Below the pieces are notes generated by a model, which ran no database searches, was not told where the DNA came from, and worked only from the letters and a program-made list of their open reading frames with translations. Of a stretch of DNA of 64,000 nt, positions 1-64,000 are shown in pieces. The DNA is from Fictibacillus sp. FJAT-27399 (lineage in GTDB: Bacteria > Bacillota > Bacilli > Bacillales > Fictibacillaceae): NCBI RefSeq assembly GCF_001510655.1, contig NZ_LMVC01000002.1:269700-333699 (forward strand), written 5' to 3'. How positions within the stretch are numbered: position 1 is the stretch's first letter; each line of letters starts with the position of its first letter. The translations under genes and the position numbers were made by a program.

Positions 1-113
1 GCTTGCACCAAAAAGTAGGCGTTCACGCCGGTAAGGCTCACCGCACGCCCCGCGGAAAGCGAGCAGCCTGGAACGGAAATCAACAGCTTACAGACTTCTT
101 GGACAGCCCCTTT
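1..113 (+). repeat. MITE-like repeat, right end (cut by window edge)
   Basis: The first 113 bases match 55896-56008 with one visible difference (g/a in the run gaacRgaaatc). They end in GACTTCTTGGACAGCCCCTTT, which in the full copy is the right terminal inverted repeat. The left half lies outside the window. No reading frame is carried. It is 58 bp upstream of the yugN-like gene. Confidence 0.8.
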
Positions 114-171
114 ATTTTTTATACTTTTGGAGATGATAAAAGGTAAACCGTTACTCTAAAAGGAGATAAGC

Positions 172-579
172 ATGATTCCATTACAAAGTAAGCTTGAGAA
201 TGAAGTGTTTGCTTTTAATGAACTGGAGGACAAGCTCAAACAACTCGGGTATACCATTGGAGGCAACTGGGATTATGATCACGGATATTTTGACTATAAA
301 CTGGATGATGAAGTCGGATATACGTTTGTCAGAGTTCCATTTACCGCTTATGAAAAAGAAATCGGGGACCAAGGGGCAATGGTGACCTTGGGAGAACCGT
401 TTCTTCTGGCTCATAAATATCAGATTGGCCTCGATGACAATGTCAGTGTAGGGAATCTGTCGGGAAGCTTAAATCAGTTTTCAGAACCCCAGGACCCTGA
501 TGCGTCGATCGATGACAAATGGATTGGGATTGGCAAAAAGCTTATTGAAAAAACAGAGTCTCAATTGTTGGCTGATTAG
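172..579 (+). CDS. yugN: YugN-like family protein
   Basis: A 135-residue acidic, soluble protein with no signal peptide or membrane segment. The opening MIPLQSKLEN and the overall length fit the YugN-like family of Bacillaceae, whose function is not known. It starts at ATG behind AAAGGAG with a good spacing. It converges on a yugO-type potassium channel gene and shares a terminator with it, the same pairing as yugN and yugO in B. subtilis, which supports the call. Recognition is from memory of the family, not from a search. Confidence 0.8.
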   Translation: MIPLQSKLENEVFAFNELEDKLKQLGYTIGGNWDYDHGYFDYKLDDEVGYTFVRVPFTAYEKEIGDQGAMVTLGEPFLLAHKYQIGLDDNVSVGNLSGSLNQFSEPQDPDASIDDKWIGIGKKLIEKTESQLLAD

Positions 580-607
580 AAGGGTAAGGACATGTTCCTT
601 ACCCTTC
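579..607. terminator. bidirectional terminator between yugN and yugO
   Basis: GAAGGGTAAGGA and TTCCTTACCCTTC form a 12-bp stem around a short loop. The arms overlap the stop codons of both converging genes. Confidence 0.7.
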
Positions 608-1378
608 TCTTATGGATTGAAGACTGATCTGGGCCATACAGTCACTGGCAAGAGATGTCGTATTAATTAATTCATCAGCACCGGCTCTCAGGCTGTTGTT
701 CTGCTGCTCAGGCGTCAATATTTCAGCCATAACATGTACAGTAGGGTTGAGTCCTTTGACCGTAATAATGGAAAGAATGGTGTGCATGTCGGCTTCTGCT
801 TCTTTCATGTTTTGGTCGGCGGTCAGAAGGACAGCTTTTGCCTGTTTAATGTTGGCCATCTCCCATGTTTGGTCTTGCGCCGGGCTGCCTTTTATAAAAA
901 GAACACCCTGATTCGATAAGGGATTTTCGTTCAGCGATGAATCTATAAGAATAATCGTGAGTCTTGTCGGTTCTTTGGCAAGGGTGCTGATGGTCTGCTT
1001 AGCCCGCTCATTCCATCCGACAATACATAAATGTCCGGTTCCGTTAAACATTAATTTCCCTTCTTTGAATTTATTTTGCCTTTTAATTACAGCTGAAGCG
1101 GCGTGGACAGTGAAAAAGGCGATAAAAGAACCGCCAAAAAAAACAAGGAGGATGGCCATAAACCGGCCTATAAATGACTTTGGAACATAATCTCCAAATC
1201 CTACAGTTGCCGCTGTCATGACGGACCAATAGATTCCCTCAAATACAGTAGGGAAATTTTTCGGCTCTAAAAAATGGATGAGAACACCAAACAAAATCAT
1301 CAGTGAGCCGATGATGCTGAACAAGCGAATCAGCATTGGAAGACGCAAGTATGAAAAAAAGAAATCCTCGAATTTCAT
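599..1378 (-). CDS. yugO: two-TM potassium channel with RCK/TrkA-N domain
   Basis: About 259 residues. From the chosen ATG there is a membrane helix near residues 18-40, a pore loop with the selectivity filter TVGFGD, a second helix, and then a cytoplasmic nucleotide-binding regulator domain beginning HLCIVGWNE (a variant GxGxxG loop). This is the layout of YugO/Kch-type potassium channels; YugO in B. subtilis is linked to potassium signalling in biofilms. I start it at 1378 because AAGGA sits 8 bases upstream; the frame is open further upstream to 1438 but without a better ribosome site. It lies 150 bp downstream of cotB on the same strand, with a terminator between. Confidence 0.85.
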   Translation of the reverse strand: MKFEDFFFSYLRLPMLIRLFSIIGSLMILFGVLIHFLEPKNFPTVFEGIYWSVMTAATVGFGDYVPKSFIGRFMAILLVFFGGSFIAFFTVHAASAVIKRQNKFKEGKLMFNGTGHLCIVGWNERAKQTISTLAKEPTRLTIILIDSSLNENPLSNQGVLFIKGSPAQDQTWEMANIKQAKAVLLTADQNMKEAEADMHTILSIITVKGLNPTVHVMAEILTPEQQNNSLRAGADELINTTSLASDCMAQISLQSIREG

Positions 1379-1474
1379 GGAGCACATCCTTGAGCAAGAT
1401 AGTACAAGTATGTCCCAGAATAAGTAAGGGAAAACCAAGCTGGCCCAGTATGTTTCCGAAAAATGATAAAAGAC

Positions 1475-1505
1475 AAAAAAGCCAATCGGAAATTTCCCAA
1501 TTGAC
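1475..1505 (-). terminator. terminator after cotB
   Basis: On the minus strand GTCAATTGG...CCGATTGGC forms a stem with G-U pairs around GGAAATTTCC, followed by TTTTTT. It lies just downstream of the cotB stop. Confidence 0.55.
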
Positions 1506-1528
1506 TTTCTTTATCGTAAGCTGCTAAA

Positions 1529-2362
1529 TTACAGTGAGCTGAGGCTTTTAATATGCTTAGGAAGAATGCGGTGAATTTCTTTTTCACCATACACAACGAC
1601 ATAGCCGCCGACATACTCTGTTAGCATACCTTCAATAGCATCTGGACCGCCACGGTTGATTTTGACTTTTCTTAGTTTTAAGCGGTCAAAAAGATCGTTG
1701 AATCCATACTCTTGATAAAACTCTGGATCTGGAGCGATTGTGTTAGCGGATTGGCTGCTGCTCTCGCAACGTTGCTTGCCAGATTGCTTGCCAGATTGTT
1801 TTCCGCTCGCTTTTCCAGTCTTTCCTCCAGAAGCTCTGCCGCTTGCTTTTCCAGTAGACTTTCCAGAAGCTCTGCTGGTCGTTCTACCGCTTTCATTGCT
1901 GGATTCAGTATTTCCTTCTCCGTCCGCTTTCCGTTGAACGACACTCACGCTTTTTACATGTTCGGTCTTATAATATACAGCCCCTTCTTTTTCAGTTGAC
2001 AGGACGATATAATCATAAGTGCTTAAAAGAAGTTTCCCTTGTCTTGATTCAGGACCGCCTCGGTTAATCTGGATGTTCTCGCCAAGCATGTTATCCATAA
2101 TGGCTGAAAAGCAGGAAGGTTTGAAATAATCCCATGTGCGAAGGGCATTTTCATCGCCTTTTCCTGTTTCATTGTCACTTTGGACTACCTCTCCAAAGCT
2201 CTTTAAGTGACTCGTCGCATAATAAACCACGCCATCCTTATCTGTACCTACAACAACATAGTTATAGCCGCTATAAAGCAATTCCCCTGCTTTGGCTTCT
2301 GGACCCCCTTTATTAACATTTATCCTTCTGCCAACCAACGATTGGATATAATAGTCAGACAT
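1529..2362 (-). CDS. cotB: spore coat protein CotB-like, three repeated modules
   Basis: A 277-residue protein. It holds three copies of a roughly 45-residue module: near residues 10-55 (INVNKGGPE), 95-140 (INRGGPE) and 230-277 (INRGGPD), each ending in a YxVV/YIVL strand and an H(V/L)KS motif. Between modules 2 and 3 (about 145-200) is a Ser/Lys/Arg/Gly-rich stretch with SGK repeats and a Cys. CotB of B. subtilis likewise carries a serine-rich basic region that CotH phosphorylates. It starts at ATG behind GAAAGGAGAAC and is followed on the same strand side by cotG and divergent cotH, the conserved coat cluster. Identity rests on modules plus synteny. Confidence 0.85.
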   Translation of the reverse strand: MSDYYIQSLVGRRINVNKGGPEAKAGELLYSGYNYVVVGTDKDGVVYYATSHLKSFGEVVQSDNETGKGDENALRTWDYFKPSCFSAIMDNMLGENIQINRGGPESRQGKLLLSTYDYIVLSTEKEGAVYYKTEHVKSVSVVQRKADGEGNTESSNESGRTTSRASGKSTGKASGRASGGKTGKASGKQSGKQSGKQRCESSSQSANTIAPDPEFYQEYGFNDLFDRLKLRKVKINRGGPDAIEGMLTEYVGGYVVVYGEKEIHRILPKHIKSLSSL

Positions 2363-2497
2363 TCATGTTCTCCTTTCAGAACTTTAGATTCATTTTTGTT
2401 GTTGCATAGTATGTATATATGTAAACAAGCATCATTCGGCGCTGGTACAAGCGCCTCTTTCTATGAAAAAGAAACATTTGCCTACTATTCCCGGGAT

Positions 2498-2527
2498 AAA
2501 AAGAAAGATAGAGCTCAAAGCTCTATC
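2498..2527 (-). terminator. terminator after cotG
   Basis: On the minus strand GATAGAGC and GCTCTATC pair tightly around a short loop and are followed by TTTCTTTTT. Confidence 0.7.
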
Positions 2528-2546
2528 CGTTAAAATAATAGTATTT

Positions 2547-3005
2547 TTAGTGGCAGGAACTTGAACGTTTCTTTTTTTTCTTCACTTTTTTGCAATCTAA
2601 AACGTAAGAAGACGAGCTTTGTTTGCAGGTCTTCTTATGAGAAGAACGCTTTTTGGAAGAGCTGCGCTTGCAACAGTGTTTGGAAGAAGATGAACTTCTT
2701 TTCTTTGATCTCTTGTGTGATCTCTTGTGTGATCTCTTGTGTGATCTCTTGCTTGATCTCTTGCTTGATCTCTTGCTGGATCTCTTGCTGGATCTCCTGC
2801 TTGATCTTTTGCTTGATCTTTTGCTTGATCTTTTGCTTGATTTCTTGCTGGATCTCTTGCTTGATCTTTTCCCAGAACGTTTCCCAGAACGCTTCCCGGG
2901 ACGCTTTCCGGAACGTTTTCCAGACCTTTTGCTGGATTTTTTTCCAGAACGCTTACTGCTTCTTCCACTTGAACTTTCAGACGGATCATTACGCCATACG
3001 CTCAT
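2547..3005 (-). CDS. cotG: CotG-like Ser/Lys/Arg-repeat spore coat protein
   Basis: A 152-residue extremely basic protein. Residues about 15-105 are tandem SSKR/SGKR/SHKR units encoded by 12-base DNA repeats; the C-terminal third is rich in Cys (HCC, TC, DC, SC-H) and ends in a lysine run. It begins at ATG behind GGAGG. This repeat style and its place between cotB and divergent cotH identify it as CotG, a structural coat protein and CotH kinase substrate in B. subtilis. Because the repeats have a 3-base-multiple period, the other frames are open too and should be ignored. Repeat number may differ between strains. Confidence 0.88.
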   Translation of the reverse strand: MSVWRNDPSESSSGRSSKRSGKKSSKRSGKRSGKRPGKRSGKRSGKRSSKRSSKKSSKRSSKRSSKRSSRRSSKRSSKRSSKRSSKRSHKRSHKRSHKRSKKRSSSSSKHCCKRSSSKKRSSHKKTCKQSSSSYVLDCKKVKKKKKRSSSCH

Positions 3006-3198
3006 GCTTGAACCTCCTATACCTTTGGTAGGCGAAAAGAAGATAACTTAGCAATCTCTTTTCAAACATAGTGTACGTTGATTTTTTATTAGTGCTTGGG
3101 CGTTAGTACAATTCACCAGCCCCATTTTCACCTTGGAATGTAGCGCATGCATTCTCTTCATCATAGAGATAAGTATCAACGATAGGGAGAATGAAGAA

Positions 3199-4287
3199 AT
3201 GCATAATAACGCTATACCGGAGTACAACATTTCTGTTCCCTTTAAGGGAGTAAAATGGATTCAGAAAGGAAAATGGGCAAACGAGGCTGTTGCTGGTGTC
3301 ATTAAAGCAGGGGATAAACCATATGAAATGCTGATTAAGTACAGAGGTGCCCATATTCGCTCATTTCCAAAAAAATCCTATGATCTTTTGTTTATGAAAT
3401 CTCAATCCTTTTTTGGGGCAAGAAGGATTCATTTGAATGCAGAATACAATGACCCGTCTCTCATAAGAAATAAGCTTTCTTTGGATTTTTTTCGTGATAT
3501 CGGGGTCCTGTCACCTGAAGCACAGCACGTTACATTGTATATTAATGGGCTTTATCAAGGAGTTTATCTTCAGCTTGAGTCAGTTGATCAGAAATTCTTA
3601 AAGAAACGGGGATTGCCGGCAGGAAGTATTTATTATGCGATCTCTGAAAACGCAAACTTTTCGAAGTATAATCCGACGACTGGAAAAGAAAAGAGATCAG
3701 TAACAGCAGGTTATGAGATAAAATTTGATCCGAACAAATCGTTCAACAGCCTCCGTGAACTTATGCATTGTATTCTAAATTCATCTGAAAAGGAGTTTCC
3801 TTCGCGAATTGAACCCCTCCTGGATATCGATCAATATTTCAGGTGGCTTGCAGGTGCGGTCTGTACACAAAATTTTGACGGCTTTATCCATAATTACGCG
3901 TTATATAAAAATGGAGAGAGCAAACGCTTTGAAATCCTGCCTTGGGATTATGATGCAACGTGGGGAAGAGACATCCACGGTGATGTCATGGGAAATAAAT
4001 ATGTACCGATTGAAGGCTATAACACACTGACAGCACGGCTCTTGCTTCATAAGCCTTATAAACGCCAGTATAAAAGGATCATGGAAGAGGTACTCGACGA
4101 TGCCTTTACTTGCAGGGCTTTGGAACAAAAAATCCTTGCTTTACACCAGTCTTTGCGTCCGCATCTCGTGAAAGACCCATATAAACACCGGTCTTTGTCC
4201 ATTTTTGATGAAGAGCCGGAATTTATTCTAGCCTTTATCAAAAACAGAAATAAATATTTAAAGAAACGGCTTACGCGTCTGCAATAA
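3199..4287 (+). CDS. cotH: spore coat protein kinase CotH
   Basis: About 362 residues from the ATG at 3199, chosen because GGGAG lies just upstream; the frame is open from 3133. The family's active-site signature is clear at LPWDYDATWG near residue 255-265, with an upstream KKSYDLLF lysine region (FPKKSYDL) typical of the CotH kinase fold. CotH is an atypical protein kinase that phosphorylates CotB and CotG and controls assembly of the outer coat. It is divergent from cotG, as in B. subtilis, where cotH is read from a distant promoter across the cotG region. No break is seen. Confidence 0.93.
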   Translation: MHNNAIPEYNISVPFKGVKWIQKGKWANEAVAGVIKAGDKPYEMLIKYRGAHIRSFPKKSYDLLFMKSQSFFGARRIHLNAEYNDPSLIRNKLSLDFFRDIGVLSPEAQHVTLYINGLYQGVYLQLESVDQKFLKKRGLPAGSIYYAISENANFSKYNPTTGKEKRSVTAGYEIKFDPNKSFNSLRELMHCILNSSEKEFPSRIEPLLDIDQYFRWLAGAVCTQNFDGFIHNYALYKNGESKRFEILPWDYDATWGRDIHGDVMGNKYVPIEGYNTLTARLLLHKPYKRQYKRIMEEVLDDAFTCRALEQKILALHQSLRPHLVKDPYKHRSLSIFDEEPEFILAFIKNRNKYLKKRLTRLQ

Positions 4288-4328
4288 AAAAATCCTGCTG
4301 AACAATAATGTTCAGACAGGATTTTTTT
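4286..4328. terminator. terminator between cotH and rsgI
   Basis: AATCCTG plus CTGAACA pairs with TGTTCAG plus CAGGATT, flanked by A and T runs, so it can stop both converging genes. Confidence 0.8.
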
Positions 4329-6150
4329 AAGCAGCAGCCTCAGTTACGAGAGGGGCTGCAGTTTCAGCTGATTCTTGATTTAGAGTTTCATCGCTATGCT
4401 CTGAAGTTTCAGCATCTGCAGACGGTTCTTCTTGAACGGCTGGTGGATTAGCTGGAGCTAAGCTGTTATCTTGTTCCGCAGCTGGTGTTTCCGTTGCTGC
4501 AGGCGGTTCTTTTTGAACAGCGGTATCTGTATCCTTTATTGCAGGTGCTGTTTCATGAGAATCGGCCTCTGGTGAAGAAGTTACTTCCTCAGCTGAAGAA
4601 GATGGCTCATTTTGATTGTCTTTTTGCTCTGCTTCTTGGGCTGACGCTCTGTAAGCGGATAAGCCTGATGCTGCATAAGTCTGGACAGCGTTTGCAGGTT
4701 CTGCGGCAGGTTCAGAATCATGATTCTGGTGCGCTGACTCTTGATGGTCATTGTCTGAGTCAGTACCCCTGTTTTCGCCTTTATCACATTGAACTTCCGG
4801 TTTAGGTTCTTCTTTAGGAAGACCGGCAGCTGGAGGAAACTCAGCTTTTGTCTCTTTAGGTACCGCTGGTAAAGAAGAATCATTTTTTCTCACCTTTGGT
4901 ACGTCCGCTGGAGGTGTTGTGTTTTTGGTTCCCTCTTTTTCCCTCGCCGGGACTGTAACAGGGGAAGGATCTTTATCTTCGGTGACCGACTTGCTGTTCT
5001 CTTTTTCAGGTGCTGCAGGAATAACATACGGCTTAGAGTTTGCAGCAGGCACTGGAACAGTAAGTTTGGAAGATTCTACGGCAGGTGCAAATGGTTTGGC
5101 AGGCTCAGGTGCTGCCGGTGCCTTTCCTTGCTGCTCAGCTGGTGCAGGAACACTTCCTGCAGAAGGATCTGGCGTGATGATTGCTGCTGGTGTCTGATTT
5201 TGATCTGAACTTCCACCAGATGCAGCAGCTGGAAGGCTTTCAGCCGTTGCTGGTACTGGAACTTTTACTATGTTTGGAACAGCTGCAATGGTAATGGAAT
5301 TCGCATAGACAGTCTCAGCATTCTCTTTCGCTTGTCCCTCAATCGTTTCAATATGAACAAAAACTGCAACATGGGGATACTCACGAGATTGTGCTGTAGA
5401 AAGAAGATCACTGATCGGGCCTACCGCTTCTGACAGTTCCTGAATGCTTTTTTGCTTGATATCCGCTTTTGTAATCTCGATTCCTGCTTCTTTTGCAGCG
5501 ATGAAGATCGCATATTTCCCTGGTGAAACACCAATTTTCTGAGCGCGTTTCCGTTCTTGGTTTGACATGATTAATGAAGTCATGTCAATTTTATTTTCCT
5601 GCGCTTTTTTTTCCATCAAAGAATTGATTTTTTGTTCGATCTTTCGCTGTGTTTCTTTTGAAACATCTTTATTGATCGTGGTCGTGACGATTACTTCCTG
5701 ATTTGGTTTAATAAAGCCTTTTGCTCTGCAGATCTCGAATATTTTTTCGGTAACCTCTTCTATCGGCTGGTTCTGCCAATCTTCAAGAATAGCAAGAAGC
5801 TTTCTCCCGTCCGAATTATAAGCAGTGATATTTTGAACGAGCATGTCACCATCAATTTCAAGCTCGATGCTCGGATTCATTTCAATTCCTACATACGCGT
5901 AAACCCCTTGTCCTGTATAAGGAAAAAATTGTAAAAATAACAAGACGAAGGTCATCATAAACACTGTCGTTGTTTTCCAGCTAATTGTGGGAAGCCGGAA
6001 CGTCCGTTGTTTTTCCAGTTCGTTTGGTAAGTAAATATCACTGCCTACTGAATATTGCCTATTTGAAATTTTAACTTTACGAAATACTCCGCCCTCTGAC
6101 AGAACGATCAAATGGCGACGTTTTACTTCTACCACAATTCCCTTAGTCAT
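4327..6150 (-). CDS. rsgI: anti-sigma-I factor RsgI with long Pro/Ala-rich tail
   Basis: About 607 residues from ATG at 6150, set by AGGAGG overlapping the sigI stop. Residues 1-50 form the cytoplasmic RsgI N-terminal domain (MTKGIVVEV...), one membrane helix follows near 58-78, then an extracellular domain with MNPSIELEID, the Asn-Pro motif at which RsgI proteins are cleaved. From about residue 290 to the end it is a disordered region rich in Pro, Ala, Glu and Ser, unusually long. RsgI holds SigI inactive and releases it after envelope stress. The partner gene upstream here lacks the N-terminal half of SigI, so the circuit may be altered. Confidence 0.88.
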   Translation of the reverse strand: MTKGIVVEVKRRHLIVLSEGGVFRKVKISNRQYSVGSDIYLPNELEKQRTFRLPTISWKTTTVFMMTFVLLFLQFFPYTGQGVYAYVGIEMNPSIELEIDGDMLVQNITAYNSDGRKLLAILEDWQNQPIEEVTEKIFEICRAKGFIKPNQEVIVTTTINKDVSKETQRKIEQKINSLMEKKAQENKIDMTSLIMSNQERKRAQKIGVSPGKYAIFIAAKEAGIEITKADIKQKSIQELSEAVGPISDLLSTAQSREYPHVAVFVHIETIEGQAKENAETVYANSITIAAVPNIVKVPVPATAESLPAAASGGSSDQNQTPAAIITPDPSAGSVPAPAEQQGKAPAAPEPAKPFAPAVESSKLTVPVPAANSKPYVIPAAPEKENSKSVTEDKDPSPVTVPAREKEGTKNTTPPADVPKVRKNDSSLPAVPKETKAEFPPAAGLPKEEPKPEVQCDKGENRGTDSDNDHQESAHQNHDSEPAAEPANAVQTYAASGLSAYRASAQEAEQKDNQNEPSSSAEEVTSSPEADSHETAPAIKDTDTAVQKEPPAATETPAAEQDNSLAPANPPAVQEEPSADAETSEHSDETLNQESAETAAPLVTEAAA

Positions 6151-6163
6151 CGAAAGGGGCCTC

Positions 6164-6586
6164 CTATTCTGGCAAATAGCCTTTAAGATAATGATAGTCT
6201 TCAATCACAATAAGAGCCGTAGCGATAATATAGGGGGCATATCGAGTGATGCTCTTCTTTTGAAAATTTTTTAAAAGCTGGGAGGTTGGCAGACTTTTTT
6301 TATTAAGAAAAAATGATCGCAGTTCGATGTCGTTAGCTATATATGAGGCGATGATGAAGGCTTCTTTTCTTCTATTCTTGGTTTGGGGTGTCCATTTCGG
6401 CATCTGGCATATATCAATCCCAAATTGCAAAAGCCTGCTTTTATAGTGTTCAACTTCTTTGTCAGGTGAAATGGTTTTGGGCTCAAGACAAGCTGCCGCT
6501 GAAGATCTGGTAGCTATGGGATTGGCATTATCCGGCAATGTGTATGTATTTGAAATGAATATCCTTCTTTTAAGCCAGCTGATCAT
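6164..6586 (-). CDS. sigI: SigI-like protein lacking sigma region 2 (C-terminal half only)
   Basis: 140 residues. The C-terminal 95 residues match the SigI C-terminal domain: a spacer helix region, then KKSLPTSQLL and a YIIATALIVIEDYHYLKGYL-like ending that is the family hallmark. The usual protein is about 240-250 residues; here the polymerase-binding and -10-binding sigma-2 region is missing. The ATG at 6584-6586 follows GGAGG at 7-base spacing, with an in-frame stop just upstream, so this short form looks translated as it stands. It lies 13 bp before rsgI. It may be a remnant, or a regulator that binds RsgI without acting as a sigma factor (inference). Confidence 0.75.
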   Translation of the reverse strand: MISWLKRRIFISNTYTLPDNANPIATRSSAAACLEPKTISPDKEVEHYKSRLLQFGIDICQMPKWTPQTKNRRKEAFIIASYIANDIELRSFFLNKKSLPTSQLLKNFQKKSITRYAPYIIATALIVIEDYHYLKGYLPE

Positions 6587-6898
6587 AAACCACCCTCCAT
6601 TTCTCCATTCTTAACATTTGTTGTTCTTGTCTATAAACATATATTTAGAAAATATTAACTATCAGATTATAGTATGGAAACCATGAAAATAACAGGTACA
6701 ATAGTCATGCTTTGTTGATTTGTGAGGGGGAATAAAGTCTAATGTTATTAGTAGATTAAAAGGCTATTAAACAAGAAAGTTATGGGAAAATAGGAAATGG
6801 AAAAATATAGATCAGGACCTTCGCGGTATGGCTTTTTTAGTATAACGTTGCTACCCTTTATTTAAAGAAGTGAATATTCTGAAAATGGAGGATTTACA
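6587..6898. other. 312-bp intergenic region between divergent genes
   Basis: A/T-rich DNA between sigI (minus) and the serine hydrolase (plus). It should hold both promoters. I see no coding potential and no sigma-region-2 coding remnant in any frame. Confidence 0.5.
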
Positions 6899-8560
6899 AT
6901 GTTAAGAAGATGGAAACAGCCAGCAGCAGTTCTGTTGGGAATCAATCTTGCTCTATCTGCAGGGGTGCCTGTAATGGCTAAGGAACAAAGTGCAAAGCAC
7001 GATCATCAGCAAAATGACTGGAACCATCCTGGCCCTTCTTCACCAGTCATCCATAACGGAACTCCGAGAAGTGCAGGGCTTCACCCAGAATCGTTAAACA
7101 TCATCGATGCGACCATGAACAAAGCGATGGAAACGAAGATGCTGCCTGGCGGAGTTGTATTGGTTGCCAGAAAAGGGGCGATTGCTAAATGGGATGCTTA
7201 CGGCTATGCCGCCCGCTATACCGATGATAAATTCACAGAAATGGAACATCCGGTTTCAATGACAAGGAATACAATTTTTGATCTTGCATCCATCAGTAAA
7301 ATTTTCACGACCACAGCCGCTATGAAACTGTATGAACAAGGGAAATTCAAATTGGATGACCGTGTGGCTGATTATATTCCTGAGTTCAAGGAAAATGGAA
7401 AAGAAAACGTGACCATCCGGCAGCTTCTTACTCATACTTCGGGATTTGAGCCGTTCATTCCATTATATAAGATGGGAAGCAACAGAGAGGACCGTCTCCA
7501 TATTGCGCTGACGCATCCTTTAAAGAATGCGCCCGGTACAACCTATACATACAGTGATTTGAATATGATCACCCTGGGCGTTCTTGTGGAAAAGCTATCA
7601 GGGAAACGATTGGATCAATACGTAAAAGAAGTGATCACAGACCCGCTGAAAATGAGGGACACGATGTACAATCCTCCTGCATATTTAAAACCGCGGATTG
7701 CCGCCACCGAATATGAACCTTATATTAACCGGGGAATTGTGTGGGGTGAGGTGCATGATGAAAATGCATGGTCACTTGATGGTGTTGCTGGCCATGCTGG
7801 CGTCTTTTCCACAGCACATGACTTGGCTGTGTTTGCTCATATGATTCTGCAAAAAGGAAAATATGGACATAAGACCATCCTAAAGCCATCTACTGTCGAA
7901 CTGCTTGAAGAAAATCAGCTTCCGCAGTTTCCCGCTGATTCACATGGACTAGGCTGGGAACTGGATCAAGGCTGGTACATGGATGCTCTTTCTGACGCTA
8001 CCACCCTTGGGCATACTGGTTTTACTGGAACAACAATGGTCGTCAGCCCGAAAAACAAAATGATTGTGCTGACCCTGACTAACAGGGTACATCCGACGAG
8101 AAACACTCCATCGTTGAATCTTGTCCGCAGGGAAGTGGCACGTTCAGCCGCTGACTCCATTTCAATTCCATTAAAAGGCAACGAAAAAGCGTGGTTTGCC
8201 GGCTATGGTGACTCCCTTTCCCGTCCACTAGTTTATGAACTAAGCGAACCGGCAGCAAGCATAAGCTTCCAGACCTGGTATGAGATTGAAAAGGGAAGCG
8301 ACAACGGAATTGTTGAAGCATCGGCAGACGGTGTTACTTGGCAGAAGTCAGAAACGACATATACAGGCAAAAGCGTCGGATGGAAACAGCAGACTGCAGT
8401 TCTTCCATCAAACAGCAAATTTGTCCGTTTTCTCTATAAAACAGATGCTTCTGTCAATGGCCGAGGCTGGTATGTGAAAGATCTAAAAGCTATGAGCAGC
8501 TCTGACAGAGAAATTCACAGCAAAATTACAGAAAACCAATGGTCACAGCGAAACTATTAA
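6899..8560 (+). CDS. secreted beta-lactamase-family serine hydrolase (PBP4*/esterase type)
   Basis: 553 residues with a signal peptide (about residues 1-27, cut near VMA-KE). The class C-like fold runs to about residue 420: SISK (Ser-x-x-Lys nucleophile box) near 135, YSD near 220 in the YxN position, and HTG near 365 in the KTG position. The last ~125 residues form an extra beta-rich domain (DNGIVEASADGVTW...) resembling a carbohydrate-binding sandwich. Relatives include YbbE and penicillin-binding protein 4*, which hydrolyse cell-wall peptides or esters; the exact substrate cannot be told. It stands alone and ends in a clear terminator. RBS is GGAGG. Confidence 0.85.
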   Translation: MLRRWKQPAAVLLGINLALSAGVPVMAKEQSAKHDHQQNDWNHPGPSSPVIHNGTPRSAGLHPESLNIIDATMNKAMETKMLPGGVVLVARKGAIAKWDAYGYAARYTDDKFTEMEHPVSMTRNTIFDLASISKIFTTTAAMKLYEQGKFKLDDRVADYIPEFKENGKENVTIRQLLTHTSGFEPFIPLYKMGSNREDRLHIALTHPLKNAPGTTYTYSDLNMITLGVLVEKLSGKRLDQYVKEVITDPLKMRDTMYNPPAYLKPRIAATEYEPYINRGIVWGEVHDENAWSLDGVAGHAGVFSTAHDLAVFAHMILQKGKYGHKTILKPSTVELLEENQLPQFPADSHGLGWELDQGWYMDALSDATTLGHTGFTGTTMVVSPKNKMIVLTLTNRVHPTRNTPSLNLVRREVARSAADSISIPLKGNEKAWFAGYGDSLSRPLVYELSEPAASISFQTWYEIEKGSDNGIVEASADGVTWQKSETTYTGKSVGWKQQTAVLPSNSKFVRFLYKTDASVNGRGWYVKDLKAMSSSDREIHSKITENQWSQRNY

Positions 8561-8570
8561 TAGAATTAAA

Positions 8571-8600
8571 AGAAGAACCGCCCTTTTTTGGCGGTTCTTT
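8571..8600 (+). terminator. terminator after serine hydrolase
   Basis: GAACCGCC and GGCGGTTC flank a T-rich loop, followed by TTT. Confidence 0.75.
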
Positions 8601-8755
8601 AGTTGTTGCGGGGGATTGGCAGTTTGTGGTGAGGAATTTGAGCGGAAACAGATGTTTATTGAGCCTTAATCGGCGTGAATTGATCCGTTGAAAATTCGAA
8701 CTATTTACTCGTGCTCTGCGGCGCCTTCCCACTTCAGAAGTCCAGCAGGCAACAA

Positions 8756-8791
8756 GTTACGTTGACGTCAACGTAACGAAAAATGTATACT
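8756..8791 (+). promoter_or_regulatory. promoter and 22-bp perfect palindrome of the MerR gene
   Basis: GTTACGTTGAC followed at once by its reverse complement makes a perfect 22-bp palindrome (8756-8777). Its TTGACG can serve as a -35 box with TATACT at 8786-8791, an 18-bp spacer, slightly long as MerR-type promoters often are. Autoregulation by the MerR protein downstream is the likely meaning. Confidence 0.6.
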
Positions 8792-8811
8792 TTTTTAAGG
8801 GAGTGATACGG

Positions 8812-9228
8812 GTGAACTGGATTAAGATCGACGAAGTTGCAAAGATTACCGGGATTACCAAAAGGGCAATCCGCTATTATGAGGAGATTGGGCTCATACA
8901 GCAGCCAGAACGCAGTGACGGACAGGTCCGTTTATACACTGAAAAGGATGTTCAGCAGATAAAAAGAGTAGTTGATGCGAAAGAAGTGCTAGGGTTTTCT
9001 TTACAGGAGGTTCAGCATTTTCTAAGCATTAAAGAACGCATATTGGAACATAAAGAACAGTACGAAACGTCAAGGGACAAGACCTTTCAGCAGTCTGAAT
9101 TAGAGGAGATTGCAGTCGGGCTTATAGAACAGCGGGATATGCTTCAGGAAAAAATGGAAAAGATGAAGTCCTTCCAGGATGAATTGAAAGATTTAAACCA
9201 AAAAGTCGAAAGCCTGCTGAATGTTTAA
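8812..9228 (+). CDS. MerR family transcriptional regulator
   Basis: About 138 residues. An N-terminal winged helix (IDEVAKITGITKRAIRYYEE, residues 4-23) with the MerR signature RAIRYYEEIGL is followed by a long coiled-coil dimer helix (about 75-138). No cysteine sensor is present, so it is not a metal-type MerR. I start it at the GTG at 8812: AAGGGA is 9 bases upstream, whereas the earlier GTG at 8803 abuts it. The palindromic operator in its promoter suggests autoregulation. No obvious target operon is adjacent; the next gene encodes an unrelated small membrane protein. Confidence 0.88.
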   Translation: MNWIKIDEVAKITGITKRAIRYYEEIGLIQQPERSDGQVRLYTEKDVQQIKRVVDAKEVLGFSLQEVQHFLSIKERILEHKEQYETSRDKTFQQSELEEIAVGLIEQRDMLQEKMEKMKSFQDELKDLNQKVESLLNV

Positions 9229-9252
9229 CTTGGGGTGCCAACTTGGGGTGCC
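9227..9252 (+). repeat. 13-bp tandem duplication
   Basis: AACTTGGGGTGCC occurs twice in a row, starting at the stop codon of the MerR gene and running into the hairpin repeat that follows. Confidence 0.85.
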
Positions 9253-9296
9253 AGGCACCGCCATTACACACTTGTGTAATCGTGGTGCCTGGCACC
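9247..9296 (+). repeat. 50-bp hairpin repeat, copy 1
   Basis: GGTGCCAGGCACC ... ATTACACA / TGTGTAAT ... GGTGCCTGGCACC: an almost perfect 50-bp inverted repeat. Same length and core as copies at 15162 and 62275. It lies in intergenic DNA after the MerR gene and may also end its transcript (followed by TCACTTTTTT). Confidence 0.85.
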
Positions 9297-9376
9297 TCAC
9301 TTTTTTAAAATTGCCTTTTAAATCCTTTCAGCTATGGTGATACTGTAGGTACTTTAATAAAAGAGAGGAACTCTTA

Positions 9377-9676
9377 ATGGAAGTATTTCCAGTTATTCAT
9401 ACAAATTTCTGGGACGGAGTATTGGCTGTCCCAATTGTCCTTATCCTGACGCAGCTGATTAAACTGTTTACACCTGTACCGCGGGCGTTCATTCCCACGA
9501 CAGCGCTTTTAATCGGCCTTTTGCTTTCCATCCTGTACAGCCACCGCCACCATCTGATCGCTGGAATCTTTATGGGCTTTTTTTACGGCTATGCTGCCAT
9601 TGGAAGCTATGCGGCTTCCAGAAACTCGTGGTGTGCATTCAAAGCGAAATTGCGTAAAAAAGAGCATTTCCGCTGA
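9377..9676 (+). CDS. small membrane protein, function unknown
   Basis: 99 residues with three predicted membrane helices (about 12-30, 36-52, 57-78) and a basic C-terminal tail (KAKLRKKEHFR). A GAGAGGAAC ribosome site precedes the ATG. Size and layout are holin-like, but I do not recognise a family. It precedes a flavoprotein gene by 81 bp on the same strand; no functional link is evident. Confidence 0.6.
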   Translation: MEVFPVIHTNFWDGVLAVPIVLILTQLIKLFTPVPRAFIPTTALLIGLLLSILYSHRHHLIAGIFMGFFYGYAAIGSYAASRNSWCAFKAKLRKKEHFR

Positions 9677-9757
9677 TCAGGAAGTCCAGTTGCTGGGCAG
9701 AAAGATTAGTTCTCTTGTATGATACAGGAAGAAACTATTTATTTAGGTGGGATTGGA

Positions 9758-10303
9758 ATGAAGATTGCAGCAATCATAGGAAGCTCCAGAGCGGATGGAA
9801 ACACCCAACAGTTGACGGAAATGGCGCTGGAAGGTATAGAATACACACCGATCATTTTAAAAGAAAAGCAGATTACGCCTATTGATGATTTGAGGCACGC
9901 GGATGGCGGTTTTCAGCCGGTTGCAGATGACTATGACCGGGTGATCGATATGGTGCTTGAGCATGATATTCTGATCTTTGCCACCCCGGTATATTGGTAT
10001 GGCATGTCAGGACTTATGAAAAACTTTGTAGATCGCTGGTCACAGAGCCTTCGGGACAGCCGTTTTGAATTTAAAAGGAAAATGAGCCAAAAGAAAGCCT
10101 ATGTGGTTACGTGTGGCGGCGATCAGCCAAAGATTAAGGCATTGCCGCTGATCCAGCAATTTCAGCATATTTTTGATTTTATGGGAATGTCTTTTCAGGA
10201 ATATATTATCGGAACAGCCAACGCACCCCATGACATTTTAAAAGATGAACAAGCGATTGCAGAAGCCAAGCGTTGGAATGAAACGTTTTCTTCTCTTAAA
10301 TAA
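9758..10303 (+). CDS. NADPH-dependent FMN reductase / flavodoxin-fold oxidoreductase
   Basis: About 181 residues from ATG at 9758, preceded by GGTGGGA; the frame is open from 9719. The N-terminal phosphate-binding loop IGSSRADGNTQQL and ATPVYWYGMSGLMKNFVDRW (residues ~80-100) are typical of the NAD(P)H:FMN reductase/azoreductase-like flavodoxin superfamily. It should bind FMN and transfer electrons from NAD(P)H to a small quinone, azo or other acceptor in the cytosol; the acceptor cannot be deduced. Confidence 0.85.
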   Translation: MKIAAIIGSSRADGNTQQLTEMALEGIEYTPIILKEKQITPIDDLRHADGGFQPVADDYDRVIDMVLEHDILIFATPVYWYGMSGLMKNFVDRWSQSLRDSRFEFKRKMSQKKAYVVTCGGDQPKIKALPLIQQFQHIFDFMGMSFQEYIIGTANAPHDILKDEQAIAEAKRWNETFSSLK

Positions 10304-10394
10304 AGGCTTTGTTAAAGCATATTGTTGATTTTTTTTCATAATGGGCCACGCATACTGATGCTTAAAAGAGACCCTCAAGTCTTTTTCCCCAACT

Positions 10395-10437
10395 AAGCAA
10401 AAGTAAGGTTTTTTGCCCGCTTTTGCTTATTTTTTAT
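10395..10437 (+). terminator. terminator after flavoprotein gene
   Basis: AAGCAAAAG pairs with CTTTTGCTT and is followed by ATTTTTTAT. Confidence 0.65.
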
Positions 10438-10508
10438 GAAAATCTGCATATAATGTTGCGGAAATACTTAAGTTTACTTATAATTACTTAGCGAGGGGTG
10501 AAAAAGGC

Positions 10509-11264
10509 ATGTATCAGGATGAACGGATGGAAGCAATTGTTAACTATATAAAGCAGCATGACCGGGTAGATGTGGAAACCATCTGCAAAATGAATAACGT
10601 ATCCCGTGATACAGCCAGAAGAGACTTGGTGAAGCTTGAAGAGGAAGGGAAGATCGTCCGAACGAGGGGCGGTGCTAAATTTCCGACCTTTTATCATGAA
10701 GTGTTTAACTATGACCAGCGCCTGAAAAAGGATTCTGATGCAAAAAAGCGAATTGGCAGCTTTGCAGCTGGATTGATTCAGGATGGAGATCATCTGCTTC
10801 TGGATGTATCTACAACTGTACAGTTTTTGGCTGAGAACCTGAAAACAGAGCGGAATGTTGTCGTAACCAACTCTATCGACATTGCTGGAATCCTGTCACG
10901 TAAAGAAAAGGTATCGATCCATCTGCTTGGAGGATTGCTGAACAATGAACACCGGTCGATTTATGGAGCAAGAACGATCCAGCATCTGTCGGACTTCAGA
11001 GTCAACAAGCTCTTTCTTGGAGCCTGCGGCATCTCATCTAACGGGCTGACCATACCTTTTGAGGAAGAAGGCTTTTTATTGAAGGAAATGATCAAGCGTT
11101 CTGATCAAGTCATCGTACTGGCTGATTCTACGAAATTTAATCGCAGTTACTTTCAGAAGGTATGCGGGTTGGAGGACATTGACATTTTAGTTACAGATCA
11201 GGAAATGGATTCACATTTAACCACAATATTAGAGCAGTTTGGGGTAGAAACGATCATTCTGTAA
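10509..11264 (+). CDS. DeoR family transcriptional regulator
   Basis: 251 residues. An N-terminal helix-turn-helix (VDVETICKMNNVSRDTARRD, residues ~18-37) and the DeoR ligand-binding domain with RTRGGA, DVSTTVQFLAENL and the LADSTKF motif near 205 place it in the DeoR/GlpR family, which senses sugar phosphates. RBS GCGAGGGGTG precedes the ATG. It lies 12 bp before a HAD phosphatase gene, so the two form an operon; a regulator that senses a phosphorylated sugar next to a phosphatase suggests a detoxifying or scavenging role (inference). Confidence 0.9.
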   Translation: MYQDERMEAIVNYIKQHDRVDVETICKMNNVSRDTARRDLVKLEEEGKIVRTRGGAKFPTFYHEVFNYDQRLKKDSDAKKRIGSFAAGLIQDGDHLLLDVSTTVQFLAENLKTERNVVVTNSIDIAGILSRKEKVSIHLLGGLLNNEHRSIYGARTIQHLSDFRVNKLFLGACGISSNGLTIPFEEEGFLLKEMIKRSDQVIVLADSTKFNRSYFQKVCGLEDIDILVTDQEMDSHLTTILEQFGVETIIL

Positions 11265-11276
11265 GAGGAGGAAAAC

Positions 11277-12140
11277 ATGAAATTAATCGCAATTGATTTG
11301 GATGGAACACTATTGATGAAACAGGGGACGATCAGCAAAGAAAATGCTATGGCTATAAAAGAGGCTCAAGCTCAGGGGAATACAGTAGCGATCTGTACGG
11401 GACGTGGGGTGGAAGATGTACTGAATCTGCTCGAGAATGCCGGGATCCAATGTCCTGTGATCGGGGCGAACGGAGCTGTACTCTATGATGAAGGGAAAAT
11501 TGTACAATGCCATCCTCTGCAGAAAGAACATGCTTACCACATCCTTACCCAACTGGAGGACATGAACGTCTTTTACCATCTTCATACGAATAAGGGCATC
11601 TATACGCCTGATTTTGGCGAAAATGGAATCCAGGTTGAAATTGATATCGTAAAGTCAGCAAACCCAGAGATAAACTCAGAAGAATTGTGGAAAGCCGCTC
11701 AAGGATATCTGAAACAATTTGGGCAAATTTCGATTTCTTCCTTCCAATCCATATGGACAGAAGATCTGGTGATCAATAAAATTCTTCCGTTTTCTTATTC
11801 TTTAGAAAAGCTTGAGGAAATCCGTGAATCAGCTTCAGCATTTGAAGGGCTTTCCATTACGAGTTCAGCGGACCATAACCTTGAGATCAATCATGAAAAT
11901 GCCAACAAGGGAAATGGATTAAAAGGGATGGCTGATCATCTTAGAATACCTTATCAAGATACTGTGGCCATTGGCGACAATATGAATGACTGGCCGATGA
12001 TGAAGTTTGCGGGCACGAGTATTGCAATGGGCAACGCGCTGCCTGAAATTAAAGAAATCTGCCATTTTACTACATTGGAAAACGATGAGCATGGTGTAGC
12101 TCATGCCATCAGGGAATTTATTCTTAAACAAGCAGTATAA
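11277..12140 (+). CDS. Cof-type HAD-IIB phosphatase
   Basis: 287 residues. HAD motif I is AIDLDGTLL (nucleophile Asp) at the N-terminus, motif II is TGRG near 42, and motif IV is GDNMNDWPMM near 235, with a large C2B cap between. Cof-type HAD enzymes dephosphorylate sugar phosphates or cofactor precursors. It is translated from AAGAGGAGG directly behind the DeoR gene and ends at a bidirectional terminator. Confidence 0.9.
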   Translation: MKLIAIDLDGTLLMKQGTISKENAMAIKEAQAQGNTVAICTGRGVEDVLNLLENAGIQCPVIGANGAVLYDEGKIVQCHPLQKEHAYHILTQLEDMNVFYHLHTNKGIYTPDFGENGIQVEIDIVKSANPEINSEELWKAAQGYLKQFGQISISSFQSIWTEDLVINKILPFSYSLEKLEEIRESASAFEGLSITSSADHNLEINHENANKGNGLKGMADHLRIPYQDTVAIGDNMNDWPMMKFAGTSIAMGNALPEIKEICHFTTLENDEHGVAHAIREFILKQAV

Positions 12141-12143
12141 ATA

Positions 12144-12195
12144 CAAAAAAGGCCTGCCGGCGTAACCACTTGGGCGTAACGGCAGACCTTTTTTA
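12144..12195. terminator. bidirectional terminator
   Basis: AGGCCTGCCG pairs with CGGCAGACCT (one G-U pair), flanked by A6 and T6 runs, between the converging HAD and YitT genes. Confidence 0.8.
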
Positions 12196-12210
12196 GCATG
12201 CAGACTTGAG

Positions 12211-13056
12211 TCAGGAGACCTCTGTCTTAGGAAATGTGAATCCTTCCCCGAAAACATCCCGAACATCATGGATGACCACAAATGCTTTTTCGTCTATGCG
12301 ATGTACGATTTTTTTCAGTTCAAATAATTCCTGTTTATTAATGACTACATATAAAATTTCTTTCGATTCCTTCGTATAGCTGCCATGGGCGGAAAACACC
12401 GTTACACCTCTGTCCATGTCGTCGTTTACCTTTTTGGAGATCTCCTCGGCATGCTGAGAGATAATCGTGACAGCTTTTCGGGTATCAAAGCCTTCAATAA
12501 TGTAATCGAGGACTTTTGTAGAGATATAGATAGAAATAACGGTGTACATGGTGTTTTGAGCTCCGATAACAAAATAGGAACTGAGCACGACCAACAGGTC
12601 AAATCCCAGCATGGCCCCACTGATGCTCCAGCCCAAATACTGATTTGCCATTCGCGCCAAAATGGTCGATCCTCCAGTCGTTCCGCCAGAACGAAGAACA
12701 AGTCCTAAACCAATTCCGATGAAAATACCGGCAAACACGGTACCAAGAATTGTATCCTTAACAGGTGTTCCTAATCCTTCTGTCATATGAAGGAAAACCG
12801 AGGTGAAAACAATGCAGAAAATTGTATACAATGTCACTCTTTTGTTAAGGAGCTTGTACCCTATAATCAAAAGAATGCCGTTCATAATAAAGTTCGTATA
12901 GCTTGGCGACCAGGAGAAGAGATAATACAAGATCATAGAAATACCGGTAACTCCGCCTTCTCCCAGTTCATTTGGGATAGCGAAACAGTTTACACCAAGC
13001 GCGAAAAAGAATGAGCCAATAATAATCAGGATCAACTCTTTCAAATAGCTTTTCAT
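12211..13056 (-). CDS. YitT family membrane protein (DUF161/DUF2179)
   Basis: 281 residues: five or six membrane helices in the first ~190 residues (IIIGSFFFALGVNCFAIP..., LRSGGTTGGSTILA) and a C-terminal cytosolic DUF2179 domain (about 195-275; VTVFSAHGSYT). These proteins (YitT, YpjC, YqfU) are common in Firmicutes and their transport substrate is not settled. RBS AAAGGGGGA fits the ATG at 13056. Single gene. Confidence 0.88.
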   Translation of the reverse strand: MKSYLKELILIIIGSFFFALGVNCFAIPNELGEGGVTGISMILYYLFSWSPSYTNFIMNGILLIIGYKLLNKRVTLYTIFCIVFTSVFLHMTEGLGTPVKDTILGTVFAGIFIGIGLGLVLRSGGTTGGSTILARMANQYLGWSISGAMLGFDLLVVLSSYFVIGAQNTMYTVISIYISTKVLDYIIEGFDTRKAVTIISQHAEEISKKVNDDMDRGVTVFSAHGSYTKESKEILYVVINKQELFELKKIVHRIDEKAFVVIHDVRDVFGEGFTFPKTEVS

Positions 13057-13137
13057 TTTAATCCCCCTTTCATTGACAATAAAAATTCATTCAAATAAAC
13101 CAACCACAAGGGCTGGCTTTATTTTTGCGTCCATTTT

Positions 13138-13175
13138 AGCAGGGCTTGCAGGCCTGTAGGGCTGCAAGCCCTGCT
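13138..13175. repeat. perfect 14-bp-stem hairpin
   Basis: AGCAGGGCTTGCAG and CTGCAAGCCCTGCT are perfect reverse complements around a 10-base loop. No T run follows on either strand, so it is not a classical terminator. It lies between the YitT gene and the cotD-like gene. Confidence 0.75.
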
Positions 13176-13246
13176 TATACAAGAAATCAATATACCATGG
13201 CTTTAAAGGAGTTTCAACATTTGTTCGTCTTTGTTTATGTTTTATG

Positions 13247-13288
13247 TAAAAAAGCCTGTATACCATTAACATTTGGTTACACAGGCCT
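13247..13288 (-). terminator. terminator after cotD-like gene
   Basis: On the minus strand GCCTGTGTAACCA pairs with TGGTATACAGGC and is followed by TTTTTT. Confidence 0.7.
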
Positions 13289-13297
13289 TAAATGTGA

Positions 13298-13525
13298 TCA
13301 GCAGCAAGGAGGTGCGCCGCATGAAATGTTTTGGTGATGCTCTTGGCAGGTTTGATATTCAGAGACAGGATACTCATGGACATGCTGGTACAGCATGTGA
13401 TTCACATGCTGAATCTGAACAGGATGGACGTGAATAACCTCTTCAGTGTGATAATACTGCTGAACACAGCACTGTGTAGGGTGAACAACGACATGCGGAC
13501 GATGACAGCCATAACCGTAATACAT
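13298..13525 (-). CDS. cotD: CotD-like spore coat protein
   Basis: 75 residues, rich in His, Tyr, Gln and Cys. HPTQCC near the N-terminus, central H-V-H-P and VNHMLYQHVHEYPV, and a C-terminal CGAPPCC match the build of CotD of B. subtilis (HPTHCC ... VNHQHFQHVHYFPHT ... KPCC). CotD is an inner coat protein made in the mother cell. AGGAGAGATCG precedes the ATG. The call rests on this motif order and composition. Confidence 0.82.
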   Translation of the reverse strand: MYYGYGCHRPHVVVHPTQCCVQQYYHTEEVIHVHPVQIQHVNHMLYQHVHEYPVSEYQTCQEHHQNISCGAPPCC

Positions 13526-13664
13526 TAACGATCTCTCCTTTGTTTGAGATTAACAATTACTTCACTTTTCAATTTATGAAATTTTGCCGGAAACGGACAG
13601 GGTAGATGACTATAAGAAATGATTTAGGTATAAAAAAAAGGAAATAATGAGAACAGGTGATAAT

Positions 13665-13934
13665 ATGAAGCTTAATAAAAAAAGCAGAAAACTCTACAGC
13701 GATGCCATCGACAGCATGCAGGAAGGGCTTGAAGCCATGATTGATCTCTATAATGAAGCGGAAGAAGATATCCCTTTGATCAATTTTGAAAAGGGAGTGC
13801 AAGAGGAGATCGAGAAGGCGAAAAAGAAGTATGGTTCATCTTTTATAGACGGCAAGATCAATGCTATCGTAAAAGAAGTTTTGTCTTTTCTTCCCATTGA
13901 TGAACCGCAGGCAGACCAAGTGAAAAAGGACTAG
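13665..13934 (+). CDS. small acidic cytosolic protein, function unknown
   Basis: About 89 residues from ATG at 13665, set by AGGTGAT upstream (the frame is open from 13647). It is helical, charged and lacks signal or membrane segments. I recognise no motif. It is between cotD (opposite strand) and a polysaccharide deacetylase gene. Confidence 0.6.
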   Translation: MKLNKKSRKLYSDAIDSMQEGLEAMIDLYNEAEEDIPLINFEKGVQEEIEKAKKKYGSSFIDGKINAIVKEVLSFLPIDEPQADQVKKD

Positions 13935-14065
13935 ATGCATAATCTGTCATTCATTGAGGAAGTTCTTACTATTTTCGTAAATTATTCTATTTTTTTACCT
14001 TTTCTTACAAAAAAACCTTTATACTGAGAGAGTATAAAAGTTATGTAAAGATAAGGTGATGGAGC

Positions 14066-15151
14066 GTGAGAGGATCTTTAGGGGAAGCAAGAAATAGGGC
14101 AGGCAAAAGAGAAGCTGCGGTTGTATTAGTTTTGTCATTATTTACTTTGTTTGTGATTTTTGGAACATGGCATGTCAATGAAATAAAGGCAACCGCCGTT
14201 GTTGGGCAGTATCATAAAGAAGAAACTCAGAAGAAATCCTATTCGCCAAAAACTTCGGCATCCCATACATCACAACAAAAATCGGCAAATGAGAATAAGA
14301 GCCTGAAAAAAGTGAAAGCATCCAGTTCGATTGCAGAGGTGGAAAAGAAAACAACCAGGCAGCCATCTTCCCAGCCATCCGCTTCAGAGCAATCACCAAA
14401 AGAAAAAAACAAGGTTGCAGCAAAACATCAACCAGCAGTCAAATCTGTTCAAAAATCACCTAAGAATAAGAACAAAGAACCAACCCAAGCTATTTCGCAC
14501 CCTGCTATACATAAATCAATACCACCACAAAAAGTAGGTGCCGCCGAGCCGAAAACGGTCTATTTAACGTTTGATGATGGTCCATCCAATGTATCCGGAG
14601 GCCTCATGGACGTGCTCAGCAGCTATAATGCCAAAGCAACGTTCTTTATGCTGGAACCAAATATTTTAAGATTTCCGGAAGCGGTTAAACGGATGGATCA
14701 AGAAGGCCATGCTCTTGGGCTTCATGGTGTTACCCACGATCCAAAAAAGATTTACCGAACAAAAGAAACCGTGGTCCAGGAGATGGATCAAGATAATGCA
14801 GCGCTGCAAAAGGTGACAGGCAAAAAAACGGTCCTCATCCGGACTCCATATGGCAGCGCTCCTTATATGAAACCTCCTTATCAGAAAGCGGTAAAAGACC
14901 ATGGTTACCAGCTGTGGGATTGGACGATCGACAGTATGGACTGGTCGTTTCGAAGCCCGAAATATGTGGAGAATTCCATAAACCAACTAAAGAAAATAGC
15001 TAATCGGAAAGAGCCTATCGTAATTCTTATGCACGAACGGAAAGAAACATTGGAGAGCCTGCCGAAGCTTCTGGAATATCTTCAGAAAAATGGCTACCAG
15101 TTCAAACGAATTGAACCTGACATGCAGCCAGTCACTTTCCATTGCAAATAA
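14066..15151 (+). CDS. polysaccharide deacetylase (NodB domain), membrane-anchored
   Basis: 361 residues starting at GTG. A short cytosolic tail and one membrane helix (about 18-36) are followed by a Lys/Ser/Gln/Pro-rich linker (about 60-160) and a NodB homology domain. Motif 1 is TFDDGP (catalytic Asp and metal Asp), motif 2 is HGVTHDP in the HSxxHP position, and later RTPYGS and WDWTIDSMDW. The enzyme should de-N-acetylate peptidoglycan or a similar polymer outside the membrane, as the Bacillus Pda family does. The disordered linker lets it reach through the wall. Single gene followed by a hairpin repeat. Confidence 0.9.
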   Translation: MRGSLGEARNRAGKREAAVVLVLSLFTLFVIFGTWHVNEIKATAVVGQYHKEETQKKSYSPKTSASHTSQQKSANENKSLKKVKASSSIAEVEKKTTRQPSSQPSASEQSPKEKNKVAAKHQPAVKSVQKSPKNKNKEPTQAISHPAIHKSIPPQKVGAAEPKTVYLTFDDGPSNVSGGLMDVLSSYNAKATFFMLEPNILRFPEAVKRMDQEGHALGLHGVTHDPKKIYRTKETVVQEMDQDNAALQKVTGKKTVLIRTPYGSAPYMKPPYQKAVKDHGYQLWDWTIDSMDWSFRSPKYVENSINQLKKIANRKEPIVILMHERKETLESLPKLLEYLQKNGYQFKRIEPDMQPVTFHCK

Positions 15152-15161
15152 TTTAAGAATT

Positions 15162-15211
15162 GGTGCCAGGCACCGCCTTTACACACTTGTGTAACCGCGG
15201 TGCCTGGCACC
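15162..15211 (+). repeat. 50-bp hairpin repeat, copy 2
   Basis: Begins GGTGCCAGGCACC and ends GGTGCCTGGCACC with TTACACACTTGTGTAA in the centre. Same length and orientation as copy 1. It follows the deacetylase stop by 10 bp and may act as its terminator (CAATTTTATTTT follows). Confidence 0.88.
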
Positions 15212-15241
15212 AATTTTATTTTCGCTTCCTTGACACGGTGA

Positions 15242-15297
15242 GATATCTTAATTACAATATGTTTAAAAGTTTAAACGTTTGATATCTTGAACGTTTG
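15242..15297 (+). promoter_or_regulatory. possible operator upstream of SDR/ArsR operon
   Basis: AACGTTTG occurs twice (15274-15281 and 15290-15297, 16-bp pitch), and GATATCTT occurs twice (15242 and 15281), next to the palindrome GTTTAAAC. Such a cluster upstream of an operon that encodes its own ArsR-type regulator suggests an autoregulatory site. Confidence 0.4.
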
Positions 15298-15338
15298 GAC
15301 ATACTCGTTAAATATAACGTAAAGGCAGGTAGATCAGT

Positions 15339-16118
15339 ATGAGACAGCAAACGGCTTTGATTACCGGAGCCTCTTCTGGTATAGGATTAGAACTTGCAAA
15401 GCGTTTTGCAAGAGATGGCTATAATGTGGTGCTAGTGGCGAGGAACGAGCGAAGACTGCAAATCCTCAAACAGGAACTGGAAGTCCAATTTCACGTTCAA
15501 TGCACTGTACATGTAAAGGACTTGTCTAAGTACAGTGAGGCAGAAGCATTATTTCAAGAACTGCAGCGACAGCAGATCACAGTCGACTTTTTAGTGAATA
15601 ACGCTGGATATGGCTTATTTGGAGAATTTACGGAGACGGATCTACAGGATGAATTATCCATGATCGACATTAATATAAAAGCACTCACAACCCTGACTAA
15701 ATTATTCCTCCCGGGAATGAAGGAGAGGGAGAATGGGAAAATTTTAAATGTTGCTTCAACGGCCGCTTTTCAGCCAGGACCTTTAATGGCTGTATATTAT
15801 GCAACAAAAGCCTATGTTCTGTCATTTTCAGAAGCTCTCGAAAATGAAATGAAGGGCATGGGAGTGACCGTTACGGCATTATGTCCAGGTCCAACGAAAA
15901 CAGGTTTTGAATCACGTGCAAATCTGGGACAGTCAAAGCTCTTTAAGAGCGGCGTAATGGAAGTAGAACGTGTAGCAAGCATTGGCTATGAAGGATTAAT
16001 GAAAGGAAAATCCATCGTGATCCCTGGTTTTAAAAACAGGCTGCTCGCTAACTCCATCCGGTTTATACCGAGGAAGTGGGTAACGGCAACTGTGAGAAAT
16101 GTCCAGGGAAAATCATGA
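15339..16118 (+). CDS. short-chain dehydrogenase/reductase (SDR)
   Basis: 259 residues, classical SDR: cofactor loop TGASSGIG at 9-16, NNAG near 87, catalytic Ser in NVASTAAF near 140, and YYATK (catalytic Tyr and Lys) near 155. Arg in VARNERR after strand 2 favours NADPH. It resembles the YqjQ/DltE-like group that reduces ketones or acyl chains; the substrate is unknown. It is followed 86 bp later by an ArsR-type regulator. Confidence 0.9.
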   Translation: MRQQTALITGASSGIGLELAKRFARDGYNVVLVARNERRLQILKQELEVQFHVQCTVHVKDLSKYSEAEALFQELQRQQITVDFLVNNAGYGLFGEFTETDLQDELSMIDINIKALTTLTKLFLPGMKERENGKILNVASTAAFQPGPLMAVYYATKAYVLSFSEALENEMKGMGVTVTALCPGPTKTGFESRANLGQSKLFKSGVMEVERVASIGYEGLMKGKSIVIPGFKNRLLANSIRFIPRKWVTATVRNVQGKS

Positions 16119-16204
16119 TCCACTTGAAAAAGAACACGAAGTTATCTATCATGAGCATATATAGGTTTATGAGATTAAACAAATAGACGCAGAGGGGGAT
16201 GAAT

Positions 16205-16510
16205 ATGGGACAGCAGGCTATAGATGTTTTTCGTTCCTGTATTCCGCTCTTGCAGGCATTAAGTGATCCCGCAAGACAAGATATTATTTTATTGCTTGCT
16301 CAGCATGACCGGCTGACGGTCAATGAAATTACAGAGCATTCTACTTTATCAAGACCGGCTATTTCTCACCATTTGAAGATTTTGAGGGACATACAGCTGG
16401 TGACGATTGAGCAAAAAGGAACACAGCGCTTCTATTCATTGGCACTTGAGCCTTCCATCGGCTTATTGAAGCAGCTGATTCATACCGTGGAGAGTACATG
16501 TGATCTTTAG
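16205..16510 (+). CDS. ArsR family transcriptional regulator
   Basis: About 101 residues with a winged helix: LQALSDPARQDIILLL (15-30), TVNEITEHSTLSRPAISHHLKIL recognition region, and wing VTIEQKGTQRFYSL. No metal-binding cysteine pair is present, so it is unlikely to sense metals. GAGGGGG sits immediately before a first ATG at 16199; the ATG at 16205 has proper spacing and is preferred. It probably controls the SDR operon it belongs to. Confidence 0.88.
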   Translation: MGQQAIDVFRSCIPLLQALSDPARQDIILLLAQHDRLTVNEITEHSTLSRPAISHHLKILRDIQLVTIEQKGTQRFYSLALEPSIGLLKQLIHTVESTCDL

Positions 16511-16557
16511 CCCTCGCTTAAGATCCTTTTTTTTTGCATTAATAAGAACAGAACGTA

Positions 16558-16587
16558 AGAAAAACCCTTCGCTGAAGGGTTTTTTAG
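16558..16587. terminator. bidirectional terminator
   Basis: AAAAACCCTTCGCTGAAGGGTTTTTT, a strong stem with flanking A and T runs, between the ArsR gene and a small minus-strand gene. Confidence 0.85.
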
Positions 16588-16730
16588 ATATCAAAATTAT
16601 TGCTTTGCTGTGTGCTGTCTGTATTACCCTGCTTGTCCCAAGCAATGAGTACGACATCCAGTTCTTTCTCCATATGATCCAATTTAGCTTTTTGCTCACT
16701 CGTTAATTGCGCCAAATCAAACTGTTTCAT
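16584..16730 (-). CDS. 48-residue small protein, function unknown
   Basis: An ATG at 16730 follows GGAGGTGGATGAA, an excellent ribosome site, and opens a 48-codon frame to TAA at 16584. The peptide begins MKQFDLAQLTSEQ and continues as a charged helix (KAKLDHMEKELDVVLIAW), then a polar tail. The stop lies at the edge of a bidirectional terminator. Strong RBS, helix-like composition and terminator support a real gene. I do not recognise the family. Confidence 0.65.
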   Translation of the reverse strand: MKQFDLAQLTSEQKAKLDHMEKELDVVLIAWDKQGNTDSTQQSNNFDI

Positions 16731-16796
16731 TTCATCCACCTCCATCTCTAATAAAAGAGTTCCCTAGTGTATAACGTTTTATCCCGAATATGTAAA

Positions 16797-16833
16797 GGAC
16801 CCCCTGTCCACTATGAGACAAGGGGTCTTTCAT
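16797..16833 (-). terminator. terminator after Ser/Arg-rich gene
   Basis: On the minus strand GACCCCTTGTC pairs with GACAGGGGGTC and is followed by CTTT. Confidence 0.55.
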
Positions 16834-16851
16834 TATGGGAGCACTTGGACC

Positions 16852-17475
16852 TTAGTCTTCATAATCCCAATAATGTCCGTCATTCATATCACTTTGGACA
16901 CTAAATACATCGCCTCTTGGACCGGAAGACCTCCAACTGCAATCATCATTGTCGTCCATGCGGCCCTTGGTATTGCCCTGGTTGCCGCGGCACGCCAAAC
17001 AATCTGCAATACACTGTTCTCTGTCCCTTCCAAACAAGGAACGGCACACGTTTTGGCAGAATCGACGGCATCTAGGCCGTGCTAGAGAAGGCTGCTGGTT
17101 ATTATCCATTGCACCCATCACTGGGTTTTCATTGGACTGTCGTCCGCAGTTACAGTTCTGGACGACCTGGATCGGCCGCTGGTTGCGGTTCCGGTTTTGT
17201 TGAGCACCTTGTACAGGCATCTGTACAGAAAACGGCATTCTAAATGAACTGCTGCTGGAGCTAGAGCTGGAGCTAGAGCTGGAGCTAGAGCTGCTAGAGC
17301 TGCTGGAACTGCTTGAAGATGATTCAAATCTCATTATTAATGAGCTGGACTCGCTTCGTCGACTTCTTCTTGAGGATTCACTTCTCCTGCGCTGGGATCC
17401 ACTTCTTCTTGAGGATTCACGTCTTCTGCGGGAGGATTCACTTCTCCTGCGCTGGGATTCACTTCTTCTTGGCAT
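16852..17475 (-). CDS. Ser/Arg-rich, poly-Ser, Cys-rich protein; probable spore coat
   Basis: 207 residues in four parts. Residues 1-46 are Ser/Arg repeats (SESSRR units). About 50-77 is an almost pure serine run encoded by repeated agctct/agctcc codons. About 78-110 is Gln/Asn/Arg-rich with QNCNCG. About 130-185 holds a Cys cluster (C-x3-C-x3-C-x10-C-x3-C-x2-C). RBS AAAGGGGTG precedes the ATG at 17475. Composition recalls CotG and other coat proteins phosphorylated by CotH, but no family is certain. Single gene with its own terminator. Strand-slip variation in the Ser run is likely. Confidence 0.7.
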   Translation of the reverse strand: MPRRSESQRRRSESSRRRRESSRRSGSQRRRSESSRRSRRSESSSLIMRFESSSSSSSSSSSSSSSSSSSSSSSSSSFRMPFSVQMPVQGAQQNRNRNQRPIQVVQNCNCGRQSNENPVMGAMDNNQQPSLARPRCRRFCQNVCRSLFGRDREQCIADCLACRGNQGNTKGRMDDNDDCSWRSSGPRGDVFSVQSDMNDGHYWDYED

Positions 17476-17652
17476 TTATTTCACCCCTTTCGAGATACTG
17501 TATTCATTTCGTGTGTTGCTAGAAAGGGACAAGAACCTCTTTTACGAAAAAAAGGCGCTGTTAAGCACTTTTTTAAAAAAATAGGAATAAAGACAATTTA
17601 TGTAAAAGAGAGATTATGCTATGATGGATGGAAAATAGAGAGAAATCTTATA

Positions 17653-17751
17653 AATTTAGTTAAGGTTGATTTTAAAGGAACCATTACATTCTCGAGTAAA
17701 ATTAATGAAGGAACAACAGTAACCATCTTGCTGCCTGTCGCAAAAAAGTAG
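17653..17751 (+). pseudogene. remnant of a sensor histidine kinase C-terminus
   Basis: Read in frame, the end before the stop is FKGTITFSSKINEGTTVTI then LLPV, which matches the G2 box and final strand of HATPase_c domains (GTITFxSxxxxGTTVxIxLP). About 30 residues are convincing; upstream frames show no N, G1 or HisKA boxes. It is the tail of a lost kinase gene. It is followed by a terminator. Confidence 0.5.
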
Positions 17752-17776
17752 AGCAGCTGCAAAAGGGTAGAGTAGT

Positions 17777-17809
17777 AAAAAGCATATTCTGAGAAGAATA
17801 TGCTTTTTT
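17777..17809 (+). terminator. terminator after kinase remnant
   Basis: AAAAGCATATTCT pairs with AGAATATGCTTTTTT. Confidence 0.8.
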
Positions 17810-17895
17810 GCTGTGTGAAAAAAATCTCGCAGAATACTTAAAGAGGTTGTCACATAAGTTAAATGAGAGAGGTGAAATGATAGGGAAAAGGAGAA

Positions 17896-18369
17896 ATGGC
17901 TGTGATCTGTTTATGTGAAGTTTTAAATGAAGAAACATATCATGAGCGTATAGCGATTATAGAGGATAAACAAGAGATCATGAGGACCTTTGGCCTGGAA
18001 AATGAACAGTGGCTCCGCCTTTGGAATATTGATAATAGAATTTTAACATTGTGTTTTTCCTCCTTGGATCCCGAGTTTGACCGGTTTATTGTAGTGTACG
18101 ATTATTCGCTGTTCTGCAAAGATCAGGACATAAAGCAAGCTATCATTTGGCATGAGATCGGCCATTCGCAATATCCTGTTTTGGAAGGGAAGATTGATCT
18201 GCATTCAGAAACGAGATGTGATGAACTGGCTTTTACGAAAGGATATAAATCAGGATTGGAAAAGTTTCTAAGACTAACTTACAAAATGGCAAAGACACTC
18301 AATAATCAATTGCTGCTATCCATGACGAAAGAACGGATGAAGGCATTGAATCTTTTATATAAATATTAA
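17896..18369 (+). CDS. small putative zinc metallopeptidase (HEXXH)
   Basis: 157 residues, soluble. IIWHEIGHSQYPV (near 88-100) contains HEIGH, an HExxH zinc site, and about 20 residues later ETRCDELAF offers a third ligand (Glu or Asp) as in gluzincins and ImmA/IrrE-type proteases. No signal peptide, so it would act in the cytosol. AAGGAG lies only 2 bases before the ATG but 8 before the GTG at 17902, so the protein may start MICLCEV. Adjacent genes give no clue to its substrate. I know of no named family that fits with certainty. Confidence 0.6.
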   Translation: MAVICLCEVLNEETYHERIAIIEDKQEIMRTFGLENEQWLRLWNIDNRILTLCFSSLDPEFDRFIVVYDYSLFCKDQDIKQAIIWHEIGHSQYPVLEGKIDLHSETRCDELAFTKGYKSGLEKFLRLTYKMAKTLNNQLLLSMTKERMKALNLLYKY

Positions 18370-18371
18370 AA

Positions 18372-18411
18372 AGCGAGTGGAATCAACGAAATTGATCCAC
18401 TCGCTTTTACA
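18372..18411. terminator. terminator between converging genes
   Basis: AAGCGAGTGGA pairs with TCCACTCGCTTTT. Confidence 0.8.
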
Positions 18412-18412
18412 T

Positions 18413-19381
18413 TTAAGGAATAAGCAGGAGTTTTCCTGTGCTTTTCCGGCTTTCCAGAAAACGGTGGGCTTCTTTACCATCTTCAAGCTTAAATGAAGTG
18501 GTTTCTGGTATCTTAACAGAGCCCGAACGAATCATATCAAACAACTGATGAGACCTGGACACCCTTTCTGAATGGGAGGTGATAACATTCCAGAGATCAC
18601 CGCCTGTCAGTGTTTTTGAAGTGTCCATCAGCATTCGTGGATCAACCGGCAGCGGATCTCCGCCTGCCATTCCATAAAATACAGCCGTTCCGCCGATTCT
18701 TACCACTTCAAAGCTATCCTTAAGGGTACTGCCTACAGAATCATAAATTACATCTGCTCCTTTATTTTCAGGAGAAACTTCTTTTACTTTACGCTTCCAG
18801 GCTTCATCATAAAGAAAAACATGATCGGCTCCAGCGGACAAAGCAGCTTCTTTCTTCGCCTCAGAAGATGTCAGCCCAATTACCGTTCCGCCCAGTGCCT
18901 TGGAAATCTGGATGAGAAGCTGGCCTACACCGCCTGCCGCAGCATGGACAACAAGAAGTGTTCCGGGTTTTACGGGATAGCTGTCACGAGTCAGGTATTG
19001 AGCCGTTAAGCCTTGCAGCAGCAGAGAGGACGCGGTTTCAAATGAAATGTCATCAGGCAAAGGAATCAGGTGATCCTCCGGTACAGCGACAAGTTCAGCA
19101 TTAGCATACGGTACATCGGCAAAGGCCACTCTATCTCCAGGCATCACCCCATTTACCCCTTCTCCGATCCTTTCCACGATTCCAGCGCCTTCATAACCGG
19201 CAATATACGGAGGGGTGCCCTTCAAGTGATAGTTCCCTTTCCTCCGGTACACATCCGCAAAGTTAAGTCCGATCGCTTTCATGCGAACAAGTATTTCATT
19301 CTTTTGCAGCACTGGATTCGGAACGTCCTGATATTGTAAGACATCCGGTCCCCCAAATTCATTAAATGTTAAAGCCTTCAT
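18413..19381 (-). CDS. NADPH:quinone oxidoreductase (MDR superfamily, zinc-independent)
   Basis: 322 residues. GroES-like N-terminal domain (MKALTFNEFGGPDVLQ, GYEGAGIVERIGEGV), then a Rossmann domain with AAAGGVGQLLIQ near 150. It lacks the Cys/His zinc ligands of alcohol dehydrogenases, as quinone reductases (QOR) do. It should reduce quinones or enones with NADPH. Monocistronic; the ATG at 19381 is preceded by GAGGAA. Confidence 0.9.
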   Translation of the reverse strand: MKALTFNEFGGPDVLQYQDVPNPVLQKNEILVRMKAIGLNFADVYRRKGNYHLKGTPPYIAGYEGAGIVERIGEGVNGVMPGDRVAFADVPYANAELVAVPEDHLIPLPDDISFETASSLLLQGLTAQYLTRDSYPVKPGTLLVVHAAAGGVGQLLIQISKALGGTVIGLTSSEAKKEAALSAGADHVFLYDEAWKRKVKEVSPENKGADVIYDSVGSTLKDSFEVVRIGGTAVFYGMAGGDPLPVDPRMLMDTSKTLTGGDLWNVITSHSERVSRSHQLFDMIRSGSVKIPETTSFKLEDGKEAHRFLESRKSTGKLLLIP

Positions 19382-19548
19382 CGTTTGTATTCCTCATTTC
19401 AAGTAGTAGTCATACTATCATTGTAAACAAAATGGAGAAGTTTCACTAGAAAAGATAATTAAACAGGAAAAAGGTTTAAATCGTTAAATGTTGTGGAAAC
19501 TGTGGTTGTAATGGAATATTTATCTATTTTACTTGGGAGGTCATTTGC

Positions 19549-19866
19549 ATGATAAAAAAGATTACGTTCGTTTTAGGAATCGTTCTGGCTCTAACAGCCT
19601 GCTCCTCAGGCGGGGACAGCGGAGGAGGAAAAGGAGGCTCAATGGATACCGCTTCTGCGGAGAAAACGTTTAAACAAAACTGCGCCAGCTGCCACGGCAA
19701 CAATCTTGAAGGCGGTACGGGGCCGGCTTTGAAAGACATCGGAAAAGAACATACCAAGGCGGAAATATTAAAGCAGATTAGAAACGGAGGTGGAGGTATG
19801 CCTGCTGGATTAATCCAGGGCAAGGAAGCGGAGAACGTTGCTCAATGGCTGGCCAAGAAAAAATAA
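19549..19866 (+). CDS. cccB: cytochrome c-551-type lipoprotein
   Basis: 105 residues. A lipoprotein signal with lipobox LTAC (Cys ~ residue 18), a Gly/Ser linker, then a single class I cytochrome c domain with the haem motif CASCHG and the axial Met in GGMPAG. It is anchored outside the membrane and carries electrons to a terminal oxidase. Size and layout match CccB of B. subtilis. ATG preceded by GGGAGG. Confidence 0.9.
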   Translation: MIKKITFVLGIVLALTACSSGGDSGGGKGGSMDTASAEKTFKQNCASCHGNNLEGGTGPALKDIGKEHTKAEILKQIRNGGGGMPAGLIQGKEAENVAQWLAKKK

Positions 19867-19871
19867 AGGAA

Positions 19872-19917
19872 AAAAAAGGCTGAATTCATTCAATGGAATG
19901 GATCCTGCCTCTTTTTT
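19872..19917 (+). terminator. terminator after cytochrome gene
   Basis: AGGCTGAATTCATT pairs imperfectly with AATGGATCCTGCCT, followed by CTTTTTT. Confidence 0.6.
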
Positions 19918-19927
19918 ATGCCTTTTT

Positions 19928-20833
19928 TCATGAAACGTTGGTGGTCTTCTGATGAAGGGATGCCGATGTTTTTTTGTCCTGTACAAGAACTGCAGCTGAG
20001 ATAACCAGCAGAATACCGATGGTCTGCAAGAGAGTCAGTTCTTCCTTGAAAAGGAAGAACCCGGTGAGTGTAGCAACAACGGGCTCAATGGTTGAAACGA
20101 TGGCAGCCCGGCTCGGTTCAACCTGTCGGAGTCCTACGGTGTAAAGGATATAGGCGAAGACAGTCGGAATAATTCCAAGTCCTGAAATATAAAGGAATGC
20201 TTTTCCATTCTCGAGTAAATGTATGGATGAGGCCAGCCCGCTAACAGGAAACAGAGCCAGACCTGCAAAAATAAAAGTAAATGTCGTAATCGTAAGTGTA
20301 TGGTATTTAGCAGATGCGGCTTTGCCAAAAATACTGTACAAAGAATAACCCAGTCCAGCTCCTAAACCCGTAAGAAGCCCGGACAAAGTAATGCCTGCCT
20401 TAGCAGATGGCATGTAACCGACAACGAACAGACAGCCGAGGAACGTGACACCAAGAGCTGTTAATTTCTTTCCTGTGATCAAGTCATTGAAAAAGATACG
20501 CGACAAGATCAGTACAAATGCAGGTGCTGTATACAACAAGACGGCTGCAACGGACAGAGACATTTCTTCCATCGCTTTAAAATAGCACCAGTTAAAAAAC
20601 GCGATACTGAGCAAGCCGGTCCCAATAAAATAATGAGTATCTCTTAATTTTATCCTTAGCAGTGAGCGGTCCGTAAAAAGCGTGATGATGATAAACGCAA
20701 TGGCCGCTCCTAATGCACGCAATACTACAATCTGAATCGGGGTAAACCCTAATGAAGACAGTTCCTTAATGAATATACCTATTGTTCCCCATAGAGCCGC
20801 ACCGCTTGCAATCCATATATAGGGCCATTTCAT
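19928..20833 (-). CDS. EamA/DMT family transporter
   Basis: 301 residues with ten membrane helices in two repeated halves, each an EamA domain (first half ASGAALWGTIGIFIKELS; second half beginning GLLTGLGAGLGYSLYSIFGK). The C-terminal EPVVATLTGFFLFKEELT is typical. Drug/metabolite exporters of this group often carry amino acids or small metabolites; the substrate is not predictable. Monocistronic; RBS GAGGTGGG. Confidence 0.9.
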   Translation of the reverse strand: MKWPYIWIASGAALWGTIGIFIKELSSLGFTPIQIVVLRALGAAIAFIIITLFTDRSLLRIKLRDTHYFIGTGLLSIAFFNWCYFKAMEEMSLSVAAVLLYTAPAFVLILSRIFFNDLITGKKLTALGVTFLGCLFVVGYMPSAKAGITLSGLLTGLGAGLGYSLYSIFGKAASAKYHTLTITTFTFIFAGLALFPVSGLASSIHLLENGKAFLYISGLGIIPTVFAYILYTVGLRQVEPSRAAIVSTIEPVVATLTGFFLFKEELTLLQTIGILLVISAAVLVQDKKTSASLHQKTTNVS

Positions 20834-21038
20834 TCATTGCCCACCTCGTTTCTCCTCATCTTTTTTCAAGCGTATCGCAATTCAACCTATTTTTGAAGAC
20901 CCTGTATAGAATCGGCTGAAAAACAAAGAAGAGGTATGATTGTCCGGACTTGCTGGCCCCCTTCCAAAAATTGCTCCCTCCAACTTCGTATATCCGCCTT
21001 TTCAGAAAGGAAGCATAAGGAAAAAAGGAGGTACACCT

Positions 21039-22208
21039 TTGAAGAAAATTCTCGCAATAACATTTGCCCTAACGCTGACCCTGGCAGGCTGCGGCAGTAT
21101 AAAGGGGCAAGAACAAGGTGCTGCTGATGCAGACAAGACAGGGAAAGAACACCCAAGGCTGCAGCAAGTAAAATACAATGGCAGCAAACAAAAAGATATA
21201 ACACCGTCACAGACCACTCATAAAAAAACAAAAATCACGACCATTGGTTTTTTAGAGCCTGTTGACCAACGGGCTGCTGTCAAAGAAGTTAAAGATGTGG
21301 GCAGGCATTTATCATATGTTGCTTTTTTCAGCTATCGTGTAAAAGCTGACGGTAATTTAATCGGCATCAAGGATGATCAGGCACTGGCTGCTACAAGGAA
21401 ACAAGGGGCCGTTCCGATGCTTGTGCTGACCAATTTTACAGAAGGGAATTTCTCTCCTGACGTAGCACATAAAATCTTTACGGACAAAACGGTATCCGAG
21501 CGATTAATCAAAAACGTTATCCAAACGATGAAAACAAAAGGATACAAAGCACTCAACATCGATTTTGAACACATCCACGCTAAAGACAGAGATTTATACA
21601 ACGGATTCCTTGAAACGATTTTGCCAAGAGTGAAAAAGGAAGGATTTATCACTTCAACGGCGCTTGCACCTAAAACGAGTGATGAACAGTCAGGACCGTG
21701 GCACGGTGCCCATGATTATAAAAGACATGGGGAGCTTGCGGACTTTGTTATTTTAATGACGTACGAATGGGGTTGGTCTGGAGGTCCGCCGATGGCTGTT
21801 TCTCCTGTTCCGCAAGTTCGCAAAGTTATCGATTATGCTGCCTCGGTCATCCCGCGCAAAAAAATCGTTATGGGCGCTCCGTTATATGGTTATGATTGGA
21901 TACTTCCATATAAGAAGGGCAATCCTTTCGCCAAACGGATCGCTCCTCAGGAAGCCACGGAACTTGCCATCAAGGAAGGCGCAGACATTAAATACGACAA
22001 CAAAGCTCATTCTCCATATTTTAACTACACAGATGACAAAGGTAAAAAACACGTGGTTTGGTTTGAGAACGAAGAAAGCGCTCAAGCAAAATTCAATCAG
22101 GTAAAATATTATAACCTTCGTGGAATTGCCTATTGGGTTCTTGGTGAACCGTTCCCTCATAACTGGAGCATGCTTGAAGATCAATTTAACGTAAGAAATG
22201 CAAAATAA
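21039..22208 (+). CDS. glycoside hydrolase family 18 lipoprotein
   Basis: About 389 residues, starting at TTG behind GGAGG (7-base spacing); the frame is open from 20940 but the lipoprotein signal (KKILAITFALTLTLAGC) fixes the start. After the lipid-modified Cys comes a GH18 TIM barrel: LNIDFEHI near 175 supplies the catalytic Glu of the DxxDxDxE signature, and later LMTYEWGWSGGPP and GAPLYGYDW fit the YaaH/YdhD spore-peptidoglycan glycosidases. It probably cleaves peptidoglycan or chitin-like chains at the cell surface or in the spore. No LysM domains are present. Confidence 0.88.
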   Translation: MKKILAITFALTLTLAGCGSIKGQEQGAADADKTGKEHPRLQQVKYNGSKQKDITPSQTTHKKTKITTIGFLEPVDQRAAVKEVKDVGRHLSYVAFFSYRVKADGNLIGIKDDQALAATRKQGAVPMLVLTNFTEGNFSPDVAHKIFTDKTVSERLIKNVIQTMKTKGYKALNIDFEHIHAKDRDLYNGFLETILPRVKKEGFITSTALAPKTSDEQSGPWHGAHDYKRHGELADFVILMTYEWGWSGGPPMAVSPVPQVRKVIDYAASVIPRKKIVMGAPLYGYDWILPYKKGNPFAKRIAPQEATELAIKEGADIKYDNKAHSPYFNYTDDKGKKHVVWFENEESAQAKFNQVKYYNLRGIAYWVLGEPFPHNWSMLEDQFNVRNAK

Positions 22209-22216
22209 AAAATGCA

Positions 22217-22262
22217 GGGAGATTCTATTAGCCGGCAGTTCACCGGATAGGGTCTCTTTTTT
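22217..22262 (+). terminator. terminator after GH18 gene
   Basis: GGGAGATTCTAT...GCCGG pairs with CCGG...ATAGGGTCTC, followed by TTTTTT. Confidence 0.65.
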
Positions 22263-22659
22263 ATCTAATTAAAATGGACAAAAAAGCTTTTTCGCAGGAG
22301 AGAACTTGTATTATGAACGAGGGAAAATACCTGAAGCTGATCTCTCTTTAGGTAATGGTAAAAAATATTGGCATTAATCTACGGTAAAGGCCTTTTGTGA
22401 ACAAGAAAAAAATCGATTGAAATCGATATAGACCAGGAAAGGAAGAAAAGGACCATTGACTAACCGTTCATTCAATAATAAAATAATGCTGTAAATTATG
22501 TTAAATAATGGAGGTCGTGGTGTGTATTCATTAAGACATTAATGGTAAAGAATATCTGGGTGTTTAAGTAAAATAGATTATGCTGAACTTATGTTGACAC
22601 TAACATATTTGAACATTTATATGAAGAAAGCACTGCTTTTATGGAGGATTGAAGTTAAA
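22263..22659. other. 397-bp noncoding region before TetR gene
   Basis: A/T-rich with no convincing coding frame. TTGACTAACCGTTCATTCAA near 22456 resembles the promoters of self-regulated TetR genes (GTTCATTC half-sites) but I cannot prove it. Confidence 0.4.
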
Positions 22660-23247
22660 ATGCCGCGAACATCTGAAGAGAATGATCGTATTCGCCAACT
22701 TTCAAAACAAAAGATTCGTGCTGCCGCTATGGAGTTATTTATTAAACAGGGATATTATGCAACCTCTATTAACGATGTAGCTAAACAAGCGGGCATTTCT
22801 AAAGGGTTACTATACAATTATTATAAAGGAAAAGAAGAGCTGCTTTCTGAAATGGTCGAGGCTAGAATCAGGGAAGTGATCGAAGTAATGGAAGGAGCAG
22901 CCGCTCGCGAGACACCTAGTGAGCAACTTAAACACATTATCGAAGGAGCGATTGATAATATCCATCAAAGTCCAGAAGTCCATCGATTCTATCTGCACCT
23001 ACAAACTCAGCCCGAGGCAGACGAAGAGTTGATTAAATACAGTAAACTACTTATTAAAGAAAACGCTAGAATGTTTGAAGTACAATGTAAAATGTTTGAA
23101 AGGCTGGGAGTAAAGCAGCCGAGGAAACGGTCGTTATATTTTTCATCCGTCCTACAAGGTATTATGTTCATGATATCTACCTATCCACAAGAGTTTCCGA
23201 TAGAAGAAATAAAAAAACAAATCATTCAAGAATTTTGTTCCGCCTAA
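22660..23247 (+). CDS. TetR/AcrR family regulator
   Basis: About 195 residues from the ATG at 22660 (MPRTSEEND); the frame is open from 22591. The N-terminal helix-turn-helix is complete: AAMELFIKQGYYATSINDVA then KQAGISKGLLYNYYKGKEEL. The C-terminal ligand domain is helical and not assignable. It is the first gene of the accessory, decayed stretch and sits upstream of a broken hydrolase gene that may have been its target. Confidence 0.9.
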   Translation: MPRTSEENDRIRQLSKQKIRAAAMELFIKQGYYATSINDVAKQAGISKGLLYNYYKGKEELLSEMVEARIREVIEVMEGAAARETPSEQLKHIIEGAIDNIHQSPEVHRFYLHLQTQPEADEELIKYSKLLIKENARMFEVQCKMFERLGVKQPRKRSLYFSSVLQGIMFMISTYPQEFPIEEIKKQIIQEFCSA

Positions 23248-23415
23248 AAAGGTAAGTGAAAATATTAACTATAAAATAGATGAACCCTTCTTAATTTAAA
23301 AGGTCTTTGTTGCCAGGTTGTTTGAGATCGCAGGCAATACTCACACCTTCGATGAAATATGCAGGTATGAAAATGAAATAAGTCGGGTTTCAAATGGCGA
23401 AGCCCACCCTAGGAG

Positions 23416-24080
23416 ATGAGCGAGATGGAAACAAAGGTACATGAAATTGAATTGAATGGACTCACTTTTCAATATCGAGAGAGTGGAAAACCTTCAGCAC
23501 CGCCGCTTATTGCACTTCACGCGTTAGGAGAAAGCTCAGAATCATGGGATAAAACGGCGGCTGTATTAGGAGAAAAATACCACGTCTTAGCTTTAGATCA
23601 ACGGGGGCACGGTGGGAGTGCGAGATCTAATACAACTCATGTACGAGGACTTGCTTCATTTTGGGGCAGTTTACACTAATGGGTCATTCAATGGGGGGAA
23701 TAGTATCCTACCAATTCGCAGAAACATATCCGTCAAGAATAGAACGTTTGATTGTTGAAGACATTATTCCTCCTTTTGAAGATAAACCAAAAGAAATTCC
23801 TTCCAGGCCGTCTCATTCTCTACCGTTTGATTGGCTGGTTATTCCCTCGATACTAGGGCAACACAATGAACCCGAATGGTGGACACGTCTTACCGACATT
23901 ACCATGCCGACTCTTATTATAGGTGGTGGATCTAGTAAAACTCCTCAAAACAAATTGCAAGAAGTTTCTGAGCTTATCCCGAATTGCGAATTGGTGATGA
24001 TAGAGGGTGCGGGACACTATGTTCACGATGATTATTTACCAGCCTTCTTAGCTGCCGTAAGAAGGTTTCTCAATACATGA
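23416..24080 (+). pseudogene. alpha/beta hydrolase, frameshifted and shortened
   Basis: The first part (23416-23679) reads HALGESSESWD and LDQRGHGGS, and the second part (from about 23640 in another frame) reads GQFTLMGHSMGGIVSYQFAE, with nucleophile Ser in GHSMGG and catalytic His in GAGHYVHDD. The two frames meet near 23637, and roughly ten residues between RSNTTH and LLHFGQ as well as part of the cap are missing compared with the usual ~260 residues. So the gene is broken. Confidence 0.75.
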
Positions 24081-24222
24081 GGCTTCGGATGCTTTCGATT
24101 TCCTAATTCCTATGTGTTAAAAAGAAAATATAGATCTTTATACTTAAAGTGAAATAATCTCATGATCACAGTCCTGATTTTTTGATCTTAAAAAAATCTA
24201 TAATATGAGTGAGGGATTGGCG

Positions 24223-25035
24223 ATGCCATTTTTCGAAACCAAAGACCGTTTGCAACTGTTTTACCAAGATTGGGGTACAGGCGATCCGGTAGTTTTTGTT
24301 TCTGGATGGTCACTAAGTTCTAGAATGTGGGATTATCAGAGGATTTTTTTAGCAGATCAGGGCTTGAGGTGTATAGCATATGACAGACGCGGTCATGGGC
24401 GTTCCGATGACTCGGGGAACGGATACGACTTCGATACCCTGGCAGACGATCTCGCTGCACTGATTGAATACTTGAATCTTCGAAATGTCACGCTTGTATG
24501 TCATTCTATGGGTGGTGGTGAAGTGATTCGATATCTAACACGTCATGGCAGCGATCGGGTGGAGCGTGCCGTGCTTGTCGCTGCCATTGTGCCTTTTTTG
24601 ATGAAAACAGAGGATAACCCGAACGGAGTGCCCAAGGAAGTTGCTGACATGGTGCGAGACACTTGGAAACGGGATTTCCCGACTTGGTTGATTCAGAATG
24701 AATTGCCGTACTTCAATCGTGCTGATACTTGCGCAATGGGTGACTGGACCCGGTGGGATATGTTGCAGACATCGCTAAAAGCAGTGATTGAGTGTAATAA
24801 GATTATCATCGAAACGGATTTTCGCGAGGAGATGCGGTCCATTACCGTACCTATACTCATTATCCACGGTGATAAAGATCGATCAATCCCGGTAGAAATC
24901 TCCGGTCAAAAATCAGCAATGCTGTTACCCAAGAACCGGTTTATTTTGTATAAAGATGCCCCGCATGGACTATACATCACACATTCAGACCGGCTAAATA
25001 ATGACCTTTTAACATTTATTAAAGGTTTAAAATGA
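24223..25035 (+). CDS. alpha/beta hydrolase (non-haem chloroperoxidase/esterase type)
   Basis: About 270 residues from ATG at 24223, behind GAGGGA (frame open from 24205). Oxyanion strand VVFVSGWSLSSRMW, YDRRGHGRS, nucleophile elbow CHSMGGGEV (Ser), acid Asp in HGDKDRSIP and His in APHGLY give a full triad. The RRGHGRS / HSMGGGE set is typical of cofactor-free haloperoxidase-like esterases. Base composition is richer in G/C than the flanks. Substrate unknown; it follows a broken hydrolase of the same superfamily. Confidence 0.88.
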   Translation: MPFFETKDRLQLFYQDWGTGDPVVFVSGWSLSSRMWDYQRIFLADQGLRCIAYDRRGHGRSDDSGNGYDFDTLADDLAALIEYLNLRNVTLVCHSMGGGEVIRYLTRHGSDRVERAVLVAAIVPFLMKTEDNPNGVPKEVADMVRDTWKRDFPTWLIQNELPYFNRADTCAMGDWTRWDMLQTSLKAVIECNKIIIETDFREEMRSITVPILIIHGDKDRSIPVEISGQKSAMLLPKNRFILYKDAPHGLYITHSDRLNNDLLTFIKGLK

Positions 25036-25106
25036 TAATTAATTTAAAAAATAGTAAAAATTCCAATATTTATAAGGAAGAAATCTATATCAACTGAAAA
25101 TAATCA

Positions 25107-25853
25107 CTAAGCAATCGTTGTAATGATCGGTTGATCTCTTGTAATAATTATTGTGTGCTCGTACTGTGCACAAAAACCCTTATTAGGTAGCCTTACAGTC
25201 CATCCATCCGGACTTTCAATGACATATTCTGCACCAGTTGACAAGAAAGGCTCAATAGTAATAACAGTACCTTCCTCCAACACACGTTTATCATCCTTGC
25301 TATAAAAAGGTAAAATTTCTACAGGTGCTTCGTGCAGGGATTTTCCAATGCCATGACTGCACAGATTCATGATGACCTTATAGCCGCTTTTTCGGGCTTC
25401 CCTTTGAATAATTCTCCCGATTTCATTCACTTTTACACCAGCTTTAAGAGAAGAGATCACCTTCATCATAGTGTTGTGTGTATGTTGGCAAAGGCGCGTC
25501 ACGGAAGGGTTGTATAGAGGCATTTGAAAAGAGTGTCCTGCATCAGCAAAATAACCTCGGAGTTCAGCGGAAACATCAATATTGATTAAGTCACCTCCAT
25601 GAATCTTCCGATCTCCCGGTATTCCGTGAGCAACTTCTTGGTTAATACTAATGCATGTATTGCCGGGAAAGTTATAAGTCAAATTGGGTGCAGAAACCGC
25701 CCCATACTTTCTTAATAACCGTCCCCCAATATCATCTAATTCCTGGGTTGTCATGCCGACACGTGTCTGACGTTTCATTTCACTTATTGTCAACGCAACG
25801 ATCTTTCCAATTTCTTTGAGACCGTTAATATCATCAATACCTTCAACTGTCAT
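25107..25853 (-). CDS. map: methionine aminopeptidase type I (accessory paralogue)
   Basis: About 248 residues. All five metal ligands are visible: Asp in LINIDVSAEL, Asp in YFADAGHSF, His in CSHGIGKSLHEAP, Glu in TIEPFL, Glu in QYEHTIII. It removes N-terminal Met from new proteins. The ATG at 25853 lies 8 bases after GGAGG; earlier start codons overlap that site. It is not in a ribosomal-protein operon, where the housekeeping map sits, so it is probably a second copy like YflG of B. subtilis. Confidence 0.9.
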   Translation of the reverse strand: MTVEGIDDINGLKEIGKIVALTISEMKRQTRVGMTTQELDDIGGRLLRKYGAVSAPNLTYNFPGNTCISINQEVAHGIPGDRKIHGGDLINIDVSAELRGYFADAGHSFQMPLYNPSVTRLCQHTHNTMMKVISSLKAGVKVNEIGRIIQREARKSGYKVIMNLCSHGIGKSLHEAPVEILPFYSKDDKRVLEEGTVITIEPFLSTGAEYVIESPDGWTVRLPNKGFCAQYEHTIIITRDQPIITTIA

Positions 25854-26040
25854 CTTCAGCACCCTCCATTTTTAAATATTTATATTTTTTCTTTTTTCCT
25901 ATTTCCATATTTGCCTCACTTTATCTTTTTGCATTAAATATACCATCTATTCTTATTCAACTAAACTGCCCGGTTAGTTCAACAAAAAGGTAAAATTAGC
26001 ACCTAGTTAACATAAAGGCAGTTCACGGGAGCAAGTGAAC

Positions 26041-26090
26041 AAGCAAAACCCTGAATTTGGCCAAATCAGCCTAAATTCAGGGTTTTGCTT
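26041..26090. terminator. long terminator-like hairpin
   Basis: AAGCAAAACCCTGAATTT pairs with AAATTCAGGGTTTTGCTT around a 14-base loop. It is isolated from intact genes. Confidence 0.7.
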
Positions 26091-26387
26091 TGTGCCAAAG
26101 AGAGGGAAAAAGCACGTTTTCCGGAAGGGGCCTCATCTTCCATTTTCGTCGGTTCTCTCCGTATTTTTATCCTATGGGTGATTTGACAATTGGTACCCAT
26201 TTTTTATTTGTCAAAAACCTCATAACCACGCGATTTCACGGCCGTTTATTTTTGCAATGAACTGATGAAAGTACATAAAAGTAGGCTACTATGAATAACT
26301 CAAATATTCATCGGTTGAAATCAAAAAATAATAAAAAAAGATTTCTCTTTTAGTGAAATCCGACTAAACGAGGGACACAACGGTTGA
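26091..26387. other. 297-bp stretch without recognisable gene
   Basis: No frame longer than short fragments and no motif that I can name. It separates the hairpin from an FAD-oxidoreductase remnant and is likely decayed DNA. Confidence 0.4.
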
Positions 26388-26994
26388 TCTGTATATATTG
26401 AATCCGATTATTTTGACTTTTTTCAAATCCACTCCCCGCATCCTCAGGATCTGGATAGCACAAAAATTGAGGATTTAACAAAGGCCGAATTTGAAGGCCG
26501 CAAGCAAGTGTTAATGGTGGCTGATTTTCTCAAAAATTCAATTCCTGGTTTTGAAAACGCTTCTATATCGAGCACTGGTGCCCAAATTGGAATTCGTGAA
26601 TCTCGCAGAATTGAGGGGAACTATGTATTAACAAAAGAGGAATGTGGCAGCCGGACGAAAGTTTGACGACGTTATTGCAAAAAGCGGTTATCCAATTGAT
26701 ATCCATGCTCCAAGCGGAAATGGAATCTCATGGATAGAAGGGGACGGTTCGTTCGACATTCCTTATGGATGCCTTGTTCCTAAGAAGATCGAAAATTTAC
26801 TTGTAGCAGGACGCTGTATGTCAACTTCTCATGAAGCACTTGCCACAACCCGGTTAACTCCAAGTGCAATGGCTGTTGGGCAGGCGGCTGGAACAGCAGC
26901 TGCAATGACCCATACCAACGGAACAACTCCATCAAACATTGATATTAAAGAGCTTCAAAAACAGCTCGTTGAAGATGGGATGGTTTTAGTATAA
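26388..26994 (+). pseudogene. FAD-dependent oxidoreductase, C-terminal remnant with frameshift
   Basis: Frame 1 gives HPQDLDSTKIEDLTKAEFEG ... GIRESRRIEG...LTKEE; frame 2 continues AAGRKFDDVIA ... GCLVPKKIENLLVAGRCMS ... TTRLTPSAMAVGQAAGTAAA, the FAD-binding C-terminal block of the FAD_oxidored (PF12831-type) family. The frames join if one A is removed at 26641-26642, giving GAG GAT GTG. The N-terminal FAD-binding half (several hundred residues) is absent. Confidence 0.8.
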
Positions 26995-27239
26995 AACTTT
27001 AGATGTTCACTCTCAGAAAAGTTACCTAATAACAGAAACTTCTATAAAACAATAGAATTAAAGCCCCTGTGGTTGATATCGTGGGGGATAACACCGTTTA
27101 ATCTTATAAAATGTAAATAAAACGTTATGTATAACAAATACGTGGTTTGTTCGTACGAGGCTTCCGCATTTTCCTTCCGTTATGTAGTGAAGGTTTTTTT
27201 CGGGTGAGAATGTACTGAAGGGGGGAGAGCTTTGGTTAT

Positions 27240-27428
27240 ATTATCTGGAAATTTCTCAAAGTAACTCTCAAGTCGATAATATGGCTCTTACTTATAGGAT
27301 TAATTGTGGCATTTATTTATCCAAAAGCGTTATTTTTGATGGGGGGCATCGGTTTTCTAGTTCTAAGTACGTTAGGAGTACTTTTAATTTTAAGTTTCCC
27401 GGGATTTTTCTTTTTTGAAAATGATTAA
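27240..27428 (+). CDS. possible small membrane protein with no standard start codon
   Basis: A frame from ATT ATC TGG to TAA gives about 62 residues with two hydrophobic helices (SIIWLLLIGLIVAFIYP and GGIGFLVLSTLGVLLILSF). A strong GGGGGGAGAG lies upstream, but the first in-frame codons hold no ATG, GTG or TTG; ATT at 27240 is the only near start. A terminator-like hairpin follows. It is either an ATT-started gene or one with a lesion at the start. Confidence 0.35.
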   Translation: MIWKFLKVTLKSIIWLLLIGLIVAFIYPKALFLMGGIGFLVLSTLGVLLILSFPGFFFFEND

Positions 27429-27437
27429 AAAACATGC

Positions 27438-27472
27438 TAAAAAAAGTCCATTCCTTTTTAATGGGATTTTGG
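27438..27472 (+). terminator. terminator-like hairpin
   Basis: AAGTCCATT pairs with AATGGGATT (one wobble) around CCTTTTT, then TTGG. Confidence 0.4.
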
Positions 27473-27711
27473 AATATAGAATAAAAAATTAGAATTCCAT
27501 TAAGGTAACCATTTATAAGCTACAGCTTTATACCGTCCTATAAATTATTAAGGATAACAGAGCTTTGAATTTGCTGATGATTTATTCTGCTTGCCTTTCG
27601 TGGTTCTACCCTTGTAAGTAATTGGTTTTTGTAAGAAATATTGTAAAGCATACTTCATTCTATGTTTGGAACAATACCATTGTATTTAGGATAAAAAGGA
27701 GGGGAATCAAA

Positions 27712-27981
27712 ATGGATCAACAGAAATTATTAGCTGCCCACGAGTCTTTGGACTTACATGAGGCCTTTAACTTTAAAACGCTTTGTATCGCCAAGTCTAA
27801 ATTAATGCAAGGATTGGTTTTTGATGATGATCTTAGGAATTTAATGAAAAAAGATGTTGAACAATCGATACAGGATCTTACTGAATTGCAATCCCTCTAT
27901 GAACGAGCACCTTTTCAAGCTCCTGTTCCTCAAAATCGCCCAACCCCCATCATTAATGGAAAGGAAGGAACCATTCATTGA
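27712..27981 (+). CDS. yraG: CotF-like spore protein, YraG type
   Basis: About 89 residues from ATG at 27712, behind AAGGAGGGG (frame open from 27622). [20 protein letters not shown] and the following [16 protein letters not shown] form a helical pair seen in YraG/YraE, short partners of CotF-like proteins. It is the first gene of an operon in the order yraG-yraF-adhB-yraE-yraD, which in B. subtilis is expressed during sporulation. The last 20 residues are proline-rich and polar. Confidence 0.8.
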
Positions 27982-28346
27982 ATAATGATTATTTGGACCC
28001 GATAAACTCGCTGCATATGCCTGAACTAGCAGACACCACCTTTGCAATGGACTTTCTTCTTCGTGCCAAAGAAGGCGTTCGCAACATAGCTGTAGCATTA
28101 ACCGAATCCGCATCACCTGATGTTCGTGCCGCATTAAGAAAACAATTGATGCAGGGCATTGCGATGCATCAGGAAATATCTGAGTTGATGATCAAGAAAA
28201 AATGGTTCCATCCTTACGAACTAACGGAACAGTATCAATTGGATCAGCTTTCGGCCAACAATACGATTAAGATTGGCAAAATGAACCTGTTTCCCATTGA
28301 GACCAATCGAAAGGGCATGTTTGATCGGACACCTGATGAACATTAA
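27978..28346 (+). CDS. yraF: CotF-family spore coat protein, YraF type
   Basis: 122 residues starting at TTG, overlapping the previous stop by four bases (TTGA). [20 protein letters not shown] and [20 protein letters not shown] with KKWFHPYE are the CotF/Coat_F domain signature: two helices plus a GWYxP-like turn. Translational coupling to yraG suggests that the products act together, in the forespore or coat. Confidence 0.85.
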
Positions 28347-28364
28347 CACTGGAGGTTATATAGT

Positions 28365-29501
28365 ATGAAGGCGGTAACGTACCAAGGGATAAAAAATGTT
28401 GTTGTGAAAGAAGTGCCAGACCCTAAGATTGAAAAACCAGATGACATGATTATCAAAGTGACCAGTACAGCGATATGTGGTTCTGATTTGCATTTAATTC
28501 ATGGCATGATCCCTAACCTGCAAGAGAACTATGTCATTGGACATGAACCGATGGGAATCGTTGAAGAGGTTGGTCCTGAAGTGACAAAACTAAAAAAGGG
28601 AGACCGCGTAATCATTCCATTTAACATCGCATGCGGTGAATGCCGTTACTGTAAAGACCATTTGGAAAGTCAATGCGACAATTCAAATGATAATGGAGAT
28701 ATGGGAGCCTATTTCGGATATTCCGGAACAACTGGCGGTTATCCAGGCGGGCAAGCGGAATATTTGAGAGTCCCTTTTGCCAACTTTACTCATTTTAAAA
28801 TCCCGGAGACCTGCGAGGAACCTGATGAAAAGTTAGCGGTTATTGCGGATGCGATGACCACTGGTTTTTGGAGTGTTGATAATGCGGGGGTAAAGGACGG
28901 GGACACCGTTATCGTTTTGGGATGTGGTCCCGTGGGACTTTTTGCACAAAAGTTTTGCTGGCTAAAAGGGGCGAAGCGGGTGATCGCAGTCGATTATGTG
29001 AATTATCGCTTGCAGCATGCGAAACGGACAAACAAAGTTGAAATTGTGAACTTTGAGGATCATAAAAATTGTGGAGAATACTTGAAGGAAATCACCAAGG
29101 GCGGTGCCGATGTAGTCATTGATGCTGTTGGGATGGACGGAAAAATGACCGATATGGAGTTTCTTGCCAGCGGATTAAAACTTCAGAGTGGTGCATTTGG
29201 TGCATTTATCATGGCGACCCAGGCCGTCCGAAAAGGTGGCAATATCCAGGTGACCGGCGTTTATGGGGGAAAATATAACGGTTTCCCATTTGGAGATATT
29301 ATGAACCGCAATGTAAATATTCGCTCCGGACAAGCACCTGTTATTCACTATATGCCTTATATGTTTGAACTGGTTTCTACAGGAAAGATTGATCCGGGAG
29401 ATGTGGTCAGCCATGTCCTTCCGCTCAGTGAAGCCAAGCGTGGCTATGAGATTTTTGACACCAAAACGGATGATTGTATAAAAGTCGTCTTGAAGCCTTG
29501 A
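28365..29501 (+). CDS. adhB: zinc-dependent alcohol dehydrogenase, AdhB type
   Basis: 378 residues, glutathione-independent formaldehyde dehydrogenase-like member of the zinc MDR family. Catalytic zinc ligands: Cys in STAICGSDLHL and HE in GHEPMGIVEEVG; structural zinc cysteines in ACGECRYCKDHLESQCDN; Rossmann loop GCGPVGLFAQ near 187. In B. subtilis adhB sits inside the same set of CotF-like genes. It may oxidise alcohols or aldehydes during sporulation or germination; the substrate is not known. Confidence 0.93.
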   Translation: MKAVTYQGIKNVVVKEVPDPKIEKPDDMIIKVTSTAICGSDLHLIHGMIPNLQENYVIGHEPMGIVEEVGPEVTKLKKGDRVIIPFNIACGECRYCKDHLESQCDNSNDNGDMGAYFGYSGTTGGYPGGQAEYLRVPFANFTHFKIPETCEEPDEKLAVIADAMTTGFWSVDNAGVKDGDTVIVLGCGPVGLFAQKFCWLKGAKRVIAVDYVNYRLQHAKRTNKVEIVNFEDHKNCGEYLKEITKGGADVVIDAVGMDGKMTDMEFLASGLKLQSGAFGAFIMATQAVRKGGNIQVTGVYGGKYNGFPFGDIMNRNVNIRSGQAPVIHYMPYMFELVSTGKIDPGDVVSHVLPLSEAKRGYEIFDTKTDDCIKVVLKP

Positions 29502-29518
29502 GGAAGGAGGAATGAAAA

Positions 29519-29728
29519 ATGAACTATGCCCTACACGAAGTTCTTGAGGTTCAAGAAATGGCCGCTTTTAAAACAAATTGTTTAACCAAGTCTAAAACAA
29601 TGAAAGCACTGGTTAGTGACCCAAGGCTAAAAGAAATTATGCAGCAAGACATTGATCTTTCCACCAGCCAGTTAAACGAATATACCTCTGTTTTATCTAA
29701 TGCAAAGCAATCGTTAGGAGCTGAGTAA
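29519..29728 (+). CDS. yraE: CotF-like spore protein, YraE type
   Basis: 69 residues, short helical protein paralogous to the first gene of the operon: AFKTNCLTKSKTMKALVSD followed by DIDLSTSQLNEYTSVL. RBS GGAGGAATGAAAA. It lies 17 bp behind adhB. Confidence 0.82.
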   Translation: MNYALHEVLEVQEMAAFKTNCLTKSKTMKALVSDPRLKEIMQQDIDLSTSQLNEYTSVLSNAKQSLGAE

Positions 29729-29730
29729 AA

Positions 29731-30030
29731 TTGAATTCAATCATTGAGAACTTAACAGGAATGGATGCCCTTTCCGACCGGATTGTTGCGATGGATTTAT
29801 TGATTGCGGCAAAAAGTGGAGTTAGAAATTACGCCATGGCTGTTACGGAAGCCGGAACACCTGAAATCAAAGAAATGTTAACTCGGCATTTGGAGGAAGC
29901 CATTGAGATGCATGAACAAGTTTCCGGTTATATAGTGGAAAAAGGATGGTATCACGCTTGGGATACAAACGAGCAAATCCATTTGAACTTGACAAATATG
30001 AAGACAGCTTTGGATTTGCCAACACTATAG
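29731..30030 (+). CDS. yraD: CotF-family spore coat protein, YraD type
   Basis: 99 residues starting at TTG behind AGGAGC, two bases after yraE. RIVAMDLLIAAKSGVRNYAM and MLTRHLEEAIEMHEQVSGYI then KGWYHAW give a full Coat_F domain, paralogous to the second gene of the operon. It ends the operon before a strong terminator. Confidence 0.85.
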   Translation: MNSIIENLTGMDALSDRIVAMDLLIAAKSGVRNYAMAVTEAGTPEIKEMLTRHLEEAIEMHEQVSGYIVEKGWYHAWDTNEQIHLNLTNMKTALDLPTL

Positions 30031-30035
30031 ATCAT

Positions 30036-30073
30036 GTAAAGGAACAGTTTACGAATAAACTGTTCCTTATTTA
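30036..30073. terminator. terminator between converging genes
   Basis: AAGGAACAGTTTA pairs with TAAACTGTTCCTT and is followed by ATTTATT. Confidence 0.8.
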
Positions 30074-30076
30074 TTG

Positions 30077-31171
30077 TCAGAATGCAGGAGCAGGGAATTC
30101 ATCTATGTTCATGCGAAGCAAACTATACGGCTTTTCTCGCAGGTCCCTTCCATAATGAAACCTGGCCTGCCGGTGTAATTGGTTCACAATCACATATAAG
30201 TATTGATCCGGGCCAATCGAAAACGTATCCGGCCATAACAGCCTCGGGTCATGTGCAATGGTTTCCATGTTTCCGTTCGGCATGATCTTTCGTATGCTGT
30301 TGTTTTCATAATCCCCTGCATAGACGTTTCCTTTTGCTCCGGTAATCATTCCGTCAGATGCCCCTTTTTCTCCCCAATACTCCACCCGGGAAGGTAAGTC
30401 CTTCTCCGGTATCGTTCTGTCTCTCAGGGCTTCTGTTGAAATGGAGAACAGATGACGGCTCGTTAATGGACAAAAAAATAATGTCTTTCCATCCACAGAA
30501 ATCGCGATACCATCAGACGCCAGTCGAAAGGGAGAAATGGAGCCGTCTTTATTGCGGTTCATCAGTATTTTACCTTCTACTTTTGGCAAGAAATAGTGAT
30601 CGGGTGATGTAGGTGGGGTTCCACTTAACCGTCTGAATGCGTTTCCGGTTTCTAAATCCACAACAATGATCGCTCCTGGACCTTTGGAGGATGAATCTGT
30701 GATATAGGCATAACCGGCTTTTCCTACGCGAAAATCAAAGCGAACATCATTCAAATATGTGGTTGGCAGGATGACTTCTTCTGTAAAGGTATATACATTT
30801 CTGATTGTATTTGTTTTTAAATCAACAGCGACGAGTTTTGCTCCCCCTTTAATCGGTTCCGAAAAATTGGGTGCTGCTGTATCCAATACCCAAAGTGTTC
30901 CCCTTCCATCAGCCACTACACTTTGGACACTGATAAATGACATCGCAACGTTTGCCGGGTTGGTCAAATTTGTTTCTAAATTTGGATAAGGCTGCAATTG
31001 ACCCCCGGCAATTTCCGCCACCGTAAATTTCACGTCATCTCCCCATTTCGGAAAGCAAACGAAAATACGCCCGGTTTCTGACACGGTAACTCCTGTAGGC
31101 ATAGCCCCATAAAATGAATGAACGAGTTCAAACTTACCGAAATATTTTTCCATAGGCAGCATAAATTTCAT
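30077..31171 (-). CDS. major royal jelly protein (MRJP/yellow)-family beta-propeller
   Basis: About 364 residues from the ATG chosen at 31171; the frame is open from 31243 and the ribosome site (GAGGGA) leaves the exact ATG among three uncertain. Motifs typical of the bacterial MRJP/SMP-30-like propeller: GAMPTGVTVSETGRIFVCFP near 20-40, LVSVQSV-like FISVQSVVADGRGTLWVLD near 90, TYLNDVRFD near 150 and SDGIAISVDGKTLFF near 240. No signal peptide. Such proteins may be lactonases or binding proteins; function here is not known. Confidence 0.8.
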   Translation of the reverse strand: MKFMLPMEKYFGKFELVHSFYGAMPTGVTVSETGRIFVCFPKWGDDVKFTVAEIAGGQLQPYPNLETNLTNPANVAMSFISVQSVVADGRGTLWVLDTAAPNFSEPIKGGAKLVAVDLKTNTIRNVYTFTEEVILPTTYLNDVRFDFRVGKAGYAYITDSSSKGPGAIIVVDLETGNAFRRLSGTPPTSPDHYFLPKVEGKILMNRNKDGSISPFRLASDGIAISVDGKTLFFCPLTSRHLFSISTEALRDRTIPEKDLPSRVEYWGEKGASDGMITGAKGNVYAGDYENNSIRKIMPNGNMETIAHDPRLLWPDTFSIGPDQYLYVIVNQLHRQARFHYGRDLREKPYSLLRMNIDEFPAPAF

Positions 31172-31299
31172 CATCTCCCTCATCCGATTTGAACCGATAT
31201 ACCTATATATGACCGGCAGTTTTTCTTGTGCATGGCAAAGCACATGGGCGGAGCACTTGCTTTTTTTTTTGTTAAAATCTATTCACCTGAACATTTGTA

Positions 31300-31497
31300 T
31301 TGATATTCCGTAAAAAGAAAAGGACAGCAGCCAATCAAAAAAATAAAAATGAAGAGAAGAACAGGATTACGCATGAAGCTGTGACGCTTGAATTATTAAA
31401 AAATGTAACAGCGAAAATGGATGATGCTGAAAATCGTACAGAGGCAAACAAACAACGGTGCTTCTTTTTCGCTTGTTTACATACAAACGTTAATTGA
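31300..31497 (+). CDS. short Lys/Asn/Glu-rich frame, unknown, possibly a fragment
   Basis: 65 codons from a TTG. The first 50 residues are charged and helical (THEAVTLELLKNVTAKMDD), the end (CFFFACLHTNVN) looks like read-through into other DNA. No good ribosome site. It may be the start of a lost gene whose 3' part was replaced by a TetR remnant. Confidence 0.3.
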   Translation: MIFRKKKRTAANQKNKNEEKNRITHEAVTLELLKNVTAKMDDAENRTEANKQRCFFFACLHTNVN

Positions 31498-31694
31498 CAG
31501 GGAGAGACTGAACGAGGCCATTATTCAGCCTCGGGATTGAAGCCGAAGTAAACATCGATATTCTGCTCGATATGCTTATCGATCCGATCTATTTTCGTAT
31601 CCTCATTTATAAACAAACACCGGATGAGCTCTTTATTTCCGAGCAGGTGGACCATGTCATTGCCGGTATTTTGCCAGCGTTCAGTGGAAAGTAA
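31455..31694 (+). pseudogene. TetR-family C-terminal remnant
   Basis: One frame reads SFSLVYIQTLIDRERLNEAI and IQPRD; a one-base shift near 31538 leads to EAEVNIDILLDMLIDPIYFR, ILIYKQTPDELFISEQVDHV and IAGILPAFSGK, the closing helices of the TetR_C group. The DNA-binding half is missing. It stands 12 bp upstream of an MFS remnant, as a regulator would stand before its efflux pump. Confidence 0.7.
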
Positions 31695-31706
31695 AGGAGA
31701 TTTTTA

Positions 31707-32140
31707 GTGGAAAAGAAATATTCAATCATGACTCTTATTTTACTGTGGAGTGGGTTGGTCATTGTTTCGAGCATGTAACCATCCCGCTGACCACAGTATT
31801 TACAGGCACTTTTCATATAACGGCCAATCAGGCGGCCTGGATTGGCAGTGCGTTTTCGTTATGCTACGCGATCGGATGCCTGCTTTATGGACCATTTTCT
31901 GATATGTATGGCCGTAAAATTTTTCTTGCCGGCAGCATTAGTGCGTTAGCGATTGTTTCTTTTATCATTGGATTTATTGATCATTTTTCAGGATTAGTGA
32001 TGCTCCGGGTGCTTGAAGGATTGATTGCAGCAGCTTTTGCTCCGATCTCTTTCGTTTATGCGGCAGAGATGTTTCCGCCTGAAAAGCGTCTGACAGCAGT
32101 CGGTTTTATATTAATGGTGAGTTTTATTAACTTTTCGTAA
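31707..32140 (+). pseudogene. MFS transporter, frameshifted and truncated
   Basis: A GTG at 31707 with AAGGAGA upstream opens VEKKYSIMTLILLWSGLVIV-SSM and stops at TAA; the next frame continues VTIPLTTVFTGTFHITANQA and WIGSAFSLCYAIGC, GPFSDMYGRKIFLAG and AAEMFPPEKRLTAVGFI. The shift is at about 31768. Only about four of twelve helices remain; homology ends near 32115. Confidence 0.8.
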
Positions 32141-32160
32141 AATACTTATTAATAAACGTT

Positions 32161-32169
32161 TGGTATAAT
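32161..32169 (+). promoter_or_regulatory. extended -10 promoter of the toxin-antitoxin operon
   Basis: TGGTATAAT has the TGnTATAAT extended -10 form and lies 31 bp before the mntA start codon. Confidence 0.55.
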
Positions 32170-32199
32170 GTAGACATAAATATTAGGGAGTGTGTGTAA

Positions 32200-32622
32200 A
32201 TGAAACCAGATATGTTTCAAATCATCCAGGATTTCCTAATAAATAAAATTGATCCAACATTTATTATTGTGTTTGGATCCCATGCGAAAGATTCCGTACA
32301 TAAAGAAAGCGATATTGATATTGCTTTCTATTCTTCACAAATATCATTTAATACCTATGATCTTTTTCTTTTCGCTCAAGAACTAGCGGACTTAATCAAA
32401 GTAGATGTTGATTTAGTGGACATTAGTGCAGCATCAACCGTTTTCAAAGCTCAGATCTACTCAACTGGTCGGTTAATTTATTGTGTTGACGACAACTTAT
32501 ATAAGAACTTACAAATGACCGCTTTAAGCATGTATGCCAAGTTAAATGAAGAACGGAAAAGTATTTTAAACAAAATTGATGAAAGAGGGTCCATTTATGA
32601 AAAACGACGTGATTCTAAATAA
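32200..32622 (+). CDS. mntA: MntA-type nucleotidyltransferase antitoxin
   Basis: 140 residues. The minimal nucleotidyltransferase signature GSHAKDSVHKESDIDIAF (GSx10DxD) is intact near 27-44, with a third acidic residue in VDVDLVDIS near 70. MntA proteins of the HepT-MntA type VII toxin-antitoxin system AMPylate and thereby disarm their HepT partner. RBS AGGGAG. It overlaps the following HepT gene by 26 bases. Confidence 0.9.
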   Translation: MKPDMFQIIQDFLINKIDPTFIIVFGSHAKDSVHKESDIDIAFYSSQISFNTYDLFLFAQELADLIKVDVDLVDISAASTVFKAQIYSTGRLIYCVDDNLYKNLQMTALSMYAKLNEERKSILNKIDERGSIYEKRRDSK

Positions 32623-33001
32623 AATAAATGTGATTGAACGTTGTATAAATAGGATCAACCAAGTTTATGACAACAATACCGAGAATCTTAAGGATTACAC
32701 AAAACAAGATTCCATGATATTAAATGTTCAACGTGCATGCGAAGCTTCCATAGACCTGGCGATGCATATCATTGCGGATAAACGCCTTGGACTCCCACAA
32801 TCAAGTAGAGACGCTTTTGATTTGCTACAGGAGAATGCCATCATAAATGAAATTCTGGCCAAAAGGCTAAAAGCAATGGTTGGTTTTAGAAATATCGCTG
32901 TCCATGACTATCAATCCATTAATATTGAGATCTTAAAACAAATTATTGAAAAACACCTTGGTGATTTTAAAGAGTTTACAAAACAAATACTTCAAACCTA
33001 A
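32597..33001 (+). CDS. hepT: HepT-like (DUF86) ribonuclease toxin
   Basis: About 134 residues from ATG at 32597 (AGAGGG upstream, inside mntA; frame open from 32576). An all-helical HEPN protein with the catalytic RNIAVHDY (R-x4-H-x-Y) near 106-113; the Tyr is the residue AMPylated by MntA in known pairs. All active residues are present, so the system looks functional. It is in a zone of decayed genes, as expected for an addictive module. Confidence 0.9.
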   Translation: MKNDVILNKINVIERCINRINQVYDNNTENLKDYTKQDSMILNVQRACEASIDLAMHIIADKRLGLPQSSRDAFDLLQENAIINEILAKRLKAMVGFRNIAVHDYQSINIEILKQIIEKHLGDFKEFTKQILQT

Positions 33002-33020
33002 TGATATTGGAGGTTTTTAT

Positions 33021-33194
33021 ATGGACTATAAAATTCGTGTGTTCCACGTAAATACGAATATGGAAGCCTTTACTATTGAAACCATTTTTAAGGGCGAGAA
33101 AGCTGCTGAAACAGCAATCTTAGATCTAGAAGCGCTCTACCCTTCCCAATTCGAATATGTAAAAGTACCCGTACAATCAATTAGTGCTAAATAA
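33021..33194 (+). CDS. 57-residue protein downstream of mntA-hepT, unknown
   Basis: ATG at 33021 follows GGAGG with good spacing, 19 bp after the hepT stop, so it is probably co-transcribed. The peptide MDYKIRVFHVNTNMEAFTIE... alternates strands and one helix and has no known motif. It could be an accessory of the toxin-antitoxin operon or an unrelated small protein. Confidence 0.55.
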   Translation: MDYKIRVFHVNTNMEAFTIETIFKGEKAAETAILDLEALYPSQFEYVKVPVQSISAK

Positions 33195-33295
33195 TTTTAT
33201 TATGTAAATAAAGTTTCGTAAAAATTGAATTTTACGCATAGATTATTAGCTTTATGTGAAGGAGTTAAACTAGACCATGGTTAACAAAAGTTAAT

Positions 33296-34230
33296 GAACA
33301 CGAATTCTTAGAACTTAAGGATGAGAGCATTCTCGTGGGAGCTGGTGCACCACCCCCAGGAACCCACGGCATGAATCATGGCTGGGAAATAGGATGCGCC
33401 TGTATTTCTCGAATTATGGGAAATTATTTGATGCTCAAGGGTGGGGCCGTGAGGTGACAACGACAGGTTATGGGGATCTCCAGGACGGCACGAATGAGCT
33501 CGAATGGTACACCAATGTTTTTGCCGGCACTACTAGCGCTGCTGCCATGGTGGTAGGCGATTTGGCTTGCCTGCAAGGTGTCCTGCGGTCTCGTGGGAGA
33601 AACCCGTTGATTCCAGCGAGAGCGAGAAGATTGCTCCGATGAACAGGTTCACCCCAGGTAAGGATAACTTCGCGCTTGCCTCGGATAGGAAGCCGCCCCG
33701 ACTTGAGACAAATGATTAAACGTGCACTTGACACACCTCTCTTTTTTTACAATGCCATTAATGGGGTTGCAGCAACCGCCACGATTGACGCCGACGGAAT
33801 CTATAATTACGTCAGTCAAATTTCTGGACTTGGAACAAGGACCCACGTAGTCGGATCCGCCAACGGTACACTCTTTTTCTACAATGCCAATATAGGGGAG
33901 GCAGCGACTGCAACACTTGACCCCGGCGGAAACTACCGTTATGTCGGTTCCATCTCCGGATTCGGACGCTGGACGCATATCACCGGAACCTCTAACGGTA
34001 GCGTGCTCTTCTACAATGCCTATACTGGTGAGGGCGAACTGCCCGGATCGATCCCGCAGGAAACTACCATTTCGTCAGTTCCATCTCCGGATTTGGGAGC
34101 TGGACCCATATCGCTCAGACGGACTGAGCGGCACAATCATTTCATTTTTGCCCGAAGCAGTTTGTACCTCTCCTTCAAACCATATCCCACGATACTTTCA
34201 TATTTCGGCAAAAGGAAACAATTTTTATAA
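33296..34230 (+). pseudogene. S8 (subtilase) peptidase with C-terminal YN-repeat propeller, decayed
   Basis: Reading across frames: ESILVGAGAPPPGTHGMNHG, then after a shift near 33390 LYFSNYGKLFDAQGWGREVT, TTGYGDLQDGTNE, FAGTTSAAAMVVGDLACLQG, an in-frame TGA at 33640, then IGSRPDLRQMIKRAL. Next come three to four ~43-residue repeats with LFFYNA ... YVxxISGxGxxTHxxGxxNG; another shift near 34040 breaks the last. The His and Asp parts of the catalytic domain are absent and the GTSxSxP Ser box reads GTTSAAA. Clearly dead. Confidence 0.8.
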
Positions 34231-34455
34231 GGCTGTTTCTAAATAATACCTAATAAGATTTTTTTGATTTTTTTTATTTATAAACTTACCTCGCCTTACT
34301 AAAAATTTATTTCCGTGCAGTTTAATTGTGTCACCGATTGATATAATGGGTTTATTATTAGAAAGCAATAACAAAAGTTGTTCACCAGTTCCTGAAAAAA
34401 TCTTCTTATTACCTGCAATGAGTTCATGTCTATATTCCTCTGGTTTTCTTATCAT
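34225..34455 (-). CDS. 76-residue protein, unknown
   Basis: ATG at 34455 with GCGGGG six bases upstream. Basic, with a central beta-like segment (IISIGDTIKLHGNKFLVRRG). No recognised family. It overlaps the end of the subtilase remnant by a few bases and lies in an accessory zone. Confidence 0.4.
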   Translation of the reverse strand: MIRKPEEYRHELIAGNKKIFSGTGEQLLLLLSNNKPIISIGDTIKLHGNKFLVRRGKFINKKNQKNLIRYYLETAL

Positions 34456-34611
34456 ATCAATCCCCGCTCTATTGTTTTTATAGTGTATACCCGGAATGAT
34501 TTAGCGTAAACACCAAAAATTCGAGATTTTTATTAATGGATACAAATTGATTCGACCACCCCGATCATTAAGTGCCTGGTATGGCCTCAAAGTCTTCTCT
34601 ATAGGCAGCAA

Positions 34612-34636
34612 CAAAAAAAAACCCTCTAAAGGTTGC
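34612..34636 (-). terminator. terminator of the 65-residue gene
   Basis: On the minus strand AACC...GGTT closes around TTTAGAG and runs into TTTTTTTT. Confidence 0.5.
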
Positions 34637-34645
34637 CTAAAAAAT

Positions 34646-34843
34646 TTATAGCTGCTCAATCATTCCGCCATCTTTTTGTTTTTCACAAACTCTTAAACGT
34701 ATAAACAATTCACTTTGGAGATTCTTCGCTGTCCTCATTACTTGATCATCTTCTTGATCACTAATTGTATTTATAAAAATTGTAAATGTTTCACCGTTTT
34801 GACTGGCATTTTTTAATCTATTCAACAAAGTACTGTAATCCAT
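34646..34843 (-). CDS. 65-residue protein, unknown
   Basis: ATG at 34843 behind GAGGT. Mixed alpha/beta composition: MDYSTLLNRLKNASQNGETF, a strand TIFINTIS, and a helix DDQVMRTAKNLQSELFIRL. A terminator follows. No family recognised. Confidence 0.45.
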   Translation of the reverse strand: MDYSTLLNRLKNASQNGETFTIFINTISDQEDDQVMRTAKNLQSELFIRLRVCEKQKDGGMIEQL

Positions 34844-35111
34844 TTAATAACCTCATTCCGCTTTAATAATTCGACAAGAAGCCAGGATATTCCTTTATCA
34901 CAAAAGAGCACCCAATTTGGATGCTCCGCCTTTGTTGATTATCAAAATTCAACCTAAAATTTATTTGAAATTAAAGTAAATTTTTTTGTTTCCTGACTTG
35001 ACGGAAAAAATCGCTTTTTCTTAAACCCATTTATTAGTTCAATAAGTTTTGAGGAGTATTCCTTTCCCTCAAAAAAGAAAGTAAAAACTGAATTTGTTGA
35101 TCGTTCCTGTA
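34844..35111. other. 268-bp region without a supported gene
   Basis: Contains an inverted repeat GAGCACCCAA/TTGGATGCTC at 34906-34926. A minus-strand frame of about 55 codons (35111 towards 34960) has no start codon and no ribosome site and was not called. Confidence 0.4.
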
Positions 35112-35954
35112 TTAAATCAGATTTGCATTTAAATAATCGGCTAATGTTTGCTGAAGCGTACCTTTAGTTGATGCATACTCATTAAACGAAATATCCAAAT
35201 GAATCATTTTCCTGACAAGTTCTGGACGCAGACCGGTAATGACCGCTTCACATCCCATCAAGGAAACCCCGCTCATCACTCTTTGAAACTGGTGTATTAC
35301 CTCAATATCCATATCTGTAATGCCTGATAGATCCATGATTAACGTTCGGATTTTTAAATTTGAAATATCCATCAATATTTTTTCCTCAATGGTATCCATA
35401 CGGTACACATCAATTAAACCGATTAAAGGAAGGACGGCTATTTGATGACTGATCGGTATAATAGGCGCAGATAAATGCTCAACTATTTTTCGCTGAGAGT
35501 TGATTAATTCATCTTTATAAGATGAATACCTAATGAAAAAACTATTAAGAAATTTATCGATGCCGTCATTGATCTGCATCTCCATCTCATAAATCATTGC
35601 TCTGTAGTCTGAAATACTGACTACAGGGGTATTCAGTTGATCGTATTTTAACAGGTAGTGCCAGACCGTCCTTCTAATCGCATGTACCCACTCCAGCTTA
35701 AGAGTAAGAGTTAAAGAATGCTCTGCCCAGGCTACCCCTTCTTGCTTGGCAAAGGAAATGAGTTCGTTCTCTTTCCTTTCCACCACATACGTTACCATCT
35801 TCTCAGCGTTTTTCAAAAGATCAATATTCCCTGATTGTAAAATATCATTTATTTTAGGCGCGACTTCTACAGCCTCGGATAGCAGCTTATTTTGAAACTC
35901 TTCTCTCCGACTGATGATAAACTCAATAATTTCTCTTTGCTGTACTCTGTCCAT
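35112..35954 (-). CDS. RsbR-like stressosome protein with STAS domain
   Basis: 280 residues. The N-terminal ~150 residues are helical, as in the RsbR non-haem globin-type sensor module. The C-terminal STAS domain starts at PIIPISHQIAVLPLIGLID (about 165-280) and contains DLSGITDMD with the strand-loop where RsbR proteins are phosphorylated on Thr by RsbT (RTLIMDLSGIT). Such co-antagonists sit in the stressosome that controls sigma-B. RBS GAAGGAGAAC. It is an orphan, not next to rsbS/rsbT. Confidence 0.85.
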   Translation of the reverse strand: MDRVQQREIIEFIISRREEFQNKLLSEAVEVAPKINDILQSGNIDLLKNAEKMVTYVVERKENELISFAKQEGVAWAEHSLTLTLKLEWVHAIRRTVWHYLLKYDQLNTPVVSISDYRAMIYEMEMQINDGIDKFLNSFFIRYSSYKDELINSQRKIVEHLSAPIIPISHQIAVLPLIGLIDVYRMDTIEEKILMDISNLKIRTLIMDLSGITDMDIEVIHQFQRVMSGVSLMGCEAVITGLRPELVRKMIHLDISFNEYASTKGTLQQTLADYLNANLI

Positions 35955-36092
35955 TTGCTGTTCTCCTTCCAGTGTTAAAAAACTATTTCTTTTCCTATTT
36001 TAAATTTCCTTTATTTTTGAAGAGTTTTTATATTAACTATAAAAATATTCCCCTTCTCCTTTGTAATCAAACCTTTTTATATAAAAAAATAA

Positions 36093-36117
36093 ACAGGCCA
36101 CCTGATTTGGATGGCCT
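36093..36117. terminator. hairpin, terminator-like on the minus strand
   Basis: CAGGCCACC and GGATGGCCTG pair; on the minus strand TTTATTTTTTTATA follows. No intact minus-strand gene ends here, so it may be left over from a lost gene. Confidence 0.5.
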
Positions 36118-36178
36118 GAATGCTATTGTCACAATAACCTTCAATTTTAGTTTGTGTGTATGATTAAAAAACGCCAAT

Positions 36179-36965
36179 ATGGACTATCGGGTGATTAAAG
36201 AAAACGACTTATTTTTATTAACGGATGACAAGGGCAATATTCCTGTTGACAATACATATGGCTTGGGTTTTTATACGAAAGATACACGCTTTTTAAGCAA
36301 GTTTGATCTGAAAATTAATGGAGAAGATCCAATCCTTCTTTCTTCTTCTGCGGATGAAAATTACAGTGCGAGAATTTTGCTGACAAATCCCCATATGGAG
36401 AAAGACGGAGAACTCATACTTTGGAGAGAATCCATAGAGCTTGAATATAAGCGCTTAATCTATGACGTGGTTCTTTACGAAACCATTCAAGTAAAAAGTT
36501 ATTTTCCAAAACCAGTTGAATTTGACATCAGTTTATTGCTGGATGTAGACTTTACTGACATGTTTATTATCCGAGGCTTTCAATATGGAGAAATTGGGAA
36601 GCGCTCAGGCGAAGAACAAACCTACCTCTCATGGGATCCATTACTATTATGATGAAGCTGATCATGTAAAACGCGCGACCAAGGTGAGCTGGAACCCTGA
36701 TGCTGAGGCTGTATCAAAGGAAGAAGGAATCACCTTCCGTTTCTCATTAAACCACGGCGAGGTTCAATCTGTAACCTTTACCGTTATTACTGAGATTGAT
36801 GGAAAATCTGGAACAGCTATCGCGCCTGAAGCAGCACTTGGAAAATTAGAGTCATCATATAAAGACTGGGAAGCAGGAATAACCAAAATTGAAAGTGACT
36901 ACCCAGCACTCCAGAGATTGGTCGAGCGAGGGATCCTGGATGTAAGAGTTCTTTTGACGGATATC
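36179..36965 (+). pseudogene. glycogen-debranching-type (amylo-1,6-glucosidase) N-terminal remnant
   Basis: MDYRVIKENDLFLLTDDKGN and GLGFYTKDTRFLSKFDLKIN fit the N-terminal domain of bacterial amylo-alpha-1,6-glucosidases (GDE_N). The frame breaks at about 36640; the next frame continues GIHYYYDEADHVKRATKVSW and ends LVERGILDVRVLLTDIGNG, the point where the catalytic GH domain should begin. From about 36966 the sequence turns into a different gene. No catalytic domain remains. Confidence 0.8.
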
Positions 36966-36969
36966 GGCA

Positions 36970-37101
36970 ATGGGGCAGTTCATCAGCTTCTGGAACTATA
37001 TCATGGCTGCATCCATGGTCTTTACCCTGCCTATTTTGGTTCTTTACGCCTTCTTCAACCGCTATTTTGTCAAAGGCATTAAATTTACTGGGGATAAGTA
37101 G
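36970..37101 (+). pseudogene. C-terminal tail of a sugar ABC transporter permease
   Basis: In its own frame the DNA reads MGQFISFWNYIMAASMVFTL then PILVLYAFFNRYFVKGIKF-TGDK before TAG, the last helix and ending of MalG/CUT1-type permeases (NxxMAAS...RYFVxGIxxTG). It is joined directly to the debranching-enzyme remnant, so a deletion has fused two former carbohydrate genes. Confidence 0.75.
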
Positions 37102-37140
37102 ATTTTTTCGAAAAACAAAACAACAACCATACATTCTGCG

Positions 37141-37179
37141 AAAAAGCATGCCTGACTCATGGGGCATGCTTTTCTTTTG
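37141..37179 (+). terminator. terminator after permease remnant
   Basis: AAAAGCATGCC pairs with GGCATGCTTTT, then CTTTTG. Confidence 0.7.
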
Positions 37180-37272
37180 TCAGATCATTTTATTTTGATG
37201 AATCACATGAATTGGATAAAATAGGGGCAAAGATAAGCAAAGAACGTTCTTTGCAGAAAGAAGGAACCGTAA

Positions 37273-38280
37273 TTGAAATTAAGCATTCTTGATCAATCTC
37301 CTGCCTCAAGCGGAAAAACCGCTCAGCAGGCTCTTCATGACTCGCTGAGCCTGGCACAGGCAGGAGAGAAACTAGGCTACACGCGATACTGGATTGCCGA
37401 GCATCACGATTTTCCTGGACTGACCTGTCCGGCTCCGGAAGTGATGCTCGGGTATATCGGCGGGCAGACCGAAACGATCCGCATAGGATCCGGAGCGGTT
37501 CTTTTGCCTCATTACAAGCCGTATAAAGTGGCAGAAACGTATAATCTCCTCGCTGCTTTATTTCCTGGGAGAATAGATGTAGGCATCGGAAGAGCACCCG
37601 GCGGATCGGCAGAAGCCACGATGGCACTCTCGGATAACTATTTGGAACAAGTCCGAAAGATGCCTGAGTCAGTAGACACGTTGCTGCATTTTTTCAAAAA
37701 TGATTTTCCTTCAGATGACATGTTTTCTAAGATCACTCCATCACCGGTTCCTGACATCCTTCCAGAGCCTTGGATTCTCGGAACGAGCAAAAAGAGTGCC
37801 ATTCTTGCTGCCAAACACGGGTTGTCTTATGCTTTCGGCCAATTTATGAGCGATCAGGACGTTACCGATATTATTGATCAGTACAAATCTGAGTTTAGGT
37901 CGAATAATTGGTCGCCGGTACCAAACACGATTGCAGCCGTATCCGTTCTTTGTGCGGAGACAAAAGAAGAAGCTGAAGATTTAGCACTGCCTAATCAAAT
38001 TTGGAAGATCCAGCTGGCAAAAGGAGAGGGAAGAAAAGGAATCCCATCCCTTGCAGAAGCGAAGCATTATTCATTGACTCCAGAGGAAAAAGAGATGCTG
38101 AACTCGATGAAAAAACGGTCCATTATCGGAAGCCCTTCTTATGTTAAGCGGCGTCTTGAGGAGCTGAGAGAACACTATCAAGCCGACGAAATGATGATTG
38201 TTACGATTACACATGATATAAAGGATCGTGTTCGTTCCTATGAGCTGATAGCCAATGAATGTTTAGCTTGCTCAACTTGA
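37273..38280 (+). CDS. LLM-class flavin-dependent oxidoreductase (MsnO8 type), first
   Basis: 335 residues starting at TTG behind AAGGAA. LSILDQSPASSGKTAQQALH and YWIAEHHDFPGLTCPAPEVM, then RIGSGAVLLPHYKPYKVAE and LFPGRIDVGIGRAPGG are the signature blocks of luciferase-like monooxygenases of the MsnO8/YtmO group (TIM barrel, FMNH2). Substrate unknown. A paralogue follows 112 bp later. Confidence 0.92.
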   Translation: MKLSILDQSPASSGKTAQQALHDSLSLAQAGEKLGYTRYWIAEHHDFPGLTCPAPEVMLGYIGGQTETIRIGSGAVLLPHYKPYKVAETYNLLAALFPGRIDVGIGRAPGGSAEATMALSDNYLEQVRKMPESVDTLLHFFKNDFPSDDMFSKITPSPVPDILPEPWILGTSKKSAILAAKHGLSYAFGQFMSDQDVTDIIDQYKSEFRSNNWSPVPNTIAAVSVLCAETKEEAEDLALPNQIWKIQLAKGEGRKGIPSLAEAKHYSLTPEEKEMLNSMKKRSIIGSPSYVKRRLEELREHYQADEMMIVTITHDIKDRVRSYELIANECLACST

Positions 38281-38392
38281 GCAAAAAATTTAGATACTTT
38301 AAATTTAGTTGTTACAATAAAAAGTAAGGTTTAAATAAATATTTTCTAAAATCATTTTTTATAGCAAGACGTTAGAAGGGAGGACAATTACA

Positions 38393-39421
38393 ATGTCCCA
38401 GCAAAATCAATCATCTGCTAAAAAGCAGCTCCAGGATATCCCGATTTCTGTATTGGATCTATCTCCGATCGTAACAGGAGGAAACGCTTCAGAATCGCTT
38501 CAAAACACCCTTGATTTGGCACAGCACGCCGAAAAGTGGGGCTATAACCGCTTCTGGCTGGCTGAACACCATAGTATGCCTGGCATTGCCAGCTCTGCAA
38601 CCGCCGTTGTTATTGGCCATGTAGCAAGAGGAACGGAGAAAATCCGTGTAGGGTCCGGGGGGATTATGCTGCCTAACCATGCTCCTTTGGTCATCGCTGA
38701 GCAGTTCGGAACTCTCGAGTCATTGTTCCCAGGCAGAATAGACCTTGGATTAGGTAGAGCTCCTGGCACAGACCAGGTGACAGCTAAAGCTCTTAGGCGC
38801 GAAAATATGAGCAACGGGGAAGACTTTCCAGAACAAGTGGATGAACTCCGTGCGTATTTAAAACCAGACGGATCAGGCAATCCGGTGAGGGCCATTCCAG
38901 GTGAGGGGCTGGACATTCCGATTTGGCTGCTTGGTTCAAGCGGATTCAGTGCGCGGCTGGCTGCTGAGCTCGGTTTGCCTTTTTCATTCGCGAGCCATTT
39001 TTCTCCAGACAATACTTTGCCTGCTCTTGATGTGTACCGCAGAAACTTTAAACCATCACAGGTATTGGACAAGCCGTATGCCATGGTGGGAGTTAACGTG
39101 ATTGCTGCTGAAACAGAAGAGAAGGCCGCTTATTTGGCAACTTCCATGCAGCAGCAGTTTTTAAATCTTGTCAGAGGCATTCCTTCCAAACTTAAGCCAC
39201 CTGTTGAAACGATGGAAGGAATCTGGTCCAATTATGAGAAAGCTTCTGTCGAACAGTCACTTCGAACAACCATCATCGGCACACCGGAAACAGTTAAAAC
39301 AAAACTTCAGGCTTTCCTTGATGAAACTCAAGCGGATGAAATGATTGTCAACGCTCAGATTTTTGATCATCAAGAAAGATTGCGTTCCTATGAAATTGTC
39401 TCAGAAGTTTTCAAAAGATAG
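38393..39421 (+). CDS. LLM-class flavin-dependent oxidoreductase (MsnO8 type), second
   Basis: 342 residues. Same blocks as its neighbour: [53 protein letters not shown] and [20 protein letters not shown] behind GGGAGG. The pair looks like an old tandem duplication, now clearly diverged. FMN-dependent oxidation of an unknown substrate. Confidence 0.92.
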
Positions 39422-39431
39422 ATAAATCAGC

Positions 39432-39467
39432 AAATCCCTCTCTTTTTTAATAGAGAGGGATTTTAAT
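39432..39467. terminator. terminator after the LLM genes
   Basis: AAATCCCTCTC pairs with GAGAGGGATTTT. Confidence 0.85.
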
Positions 39468-39469
39468 TA

Positions 39470-40057
39470 TTAATTTGAGTTATAAAAATCAAGGTGAATG
39501 ACGGCCAGGGTAAGAGCGAGTATATCAATTTGTCTCTTGAGGCAGTCAGGATCGTAGTTCTCTGGAAAGATACAATGGATTTCCAATATGGGATAGGATA
39601 AGAGACTCCATCGCTTTTTTGCTTTAACTTGGAAGGTTGGTGAGTATAAGGAGCTCGCCCATTTTTTAGACAGGCTATGGCCGGTTTGTCCATAGTTGTA
39701 AAGTGTAAGATTTGTACGATCGAACTTATTGCTTTCTTGAAAGGAGATGTTAAGGATGAGAACTTCTGAATCCTTTTGGCTTCTTTTTACAGGACAAGAT
39801 ACTCCATAGGAGATTAATTGTTCCTTAAAAAGCTGCATTGCTTTTTGATGAAAACTGCTTGGTGTTTCATTATTTTGAAAAAGTGTTTGAATCCTTATCG
39901 GTGAATCGATAGAAGGAAGAGTAATATCAAGTCTTTGTTGTTTTTGATTCCAGGTTATAGTACAGCCCAACTGCTTGAAAAATTGCAAATAGTGCGGGAG
40001 ATTTGTTCGTAAAATTACCCCTCTTTTTATTCCCTGGATGTATAGATCAATGGGCAC
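39470..40057 (-). CDS. protein of unknown function, possibly degenerate amidase_3-like
   Basis: About 195 residues, starting at GTG 40057 behind GGAGG (7-base spacing); the longer frame to 40171 lacks a ribosome site. The first 50 residues (VPIDLYIQGIKRGVILRTN) are beta-rich. The rest has the rough order of an N-acetylmuramoyl-L-alanine amidase_3 fold (LILNISFQ..., SLSKKWASSL, YPILEIHCIFPEN, long last helix) but I cannot see the zinc ligands. Function not assigned. Confidence 0.6.
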   Translation of the reverse strand: MPIDLYIQGIKRGVILRTNLPHYLQFFKQLGCTITWNQKQQRLDITLPSIDSPIRIQTLFQNNETPSSFHQKAMQLFKEQLISYGVSCPVKRSQKDSEVLILNISFQESNKFDRTNLTLYNYGQTGHSLSKKWASSLYSPTFQVKAKKRWSLLSYPILEIHCIFPENYDPDCLKRQIDILALTLAVIHLDFYNSN

Positions 40058-40165
40058 ACATATACCTCCACATACTCTGATAATTATTTCTATGAAAGAA
40101 AAAGGAAAGAGTGTGGGTTTGTCCGGGGAAATGGAATGTTTATATGTTTGAAATTTTGAATAATT

Positions 40166-40206
40166 AAGCAAAAAAAGTGGCCAGCAAGGTTAGCAAGCTG
40201 GCCAAA
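40166..40206 (-). terminator. terminator-like hairpin on minus strand
   Basis: GGCCAGC...GCTGGCC, followed on the minus strand by ACTTTTTTT; it could end the Hsp20 transcript. Confidence 0.55.
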
Positions 40207-40356
40207 GAAAGTTATTCGGGGGAGGTGCGGCTACCATCCGCGCCTTCTTTTATAGATTAACATAAGAACAAGTGTTCGTAAACACCTTTTTTTAAATGCA
40301 CAAAATTATAGAATAGGAATAAGCTTTTCTAGAGTGATGATTCCGGGAGATGCATA

Positions 40357-40806
40357 TTACGACGGATCCTTCTGATTTTCTTCCGTAAACGAAATCGTAA
40401 TGGGTTTCGTTTTTTTCATCTTTACAAGTCTGATTTCGAGCAGGCCATGTCTGTATTCTGCTTTCACTTCGTCAGGTGAATATTGAAAGGGAATATGAAT
40501 GACTTTTTTGAAAGGTCCGGACAATCTTTCATTCATCTTCAGTGCTTCTTTTTCAACCGGATACGTATACGGAATGTTTCCTTCCAATACAAGCTGATTC
40601 GCTTCAAGTACAATGTTCAGGTCTTCTTGAGACCGCAGACCCGGCAGTTCAACGACAAGGTATCCTTCCGTTTCGTTTTCATAAAAATCGGTACAGGCCG
40701 TCCGTTTTGGCACTACACGGTTTAAGTCCTGCCAAAAATCATTTCCGAGAACACCATCTACTTTTTCCTGTATGGATGCCCAGTCGAAATTCACTTTTTT
40801 ACTCAT
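40357..40806 (-). CDS. Hsp20/alpha-crystallin small heat-shock protein
   Basis: 149 residues. The alpha-crystallin domain spans about 40-135 (GYLVVELPGLRSQEDLNIVL) with the closing G-x-L motif in HGLLEIRL. RBS GGAGG. Members hold unfolded proteins in large oligomers; in B. subtilis this family includes CotM, CotP and YocM, so a spore role is possible but not shown. Single gene, divergent from katA. Confidence 0.9.
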   Translation of the reverse strand: MSKKVNFDWASIQEKVDGVLGNDFWQDLNRVVPKRTACTDFYENETEGYLVVELPGLRSQEDLNIVLEANQLVLEGNIPYTYPVEKEALKMNERLSGPFKKVIHIPFQYSPDEVKAEYRHGLLEIRLVKMKKTKPITISFTEENQKDPS

Positions 40807-40920
40807 ACATTAATCCTCCATCTGCTGAAATCGGTATGCTGTAATTAGTCTATGAGTGAAAGGAGAAAAACATTAAAGCTTTTCAATTTTGACAGGCTAT
40901 AAATAATTTTTGTTATTTAT

Positions 40921-40989
40921 TAATAATAATTATAAAAAAGTATTGATTTCATAGTGATAAGTGTTATCATTAAATTATAATCATTCTAA
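40921..40989 (+). promoter_or_regulatory. katA promoter with two PerR boxes
   Basis: Two sites match the PerR box TTATAATNATTATAA in 14 of 15 positions: TAATAATAATTATAA at 40921-40935 and TTATAATCATTCTAA at 40975-40989. Between them lie TTGATT (40943-40948) and TATCAT (40965-40970), a sigma-A-like pair with a 16-bp spacer. Peroxide-induced release of PerR is expected. Confidence 0.8.
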
Positions 40990-41010
40990 ATAACTTATGA
41001 GGTGATAACA

Positions 41011-42468
41011 TTGACGAATAAAAATCATTTGACGACCAGCTGGGGAGCACCGGTAGGAGATAATCAAAATTCAATCACTGCTGGTTCACGCGGACCAACA
41101 TTGATCCAGGATGTTCATTTATTGGAGAAGCTGGCACATTTCAACAGAGAAAGAGTTCCTGAACGCGTTGTTCATGCGAAAGGTGCCGGAGCCCACGGAT
41201 ATTTTGAAGTAACGAACGACGTTTCAAAGCATACGAAGGCCGGCTTTTTATCTGAAGTCGGAAAACGCACGCCGCTGTTTGTTCGTTTCTCCACTGTAGC
41301 CGGCGAAAATGGTTCTGCAGATACCGTCCGTGATCCTCGCGGTTTTGCCGTTAAATTCTATACTGAAGAAGGTAACTATGATCTCGTTGGGAACAATACA
41401 CCGGTCTTTTTTATAAGAGACGCCATTAAGTTTCCTGATTTCATCCATACACAAAAAAGAGATCCGAAAACACATCTGAAAAACCCTACCGCAGTATGGG
41501 ATTTCTGGTCACTTTCCCCTGAATCACTGCATCAGGTTTCAATTCTGATGTCCGACCGCGGCATCCCGGCAACTTTCCGCCACATGCATGGATTCGGCAG
41601 CCATACGTTTAAATGGGTTAACGCTGATGGTGACGGTGTCTGGATTAAATATCACTTTAAAACAGAGCAGGGTGTAGCGAATCTTGCTCCGGATGTTGCT
41701 GCAAAAATTGCAGGTGATAACCCTGATTACCATACAGAAGATTTATTTAATGCGATTGAAAAAGGAGATTTCCCGGCATGGAAACTGTATGTTCAGATTA
41801 TGCCGCTCGAAGATGCCAATACGTATCGCTTTGATCCGTTTGACGTTACTAAAGTGTGGTCACAAAAGGATTATCCGTTGATTGAAGTGGGCAGAATGGT
41901 GCTGGATAAAAATCCTGAAAACTATTTTGCAGAAGTGGAGCAAGCAACCTTCTCACCCGGAACACTGGTACCCGGTATCGACGTTTCGCCTGATAAGATG
42001 CTTCAAGGCCGCCTGTTCGCCTACTCAGATGCGCATCGTTACCGAGTAGGAGCAAATCATCAGGCACTTCCGATCAACCGTCCGAAAAAAGAAGTGAACA
42101 ACTATCAGCGTGATGGGCAGATGCGTTTTGACAGCAACGGTGGAGGTTCTGTTTATTATGAACCGAACAGCTTCGGTGGCCCTAAAGAAACACCTGAAAA
42201 TAAACAGGCCGCTTATCCCGTTTACGGAGTTGCTGAAAGCGTAGGGTATGAACATAACGACCATTATACGCAAGCTGGTGATCTTTACCGTCTGTTAAGT
42301 GAGGAAGAGCGTTCACGTCTTGTAAATACTATTGTGGATGCTATGAAGCCTGTAGAGAAAGAAGAAATTAAACTTCGCCAGATCCAGCATTTTTATAAAG
42401 CAGATCCTGATTATGGGAAAAGGATTGCGGACGGACTTGGTTTAGCGGTTCCGCAAGAAGCGCTATGA
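41011..42468 (+). CDS. katA: vegetative catalase KatA
   Basis: About 485 residues, a clade 3 monofunctional haem catalase. Distal His in [17 protein letters not shown], Asn in [13 protein letters not shown], and proximal Tyr block [14 protein letters not shown] near 335-350. Identity to B. subtilis KatA is very high through [15 protein letters not shown] and beyond. The TTG at 41011 is chosen because GAGGTGA sits 5-6 bases upstream. Removes hydrogen peroxide in the cytosol. PerR boxes precede it and perR follows. Confidence 0.97.
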
Positions 42469-42569
42469 TTCGACTTTTTTCTCAATTAGTATAGTGAATT
42501 CTCAGTTAACAAGTATCCGCTGTTTGTGCGGGTACTTGTTTCTAAACGAATGAAAAGAGGATGTTGACC

Positions 42570-42983
42570 GTGGATGCGGAGCAAGTGACCAAATTAAAGT
42601 TAAAAGAAAGCGGCTTGCGAATTACCCCTCAAAGAGTCTTGATTTTACAAGCCATCATTTCATGCGGGGGGCATTTGACGGCAGAGGAGATTCATCGGCA
42701 GCTTCCCCCGTTCATTACACTGGCTACGGTTTATAATAACCTGAAATCATTTGTTAACTTGGGGATCATCCAAGAGTTATCATTTGGAAATGGGAGCAGC
42801 AAGTATGAAGTTGTTGATGCAAAACATTACCATGTCATCTGTGAGTCTTGCCAAAAGATCGTTGATTTTAACTATCCAAGGCTGACTGAAGTGGAGTATG
42901 CAGCTTCCCGATTAACAGATTATGACGTTCATCATCACACATTGGAATTCTACGGTTTATGCAAAGAGTGCAGAATAAAATAA
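42570..42983 (+). CDS. perR: peroxide-responsive regulator PerR (Fur family)
   Basis: About 137 residues; GTG at 42570 fits AGAGG at 9 bases. N-terminal winged helix (LRITPQRVLILQAII, TLATVYNNLKSFVNLG), then metal ligands His/Asp and two CxxC pairs, CESC and CKEC, that bind structural zinc. Sequence and its place next to katA favour PerR over Fur or Zur. It represses katA until peroxide oxidises it. It lies 101 bp after katA and leads a small zinc-ribbon gene. Confidence 0.88.
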   Translation: MDAEQVTKLKLKESGLRITPQRVLILQAIISCGGHLTAEEIHRQLPPFITLATVYNNLKSFVNLGIIQELSFGNGSSKYEVVDAKHYHVICESCQKIVDFNYPRLTEVEYAASRLTDYDVHHHTLEFYGLCKECRIK

Positions 42984-43007
42984 AAAGAATAAGTGAGGCT
43001 CGTGAAC

Positions 43008-43136
43008 ATGGCTGTTGCCGAACATATCGAATGCCCCAAGTGCCAGAGTGAAATTAAATTCTTGAAACACAGCATGCGATGCAAATGCGGAATGAGAATC
43101 ATTACGAAACATCATCTGAAAATAACCACAAAATAA
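43008..43136 (+). CDS. 42-residue zinc-ribbon protein
   Basis: ATG at 43008 with GTGAGG upstream, 24 bp after perR, opens a 42-codon frame: MAVAEHIECPKCQSEIKFLK then HSMRCKCGMRIIT. CPKC and CKC form a probable zinc ribbon. It ends just before a strong terminator, so it is the last gene of the perR transcript. A role in zinc or redox sensing is conjecture. Confidence 0.7.
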   Translation: MAVAEHIECPKCQSEIKFLKHSMRCKCGMRIITKHHLKITTK

Positions 43137-43167
43137 ATCCAGCCGAATGAAAACGGCTGGATTTTTA
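43137..43167. terminator. terminator between perR operon and spo0M-like gene
   Basis: AATCCAGCCG pairs with CGGCTGGATT, followed by TTTATT. Confidence 0.85.
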
Positions 43168-43171
43168 TTGT

Positions 43172-43558
43172 TTATCCGCAGATTGTAATCTCATAATGAT
43201 CTATACAGCGGGTGTTATCGCAGATGAGCCGCGTTTGTAGGCGGTACGTAACAGTAGGGGAGGAAGAAATAAGATCATCGGGCAATTGGTAGGACATCGG
43301 GATTTCAATGCTTCCATCAGGAGAAAGCTCTTTATACATATAGATGGTAGTGACAGATTCAATCATCCGCTCTGTTTTATCTTCTTGGTTCTGAACAATC
43401 AGATCACATTCGAGCCGTTTGATGATTTGTTTCATCCATCTTCCTTTAAGAAGGAAAAAGCCGTTAACATTTTCTCCAGGCTTTAATTCATAGGAATCGA
43501 GTTTAAGATCGATCGTAGCCTGTCCGAGCTTAAATAAGCTCATGCATTTTTTTAACAA
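43172..43558 (-). CDS. Spo0M-family (arrestin-like) protein, short
   Basis: About 128 residues, starting at TTG 43558 behind GGAGG. LGQATIDLKLDSYELKPGEN and VNGFFLLKG give the arrestin-fold N-terminal half of Spo0M (ATVDTxL...PGExVxGxVxIKGG), a sporulation-control protein. The usual Spo0M has about 250 residues, so only the first half is present; the end (THYEITICG-like) is clean. It may be a short paralogue rather than Spo0M itself. Confidence 0.75.
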   Translation of the reverse strand: MLKKCMSLFKLGQATIDLKLDSYELKPGENVNGFFLLKGRWMKQIIKRLECDLIVQNQEDKTERMIESVTTIYMYKELSPDGSIEIPMSYQLPDDLISSSPTVTYRLQTRLICDNTRCIDHYEITICG

Positions 43559-43879
43559 GTAAAGTACCTCCAGTAACAATATCAAGTTAAAAACCTTTTC
43601 CGATGCCCTTCGGTAAAGGTCTCGCAAACAACAAAACTGTATGCTGCTCCCCTTTGGAGTCTAGTTTTTCTATCTATTTTATGACCTTGATTTTTTTGCA
43701 TCTCAATGATTCGATTCTCATTGTAAACGCATGGTACTTAGGTGTCAATAGAAGTTTATTAGAATGAAAATCCCCTATTCTAAGGTCATGCTCTTCACGA
43801 ATATAATCATGCTGATGAGGTCGTTTCCGTTCACTGGAAGGTATTTTTGCAGGGAGCCAAACAGGGGGTGAACGAAGAG

Positions 43880-44860
43880 ATGTATTTTTACGAGATTGCT
43901 GACAGGCTGAAAAAATTGAAGGAAGGGTGTGTGATCGCGACACTCCTTCATGTGGAAGGTTCCTCTTACTTAAAGGAAGGCGCGATGCTGCTTTTTCATC
44001 AGGATGGTAAAACAGGTATGATCAGTGCAGGATGTGTAGAGAGCGATCTGGAGGAACGCAGCCGGCAGGTCATGTTGGATGGCCAGCCTCAATATGCCGT
44101 CTATAACCAAAGAAGCGATGAAGACCTTTTGTGGGGAACTGGAACCGGTTGCAGCGGGGTCCTCCATGTTTTAGTAGAGAGGGTGGATGAAGAGCTTCGT
44201 CACCAGCTTCTTGATGTAAAACGGTCCTTGGAAGAAGGGAGGCCAGTTCTGCATAGTAAAGAGTTGTTTATTGATGGAACTCGGCTAAACATTAAAAATC
44301 ACTTTGAAAAAACGGATAAGAAATCCTTTTTCAAAAATGGCCTTATTTCAACGAATGGCGTGGAGATGATTTTTTTTTATTTGTTTGAACCCATGCCAAG
44401 GCTAGTCATTTTCGGAGCAGGTGAAGATGCGAAATCGGTGGCTAAATTGGCAACCGAGACAGGGTGGTCGGTAACCATTTGTGACTGGCGTCCAGCATTT
44501 TGCAACCGTGCTGAATTTCCCTTTGCGGATCACTTAATCGTTGGTAATCCGCCAGACCTTTTTGATAAGCTTGCTTTTGACTCTCAAGATTTTGCAGTAA
44601 TCATGTCCCATAACTTTCAACAAGACAAAGAATTTCTGACTCAGCTTCTCAAACAAAATCTTCGCTATGTTGGCGTGCTTGGGCCACGAAATCGGACAGA
44701 GAAGCTTTTGGAAACGAAGGAAATACCAGAATACCTCTCTTCACCTATAGGGCTCCCGATTGGTTCATCAGGTCCCCAGGAGATTGCAGTCAGTATTCTC
44801 GCAGAGATGATAGCAGTTTATCGGCTGGAAAAAAAGCGTCCGACGGAAAGCTTTTTATGA
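43880..44860 (+). CDS. pucA: xanthine dehydrogenase accessory protein XdhC/PucA
   Basis: About 326 residues from ATG at 43880, behind GGGGGTG. An N-terminal XdhC_CoxI domain (IATLLHVEGSSYLKEGAMLL, GMISAGCVESDLEE) is followed by a Rossmann domain (LVIFGAGEDAKSVAKLA near 190). XdhC proteins load sulphurated molybdenum cofactor into xanthine dehydrogenase. It starts the five-gene puc operon and overlaps pucB by four bases. Confidence 0.93.
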   Translation: MYFYEIADRLKKLKEGCVIATLLHVEGSSYLKEGAMLLFHQDGKTGMISAGCVESDLEERSRQVMLDGQPQYAVYNQRSDEDLLWGTGTGCSGVLHVLVERVDEELRHQLLDVKRSLEEGRPVLHSKELFIDGTRLNIKNHFEKTDKKSFFKNGLISTNGVEMIFFYLFEPMPRLVIFGAGEDAKSVAKLATETGWSVTICDWRPAFCNRAEFPFADHLIVGNPPDLFDKLAFDSQDFAVIMSHNFQQDKEFLTQLLKQNLRYVGVLGPRNRTEKLLETKEIPEYLSSPIGLPIGSSGPQEIAVSILAEMIAVYRLEKKRPTESFL

Positions 44861-45519
44861 GAGAGGGAAAGATTGTGGCTATTTTTCTTGCGGCCGGCAG
44901 CAGCCAGAGGATGGGTTTTCAAAAATTGTGGCTTCGGTTAGGTCATGAATGTCTTGGAAACTGGGCATTTCGGGCGGCTCTTCAATCGTTGATAGACCAT
45001 ATCGTTGTGGTGACGAGAGAGAATGATCGCCTCGACTGGATGGACTCTTCATTCTTTAAAAGTCCTTATCGTCGAAAATGGAGTCAGCTGACCTGCAAAA
45101 ATTCAGTGCAGGGACAGTCTGCTTCTCTTGTTGCAGGGGTGAAAAAAGCAGAAGAGCTTTTACCCAACGGAATAATCGTGCTTCTTGCTGACCAGCCTTT
45201 GATTACAAAAGAAATGATTAATGAACTGGTCCTTTGCTTTAAAAAAGAGTCTCCTATAGCGTTTGTGGCTGCATGCCATAAGAATTGTTTTAGGCCACCG
45301 GTGATTTTTTCAAAACACCTGGCAGCACAGGTGAAAGGAATAACAGGAGATCATGGTGCACGTCATATATATAGAAATAAAAAGTATTTAAACGGTAAAA
45401 TCATTCACTATAATAACCCTTCTCTTTTTGTAGATGTTGATACAGAAGAAGATTACATTGAGATCAAAAAGCTGATGAAAAGGGGAGGGTGGAAGTGGAG
45501 TACATTGGAAAAAGTGTAA
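44857..45519 (+). CDS. pucB: molybdopterin cytidylyltransferase-like PucB/MocA
   Basis: 220 residues with the nucleotidyltransferase loop FLAAGSSQRMGFQKL (AAGxSxRMGxxK) and LLADQPLI near 110. It should cytidylylate molybdenum cofactor for the xanthine dehydrogenase encoded downstream. ATGA overlap with pucA shows coupling; it overlaps the next gene by about 25 bases. Confidence 0.92.
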   Translation: MREGKIVAIFLAAGSSQRMGFQKLWLRLGHECLGNWAFRAALQSLIDHIVVVTRENDRLDWMDSSFFKSPYRRKWSQLTCKNSVQGQSASLVAGVKKAEELLPNGIIVLLADQPLITKEMINELVLCFKKESPIAFVAACHKNCFRPPVIFSKHLAAQVKGITGDHGARHIYRNKKYLNGKIIHYNNPSLFVDVDTEEDYIEIKKLMKRGGWKWSTLEKV

Positions 45520-47831
45520 TCCGAAAAGAAGCCTGGGATAAAGTATCGGGCACAGCAAAATACACAGCTGATGACTCATCCCCTGGTACCCTTCATGTCA
45601 AACTCCTTGTCAGTCCTTATGCACATGCCCGTATAAAGAGCATTAAAAAAGAAAAGGCGTTACAAGTATCCGGTGTCCGTGCCATCCTTGCCGGAGACCA
45701 TTTCCCTCTCACGGGCGAAGAAATCCGTGACCGTCCGCCATTGGCGATTGAAAGAGTAAGGTATCATGGTGAGGCTGTTGCTCTTGTTGTAGCTGATACA
45801 CCCCATCAGGCTAAAAAGGCAGCCGATCTGATCGAAATAGAATATGAACCGTTGCCCGTTGTCCATAATCCAACAGAAGCTTTAAAAAAGGATGCCCCTC
45901 TCGTACACGAGCATCTGGGCCGCTATAAAAAAGAAGAGCGGGTATACCCGGTGCCTGGCACCAACATCGCTAACCAGACAAAAATCAGGAAAGGAAATAT
46001 GGAGAAAGGTTGGAAAGAAAGTGAAGTAACAGTGGAAGAGCACTTTTCATTTTCGCCTTCCGATCATGCCGCCATGGAAACGAGATGTTCATCATGTGAG
46101 ATTCGTTCGAACGGGGATGTGATCATTACCTCTTCTTCCCAGGCTCCTTTTATGATCAAACGGCTGATTCATGAATACTTTGATGTGGACATTGGAAAAG
46201 TGATCGTGGAAACACCTCTGGTCGGTGGAGGATATGGAGGGAAGGCGTCCATCCAGCTTGAACTGCTCGCCTATTTAGCATCTAGAGCGGTGGGAGGAAG
46301 AAAGGTTAAACTGCTTAATAGCCGTGAGGAGGATCTACTGACTTCACCGGTGCACATCGGACTGGATGCCACGGTAAAATTGGGGTGTACAAAGGAAGGA
46401 AAGATCAAAGCTGCCGAGCTCCAGTTTTTGTTTGATGGGGGAGCCTATTCGGATAAAGCAGCGGATCTCAGCAAGGCGGCTGCAGCAGATTGCACTGGTC
46501 CTTATGATATTGATAACGTCTGGTGTGATTCGCTCTGCATGTATACGAATCACCCATATGCGGCGCCCTTCAGGGGATTCAGCCATTCCGAGCTTTTATT
46601 TGCCGTCGAGCGGACAATGGATTCTTTAGCTGAAAAAATCGGGATGGACCGACTTTTGCTGCGTTACAAAAATGCGATCAAACCCGGTGATACAACACCG
46701 ACACAAGTGCCGCTGAACAAGAGCAATGTAGGGAATCTCCCAGCTTGCATCCGCCGTTTGAAAGAAATCATCCATTGGGATGAAGGAGTGGCCAAAGAAA
46801 TAGGGAACAACAAAGTACTTGTAAAAGGCGTGAGCTGCATCTGGAAGACTTCCACGATCGAATCGGATGCCGGTTCAGGGGTCATTTTAACCTTCAATCC
46901 TGACGGCAGCATCAATTTAATATCAGGCGTCATTGAGATCGGCACAGGGACAAAAACGGTGCTTGCACAAATTCTGGCAGAGCGGCTGCAGATGGAAATA
47001 AGCCAGATACATGTTCAGATGAAAGTGAATACTCAAAGTACTCCCGAACACTGGAAAACCGTTGCAAGCCGGGGAACTTTCTTGGCGGGAAGAGCGGTCC
47101 TTGAAGCGGCAGACGATGTGATTTGCCAGCTGAAAAACATCGCATCCTGTGTATTGCGAGCTAAAGCATCAGATCTGATGGTAGCGTTTGGAAAGGTGTT
47201 TTTACGGGACGATCCAAGCATTGGAATCGATGTGAAGGATATTGCCTACGGGTACACGTTCTCTAATGGCAATGCGATCGGCGGCCAGATTATCGGAAGG
47301 GGACATTACAATCTGCGTCACCTTACTTATATGAATAAAGAAACAGGCGCAGGCAAGCCGGGGCCGGAATGGTCTGTAGGAGCTCAGGCCGTTGAGGTTG
47401 AGTTTGATAAACGGCTATTGACGTACCGGATCGTACGGGCGGTTTCTGTTATTGACATCGGAACGGTTTTGAATGAGAAGGCCGCAAGGGGCCAGGTGAT
47501 GGGAGCGATGAGCATGGGGCTCGCATTTGGCGGCCGTGAAACCTTTAGATTCGATGAGTTTGGGAGAGTGCTGAATTCTCAGCTCCGAACGTACCGGCCG
47601 CTCCGTTATGGTGAACATCCTGAATACGTTGTGGATTTTGTCGTAACTCCCCAGATCGATGCCGCGTATGGTGCAAGAGGAGCAGGCGAACACGGAATCC
47701 TGGGAATGCCTGCAGCTCTTGGAAATGCTCTTTCCATCGCTGCCGGTGTAAAGTTAAACGAACTTCCGCTTATCCCTGAGCTGATCTGGAGAACCAAGGA
47801 AAAGGAAGGGGCCAGCCATGCTTTCCTTTGA
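45495..47831 (+). CDS. pucD: xanthine dehydrogenase molybdenum-binding subunit PucD
   Basis: About 778 residues. N-terminal ald_xan_dh_C hammerhead domain (WDKVSGTAKYTADDSSPGTL), then Moco-binding blocks GGGYGGKASIQLELLAYL, AAPFRGFSHSE and the C-terminal GARGAGEHGILGMPAALG with the catalytic Glu in GxGE. Subunit of purine hydroxylase that turns hypoxanthine and xanthine to urate. GTG at 45495 is 6-7 bases after GGGGAGG; the GTG at 45489 is too close. The 13-mer GGTGCCTGGCACC inside the gene (about 45949) matches the arm of the hairpin repeat seen elsewhere. Confidence 0.94.
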   Translation: MEYIGKSVIRKEAWDKVSGTAKYTADDSSPGTLHVKLLVSPYAHARIKSIKKEKALQVSGVRAILAGDHFPLTGEEIRDRPPLAIERVRYHGEAVALVVADTPHQAKKAADLIEIEYEPLPVVHNPTEALKKDAPLVHEHLGRYKKEERVYPVPGTNIANQTKIRKGNMEKGWKESEVTVEEHFSFSPSDHAAMETRCSSCEIRSNGDVIITSSSQAPFMIKRLIHEYFDVDIGKVIVETPLVGGGYGGKASIQLELLAYLASRAVGGRKVKLLNSREEDLLTSPVHIGLDATVKLGCTKEGKIKAAELQFLFDGGAYSDKAADLSKAAAADCTGPYDIDNVWCDSLCMYTNHPYAAPFRGFSHSELLFAVERTMDSLAEKIGMDRLLLRYKNAIKPGDTTPTQVPLNKSNVGNLPACIRRLKEIIHWDEGVAKEIGNNKVLVKGVSCIWKTSTIESDAGSGVILTFNPDGSINLISGVIEIGTGTKTVLAQILAERLQMEISQIHVQMKVNTQSTPEHWKTVASRGTFLAGRAVLEAADDVICQLKNIASCVLRAKASDLMVAFGKVFLRDDPSIGIDVKDIAYGYTFSNGNAIGGQIIGRGHYNLRHLTYMNKETGAGKPGPEWSVGAQAVEVEFDKRLLTYRIVRAVSVIDIGTVLNEKAARGQVMGAMSMGLAFGGRETFRFDEFGRVLNSQLRTYRPLRYGEHPEYVVDFVVTPQIDAAYGARGAGEHGILGMPAALGNALSIAAGVKLNELPLIPELIWRTKEKEGASHAFL

Positions 47832-48657
47832 GTTTGATTATTATCATCCGACAAGTATCGAGGAAGCGGTGCAGCTCTTTCACACTTTGGACCAGGAAAG
47901 GAAATATCCGCTCTATTACTCAGGCGGAACGGAAATCATCACGCTCGGACGATTGAATCTTGTGTATACGAACGCGGTCATTGACATCAAAGGAATTCCG
48001 GAATGCAATGTAATGGAAAGTCATGGCGATTCTTTTGTCACTGGTGCCGCGCTCAGCCTGACTGCTATAGAGGAGCATAATGGATTTCCGCTTCTCAGCA
48101 AAGCGGCAAGCGGTGTGGCTGACCACACGGCGAGAAATAAAATTACGATCGGGGGAAACATCTGCGGACAGATCTTTTACCGTGAAGCAGTTCTTCCGTA
48201 TCTATTAACGGACAGTAAAATAGTGGCTGCCGGCATGGATGGCAACAGGACAGTGGCTTTGATGAATGTTTTTAACAAGACGCTAAGTCTGAAAAGAGGA
48301 GAGTTTCTCGTACAGCTTCAGACCGATAAACATTATTTAGACCTTCCCTATTGCTGTGTGAAAAAGCGTCAGCAGTGGGACACCGGCTATCCTCTGATAA
48401 CGATTGCTGCGATCAAAGCGGAAGAGGGAATCAGAGTTGCTTTCAGTGGAGTCTGTCCTTTTCCATTTCGATCTCGAGAGATGGAAAAAGCGCTTAATGC
48501 CAACGATTCTTCTTTACAGGATCGGATTCTTGCATCTCTTAAGCACCTTCCCAAACCGGTTCTGGATGATGTAGAAGGCTCATCGCAATATCGGCTCTTT
48601 GTACTAAAAAATACGCTCTTTGACATTATAGAAAAGCTCGAGGGGGATAACCGATGA
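47818..48657 (+). CDS. pucC: xanthine dehydrogenase FAD-binding subunit PucC
   Basis: 279 residues. FDYYHPTSIEEAVQLFHTL, YSGGTEIITLGR (FAD pyrophosphate loop), and KITIGGNICGQI fit CoxM/XdhB FAD-binding subunits, followed by the C-terminal CO_deh_flav_C domain. It passes electrons from the Fe-S subunit to FAD. Overlaps pucD by 14 bases and pucE by four. Confidence 0.93.
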   Translation: MLSFEFDYYHPTSIEEAVQLFHTLDQERKYPLYYSGGTEIITLGRLNLVYTNAVIDIKGIPECNVMESHGDSFVTGAALSLTAIEEHNGFPLLSKAASGVADHTARNKITIGGNICGQIFYREAVLPYLLTDSKIVAAGMDGNRTVALMNVFNKTLSLKRGEFLVQLQTDKHYLDLPYCCVKKRQQWDTGYPLITIAAIKAEEGIRVAFSGVCPFPFRSREMEKALNANDSSLQDRILASLKHLPKPVLDDVEGSSQYRLFVLKNTLFDIIEKLEGDNR

Positions 48658-49130
48658 ATGCAGCACGGAGTCTGTCAGCAGTCTTACATGTCAATGATGA
48701 AGAAAGAGCGGTAGTCATCAAGCCAACGGACACTTTGCTGTTCGTGTTAAGAGAGAAGATGGGATTAACGGGAGCAAAGCCAGGATGTCTGAACGGAGAC
48801 TGTGGCGCCTGCACGGTAAACGTCGATGGGCTCGCGATGAAATCCTGCCTGATGCTCGCAGTGGAAAGTCTGAGCAAGAAGATTACAACGATCGAAGGCT
48901 TAAAAGGAACACCCATCCAGCAGGCCTTTATTGAGCATTTTGCTTTTCAATGCGGATACTGCACTCCGGGATTTATTATGAACTGCCATGCGTTGCTGGA
49001 AAAAGTTCCAGATGCCAAAGACGATACAATCGCTGAGTGGCTGAATTCCAACATATGCCGCTGCACGGGGTACGAGGAAATTGAAGGAGCTGTGAAATCC
49101 ATCGTGAAAAAAAATCAAATGAATAGATAA
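48654..49130 (+). CDS. pucE: xanthine dehydrogenase 2Fe-2S subunit PucE
   Basis: 158 residues. Plant-type ferredoxin cluster CLNGDCGACTVN with a later Cys (KSC), and the second all-helical cluster FQCGYCTPGF ... NICRCTGYEEI. Together with pucC and pucD it completes the enzyme. The operon order A-B-D-C-E differs slightly from the B. subtilis order pucABCDE by letter only if D and C are swapped. Confidence 0.94.
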   Translation: MNAARSLSAVLHVNDEERAVVIKPTDTLLFVLREKMGLTGAKPGCLNGDCGACTVNVDGLAMKSCLMLAVESLSKKITTIEGLKGTPIQQAFIEHFAFQCGYCTPGFIMNCHALLEKVPDAKDDTIAEWLNSNICRCTGYEEIEGAVKSIVKKNQMNR

Positions 49131-49139
49131 ATACTATAG

Positions 49140-49168
49140 TCAGCCCTTTTACGGCTGATTTTTTTGTT
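49140..49168 (+). terminator. terminator of the puc operon
   Basis: TCAGCC pairs with GGCTGA, followed by TTTTTTTG. Confidence 0.75.
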
Positions 49169-49200
49169 TTATTAAATGCCACCTGCAATCTAATAAACTA

Positions 49201-49225
49201 GTTTAATTTTGGAAAGGAAGGGAAA
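49201..49225 (+). promoter_or_regulatory. sigma-B-like promoter of katE
   Basis: GTTTAA at 49201-49206 and GGGAAA at 49220-49225 are 13 bp apart. The -35 is perfect for sigma-B, the -10 matches four of six of GGGTAT. katE is a known general-stress gene in B. subtilis. Confidence 0.6.
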
Positions 49226-49286
49226 CGTACTTATGGATATACATAATTTATAGTCTGAATACGGCCCTACAAGGAGGAATTGAACT

Positions 49287-51347
49287 TTGAGTACGAATGA
49301 TCCGAAAAACAGCAGCGGGGAAAATAAGAAGGACAAGCAGCTTCAAGCATTCAGAGTGAACAATAAAGGGAAGAAGCTGACCACCAATCAGGGGCTTCGC
49401 GTTTCTGAGGATGAACACTCACTAAAAGCTGGAGTGCGGGGACCGACATTAATGGAAGACTTTCATTTCCGTGAAAAGATGACTCACTTTGACCATGAAA
49501 GAATCCCTGAGCGGATTGTGCATGCAAGAGGGTATGCGGCGCACGGTGAATTTGAAGTCTATGAATCCATGAAAGAGTTTACGAAGGCTGGGTTTCTTCA
49601 GGATCCATCTGTGAAAACACCAGTATTTGTCCGATTCTCCACAGTTGCCGGATCACGCGGTTCCGGGGATACTGTACGTGATGTGCGGGGATTTGCCACC
49701 AAGTTTTATACGGAAGAAGGGAACTATGACCTCGTAGGAAATAATATCCCTGTCTTTTTTATTCAAGATGCGATTAAATTTCCGGATCTTGTTCATGCAT
49801 TTAAACCGGAGCAGCATAATGAGATCCCTCAGGCATCCACTGCTCATGATACGTTCTGGGATTTTGTTGCCAACAATACGGAATCAGCTCATACGGTAAT
49901 GTGGGCGATGTCCGACCGTGCCATTCCCCGCAGCTACCGTATGATGGAAGGTTTTGGTGTGCACACGTTCCGCTTTGTGAACGAACAGGGGCAGGCTCGC
50001 TTCGTTAAGTTCCACTGGAAGCCGAAGCTCGGTGTGCATTCCCTCGTTTGGGACGAGGCACAGCGTCTTGCCGGTAAAAATCCTGACTTCCACCGCCAAG
50101 ATCTTTATGAAGCCATTGAAAAAGGAGACTACCCGGAATGGGAGCTTGGTGTTCAAATGATCGAGGAGGAAGATGAGTTTAAATTTAATTTTGATGTGCT
50201 GGATCCCACGAAAATCTGGCCAGAAGAGCTTGTTCCTGTGAAAATTATCGGGAAGATGACACTTAATCGCAATCCTGATAATTACTTCTCTGAAACAGAA
50301 CAGGTAGCCTTCCACCCTGGACATGTCGTACCCGGCATTGACTTTTCGAATGATCCGCTCCTTCAAGGGCGCTTATTCTCCTATACAGATACGCAGCTTT
50401 CCCGTCTTGGCGGTCCGAATTTCCATGAGCTGCCGATTAACCGGCCGGTGTGCCCGTTCCACAATAACCAGCGAGACGGTATGCATCGCATGACGATTAA
50501 TCAAGGGCCTGTTGCTTATCATAAAAACTCTTTGGAAAATAACGATCCAGCGCCAGCCACTGAGGAAGAGGGCGGCTATGCTCATTATCAGGAGAAAGTG
50601 GAAGGGCGGAAGGTTCAGCAGCGCAGCGACAGCTTCAAGGACCATTTCAGCCAGGCGAAGCTCTTCTGGAACAGCATGTCAGAAGTCGAGAAGCAGCATA
50701 TTATTAAAGCGTTCCGTTTTGAAGTCGGAAAGGTGAAAAGCAAAAGTGTTCAGCAGCAGGTTGTAAATCTGTTCAGCCATGTTGATGCCGACCTTGCTGA
50801 ACAGATTGCAGCAGGAGTGGGTGTAAAAGTCTCGAACAGTGCTCAACCTTCTCAGGAAACCGCGTCATCACCGGCATTAAGCCAAGAAAACACCATCAAA
50901 GCTCCGGCAACAAGAAAAGTCGCCATTCTGGCAGAAGACGGGTTTAACTTTGAAGAAGTCAGCGGGTTGAAGGATGCATTGAAGAAGGCTGGAATCACAT
51001 CTGAAATTGTCAGTGAAACACTTAATCCAATCTCGAGCAGCGACGGACAGGAGCTGGAAGTCGATCAAACTTTGCTTACGAGTGATTCGGTACTCTATGA
51101 CGCCGTTTATGTGGCCGGCGGAAAAGACAGTGTGAACAGCTTAAAAGCAGTAAAAGAAGCAACGACATTTGTGAATGAGGCATTTGCACATTTCAAAGCG
51201 ATCGGTACAGCCGGAGAAGGAACGGAACTGCTGGCAGCAGCGGGTGTTGACTCCAGGGCCGCTGGAGTGGTAATCCTGGAAAGCAGGAACAGCGAGTCCT
51301 TTATTCAAGCTGTGGCGCAGCATCGCCATTGGGCACGACAAGTATAA
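49287..51347 (+). CDS. katE: large-subunit catalase KatE type with C-terminal DJ-1/flavodoxin-like domain
   Basis: 686 residues, a clade 2 catalase. Core: distal His in RIVHARGYAAHGEFEVYE, VGNNIPVFFIQDAIKFPDLV, proximal Tyr in RLFSYTDTQLSRLGGPNF. From about residue 545 the extra C-terminal domain follows (KVAILAEDGFNFEEVSGLKD, AVYVAGGKDSVNSLKAV), as in HPII-type enzymes. A polar linker about 520-545 joins them. It is on a sigma-B-like promoter, separate from the puc operon by a terminator. RBS AAGGAGG. Confidence 0.95.
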   Translation: MSTNDPKNSSGENKKDKQLQAFRVNNKGKKLTTNQGLRVSEDEHSLKAGVRGPTLMEDFHFREKMTHFDHERIPERIVHARGYAAHGEFEVYESMKEFTKAGFLQDPSVKTPVFVRFSTVAGSRGSGDTVRDVRGFATKFYTEEGNYDLVGNNIPVFFIQDAIKFPDLVHAFKPEQHNEIPQASTAHDTFWDFVANNTESAHTVMWAMSDRAIPRSYRMMEGFGVHTFRFVNEQGQARFVKFHWKPKLGVHSLVWDEAQRLAGKNPDFHRQDLYEAIEKGDYPEWELGVQMIEEEDEFKFNFDVLDPTKIWPEELVPVKIIGKMTLNRNPDNYFSETEQVAFHPGHVVPGIDFSNDPLLQGRLFSYTDTQLSRLGGPNFHELPINRPVCPFHNNQRDGMHRMTINQGPVAYHKNSLENNDPAPATEEEGGYAHYQEKVEGRKVQQRSDSFKDHFSQAKLFWNSMSEVEKQHIIKAFRFEVGKVKSKSVQQQVVNLFSHVDADLAEQIAAGVGVKVSNSAQPSQETASSPALSQENTIKAPATRKVAILAEDGFNFEEVSGLKDALKKAGITSEIVSETLNPISSSDGQELEVDQTLLTSDSVLYDAVYVAGGKDSVNSLKAVKEATTFVNEAFAHFKAIGTAGEGTELLAAAGVDSRAAGVVILESRNSESFIQAVAQHRHWARQV

Positions 51348-51361
51348 AGGATATAAAAAAT

Positions 51362-51400
51362 GAAGCAGCCGCTTTCGGCTGCTTCGTTTTTATTTATTTT
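51362..51400 (+). terminator. terminator after katE
   Basis: GAAGCAGCCG pairs with CGGCTGCTTC, followed by GTTTTTATTTATTTT. Confidence 0.85.
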
Positions 51401-51557
51401 AAAAGGATTAAAGAAGTACAGAGCGAAGTAGAAAAGATTGAAAAAGATACGCACGATTCTCGTAAGTGTGGAGGAAGCTGACTTTGGATTATTTTTACGG
51501 CTGCTACAGGGGAACCTGCTATTCCATCTACCAAACCAATCGAAAGGGCAGAAAAAT

Positions 51558-51962
51558 ATGTTTAAAACGATCATCGAACCGCGCGTTTCAGAAACAGACG
51601 GGGTTGGACATATCAACAATACGACGATACCCATCTGGTTTGAGGCGGGCAGGAACAAACTGTTTAAACTGTTCACACCGGACAGTTCCTTCGAAAACTG
51701 GAAAATGATCATCCTGAACATGAATGTTGATTATGTGGATCAGATCTATTTCGGAAAAGATACCGAAGTGTATACGTGGGTAAAACGGATCGGAAATACA
51801 AGCCTCGAGCTGTATGAAGAAATTCGCCAGGACAACAGGCTTTGTGCAAAAGGGACGGCCGTCTACGTAAATCATGATGTTAAAAAGGGTAAATCGGAAG
51901 TGATTCCGGAAGACATCAGGTCTGAACTCGAAAAACATAGGTATAGTGAGAATGTGGAGTAA
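51558..51962 (+). CDS. acyl-CoA thioesterase (hotdog fold, 4HBT)
   Basis: About 134 residues from ATG at 51558 with AAAGGG upstream; the frame is open from 51438. VSETDGVGHINNTTIPIWFE is the 4HBT helix with the catalytic Asp region (DxxGHxNN), and the rest forms the beta sheet of a hotdog fold. It should hydrolyse a short or aromatic acyl-CoA thioester. Single gene between two terminators. Confidence 0.85.
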   Translation: MFKTIIEPRVSETDGVGHINNTTIPIWFEAGRNKLFKLFTPDSSFENWKMIILNMNVDYVDQIYFGKDTEVYTWVKRIGNTSLELYEEIRQDNRLCAKGTAVYVNHDVKKGKSEVIPEDIRSELEKHRYSENVE

Positions 51963-51971
51963 GAAGAGGAA

Positions 51972-52009
51972 AAGAAGCCAAGGCAGCGCGTTTTGGCTTC
52001 TCTTTTTTA
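51972..52009 (+). terminator. terminator after thioesterase
   Basis: AGAAGCCAA pairs with TTGGCTTCT, followed by CTTTTTTAT. Confidence 0.75.
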
Positions 52010-52026
52010 TGAAAATGATGTGTTTG

Positions 52027-52138
52027 GCAAGTAAAGCTTGTGGAACCGCAAGTAACGGGCCGTTTTTCGCAAGTAATCTTTGTCGAACTGCAAGTAATGG
52101 CCCAATTTCGCAAGTATTTCCTGTCAACTCGCAAGTAA
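52027..52138 (+). repeat. array of six GCAAGTAA units at 21-bp pitch
   Basis: GCAAGTAA (once GCAAGTAT) begins at 52027, 52048, 52069, 52090, 52110 and 52131: intervals 21, 21, 21, 20, 21. Spacers alternate between a TTGTxGAAC-like and a GGSCC...TTTC-like sequence, so the deeper unit is about 42 bp, present two and a half times. No coding frame. It lies between a terminator and the DsbA-family gene. Confidence 0.85.
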
Positions 52139-52254
52139 CCATCCCGGACGGAGGAATCTTCCCGTCTCAATAGGCTTTTTTGAGCAGGATTTCTGCATGA
52201 TTCGCTGATTATGGATACAATAGGGAATAGTTGTACGTAATAGGGGGGAAAACT

Positions 52255-52977
52255 ATGAAAGTTGAAATATGGTCAGATTATGTTTGTCCATTTTGTTATA
52301 TCGGAAAACGACGTTTTGAGAACGCGCTGAACGACTTTGAAGACCGTGAAAACGTGGAAGTCATTTATAGGAGTTTTGAACTCGATCCTTCTTTCAAAAA
52401 TGAAACAAATAAAAACATGCATACCGTTTTGGCTGAAAAGTACGGCATGTCCTATGAGCAAGCAAAAGGAATGAATGATCAGATGACACAGAGAGCGGCA
52501 GAAGTTGGCTTAACCTATGATTTTGAAAATATGAAACCGACGAACACCTTTGATGCCCACCGGGTTTCTCATTTTGCCAAACAAAAGGGACTGCTGAAAG
52601 AAGTGACAGAACGTATCCTTAAAGGTTATTTTACAGAAGCCCTTGATATCAGTGAGCATGAAACACTGGCGAAGCTTGCGGCAGAGGCCGGTCTTGATCA
52701 GGAAGAAACACTTGCTGTATTAAGAGATGGGAAATTCGCAGACGATGTCCGTGCAGACGAGGCGGAAGCATCACAACTTAAGATAACCGGTGTTCCTTTC
52801 TTCGTTTTCAATCAAAAGTATGGTGTATCAGGCGCACAGCCGGAAGCTGTCTTTACCGAAGTCCTAGAAAAGGTGCAGGAAGAAGAACAGCAAAAAAGCC
52901 CGATCCAAGTGATTATCAGCAGTGAGAAGAAAGAAAATAAGGATGATCAATGCTCTGACAGCTCCTGCAGCATTTGA
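52255..52977 (+). CDS. DsbA family oxidoreductase (FrnE-like)
   Basis: About 240 residues from ATG at 52255 behind AGGGGGG. Thioredoxin fold with active site CPFC in SDYVCPFCYIGKRRF, helical insertion, and cis-Pro loop in ITGVPFFVFNQKYGVSGAQP. Matches FrnE/YwbO-type cytosolic disulphide isomerases. No signal peptide. The C-terminus has extra Cys residues (DDQCSDSSCSI). Confidence 0.92.
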   Translation: MKVEIWSDYVCPFCYIGKRRFENALNDFEDRENVEVIYRSFELDPSFKNETNKNMHTVLAEKYGMSYEQAKGMNDQMTQRAAEVGLTYDFENMKPTNTFDAHRVSHFAKQKGLLKEVTERILKGYFTEALDISEHETLAKLAAEAGLDQEETLAVLRDGKFADDVRADEAEASQLKITGVPFFVFNQKYGVSGAQPEAVFTEVLEKVQEEEQQKSPIQVIISSEKKENKDDQCSDSSCSI

Positions 52978-53011
52978 GGGCAGTCATCCATTTTAGGAGT
53001 TGTTTATCATA

Positions 53012-53293
53012 TTGAATACCGTCATTCTCAATGATAGGAAATTTGATGTAACAGATTTGCATCTTACTACTACAGCCAGCCAACTGAAAAAGATCCATTT
53101 CAAGTTTAAAGTAGAGCATAGTGAGTATCACGACATTACGACGCTTCTTTACAAAAACGATTTTGAAGTAAAAGTCCCTGAAAAAGACCTCCGATTCCGA
53201 GCTGAAATCAGCCAGTATTCTACGTCTATCACTGATTTGTACAAAGAGAACGCTGTTGGTGATTTTGCTCTTGAGCTTACGGAAAAAGAATAA
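53012..53293 (+). CDS. ykvR: DUF3219 family protein (YkvR-like)
   Basis: About 93 residues starting at a TTG (53012; AGGAG 12 bases upstream; an earlier TTG at 53000 abuts the site). EYHDITTLLYKNDFEVKVPE and ISQYSTSITDLYKENAV resemble B. subtilis YkvR (DUF3219), a small beta-rich protein of unknown function. It lies 34 bp after the DsbA-family gene and may be co-transcribed. Confidence 0.78.
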   Translation: MNTVILNDRKFDVTDLHLTTTASQLKKIHFKFKVEHSEYHDITTLLYKNDFEVKVPEKDLRFRAEISQYSTSITDLYKENAVGDFALELTEKE

Positions 53294-53304
53294 GGGTGAA
53301 GAGA

Positions 53305-53330
53305 GAGAGCGGAAACCCGTTCTCTTTTTT
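53305..53330 (+). terminator. terminator after YkvR-like gene
   Basis: GAGAGCGG pairs with CCCGTTCTC (one mismatch), followed by TTTTTT. Confidence 0.65.
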
Positions 53331-53379
53331 CATGATAGAATAAGAAGAAGCTAAGCTAAACAAAGGAAAGGTGTGAGCC

Positions 53380-54024
53380 ATGGAACCTTTTAAAACATCG
53401 GCACTTCTTGATGTAATCAGTGACCTGTTTTCACATGAAGCTTCTATTGCAGTAACAGATACAGACCATTATATTTACTACCAGCCAAGCAAAAGGATCA
53501 ACCTGAAGATCAAGCCGGGTGATGGAATTAAAGAAGGCACCATTACACATAAAGCGCTGGTTTCCAAACAAAAAGTATCGCAGTTTATTAACCGTGATAT
53601 TTTCGGCACCCCATATTACGGAATGGCGGTCCCCTTGATGGATGAAGGAGAGCTGAAGGGGTGTGTCACAGCTATCTTTCCGGCATTAACGAGCGGCAAG
53701 ACGGTCGTTACCATAAAAAGCGAGGATGGCTGGATTCCGATTCCGTTCGCAGATATTCTTTATTTGGAGGCGAAGGAACGAAAGACGTATGTGGTCGGTG
53801 AAAAACATACTGGCAGCCATAAGGATACGCTGAATGAATTTGATTTTCTTTTACCGAAAGATGACTTTGTCCGATGCCATCGCTCGTTCATCGTCAATGT
53901 TCATCACATCCGGGAGATCTATCCGGAAACCCACTCCACATTTTTACTTTCAATGAAAAACGGAGATCAGGTTCCCGTCAGCCAGTCGTATGCAAGTTAT
54001 TTCAGAAATCTGCTTGGATTCTAG
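53380..54024 (+). CDS. LytTR-type transcriptional regulator with N-terminal sensor region
   Basis: 214 residues. The first ~105 residues look like a small sensor fold (TDTDHYIYYQPSKRINLKIK ... GMAVPLMDEGELKGCVTAIF), not a receiver domain, as no Asp-phosphate pocket is seen. The C-terminal LytTR domain (about 110-214) has IPFADILYLEAKERKTYVV, the helix FVRCHRSFIVNVHHIREIYP and VPVSQSYASYFRNLL. One-component DNA-binding regulator. It lies 131 bp before a CoA-transferase gene and probably controls it. Confidence 0.88.
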   Translation: MEPFKTSALLDVISDLFSHEASIAVTDTDHYIYYQPSKRINLKIKPGDGIKEGTITHKALVSKQKVSQFINRDIFGTPYYGMAVPLMDEGELKGCVTAIFPALTSGKTVVTIKSEDGWIPIPFADILYLEAKERKTYVVGEKHTGSHKDTLNEFDFLLPKDDFVRCHRSFIVNVHHIREIYPETHSTFLLSMKNGDQVPVSQSYASYFRNLLGF

Positions 54025-54060
54025 GCGGATTTTTTTCTGTTTCAAGAACTGAATGTTCTG

Positions 54061-54089
54061 TTTTATCCTAATTTTTCGTGATTTTATCC
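54061..54089 (+). promoter_or_regulatory. candidate LytTR operator (direct repeats)
   Basis: TTTTATCC occurs at 54061-54068 and 54082-54089, a 21-bp start-to-start distance, in the gap between the regulator gene and the CoA-transferase gene. LytTR proteins bind pairs of direct repeats about two helical turns apart. Confidence 0.45.
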
Positions 54090-54155
54090 ATTTCTTTTCT
54101 TCCGATATTGATCCTTTGCTACACTTATGAAAAGAGCGAGATAGGAGTGAAGAGA

Positions 54156-55670
54156 ATGGAAAGCGTTTACAATAGAATTAGAGATCAACGCTTACATGAT
54201 CGGATTGTTTCAGCAGAGGAAGCTGCCTCGTGGATCCATGATGGGATGACCCTTGGCTTGAGCGGCTTTACACGGGCAGGAGATGTGAAAGCCGTTCCGT
54301 TTGCTTTGGCAAAACGGGCAGAACACGAACCGCTGAAAGTGAATGTTTATACAGGCGCTTCGTTAGGTTCAGATGTTGATAAACTGTTTGCGGAGAAGAA
54401 CATGCTGAATAAGCGTCTTCCTTTCCAGGCCGATGCGACTATGAGAAAAGGCATTAACGCGGGAGACTTTCATTTTGTTGATCAGCATTTGTCGCATACG
54501 TCAGAATGGATTCGCTCCAATGTTTTGGAACCTATTGACTACGCTATTCTGGAAGCGGTTGCAATCACCGAAGACGGAATGATTATTCCAACGACATCGA
54601 TCGGCAACTCCATGGTATTCTCACAGCACGCAAAAAATATAATTGTAGAAATCAATACAGCACAGACTGAATTACTAGAAGGTATTCATGATCTTTATGA
54701 ACCGGAAAAACAAGGGGAACGTTCGCCCATCCCATTGACAAAGCCGGACGACCGAATCGGACTACCCGGTATGAAAGTAGATGTGGATAAAATTAAAGGG
54801 ATTGTGTTTACGAATCAACTCGACTCCCCGTCAACTATTGTGGAACCGGATGATGAAACAGTCATCATGGCGCAGCATTTAATCTCTTTTTTGCGGGAAG
54901 AAATCAAGGCTGGCCGTCTGACAGATAAACTTGCTCCGCTTCAATCCGGTATTGGATCGGTCGCCAATGCCGTGTTTCATGGATTACTGGATTCAGAGTT
55001 TACCGATCTGGAGGTTTATTCAGAAGTGCTTCAGGATGCGGTTTTCGATCTGCTGGATGCGGATAAAGTACGTTTTGCGTCTTGTTGTTCAATCACCTTA
55101 TCCTCGTCTAAGATGGACAAGGTTTTTTCTAACTTTGAAAAATATCGTGACAGGCTGATGCTCAGGCCGCAGGAGATTTCCAATCATCCTGAACTGATCC
55201 GCCGAATGGGGATTATTTCAATCAATACAGCACTGGAGCTGGATATCTACGGAAACGTGAACTCTACTCATGTGATGGGAACGAAAATGATGAATGGCAT
55301 CGGAGGTTCCGGTGATTTTGCCCGCAATGCCCGCCTCGGCATTTTTGTGACCAAATCCATTGCCAAGAACGGCAACATTTCAAGCATTGTTCCGTTCGTA
55401 TCACATGTGGATCATAATGAACATGATGTGGATGTGATTGTCACAGAGCAGGGCTATGCGGATTTGCGTGGACTTGCACCTAGAGAGCGTGTGGAAAAGA
55501 TTATTCAAAACTGTGTCCATCCGATGTACCGCGAGCAGTTATCGGCCTATTATGAGGAAGCGAAGAAACGAGGAGGACAAACGCCTCACATCCTGGAAAA
55601 AGCGCTGTCCTGGCATATCAACTTTGAAAAGAACGGTACGATGCTTCAGAGGGTGGAGCAGCCCGTTTAG
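54156..55670 (+). CDS. acetyl-CoA hydrolase/transferase (succinate:CoA-transferase type)
   Basis: About 504 residues from ATG at 54156 behind AGGAGTG (frame open from 54078). Family I CoA-transferase: GLSGFTRAGDVKAVPFALA near 30, GSxG-type loop QSGIGSVANAVFHGLL near 270, the catalytic Glu region near 295 (YSEVLQDAVFDLL), and GGSGDFARNARLGIF near 390. It moves CoA between acetyl-CoA and succinate or another acid, in overflow or acetate metabolism. A LytTR regulator gene stands just upstream. Confidence 0.92.
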   Translation: MESVYNRIRDQRLHDRIVSAEEAASWIHDGMTLGLSGFTRAGDVKAVPFALAKRAEHEPLKVNVYTGASLGSDVDKLFAEKNMLNKRLPFQADATMRKGINAGDFHFVDQHLSHTSEWIRSNVLEPIDYAILEAVAITEDGMIIPTTSIGNSMVFSQHAKNIIVEINTAQTELLEGIHDLYEPEKQGERSPIPLTKPDDRIGLPGMKVDVDKIKGIVFTNQLDSPSTIVEPDDETVIMAQHLISFLREEIKAGRLTDKLAPLQSGIGSVANAVFHGLLDSEFTDLEVYSEVLQDAVFDLLDADKVRFASCCSITLSSSKMDKVFSNFEKYRDRLMLRPQEISNHPELIRRMGIISINTALELDIYGNVNSTHVMGTKMMNGIGGSGDFARNARLGIFVTKSIAKNGNISSIVPFVSHVDHNEHDVDVIVTEQGYADLRGLAPRERVEKIIQNCVHPMYREQLSAYYEEAKKRGGQTPHILEKALSWHINFEKNGTMLQRVEQPV

Positions 55671-55756
55671 TAAGACAAAAAGAACAGCTGACTCCGCCAG
55701 GAATGGCAGACAAAAAGTGAAAGTAAAGGCTCTTGAAAGATAAAAGAAAACCACAA

Positions 55757-56008
55757 AAAGGGGCTGTCCAGAAAGTCGAAAATTGACCTTCAGGCAGCCC
55801 CTTTTTGGCTTGAAAAATCTTCAATGAAAAGTTAGTTGAAGTGGAAGATGCGAGACTCCTGCGGGACTAGCGTGACAGGTGAGACTCCCGCCGGTGCTTG
55901 CACCAAAAAGTAGGCGTTCACGCCGGTAAGGCTCACCGCACGCCCCGCGGAAAGCGAGCAGCCTGGAACAGAAATCAACAGCTTACAGACTTCTTGGACA
56001 GCCCCTTT
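55757..56008. repeat. 252-bp MITE-like element, complete copy
   Basis: Begins AAAGGGGCTGTCCAGAAAGTC and ends with the reverse complement of AAAGGGGCTGTCCAAGAAGTC: 21-bp terminal inverted repeats with two mismatches. It carries no coding frame. Its left 50 bp (GGGGCTG...CAGCCCCTTTTT) also fold as an intrinsic terminator, and may stop the CoA-transferase transcript. The right 113 bp recur at 1-113. It ends 14 bp from the stop of the next gene. No clear target duplication is seen. Confidence 0.75.
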
Positions 56009-56021
56009 AAAGCAAAGCTTT

Positions 56022-57770
56022 TTATTTTGGCTGGATGGTGACGTCCTTGCTGGAGTTCGCAGGGACGGTGACTTTTACATCCATCCATTGCTTCAGTCCA
56101 TATGCTTTACTTTCAGTGATTTCACCTTCTGTGGAGCTGTAGCTTCCGGGTTTCATATATAAAGGAATGTTCAATGTTACTTCTTTGTTCAAACGATTTA
56201 CAGCTGTAACGGTCTGTTTTCTCTGGGTTCCGTCATTCGGCTGGGTGTAATTGGCCTCAAAAGAAACCGTGCCCGCTGCTGTATTCCCATTTTGATAGAC
56301 AGGCGTAGAACGCTCTGTTCCTTCGTAGATATAGGAACTAAAATCAGGGCTGGCAGGATTCTTTTGGAAGATTCGGTAACCTACCCATGGCTGCCCGGTC
56401 AGCTCGATGGAAGAGGTTGTAGAGTATAAAATGCCATCCTTTTTCGTAATGTTGTCAATATGTGTATGTCCATGCAGCGATAAGTTCACATGATACTGTT
56501 TCATTAAATCAATCATCTGCTGAGCTCCTTCACCGTGCCACTGCTGATCATACTTTTGGCCAAGGACTTCTCCTTGCAGCAATGTAGGAAGATTTTGCGG
56601 GTCATGCTTAGCGTCATAATTCTTCCAATAATCTGCAACCTGTGAATCGCTCGAAGGCCAGATATCACGGTCCCGCCATAATGGATTGTGGTGGGAGAAG
56701 AGACCTTTTATTTGTTCCGCATCGGCAGTTTCAGCGTTTTTTGCAAGGTCGTTTTTAATCCAGTCCATCTGCTGCTGCCTCACTTGTCCGCCCCATGTTG
56801 GAACAGAAACGGAACCATGTCCTTGCCGGTCAAACTTATCCCAGTCAAACGAGTTATATCCAATCATATGGGCATAAGGGCCATAATCAAAAGAGAAATA
56901 CTGCGGTCCAAAGTATTGTTCCCAATATTTGGCGCCATCGGTTAATGTAGCATCCTGTGCATAATAGTCATGGTTGCCTGGTACAACATAGACTGGTACA
57001 TTAAATTTTTTCAGCATGCGGTACGTTTCTTTATACTCATAAATATATTCCTTAGGATTCATCTGCCCAAACATTAAATCTCCGGTTAGTACGACGAAAT
57101 CGGGCTTGAGCAGATTGACCTCCCGAATGGTCTTTTGCAGGTACAGCCATCTTTTGGACTCATCAGGAGTCCAAAATCCAGCCTCCGCAGCATCTTCCGG
57201 CTTAGCTAGATTACGGGGAGAACCGACATGGATATCCGTTAAGTGAATAAAACGAAAATCCTTTTTAAATTCATTCACAACTTTTACTGAATTCGGTTCT
57301 TCATCACTCACTTGAGCGCCGTCGGCCGAATAAGAAATATTTAAATCGTAAAGTTTTTCAGGGATGTCATCGGGAATCGTGACTGTAACATTGTAAATCG
57401 AGGAGCTGTCTTTCCAATAAGATGTACCTTTCTCAACCTTTGTCACTGGAAGGGCATACTCTCCATCAACCTGGGAAGCCGTGTTCTCCTGAAGTTTCAC
57501 ACCCCATCCTGAAGGTGTTTTCCCTTGTGTATCCACTTGTATAGTGAAACTGCTGCCTTTTTTCTTAATGGCTGGTGTAGACATCAGCGGATAGATGATG
57601 TTTTTAATTTTGGGATCTGCTGTCATGCTGGAATCCTGATCAAGATAGTGCTCTGAATTTCCGACCCCTCCATCCTGGCTTCCACCGCCGCTTATGGCAT
57701 GAGCTTGAGTAACAGGAATAGCGAAAGAAAATATGGTAAAAAACATGATAAGTGATTTCAAAACTTTCAT
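56022..57770 (-). CDS. secreted calcineurin-like metallophosphoesterase
   Basis: 582 residues with signal peptide (MKVLKSLIMFFTIFSFAIPV, cut near AHA). An N-terminal Ig-like part (about 40-165) precedes the phosphoesterase domain with all metal motifs: DIHVGS, LTGDLMFGQ, PGNHDYY, SHHNPLW and HGHTHID. A C-terminal beta domain (about 460-582) follows. It should hydrolyse phosphate esters outside the cell, as PhoD/purple acid-like phosphatases do; the substrate is not known. RBS GGAGG. Confidence 0.92.
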   Translation of the reverse strand: MKVLKSLIMFFTIFSFAIPVTQAHAISGGGSQDGGVGNSEHYLDQDSSMTADPKIKNIIYPLMSTPAIKKKGSSFTIQVDTQGKTPSGWGVKLQENTASQVDGEYALPVTKVEKGTSYWKDSSSIYNVTVTIPDDIPEKLYDLNISYSADGAQVSDEEPNSVKVVNEFKKDFRFIHLTDIHVGSPRNLAKPEDAAEAGFWTPDESKRWLYLQKTIREVNLLKPDFVVLTGDLMFGQMNPKEYIYEYKETYRMLKKFNVPVYVVPGNHDYYAQDATLTDGAKYWEQYFGPQYFSFDYGPYAHMIGYNSFDWDKFDRQGHGSVSVPTWGGQVRQQQMDWIKNDLAKNAETADAEQIKGLFSHHNPLWRDRDIWPSSDSQVADYWKNYDAKHDPQNLPTLLQGEVLGQKYDQQWHGEGAQQMIDLMKQYHVNLSLHGHTHIDNITKKDGILYSTTSSIELTGQPWVGYRIFQKNPASPDFSSYIYEGTERSTPVYQNGNTAAGTVSFEANYTQPNDGTQRKQTVTAVNRLNKEVTLNIPLYMKPGSYSSTEGEITESKAYGLKQWMDVKVTVPANSSKDVTIQPK

Positions 57771-57789
57771 TGAACAACCTCCTTTATCG

Positions 57790-57817
57790 TAATGCAGTGT
57801 TAGACTAACAGTGCATT
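57790..57817. promoter_or_regulatory. inverted repeat in the leader of the phosphoesterase gene
   Basis: TAATGCAGTGTTAG and CTAACAGTGCATTA flank a single A: a 14-bp arm palindrome with one mismatch, 20 bp upstream of the start codon. It could be an operator or a leader hairpin. Confidence 0.55.
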
Positions 57818-57865
57818 ATGAAGGTATAGTTACGAAAGAGTGAAGCAATTGTAAGCTTAAGGTAA

Positions 57866-57905
57866 AAAAAAAATAAAAAAGGATGCCACCAATTTGGTAG
57901 CATCC
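57866..57905 (-). terminator. terminator after the 41-residue gene
   Basis: On the minus strand GGATGCTACC pairs with GGTGGCATCC and is followed by TTTTTTATTTTTTTTTT. Confidence 0.85.
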
Positions 57906-57913
57906 CTGTAAGC

Positions 57914-58039
57914 TTAAAATGAGCTGGATCTGCGTCTTCTTCTGTTTTTAATTCTGCATTTAATAATGGTAACACGGCGGCCACCGCTTGTACGCCTAGT
58001 TCTCACTCTGCATTTGACTTTTTTCCTGCGACTTGACAT
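57914..58039 (-). CDS. 41-residue Arg/Lys-rich small protein, probably sporulation-related
   Basis: ATG at 58039 behind GGGGGATG opens a 41-codon frame: MSSRRKKVKCRVRTRRTSGG then RRVTIIKCRIKN, five Args in a row and SSSF at the end. It has about 45% basic residues and two Cys, and a strong terminator follows. The composition is that of a nucleic-acid-binding or coat-associated peptide; I do not recognise the family. Confidence 0.65.
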   Translation of the reverse strand: MSSRRKKVKCRVRTRRTSGGRRVTIIKCRIKNRRRRRSSSF

Positions 58040-58139
58040 TCAATCATCCCCCAATAACTGAATAATAGAGAAAAGAGAATATAACTCTCTTCTCTCTATC
58101 ATTATATGGAGAACTCTAGCATTTGCTTGGACGAGCAGG

Positions 58140-58598
58140 TTAAATTAGTGGACCTTCATACCGAGTGGATGGCATCAGGTGAAAATCATAGGTTGCAATA
58201 TCATCGGCTTTCGTCAAATAGGCATGGAGACTCTCAATCAGCATAAGATTTGGCACACTTGTTTTTTCTTTAATAAGGATGATCGGTTTTTGAAAGGCAA
58301 AGGCATAGCCAAGTTCGAATGCCGTTCCGCTGTCAGTACATAATCCTTCGTAATCGTGAATGGCAACTACTACATCCGCTCTTCGCAGATAATAGAGATC
58401 AAGGTTAAAAACAACTTTTCTCCATCCCTTGGATCCCCATGGATATTGCTGATTTTGGTGGAAGCGGGCAGAATAGAATTCCGCGACATATGGATTTCGG
58501 GTTAAGGCATTCTCAAGCCTTTGAATTCGTTCCAGCTGCTCCTTATCAAAGAAGGGACTGGCGATAAATACTCTCACGGTTCTGGTGTTAGGATCCAT
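58140..58598 (-). CDS. nucleoside 2-deoxyribosyltransferase family protein
   Basis: About 152 residues from ATG at 58598 with GTGGAG upstream (the frame is open to 58697). VRVFIASPFFDKEQLERI gives the first strand-loop; RADVVVAIHDYEG has the conserved Asp, and DSGTAFELGYAFAFQKPIIL the catalytic Glu, of the PF05014 (Nuc_deoxyrib_tr) family. It exchanges or removes bases on deoxynucleosides or nucleotides. The same family also contains signalling-nucleotide enzymes, so the exact role is open. Confidence 0.85.
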   Translation of the reverse strand: MDPNTRTVRVFIASPFFDKEQLERIQRLENALTRNPYVAEFYSARFHQNQQYPWGSKGWRKVVFNLDLYYLRRADVVVAIHDYEGLCTDSGTAFELGYAFAFQKPIILIKEKTSVPNLMLIESLHAYLTKADDIATYDFHLMPSTRYEGPLI

Positions 58599-58651
58599 AA
58601 GATCTCCACTTTCTAAAGAAAGCTTCAATCCTTTTATATGCAGAAAAATAT

Positions 58652-58682
58652 AAAAAAGAAGGCGCTGTGGCCTTCTTTTTTT
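58652..58682. terminator. terminator-like hairpin
   Basis: AAAAAAGAAGGC pairs with GCCTTCTTTTTTT; works in both directions, ends the YpzG-like transcript. Confidence 0.8.
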
Positions 58683-58700
58683 GTTTCTTATTCGCAATCC

Positions 58701-58853
58701 TTACCAGTGGTGGGCTTTAGCGTTGCTTCTCAAGATAATGTTGTTCTGAGACATCTCAGTATGTCCATTTACTTGAGATTTTGAACGTTTCGGCCGTGTC
58801 CAATTGTGGTGAAACTTACCTGAGTGGGGATCTAAATGATCTTTGTAACTCAT
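58701..58853 (-). CDS. YpzG-like small protein
   Basis: ATG at 58853 with GAGGTG seven bases upstream opens 50 codons: MSYKDHLDPHSGKFHHNWTR, then PKRSKSQVNGHTEMSQNNII and LRSNAKAHHW. The segment SQVNGxTExSQxxII is typical of the YpzG-like small proteins of Bacillaceae, linked to sporulation. A terminator follows directly. Confidence 0.7.
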   Translation of the reverse strand: MSYKDHLDPHSGKFHHNWTRPKRSKSQVNGHTEMSQNNIILRSNAKAHHW

Positions 58854-58945
58854 TGCTTTTCACCTCATCCGTTAAGAGTAGACCCTAAGAAACAAGGGTG
58901 ATATTCAATGAATATCGCGATTATTATGTGCAGTTGCCGGGAAAA

Positions 58946-60238
58946 TTATGTTATTTTTGTCTGCTTTTTTTCATCGAACTGATCGATTGCATCTGCTCTT
59001 GTCTCAGGGACATAAGCGAGGATGATCATGCCGATAATAAAAAGCAGAATCAGGCTGAACACACCGCTGCTTGAATTGCCGCTTACCTGAGCGGTGACAG
59101 CGACCAGCAATGGCCCGAGTATGGAAGCAAACTTTCCGAAGATGTTGTAAAATCCGAAAAATTCATTGGCGTTCTTTTTCGGTACAAGCTTCGCAAAATA
59201 AGCACGGCTTAACGCCTGGATCCCTCCTTGTGACGTTCCGACCAGCATTGCCAGGATCCAAAAATCGAGCGTTGTTTTTAAGAAATAGGCATAAATGCAG
59301 ACAATGATATAAACGGCAATTCCCACGTACAGCATTTTTTTACCCGTAAACTTTTCAGCAAGTCTGCCGTACAGAATGGCAAATGGTGCAGCAACAACCT
59401 GTGTGACAAACAAAATGATGAGCAGACTCGTTGAACTGATTCCCAAATCCGTTCCGTATGCGGTCGACATGGAAATAATGGTGCCGACTCCATCAATATA
59501 AAAGAAGTAGGCGAGTAAGAAAAGAAATAGAGAACGATATTGTTTGATTTCCCTTAGGGTTTTGCCGAGGCGTTTAAAGCTATTTCTTACAGGAGAAGGT
59601 TCCTGTTCAACGTAATATTTTTGATGAACATTTTTAAACATGGGGATCGTAAACAGAGCCCACCAGCATGCGGTAATAAAAAAGGCAATCTTGCTTGCAG
59701 CGGCAGTAGAGAAGGGCAGCACTTCTTTTTGAGCAAGGATAATGATGGCGATGCTGATGAGAAAAGGAATGGTACTTCCGATATACCCTAACCCAAATCC
59801 ACGGGCAGAAACACGGTTCATCCGTTCTTCCGTCGTGATGTCGATAAGAAACGCATCGTAAAAAACTAAAGCACCGTTAAATCCCAGGGCTGTAAACGTG
59901 TAGATGATCAATAACAGGAGCCAGTGCTGACTTGGAACAAAAACAAGGACAGCAGTTGAGACGACACCCAGTGTAAAGAAGAAGGTGAAGAACTTCTTTT
60001 TCATTCCCTGATAGTCCGCAATCGTTCCGAGGATAGGTCCAAGCATAGCCAGAATAAAGGTCGCAATGGCAATTGTATAGCCCAGGTACGCAGTAGAATC
60101 AGCACCACTTACACCGGCTTTCATCGCGGACGCTTTATAAAAAAGCGGAAACACAGCGGTTGTGATGATAATCGAATACGCAGAGTTAGCCCAATCATAA
60201 AACATCCAGCTGCTTTCTTCCTTCGAGAAACGCTTCAT
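58946..60238 (-). CDS. MFS transporter, UMF1/Atg22-like group
   Basis: 430 residues, about twelve membrane helices. FYDWANSAYSIIITTAVFPL near residue 13 and FNGALVFYDAFLIDITTEER near 125, with RAYFAKLVPKKNANEFFGFY near 345, are hallmark segments of the UMF1 family (Atg22-like), in which the yeast member exports amino acids from the vacuole. The bacterial substrate is unknown. It lies 53 bp from the next gene on the same strand. Confidence 0.9.
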   Translation of the reverse strand: MKRFSKEESSWMFYDWANSAYSIIITTAVFPLFYKASAMKAGVSGADSTAYLGYTIAIATFILAMLGPILGTIADYQGMKKKFFTFFFTLGVVSTAVLVFVPSQHWLLLLIIYTFTALGFNGALVFYDAFLIDITTEERMNRVSARGFGLGYIGSTIPFLISIAIIILAQKEVLPFSTAAASKIAFFITACWWALFTIPMFKNVHQKYYVEQEPSPVRNSFKRLGKTLREIKQYRSLFLFLLAYFFYIDGVGTIISMSTAYGTDLGISSTSLLIILFVTQVVAAPFAILYGRLAEKFTGKKMLYVGIAVYIIVCIYAYFLKTTLDFWILAMLVGTSQGGIQALSRAYFAKLVPKKNANEFFGFYNIFGKFASILGPLLVAVTAQVSGNSSSGVFSLILLFIIGMIILAYVPETRADAIDQFDEKKQTKIT

Positions 60239-60291
60239 CCTCTTATCCCCTTTTTATTCCCATTTTCATTCTTTCCGCTTCTTATTTCTCC

Positions 60292-61599
60292 CTATAGCGT
60301 TAATAATCCTTCAACAGCCGCTCCGTCTGTATTCCCTAAGTGAAGACCAAGAAGTCGGGCAAATGTTGGTCCTTCATCTACGAGGCGCATGGACGGAATG
60401 GCCTGATGAGGGACAATTCCCTTGCCTGCCGCTGCAAAGAACGTACAGTAGTTTTCCTTTTCAGGGGAGTAGCCATGGGAACCCCAGGTGTATCGCTTTG
60501 CCTTCACATCTTCAGCTGTAATGTGATGCAGGAAGCCGCCGTTCAGCGCTTCTTTAAAATAATAACCCCTTCGTGCCTCCAGCATAAAATCAGAGTGCGC
60601 ATCCGCACCTCTGGCTCCGGCTTCTTCTCCAGTTAATACCTGTTCAACTCCGCTGCTTTCATCTTGTGATAATTCCTGCAGCCATTGTTGAACCTTGTGT
60701 TTTGTGTCACGATCATTTTTGTCACTTATGTATATATATGCCGAGCCGTCGCAGCTATGGCAGTATGCCTTCCAATTTGTGACTTTTCCTCTGTTATTAA
60801 CGGTAATTAGTCCTTGTTCCTTGAAGTAGACATTAGGCTGGATGGCAATGGATTCATCGAGGGCACTGTGGTCACCGAGTGCCACAATGGTCGATTGATC
60901 GTAAATACCGCTCTCCTTGAGCGCCTTTACGATCCGGCCGAGCCGAGCGTCGTGTCGTCTGAGGGCATCCATCGCTTCATCTGAAGAAAAGCCATGGTAA
61001 TGACGATTGGTATCCAGATCGGTAAAATGAACGAGCAAGAGCTGCGGTTTTCTTGTTTGAATGGTATGGACGGTTGATTCCAGGACAAAATCATCAAGCT
61101 CAGGCTGACTAAGCCCTTTTCGGATATGGCCAAAACGGCGGTTCATCTCGAGCTGATAGGTGACGCTTCCATTAAAAAGAGAGACAGGTATCTGATGGTG
61201 CCAAGAACGGTTGGCGAAAATCTCTGGCATGTTGTAATCCATTTCAGCCTTGGCGGTTACCGGCCATAAAAGGGCTCCGGTCGTCATGCCTGCTTTCTTC
61301 GCTTCATCATACAGGGTTGTGCCTTTAATATGCCGTCGGTGCCAATGCCAGTCAGGGGAGGGCCGGCCTGGCTGAAGATAGGTATTATTCACAACGCCAT
61401 GCCTGTTGGGATAATTGCCGGTAACGATCGTGGCATGGCAAGGGTAGGTGACAGATGGATAGATTGATTCAACATTCTTGCAATAGGATCCGTTCTGCAG
61501 GAGTTCGGCAAAATGGGGAAGCTCCTGCAGCATAGGGAAGTCCAGTGACGAAAGACAATCGAATGATATGACGAGTAAATGATCGGTAAGACGGTCCAT
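60292..61599 (-). CDS. alkaline phosphatase-superfamily phosphodiesterase (NPP type)
   Basis: 435 residues, no signal peptide. Metal and active-site blocks: SFDCLSSLDFP (Asp), SVTYPCHATIVTGNYPNRHG with the nucleophile Thr, TDLDTNRHYHG (Asp, His), GDHSALDES (Asp-His) and WGSHGYSP (last His). These mark the nucleotide pyrophosphatase/phosphodiesterase (NPP) branch. It likely cleaves a phosphodiester such as a nucleotide or a lipid headgroup in the cytosol. RBS AAGGAGG. Possibly in one transcript with the UMF1 transporter, 53 bp downstream. Confidence 0.9.
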   Translation of the reverse strand: MDRLTDHLLVISFDCLSSLDFPMLQELPHFAELLQNGSYCKNVESIYPSVTYPCHATIVTGNYPNRHGVVNNTYLQPGRPSPDWHWHRRHIKGTTLYDEAKKAGMTTGALLWPVTAKAEMDYNMPEIFANRSWHHQIPVSLFNGSVTYQLEMNRRFGHIRKGLSQPELDDFVLESTVHTIQTRKPQLLLVHFTDLDTNRHYHGFSSDEAMDALRRHDARLGRIVKALKESGIYDQSTIVALGDHSALDESIAIQPNVYFKEQGLITVNNRGKVTNWKAYCHSCDGSAYIYISDKNDRDTKHKVQQWLQELSQDESSGVEQVLTGEEAGARGADAHSDFMLEARRGYYFKEALNGGFLHHITAEDVKAKRYTWGSHGYSPEKENYCTFFAAAGKGIVPHQAIPSMRLVDEGPTFARLLGLHLGNTDGAAVEGLLTL

Positions 61600-61652
61600 A
61601 GCGGCCTCCTTTTGATTTATTCATTCTTACTTTTAGTTTAAAGCAAGAAATG

Positions 61653-61680
61653 GAAAAAGCACCAAAAAACATAGGTGCTC
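61653..61680 (-). terminator. terminator after lipoprotein gene
   Basis: On the minus strand GAGCACC pairs with GGTGCTT around a T-rich loop, followed by TTTCC. Confidence 0.6.
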
Positions 61681-61692
61681 TGAAAGAATGGA

Positions 61693-62223
61693 TCAGTGAT
61701 GCATGGAATCTGCGGTTTTTACGATGTCTTTAATGGAATATTTTTTTTTGCTTTTAGGTGATTTAATCAGCATGATGGAGTGATAAAGGCCGTCTTTTTT
61801 CCATCGGATTACTTTTGAAGTCTTGCTGTTATTTACTATGGTTGCTTTCGTTCCGTCTTTTAACTTAACCGTTTTAGGCTTCTTGCCGTCTGAATCAAAA
61901 CTTGTGTTTTTATTATGATAGGTCGAGGCATGCAAAACGGAGTCGACTCCATTGCCAAATATAAATTCTGTCATAATAATTTTCCCTTTCGGATCTCCCG
62001 CAGGCTCACTTGCAAAAGTTAAGTCGGCATTTTTGGATTTGAAAGGAAATTTCGTTGGAGCCTCCAATTCTTTTTGAACATCTTTTGGAAAGGCCTCAGC
62101 TACTTTTTTTATATCCCTTGGATATTCCTCTTTTAACTTTTCAACAGCACTGGTTTCCTCATTGCACGCAGTTAATATAAGAAGAAAAAATAGAGATGTG
62201 ATCATCAGAATTTTTTTGGGCAT
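61693..62223 (-). CDS. lipoprotein, unknown function
   Basis: 176 residues, ATG at 62223 set by GGAGAG and by the signal peptide MPKKILMITSLFFLLILTAC with lipobox LTAC. The longer open frame to 62586 runs through a repeat and is not used. The mature part is basic and beta-rich (GKIIMTEFIFGNGVD, TKATIVNN); no enzymatic motif. Surface-exposed lipoprotein of unknown role. Upstream lies the third 50-bp hairpin repeat. Confidence 0.82.
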   Translation of the reverse strand: MPKKILMITSLFFLLILTACNEETSAVEKLKEEYPRDIKKVAEAFPKDVQKELEAPTKFPFKSKNADLTFASEPAGDPKGKIIMTEFIFGNGVDSVLHASTYHNKNTSFDSDGKKPKTVKLKDGTKATIVNNSKTSKVIRWKKDGLYHSIMLIKSPKSKKKYSIKDIVKTADSMHH

Positions 62224-62274
62224 ATCAATAACTCTCCTTTTAGGTTTTAGTAAATTAATATAGGCTTCTTTGTC

Positions 62275-62324
62275 GGTGCCAGGCACTCCAATTACACAAG
62301 TGTGTAATTGGAGTGCCTGGCACC
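62275..62324 (-). repeat. 50-bp hairpin repeat, copy 3
   Basis: GGTGCCAGGCACTCCAATTA... and its mirror form a perfect 24-bp inverted repeat around AG. Same length and ends as copies 1 and 2, inverted in orientation (ACACAAGTGTGT at the centre). It lies between the lipoprotein gene and the M14 peptidase gene. Confidence 0.9.
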
Positions 62325-62428
62325 ATTTATGCAAATTAGGGCTTTCTACAGATGCTTTGTCGAATAAATATACGATACTATGAATATAGTATATTTTTTT
62401 CATTTCTTGGAAAAGGGGAGATTGAAAG

Positions 62429-64000
62429 ATGGGATTTAAGAAACAAGCAGCAGCAGGGCTGATCGGCCTCAGCATCCTGGCAGCACCGTATGCGGCATGG
62501 GCAGAATCACCGGGAAAAGCAACGCCGCAATGGCATAACGTAAACGCATTTGAAACTCTGAGTGAAAAAGACGGCAGCTTATTCAACAGCGAGAACTATA
62601 ACTTTACGAAATACTCACAGATCGGCCAGCAGCTTCTGAAGATTCAGAAGCAAAGCCATCGGATGACGGTCACCAAGTACGGGAAATCAGCAAACGGCCG
62701 GGATATGTATGTGGTCACAATCGCTGACCAAAAAGCAAAAGGGCAATTAGGATTTTACAAGAAACTTAGAAAAGAGATGTTTAAGAATCCCGAAAAAGCT
62801 CAAGTCTTTATTGACAAGCATCCGGACGTCAAGGTGCCTGTCATGATCAACGGATCAATCCACGGAACAGAGTTTGCTGGATCAGATGCCGTACTTCAGC
62901 TCATTGAACGGTTTGCGAAAAACAACGACGCAGACACAAAGCAGATCCTCAGGAATCAGATCCTTATCTTTAATGTAGTGGCCAACCCTGATGGACGAAT
63001 TGATGCGACCCGTTTTAACGGCAACGGCATTGATTTAAACCGCGACTTCATCACGCAATCCCAGCCGGAAACTCAAGCGATGGTGTCACTCATCAAAGAG
63101 TGGAACCCGATGGTGTTTCTTGATCTTCATGGTTATGTAAAAGACTATGGCGGTCCAGATAAACCGGGGCTGATCGAGCCGTGTACGCCGCCTCATAATC
63201 CAAACTATGAATATGACCTTTTCTCCAACTGGGCGATGAACCAGGCGAAAGCAATGGAGTCTGAAATCGTCAGCAACCGGAAAGACTATAAGAATACGAA
63301 TACGGCTACTTCAAAAGTAGATTACCAGAACATGAAGGGAGCCTATATACCACAGCGGGATGACACAGCAGGCTGGGACGATTATCCGCCGATCTTCACT
63401 CCGATGTATGCCATGTATCACGGATCTTACGGCTATACTCTTGAAACGCCGACTAATGACTGGGATGGCGTAAAGTGGCATTACGACGCGGTAATGGGTG
63501 CTCTGAACTACGCCAGCCAAAATAAAACCGGTATGGTGAAGGATCAGATTGAAGTCTTCAAACGAGGCATCAACTTTGATCATCCGTTCCATAAAAAAGG
63601 ATTCTTCCCGAAGGCTTATATCCTGCCTTCTGATCCAACAGATTCTTCAGCAACAGAAAAGGCGGTCAGCCATCTCATGAAAAACGATATTGAAGTAAGC
63701 AAATCAAAAAAAACGTTCAATTTTAATGGCAAGACCTATCCTGCCGGAACGTACATCGTGAACATGAGCCAGGCGAAAGCAGGACTGGCCAACACGATGC
63801 TTTGGGATGGGGAAGACATCACGGATGATACTCCAGCGATGTACGACATTTCAGCATGGAGTCTCCCGGAACTGTGGGGATTTGACGCGATTCAGGTACC
63901 GGCTGACAGTAACCTGAAATTCTCTTTACAGGATGTCAAAAGTGCGCACGATGAGGGCAAGCTCATCGGGAAAGGGCCATATAAAATTCCGAACACATCG
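62429..64000 (+). CDS. secreted M14 zinc carboxypeptidase (3' end outside the window)
   Basis: ATG at 62429 behind AAAAGGGGAG opens a frame that is still open at the window end: 524 residues seen, no stop. Signal peptide MGFKKQAAAGLIGLSILAAP, cut near AWA. M14 ligands: His and Glu in GSIHGTEFAG near 150, His in VFLDLHGYVK near 230; RNQ.../NRDF near 203 gives the Asn-Arg substrate-carboxylate site, and the catalytic Glu is expected in SYGYTLETP. It should trim C-terminal residues from peptides or peptidoglycan outside the cell. Confidence 0.9.
   Translation, partial: MGFKKQAAAGLIGLSILAAPYAAWAESPGKATPQWHNVNAFETLSEKDGSLFNSENYNFTKYSQIGQQLLKIQKQSHRMTVTKYGKSANGRDMYVVTIADQKAKGQLGFYKKLRKEMFKNPEKAQVFIDKHPDVKVPVMINGSIHGTEFAGSDAVLQLIERFAKNNDADTKQILRNQILIFNVVANPDGRIDATRFNGNGIDLNRDFITQSQPETQAMVSLIKEWNPMVFLDLHGYVKDYGGPDKPGLIEPCTPPHNPNYEYDLFSNWAMNQAKAMESEIVSNRKDYKNTNTATSKVDYQNMKGAYIPQRDDTAGWDDYPPIFTPMYAMYHGSYGYTLETPTNDWDGVKWHYDAVMGALNYASQNKTGMVKDQIEVFKRGINFDHPFHKKGFFPKAYILPSDPTDSSATEKAVSHLMKNDIEVSKSKKTFNFNGKTYPAGTYIVNMSQAKAGLANTMLWDGEDITDDTPAMYDISAWSLPELWGFDAIQVPADSNLKFSLQDVKSAHDEGKLIGKGPYKIPNTS

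Follow-up and report, generated by a model that had tools for sequence, protein, structure and literature searches.

The closest described systems to the locus analysed here are the SigI-RsgI operons of Bacillus subtilis and Clostridium thermocellum. Sigma factors are expected to work or be lost, and other arrangements in which part of a sigma factor, or the surface that it contacts, is handled by a separate protein include SigO-RsoA of B. subtilis, a two-subunit sigma factor, and phage T4 AsiA, a flap-binding anti-sigma or appropriator protein that occupies the flap tip of RNA polymerase. To our knowledge AsiA is unrelated to the C-terminal domain of SigI (SigI-C). According to extracts of PMC10575876, SigI-C reads the -35 element in sigma-I open complexes, its helix-turn-helix lying in the major groove and His171 in the minor groove. 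SigI6 lost all activity with five of the substitutions made at His171 and kept a little with Lys or Arg, and in C. thermocellum RsgI binds the same SigI-C face as the RNA polymerase flap tip, this competition being the inhibition (extracts of PMC10575876). Autocleavage is given as the first release step in PMC12203970. A search of the open-access literature that included two sigma-I papers returned no description of a standalone SigI-C, which is weak evidence as it covers open access only.

The 64,000-nucleotide stretch of Fictibacillus DNA analysed here (the window) carries a gene, sigIC2 (6164..6586, minus strand), for a standalone SigI C-terminal domain protein of 140 amino acids, a designation based on NCBIfam matches and on conservation in 25/25 genomes of two GTDB genera. 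A sequence-only reading of the window had described, without giving a strand, an uninterrupted frame with GGAGG seven bases before the ATG and a stop just upstream, and all of this was seen: GGAGG ends seven bases 5' of the ATG start, the stop codon is TAG, and the open frame of 148 codons reaches an in-frame stop approximately eight codons 5' of the ATG. Its statement that only the SigI C-terminal domain is retained was also borne out. The NCBIfam SigI models match over their last ~100 positions only (e.g., TIGR02895, positions 122-219 of 219, E 3.5e-18), and a Pfam search of the product gave no match, sigma-70 region 2 being absent. The N-terminal part of full-length SigI, compared by tblastn with the upstream DNA of the window, of four other short-gene loci and of locus L109 (see below), gave chance-level matches only (E >= 0.3 in the window and the four other short-gene loci). 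The protein begins with MISWLKRR (6563..6586, minus strand), and an alignment of 24 short SigI-C rows gives the motif M-I-[S/R]-(R)-W-[L/F]-x-[R/K]-[R/K] with M1, I2 and W4 invariant; the 25th row, L110, starts MTWLKR. A variable linker follows the motif and is predicted to be disordered (AF2 pLDDT <50 for residues 1-35).

The rsgI2 gene (4327..6150, minus strand) starts 13 bases past the sigIC2 stop, in agreement with the earlier claim of coupling to a full rsgI, and encodes a second RsgI-type membrane protein of 607 amino acids (RsgI_N E 7.4e-10, RsgI_M E 1.3e-31). The sigIC2-rsgI2 pair has in common with the described SigI-RsgI operons their order and coupling, the SigI-C fold (6ivu, 8i23, 8i24) and the RsgI_N and RsgI_M/SEAL domains, but it differs from them in the missing region 2, in the loss of promoter-reading residues and in an RsgI dipeptide that is altered in 19/25 orthologues.

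To place the gene among its relatives we used a profile search of 299 genomes, in which at least 221 had a match among the matches listed, down to about E 3e-22, and an all-match re-search of 79 genomes (G007 and 78 of the 221, hand-picked for weaker or second matches). The short gene, without internal stop, is present in 25 of the 34 genomes of the GTDB family, and these belong to two genera (g1, seven genomes including that of the window, and g2, 18 genomes). The other nine, from two further genera, have full-length sigI only and the short gene is absent from all nine. All 16 named short-gene loci from the profile search are from Fictibacillus. Because relatives at 31-98% identity share frame, start position and rsgI coupling in 24 aligned loci (window included; the 25th locus is L110), sigIC2 is more than a chance open frame. 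Between the short-gene stop and the start of rsgI the offset is -4 to +13 bases in 24/24 loci, and in L110 the two genes overlap by four bases. A full-length sigI frame of at least 250 codons was found in 33 of the 34 family genomes; in the exception, G015, which is one of the 25, a complete sigI is split by an assembly frameshift (L127:1116-1891) and the short gene is open. The sequence-only reading had proposed a search for a second sigI, and the window's genome does contain an intact sigI-rsgI pair elsewhere: a complete 248-amino-acid SigI with its own RsgI, ~90 kb from sigIC2. The C-terminal part of this SigI is only ~34% identical to SigIC2.

A decaying remnant, a deletion specific to this strain or an assembly error would account for the absence of region 2 from sigIC2, and frameshifted sigI genes do occur in single genomes elsewhere (L016, L122, L126, L127). 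The sequence-only reading had raised all three possibilities, but the comparison with relatives leaves this explanation hardly credible. In 25/25 genomes the short gene has an open frame and is coupled to rsgI, and its start position and a strong ribosome-binding site are shared. Its place is conserved across the 16 named loci, and in none of the 24 other Fictibacillus-type genomes is it replaced by a full-length frame. Pairwise dN/dS (NG86) is well below 1, at ~0.07-0.31 apart from one near-identical pair. The seven short genes of g1 form 21 pairs, of which 3 were saturated and 18 gave a value: 0.40 for the near-identical pair L001/L004 and 0.18-0.31 for the other 17. Among the short genes of g2 it was 0.07-0.18 in 36 pairs (9 of 17 fetched genes). 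The C-terminal part of full-length sigI from six g1 genomes gave 0-0.05 in 14 of 15 pairs with a value. The short gene is under purifying selection, which is looser than that on the C-terminal part of full-length SigI.

Other short SigI frames in the dataset were rejected as examples of the same gene. Those in G330 and G207 are frameshifted full-length genes, that in G367 runs into a contig end, that in G136 is broken, and L016, the third match in G006, is a copy with a frameshift. A mobile origin was also rejected; there was no phage match, and the two plasmid matches were both annotated sigI.

Residues 36-140 of SigIC2 (6167..6481, minus strand) are predicted to adopt the SigI-C fold, with the core kept and the DNA-contact positions substituted. 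AF2 pLDDT exceeds 90 over most of this region, and VIA-align superposed the model on 6ivu_B with Z 15.3 and an rmsd of 2.6 over 105 aligned residues. The model also matched 8i23_F (Z 13.4) and 8i24_F (Z 10.2), the next chain scoring 3.9. Over sets of 999 and 65 chains only SigI chains reached Z >= 5, a result that does not by itself exclude other relationships. An HMM match of SigIC2 to 6ivu_B had an E of 2.3e-17.

We aligned the 25 short rows with 52 full-length SigI rows, an alignment of the kind that the sequence-only reading had suggested. The full-length rows were selected from the fetched loci by locus number, leaving out L111 as well as L092, which duplicates L002. The short rows retain the SigI-C core, including Pro169, Ala178, Ala182, Tyr223, Ile224, Ala226, Ile230, Leu238 and Tyr241 in 25/25 rows, and have lost DNA-contact residues. 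His171 (SigI6 numbering) is present in 51/52 full-length rows (49 distinct) and in 0/25 short rows, two of which, L009 and L110, have Arg at this position. Ser213, Glu218 and Lys222 are each present in 52/52 full-length and 0/25 short rows, and there are gaps in the helix-turn-helix region of the short rows. Arg or Lys occupies position 215 in 8/25 short rows, and other DNA contacts are partly kept (Lys170 13/25, Arg219 17/25, Arg221 17/25). Full-length SigI is conserved to 90% or more at 34 positions; the short rows retain on average 0.22 at the 10 of these that contact DNA and 0.70 at the 24 others (Mann-Whitney p 0.0012, with related rows treated as independent). There is no clean split between contact and non-contact positions, because Arg219, Arg221 and Lys170 are often kept and some non-contact positions are lost (Asp173, Val210, Asn220 and Lys222, all near the DNA). 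On these alignments the conservation difference marks the DNA-facing region and not single residues alone. The sequence-only reading had argued from the missing polymerase-binding part that the protein cannot be a normal sigma factor, and this conclusion now has a second basis, as the DNA-reading residues of the domain that remains are lost as well.

These losses bear on the idea that SigIC2 is one half of a two-subunit sigma factor, reading the -35 element while region 2 comes from another protein. Sigma factors split in this way are known, and there are 22 region-2 matches in the window's genome (21 above the Pfam cut-off). However, the -35 contacts are lost in SigIC2, and among the 22 matches SigI-type region 2 was recognised only in the full-length gene. 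The three shortest region-2 frames (104, 146 and 124 codons), the only ones of the 22 that were read, are two with the same sigma-K-like N-terminal half and a third that looks broken; an unrelated region 2 could still serve. SigIC2 resembles SigO-RsoA in that the C-terminal part of a sigma factor is a protein of its own, but it differs in having no recognised region-2 partner, in its lost DNA contacts and in being paired with a membrane anti-sigma factor. We consider a two-subunit sigma factor very improbable here. The two similar region-2 frames (L088 and L089; G000:C6:756218-756502 and 878848-879264), which lie ~120 kb apart, share a long identical stretch.

In RsgI2, the cytoplasmic RsgI_N domain corresponds to residues 1-41 (6028..6150, minus strand; domain match and AF2) and the extracytoplasmic RsgI_M/SEAL domain to residues 84-215 (5506..5901, minus strand; domain match and solved RsgI chains). 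A long variable tail precedes the RsgI2 C-terminus, which is -AAA in the window (4327-4400), -AS or -AA in 15/16 named loci and TTR in L040. In L041-L043, rsgI continues in frame past the short-gene stop. We modelled the L042 read-through chain, with TAG read as glycine and thus SigI-C and RsgI_N in one chain, using AF2 with 24 rows. The pTM was 0.74 and 154/189 residues had pLDDT >= 50, with a short natural linker that forces the two domains close together; in ten-residue blocks, pLDDT was 90-98 over residues 41-130 (SigI-C) and 84-93 over residues 141-180 (RsgI_N) of the chain. A pTM of 0.74, set against the ~0.55 that we roughly estimate for SigI-C (~100 residues) placed alone, points to a defined two-domain arrangement, and SigI-C is predicted to dock on RsgI_N.

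The sequence-only reading had suggested that the short protein could titrate RsgI. As an anti-anti-sigma factor, SigIC2 would compete with complete SigI for RsgI, RsgI1 included, and so set SigI activity. This fits with the inhibition of sigma-I by RsgI through this same domain, in competition with the flap tip (extracts of PMC10575876), and with the presence of a complete sigI-rsgI pair in the same genome. On the other hand, the same extracts state that RsgI binds its cognate SigI specifically (PMC10575876), and SigIC2, only about one-third identical to the C-terminal part of complete SigI, has an RsgI2 of its own to which it is coupled. The 25 Fictibacillus partners group as a single clade (support 100/99) in a tree of 63 RsgI rows, apart from the family's canonical RsgI; some rows of the tree carry approximately ten in-frame letters 5' of the true start, and a long-branch warning applies to the tree, L109 included. 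The AlphaFold placement of the domain against its own RsgI_N fits a protein that holds its own partner, and titration appears unlikely to us.

Five solved RsgI chains start at the residue equivalent to Pro93 of RsgI2, and because they begin there we take this position as the cleavage point, which makes Asn92-Pro93 (5872..5877, minus strand) the presumed self-cleavage dipeptide of the SEAL domain. The equivalent dipeptide in the 25 RsgI2 orthologues is NP in 6, DP in 17, EP in 1 and DA in 1, so it is altered in 19/25. The NP holders are the g1 genomes without F. macauensis, and they include the window's and another genome of its species; DA is found in F. macauensis (L009) and EP in G007 (L110), the latter read by eye outside the SEAL pattern. 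RsgI linked to full-length SigI has NP in 35/37, the exceptions being L072 (NW) and L083 (KA); these 37 are the sequences caught by the SEAL pattern, which misses other flanking letters, and several full-length loci gave no row. Regulated release may survive in the six Asn-Pro genomes, and Asp-Pro might still cleave.

A further possibility is that free SigIC2 modulates RNA polymerase, sitting, with no region 2 of its own, on the beta flap tip and so lowering or redirecting the activity of other sigma factors. One SigI-C face binds both the flap tip and RsgI (extracts of PMC10575876), the fold is kept, and an Asn-Pro release site is present in six genomes. SigI-C would in this respect resemble AsiA, in that it has a flap-tip/RsgI-binding face in C. 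thermocellum (extracts of PMC10575876). The alteration of the release site in most orthologues stands against this, and we consider it somewhat less probable than titration.

The reading that we favour, with a probability of roughly 0.5, is that sigIC2-rsgI2 is a retired sigma/anti-sigma pair, in which SigI-C caps the cytoplasmic domain of RsgI and cannot direct transcription. Its observed basis is the absence of region 2, the kept fold, the loss of most DNA contacts, the coupling, the selection on the short gene, the dipeptide change in 19 of the 25 orthologues and the separate sigI; Asn-Pro in six genomes, Arg171 in two short rows and selection looser than that on full-length SigI speak against it. 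An ancestral extra sigI-rsgI operon would have lost sigma region 2, after which the SigI-C domain would have lost its promoter contacts and kept its fold. SigIC2, made in coupling with RsgI2, would then stay bound to the cytoplasmic N-terminal domain of RsgI2 at the membrane, where the docking is predicted by the model and its permanence is our extrapolation. Its role would thus be that of a permanent cap and stabilising subunit, in place of a transcription factor that can be released. The probable advantage would be that the N-terminal domain of RsgI2 neither captures housekeeping SigI nor stays unfolded, and RsgI2 itself may have a role in the envelope through its extracytoplasmic SEAL domain and long tail. 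Pseudoenzymes such as pseudokinases offer an analogy, as a fold kept for binding after the original activity is lost, but the activity lost by SigIC2 is promoter recognition and not catalysis. The persistence of the short gene next to its membrane-bound partner suggests that, in the Fictibacillus genomes examined, a gene switch has turned into something else and has not simply decayed. If true, this would show how a membrane protein complex can arise from a gene switch. There is also a warning for annotation, which on the basis of similarity can give such proteins the name 'RNA polymerase sigma factor SigI', and the Asn-Pro, Asp-Pro, Glu-Pro and Asp-Ala variants are a natural set for probing what SEAL self-cleavage needs.

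SigI-C genes without region 2 were also found outside these two genera. A second standalone SigI-C/rsgI pair is present in G105 (L109:739-3031), in one of the three genomes of its family. The L109 RsgI falls outside the Fictibacillus clade, and the tree needs two changes (with the long-branch warning in force). The L109 SigI-C retains His171, and its N-terminal part is similar to the last portion of region 2 (the NCBIfam match starts at model position 97); this SigI-C may therefore represent an earlier stage, or else a remnant. The cleavage site of its RsgI is NF. Lone SigI-C genes of 111-116 codons occur in four of the 15 genomes of family f21 (L106, L107, L124 and L125, from G129, G183, G322 and G323). 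Each is arranged tail to tail with its neighbour, a gene that is similar in all four, and there is no rsgI in the fetched stretch. The neighbour in L124, the one case tested, has a STAS domain and a weak RsbRD_N match below the cut-off. Two further lone genes come from a single genus of family f2 (L105:1443-1805, 120 codons, G173; L108:1539-1913, 124 codons, G269), likewise with no rsgI in the fetched stretch around them. We tentatively propose, as a possibility that we hold less firmly than the retired pair itself, that SigIC2 is a pseudo-sigma factor without promoter recognition, retained in some two dozen species as the cytoplasmic subunit that a membrane RsgI holds permanently, release of that RsgI by self-cleavage being disabled in most of them, and that SigI-C has met the same fate more than once in Bacillales, both with RsgI (in Fictibacillus and one other genome) and without it (as lone genes, one kind of which lies beside an RsbR-like stress protein).

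Upstream of sigIC2, alignment of 25 upstream regions revealed a conserved block (6640..6706, minus strand), recognisable across all of them and less so in L110, that is a putative promoter and leader. It consists of a GACT box (6703-6706), TATAAT (6666-6671) and a GTTA.TATT.TCT block (6640-6665). Inspection by eye shows no good -35 match at the normal distance from TATAAT, and control by an activator or by other means is therefore possible. The sigma-I promoter consensus for Bacillales, given as ACCCCC--AA-N15-CGAA in extracts of PMC4711584, has no exact match in the whole of the window's genome, and none upstream of the sigIC2-rsgI2 operon. The best matches have 3-5 mismatches in the 25 short-gene upstream regions and likewise 3-5 for nine complete sigI genes; the absence of the consensus says little, because these nine lack it too.

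Gene order is conserved around the pair, with the short gene, rsgI2 and then a relative of a potassium-channel-like gene in 16/16 named loci. In the window this gene (599-1438, Ion_trans_2 and TrkA_N) lies downstream of rsgI2. Relatives of the next genes, which we presume to be pgi and bdh, were found in 12 of the 16, and in the other four the channel-like gene is near the end of the fetched stretch. A link to sporulation through cotH and CotG-like neighbours was rejected, as cotH was seen only in L040-L043 of the 16 named loci (g1 without F. macauensis). In the window these neighbours together occupy positions 2547-4287 and consist of a minus-strand gene for a protein of Ser-Lys-Arg repeats that looks CotG-like by eye and an adjoining CotH kinase gene (PF08757, plus strand).
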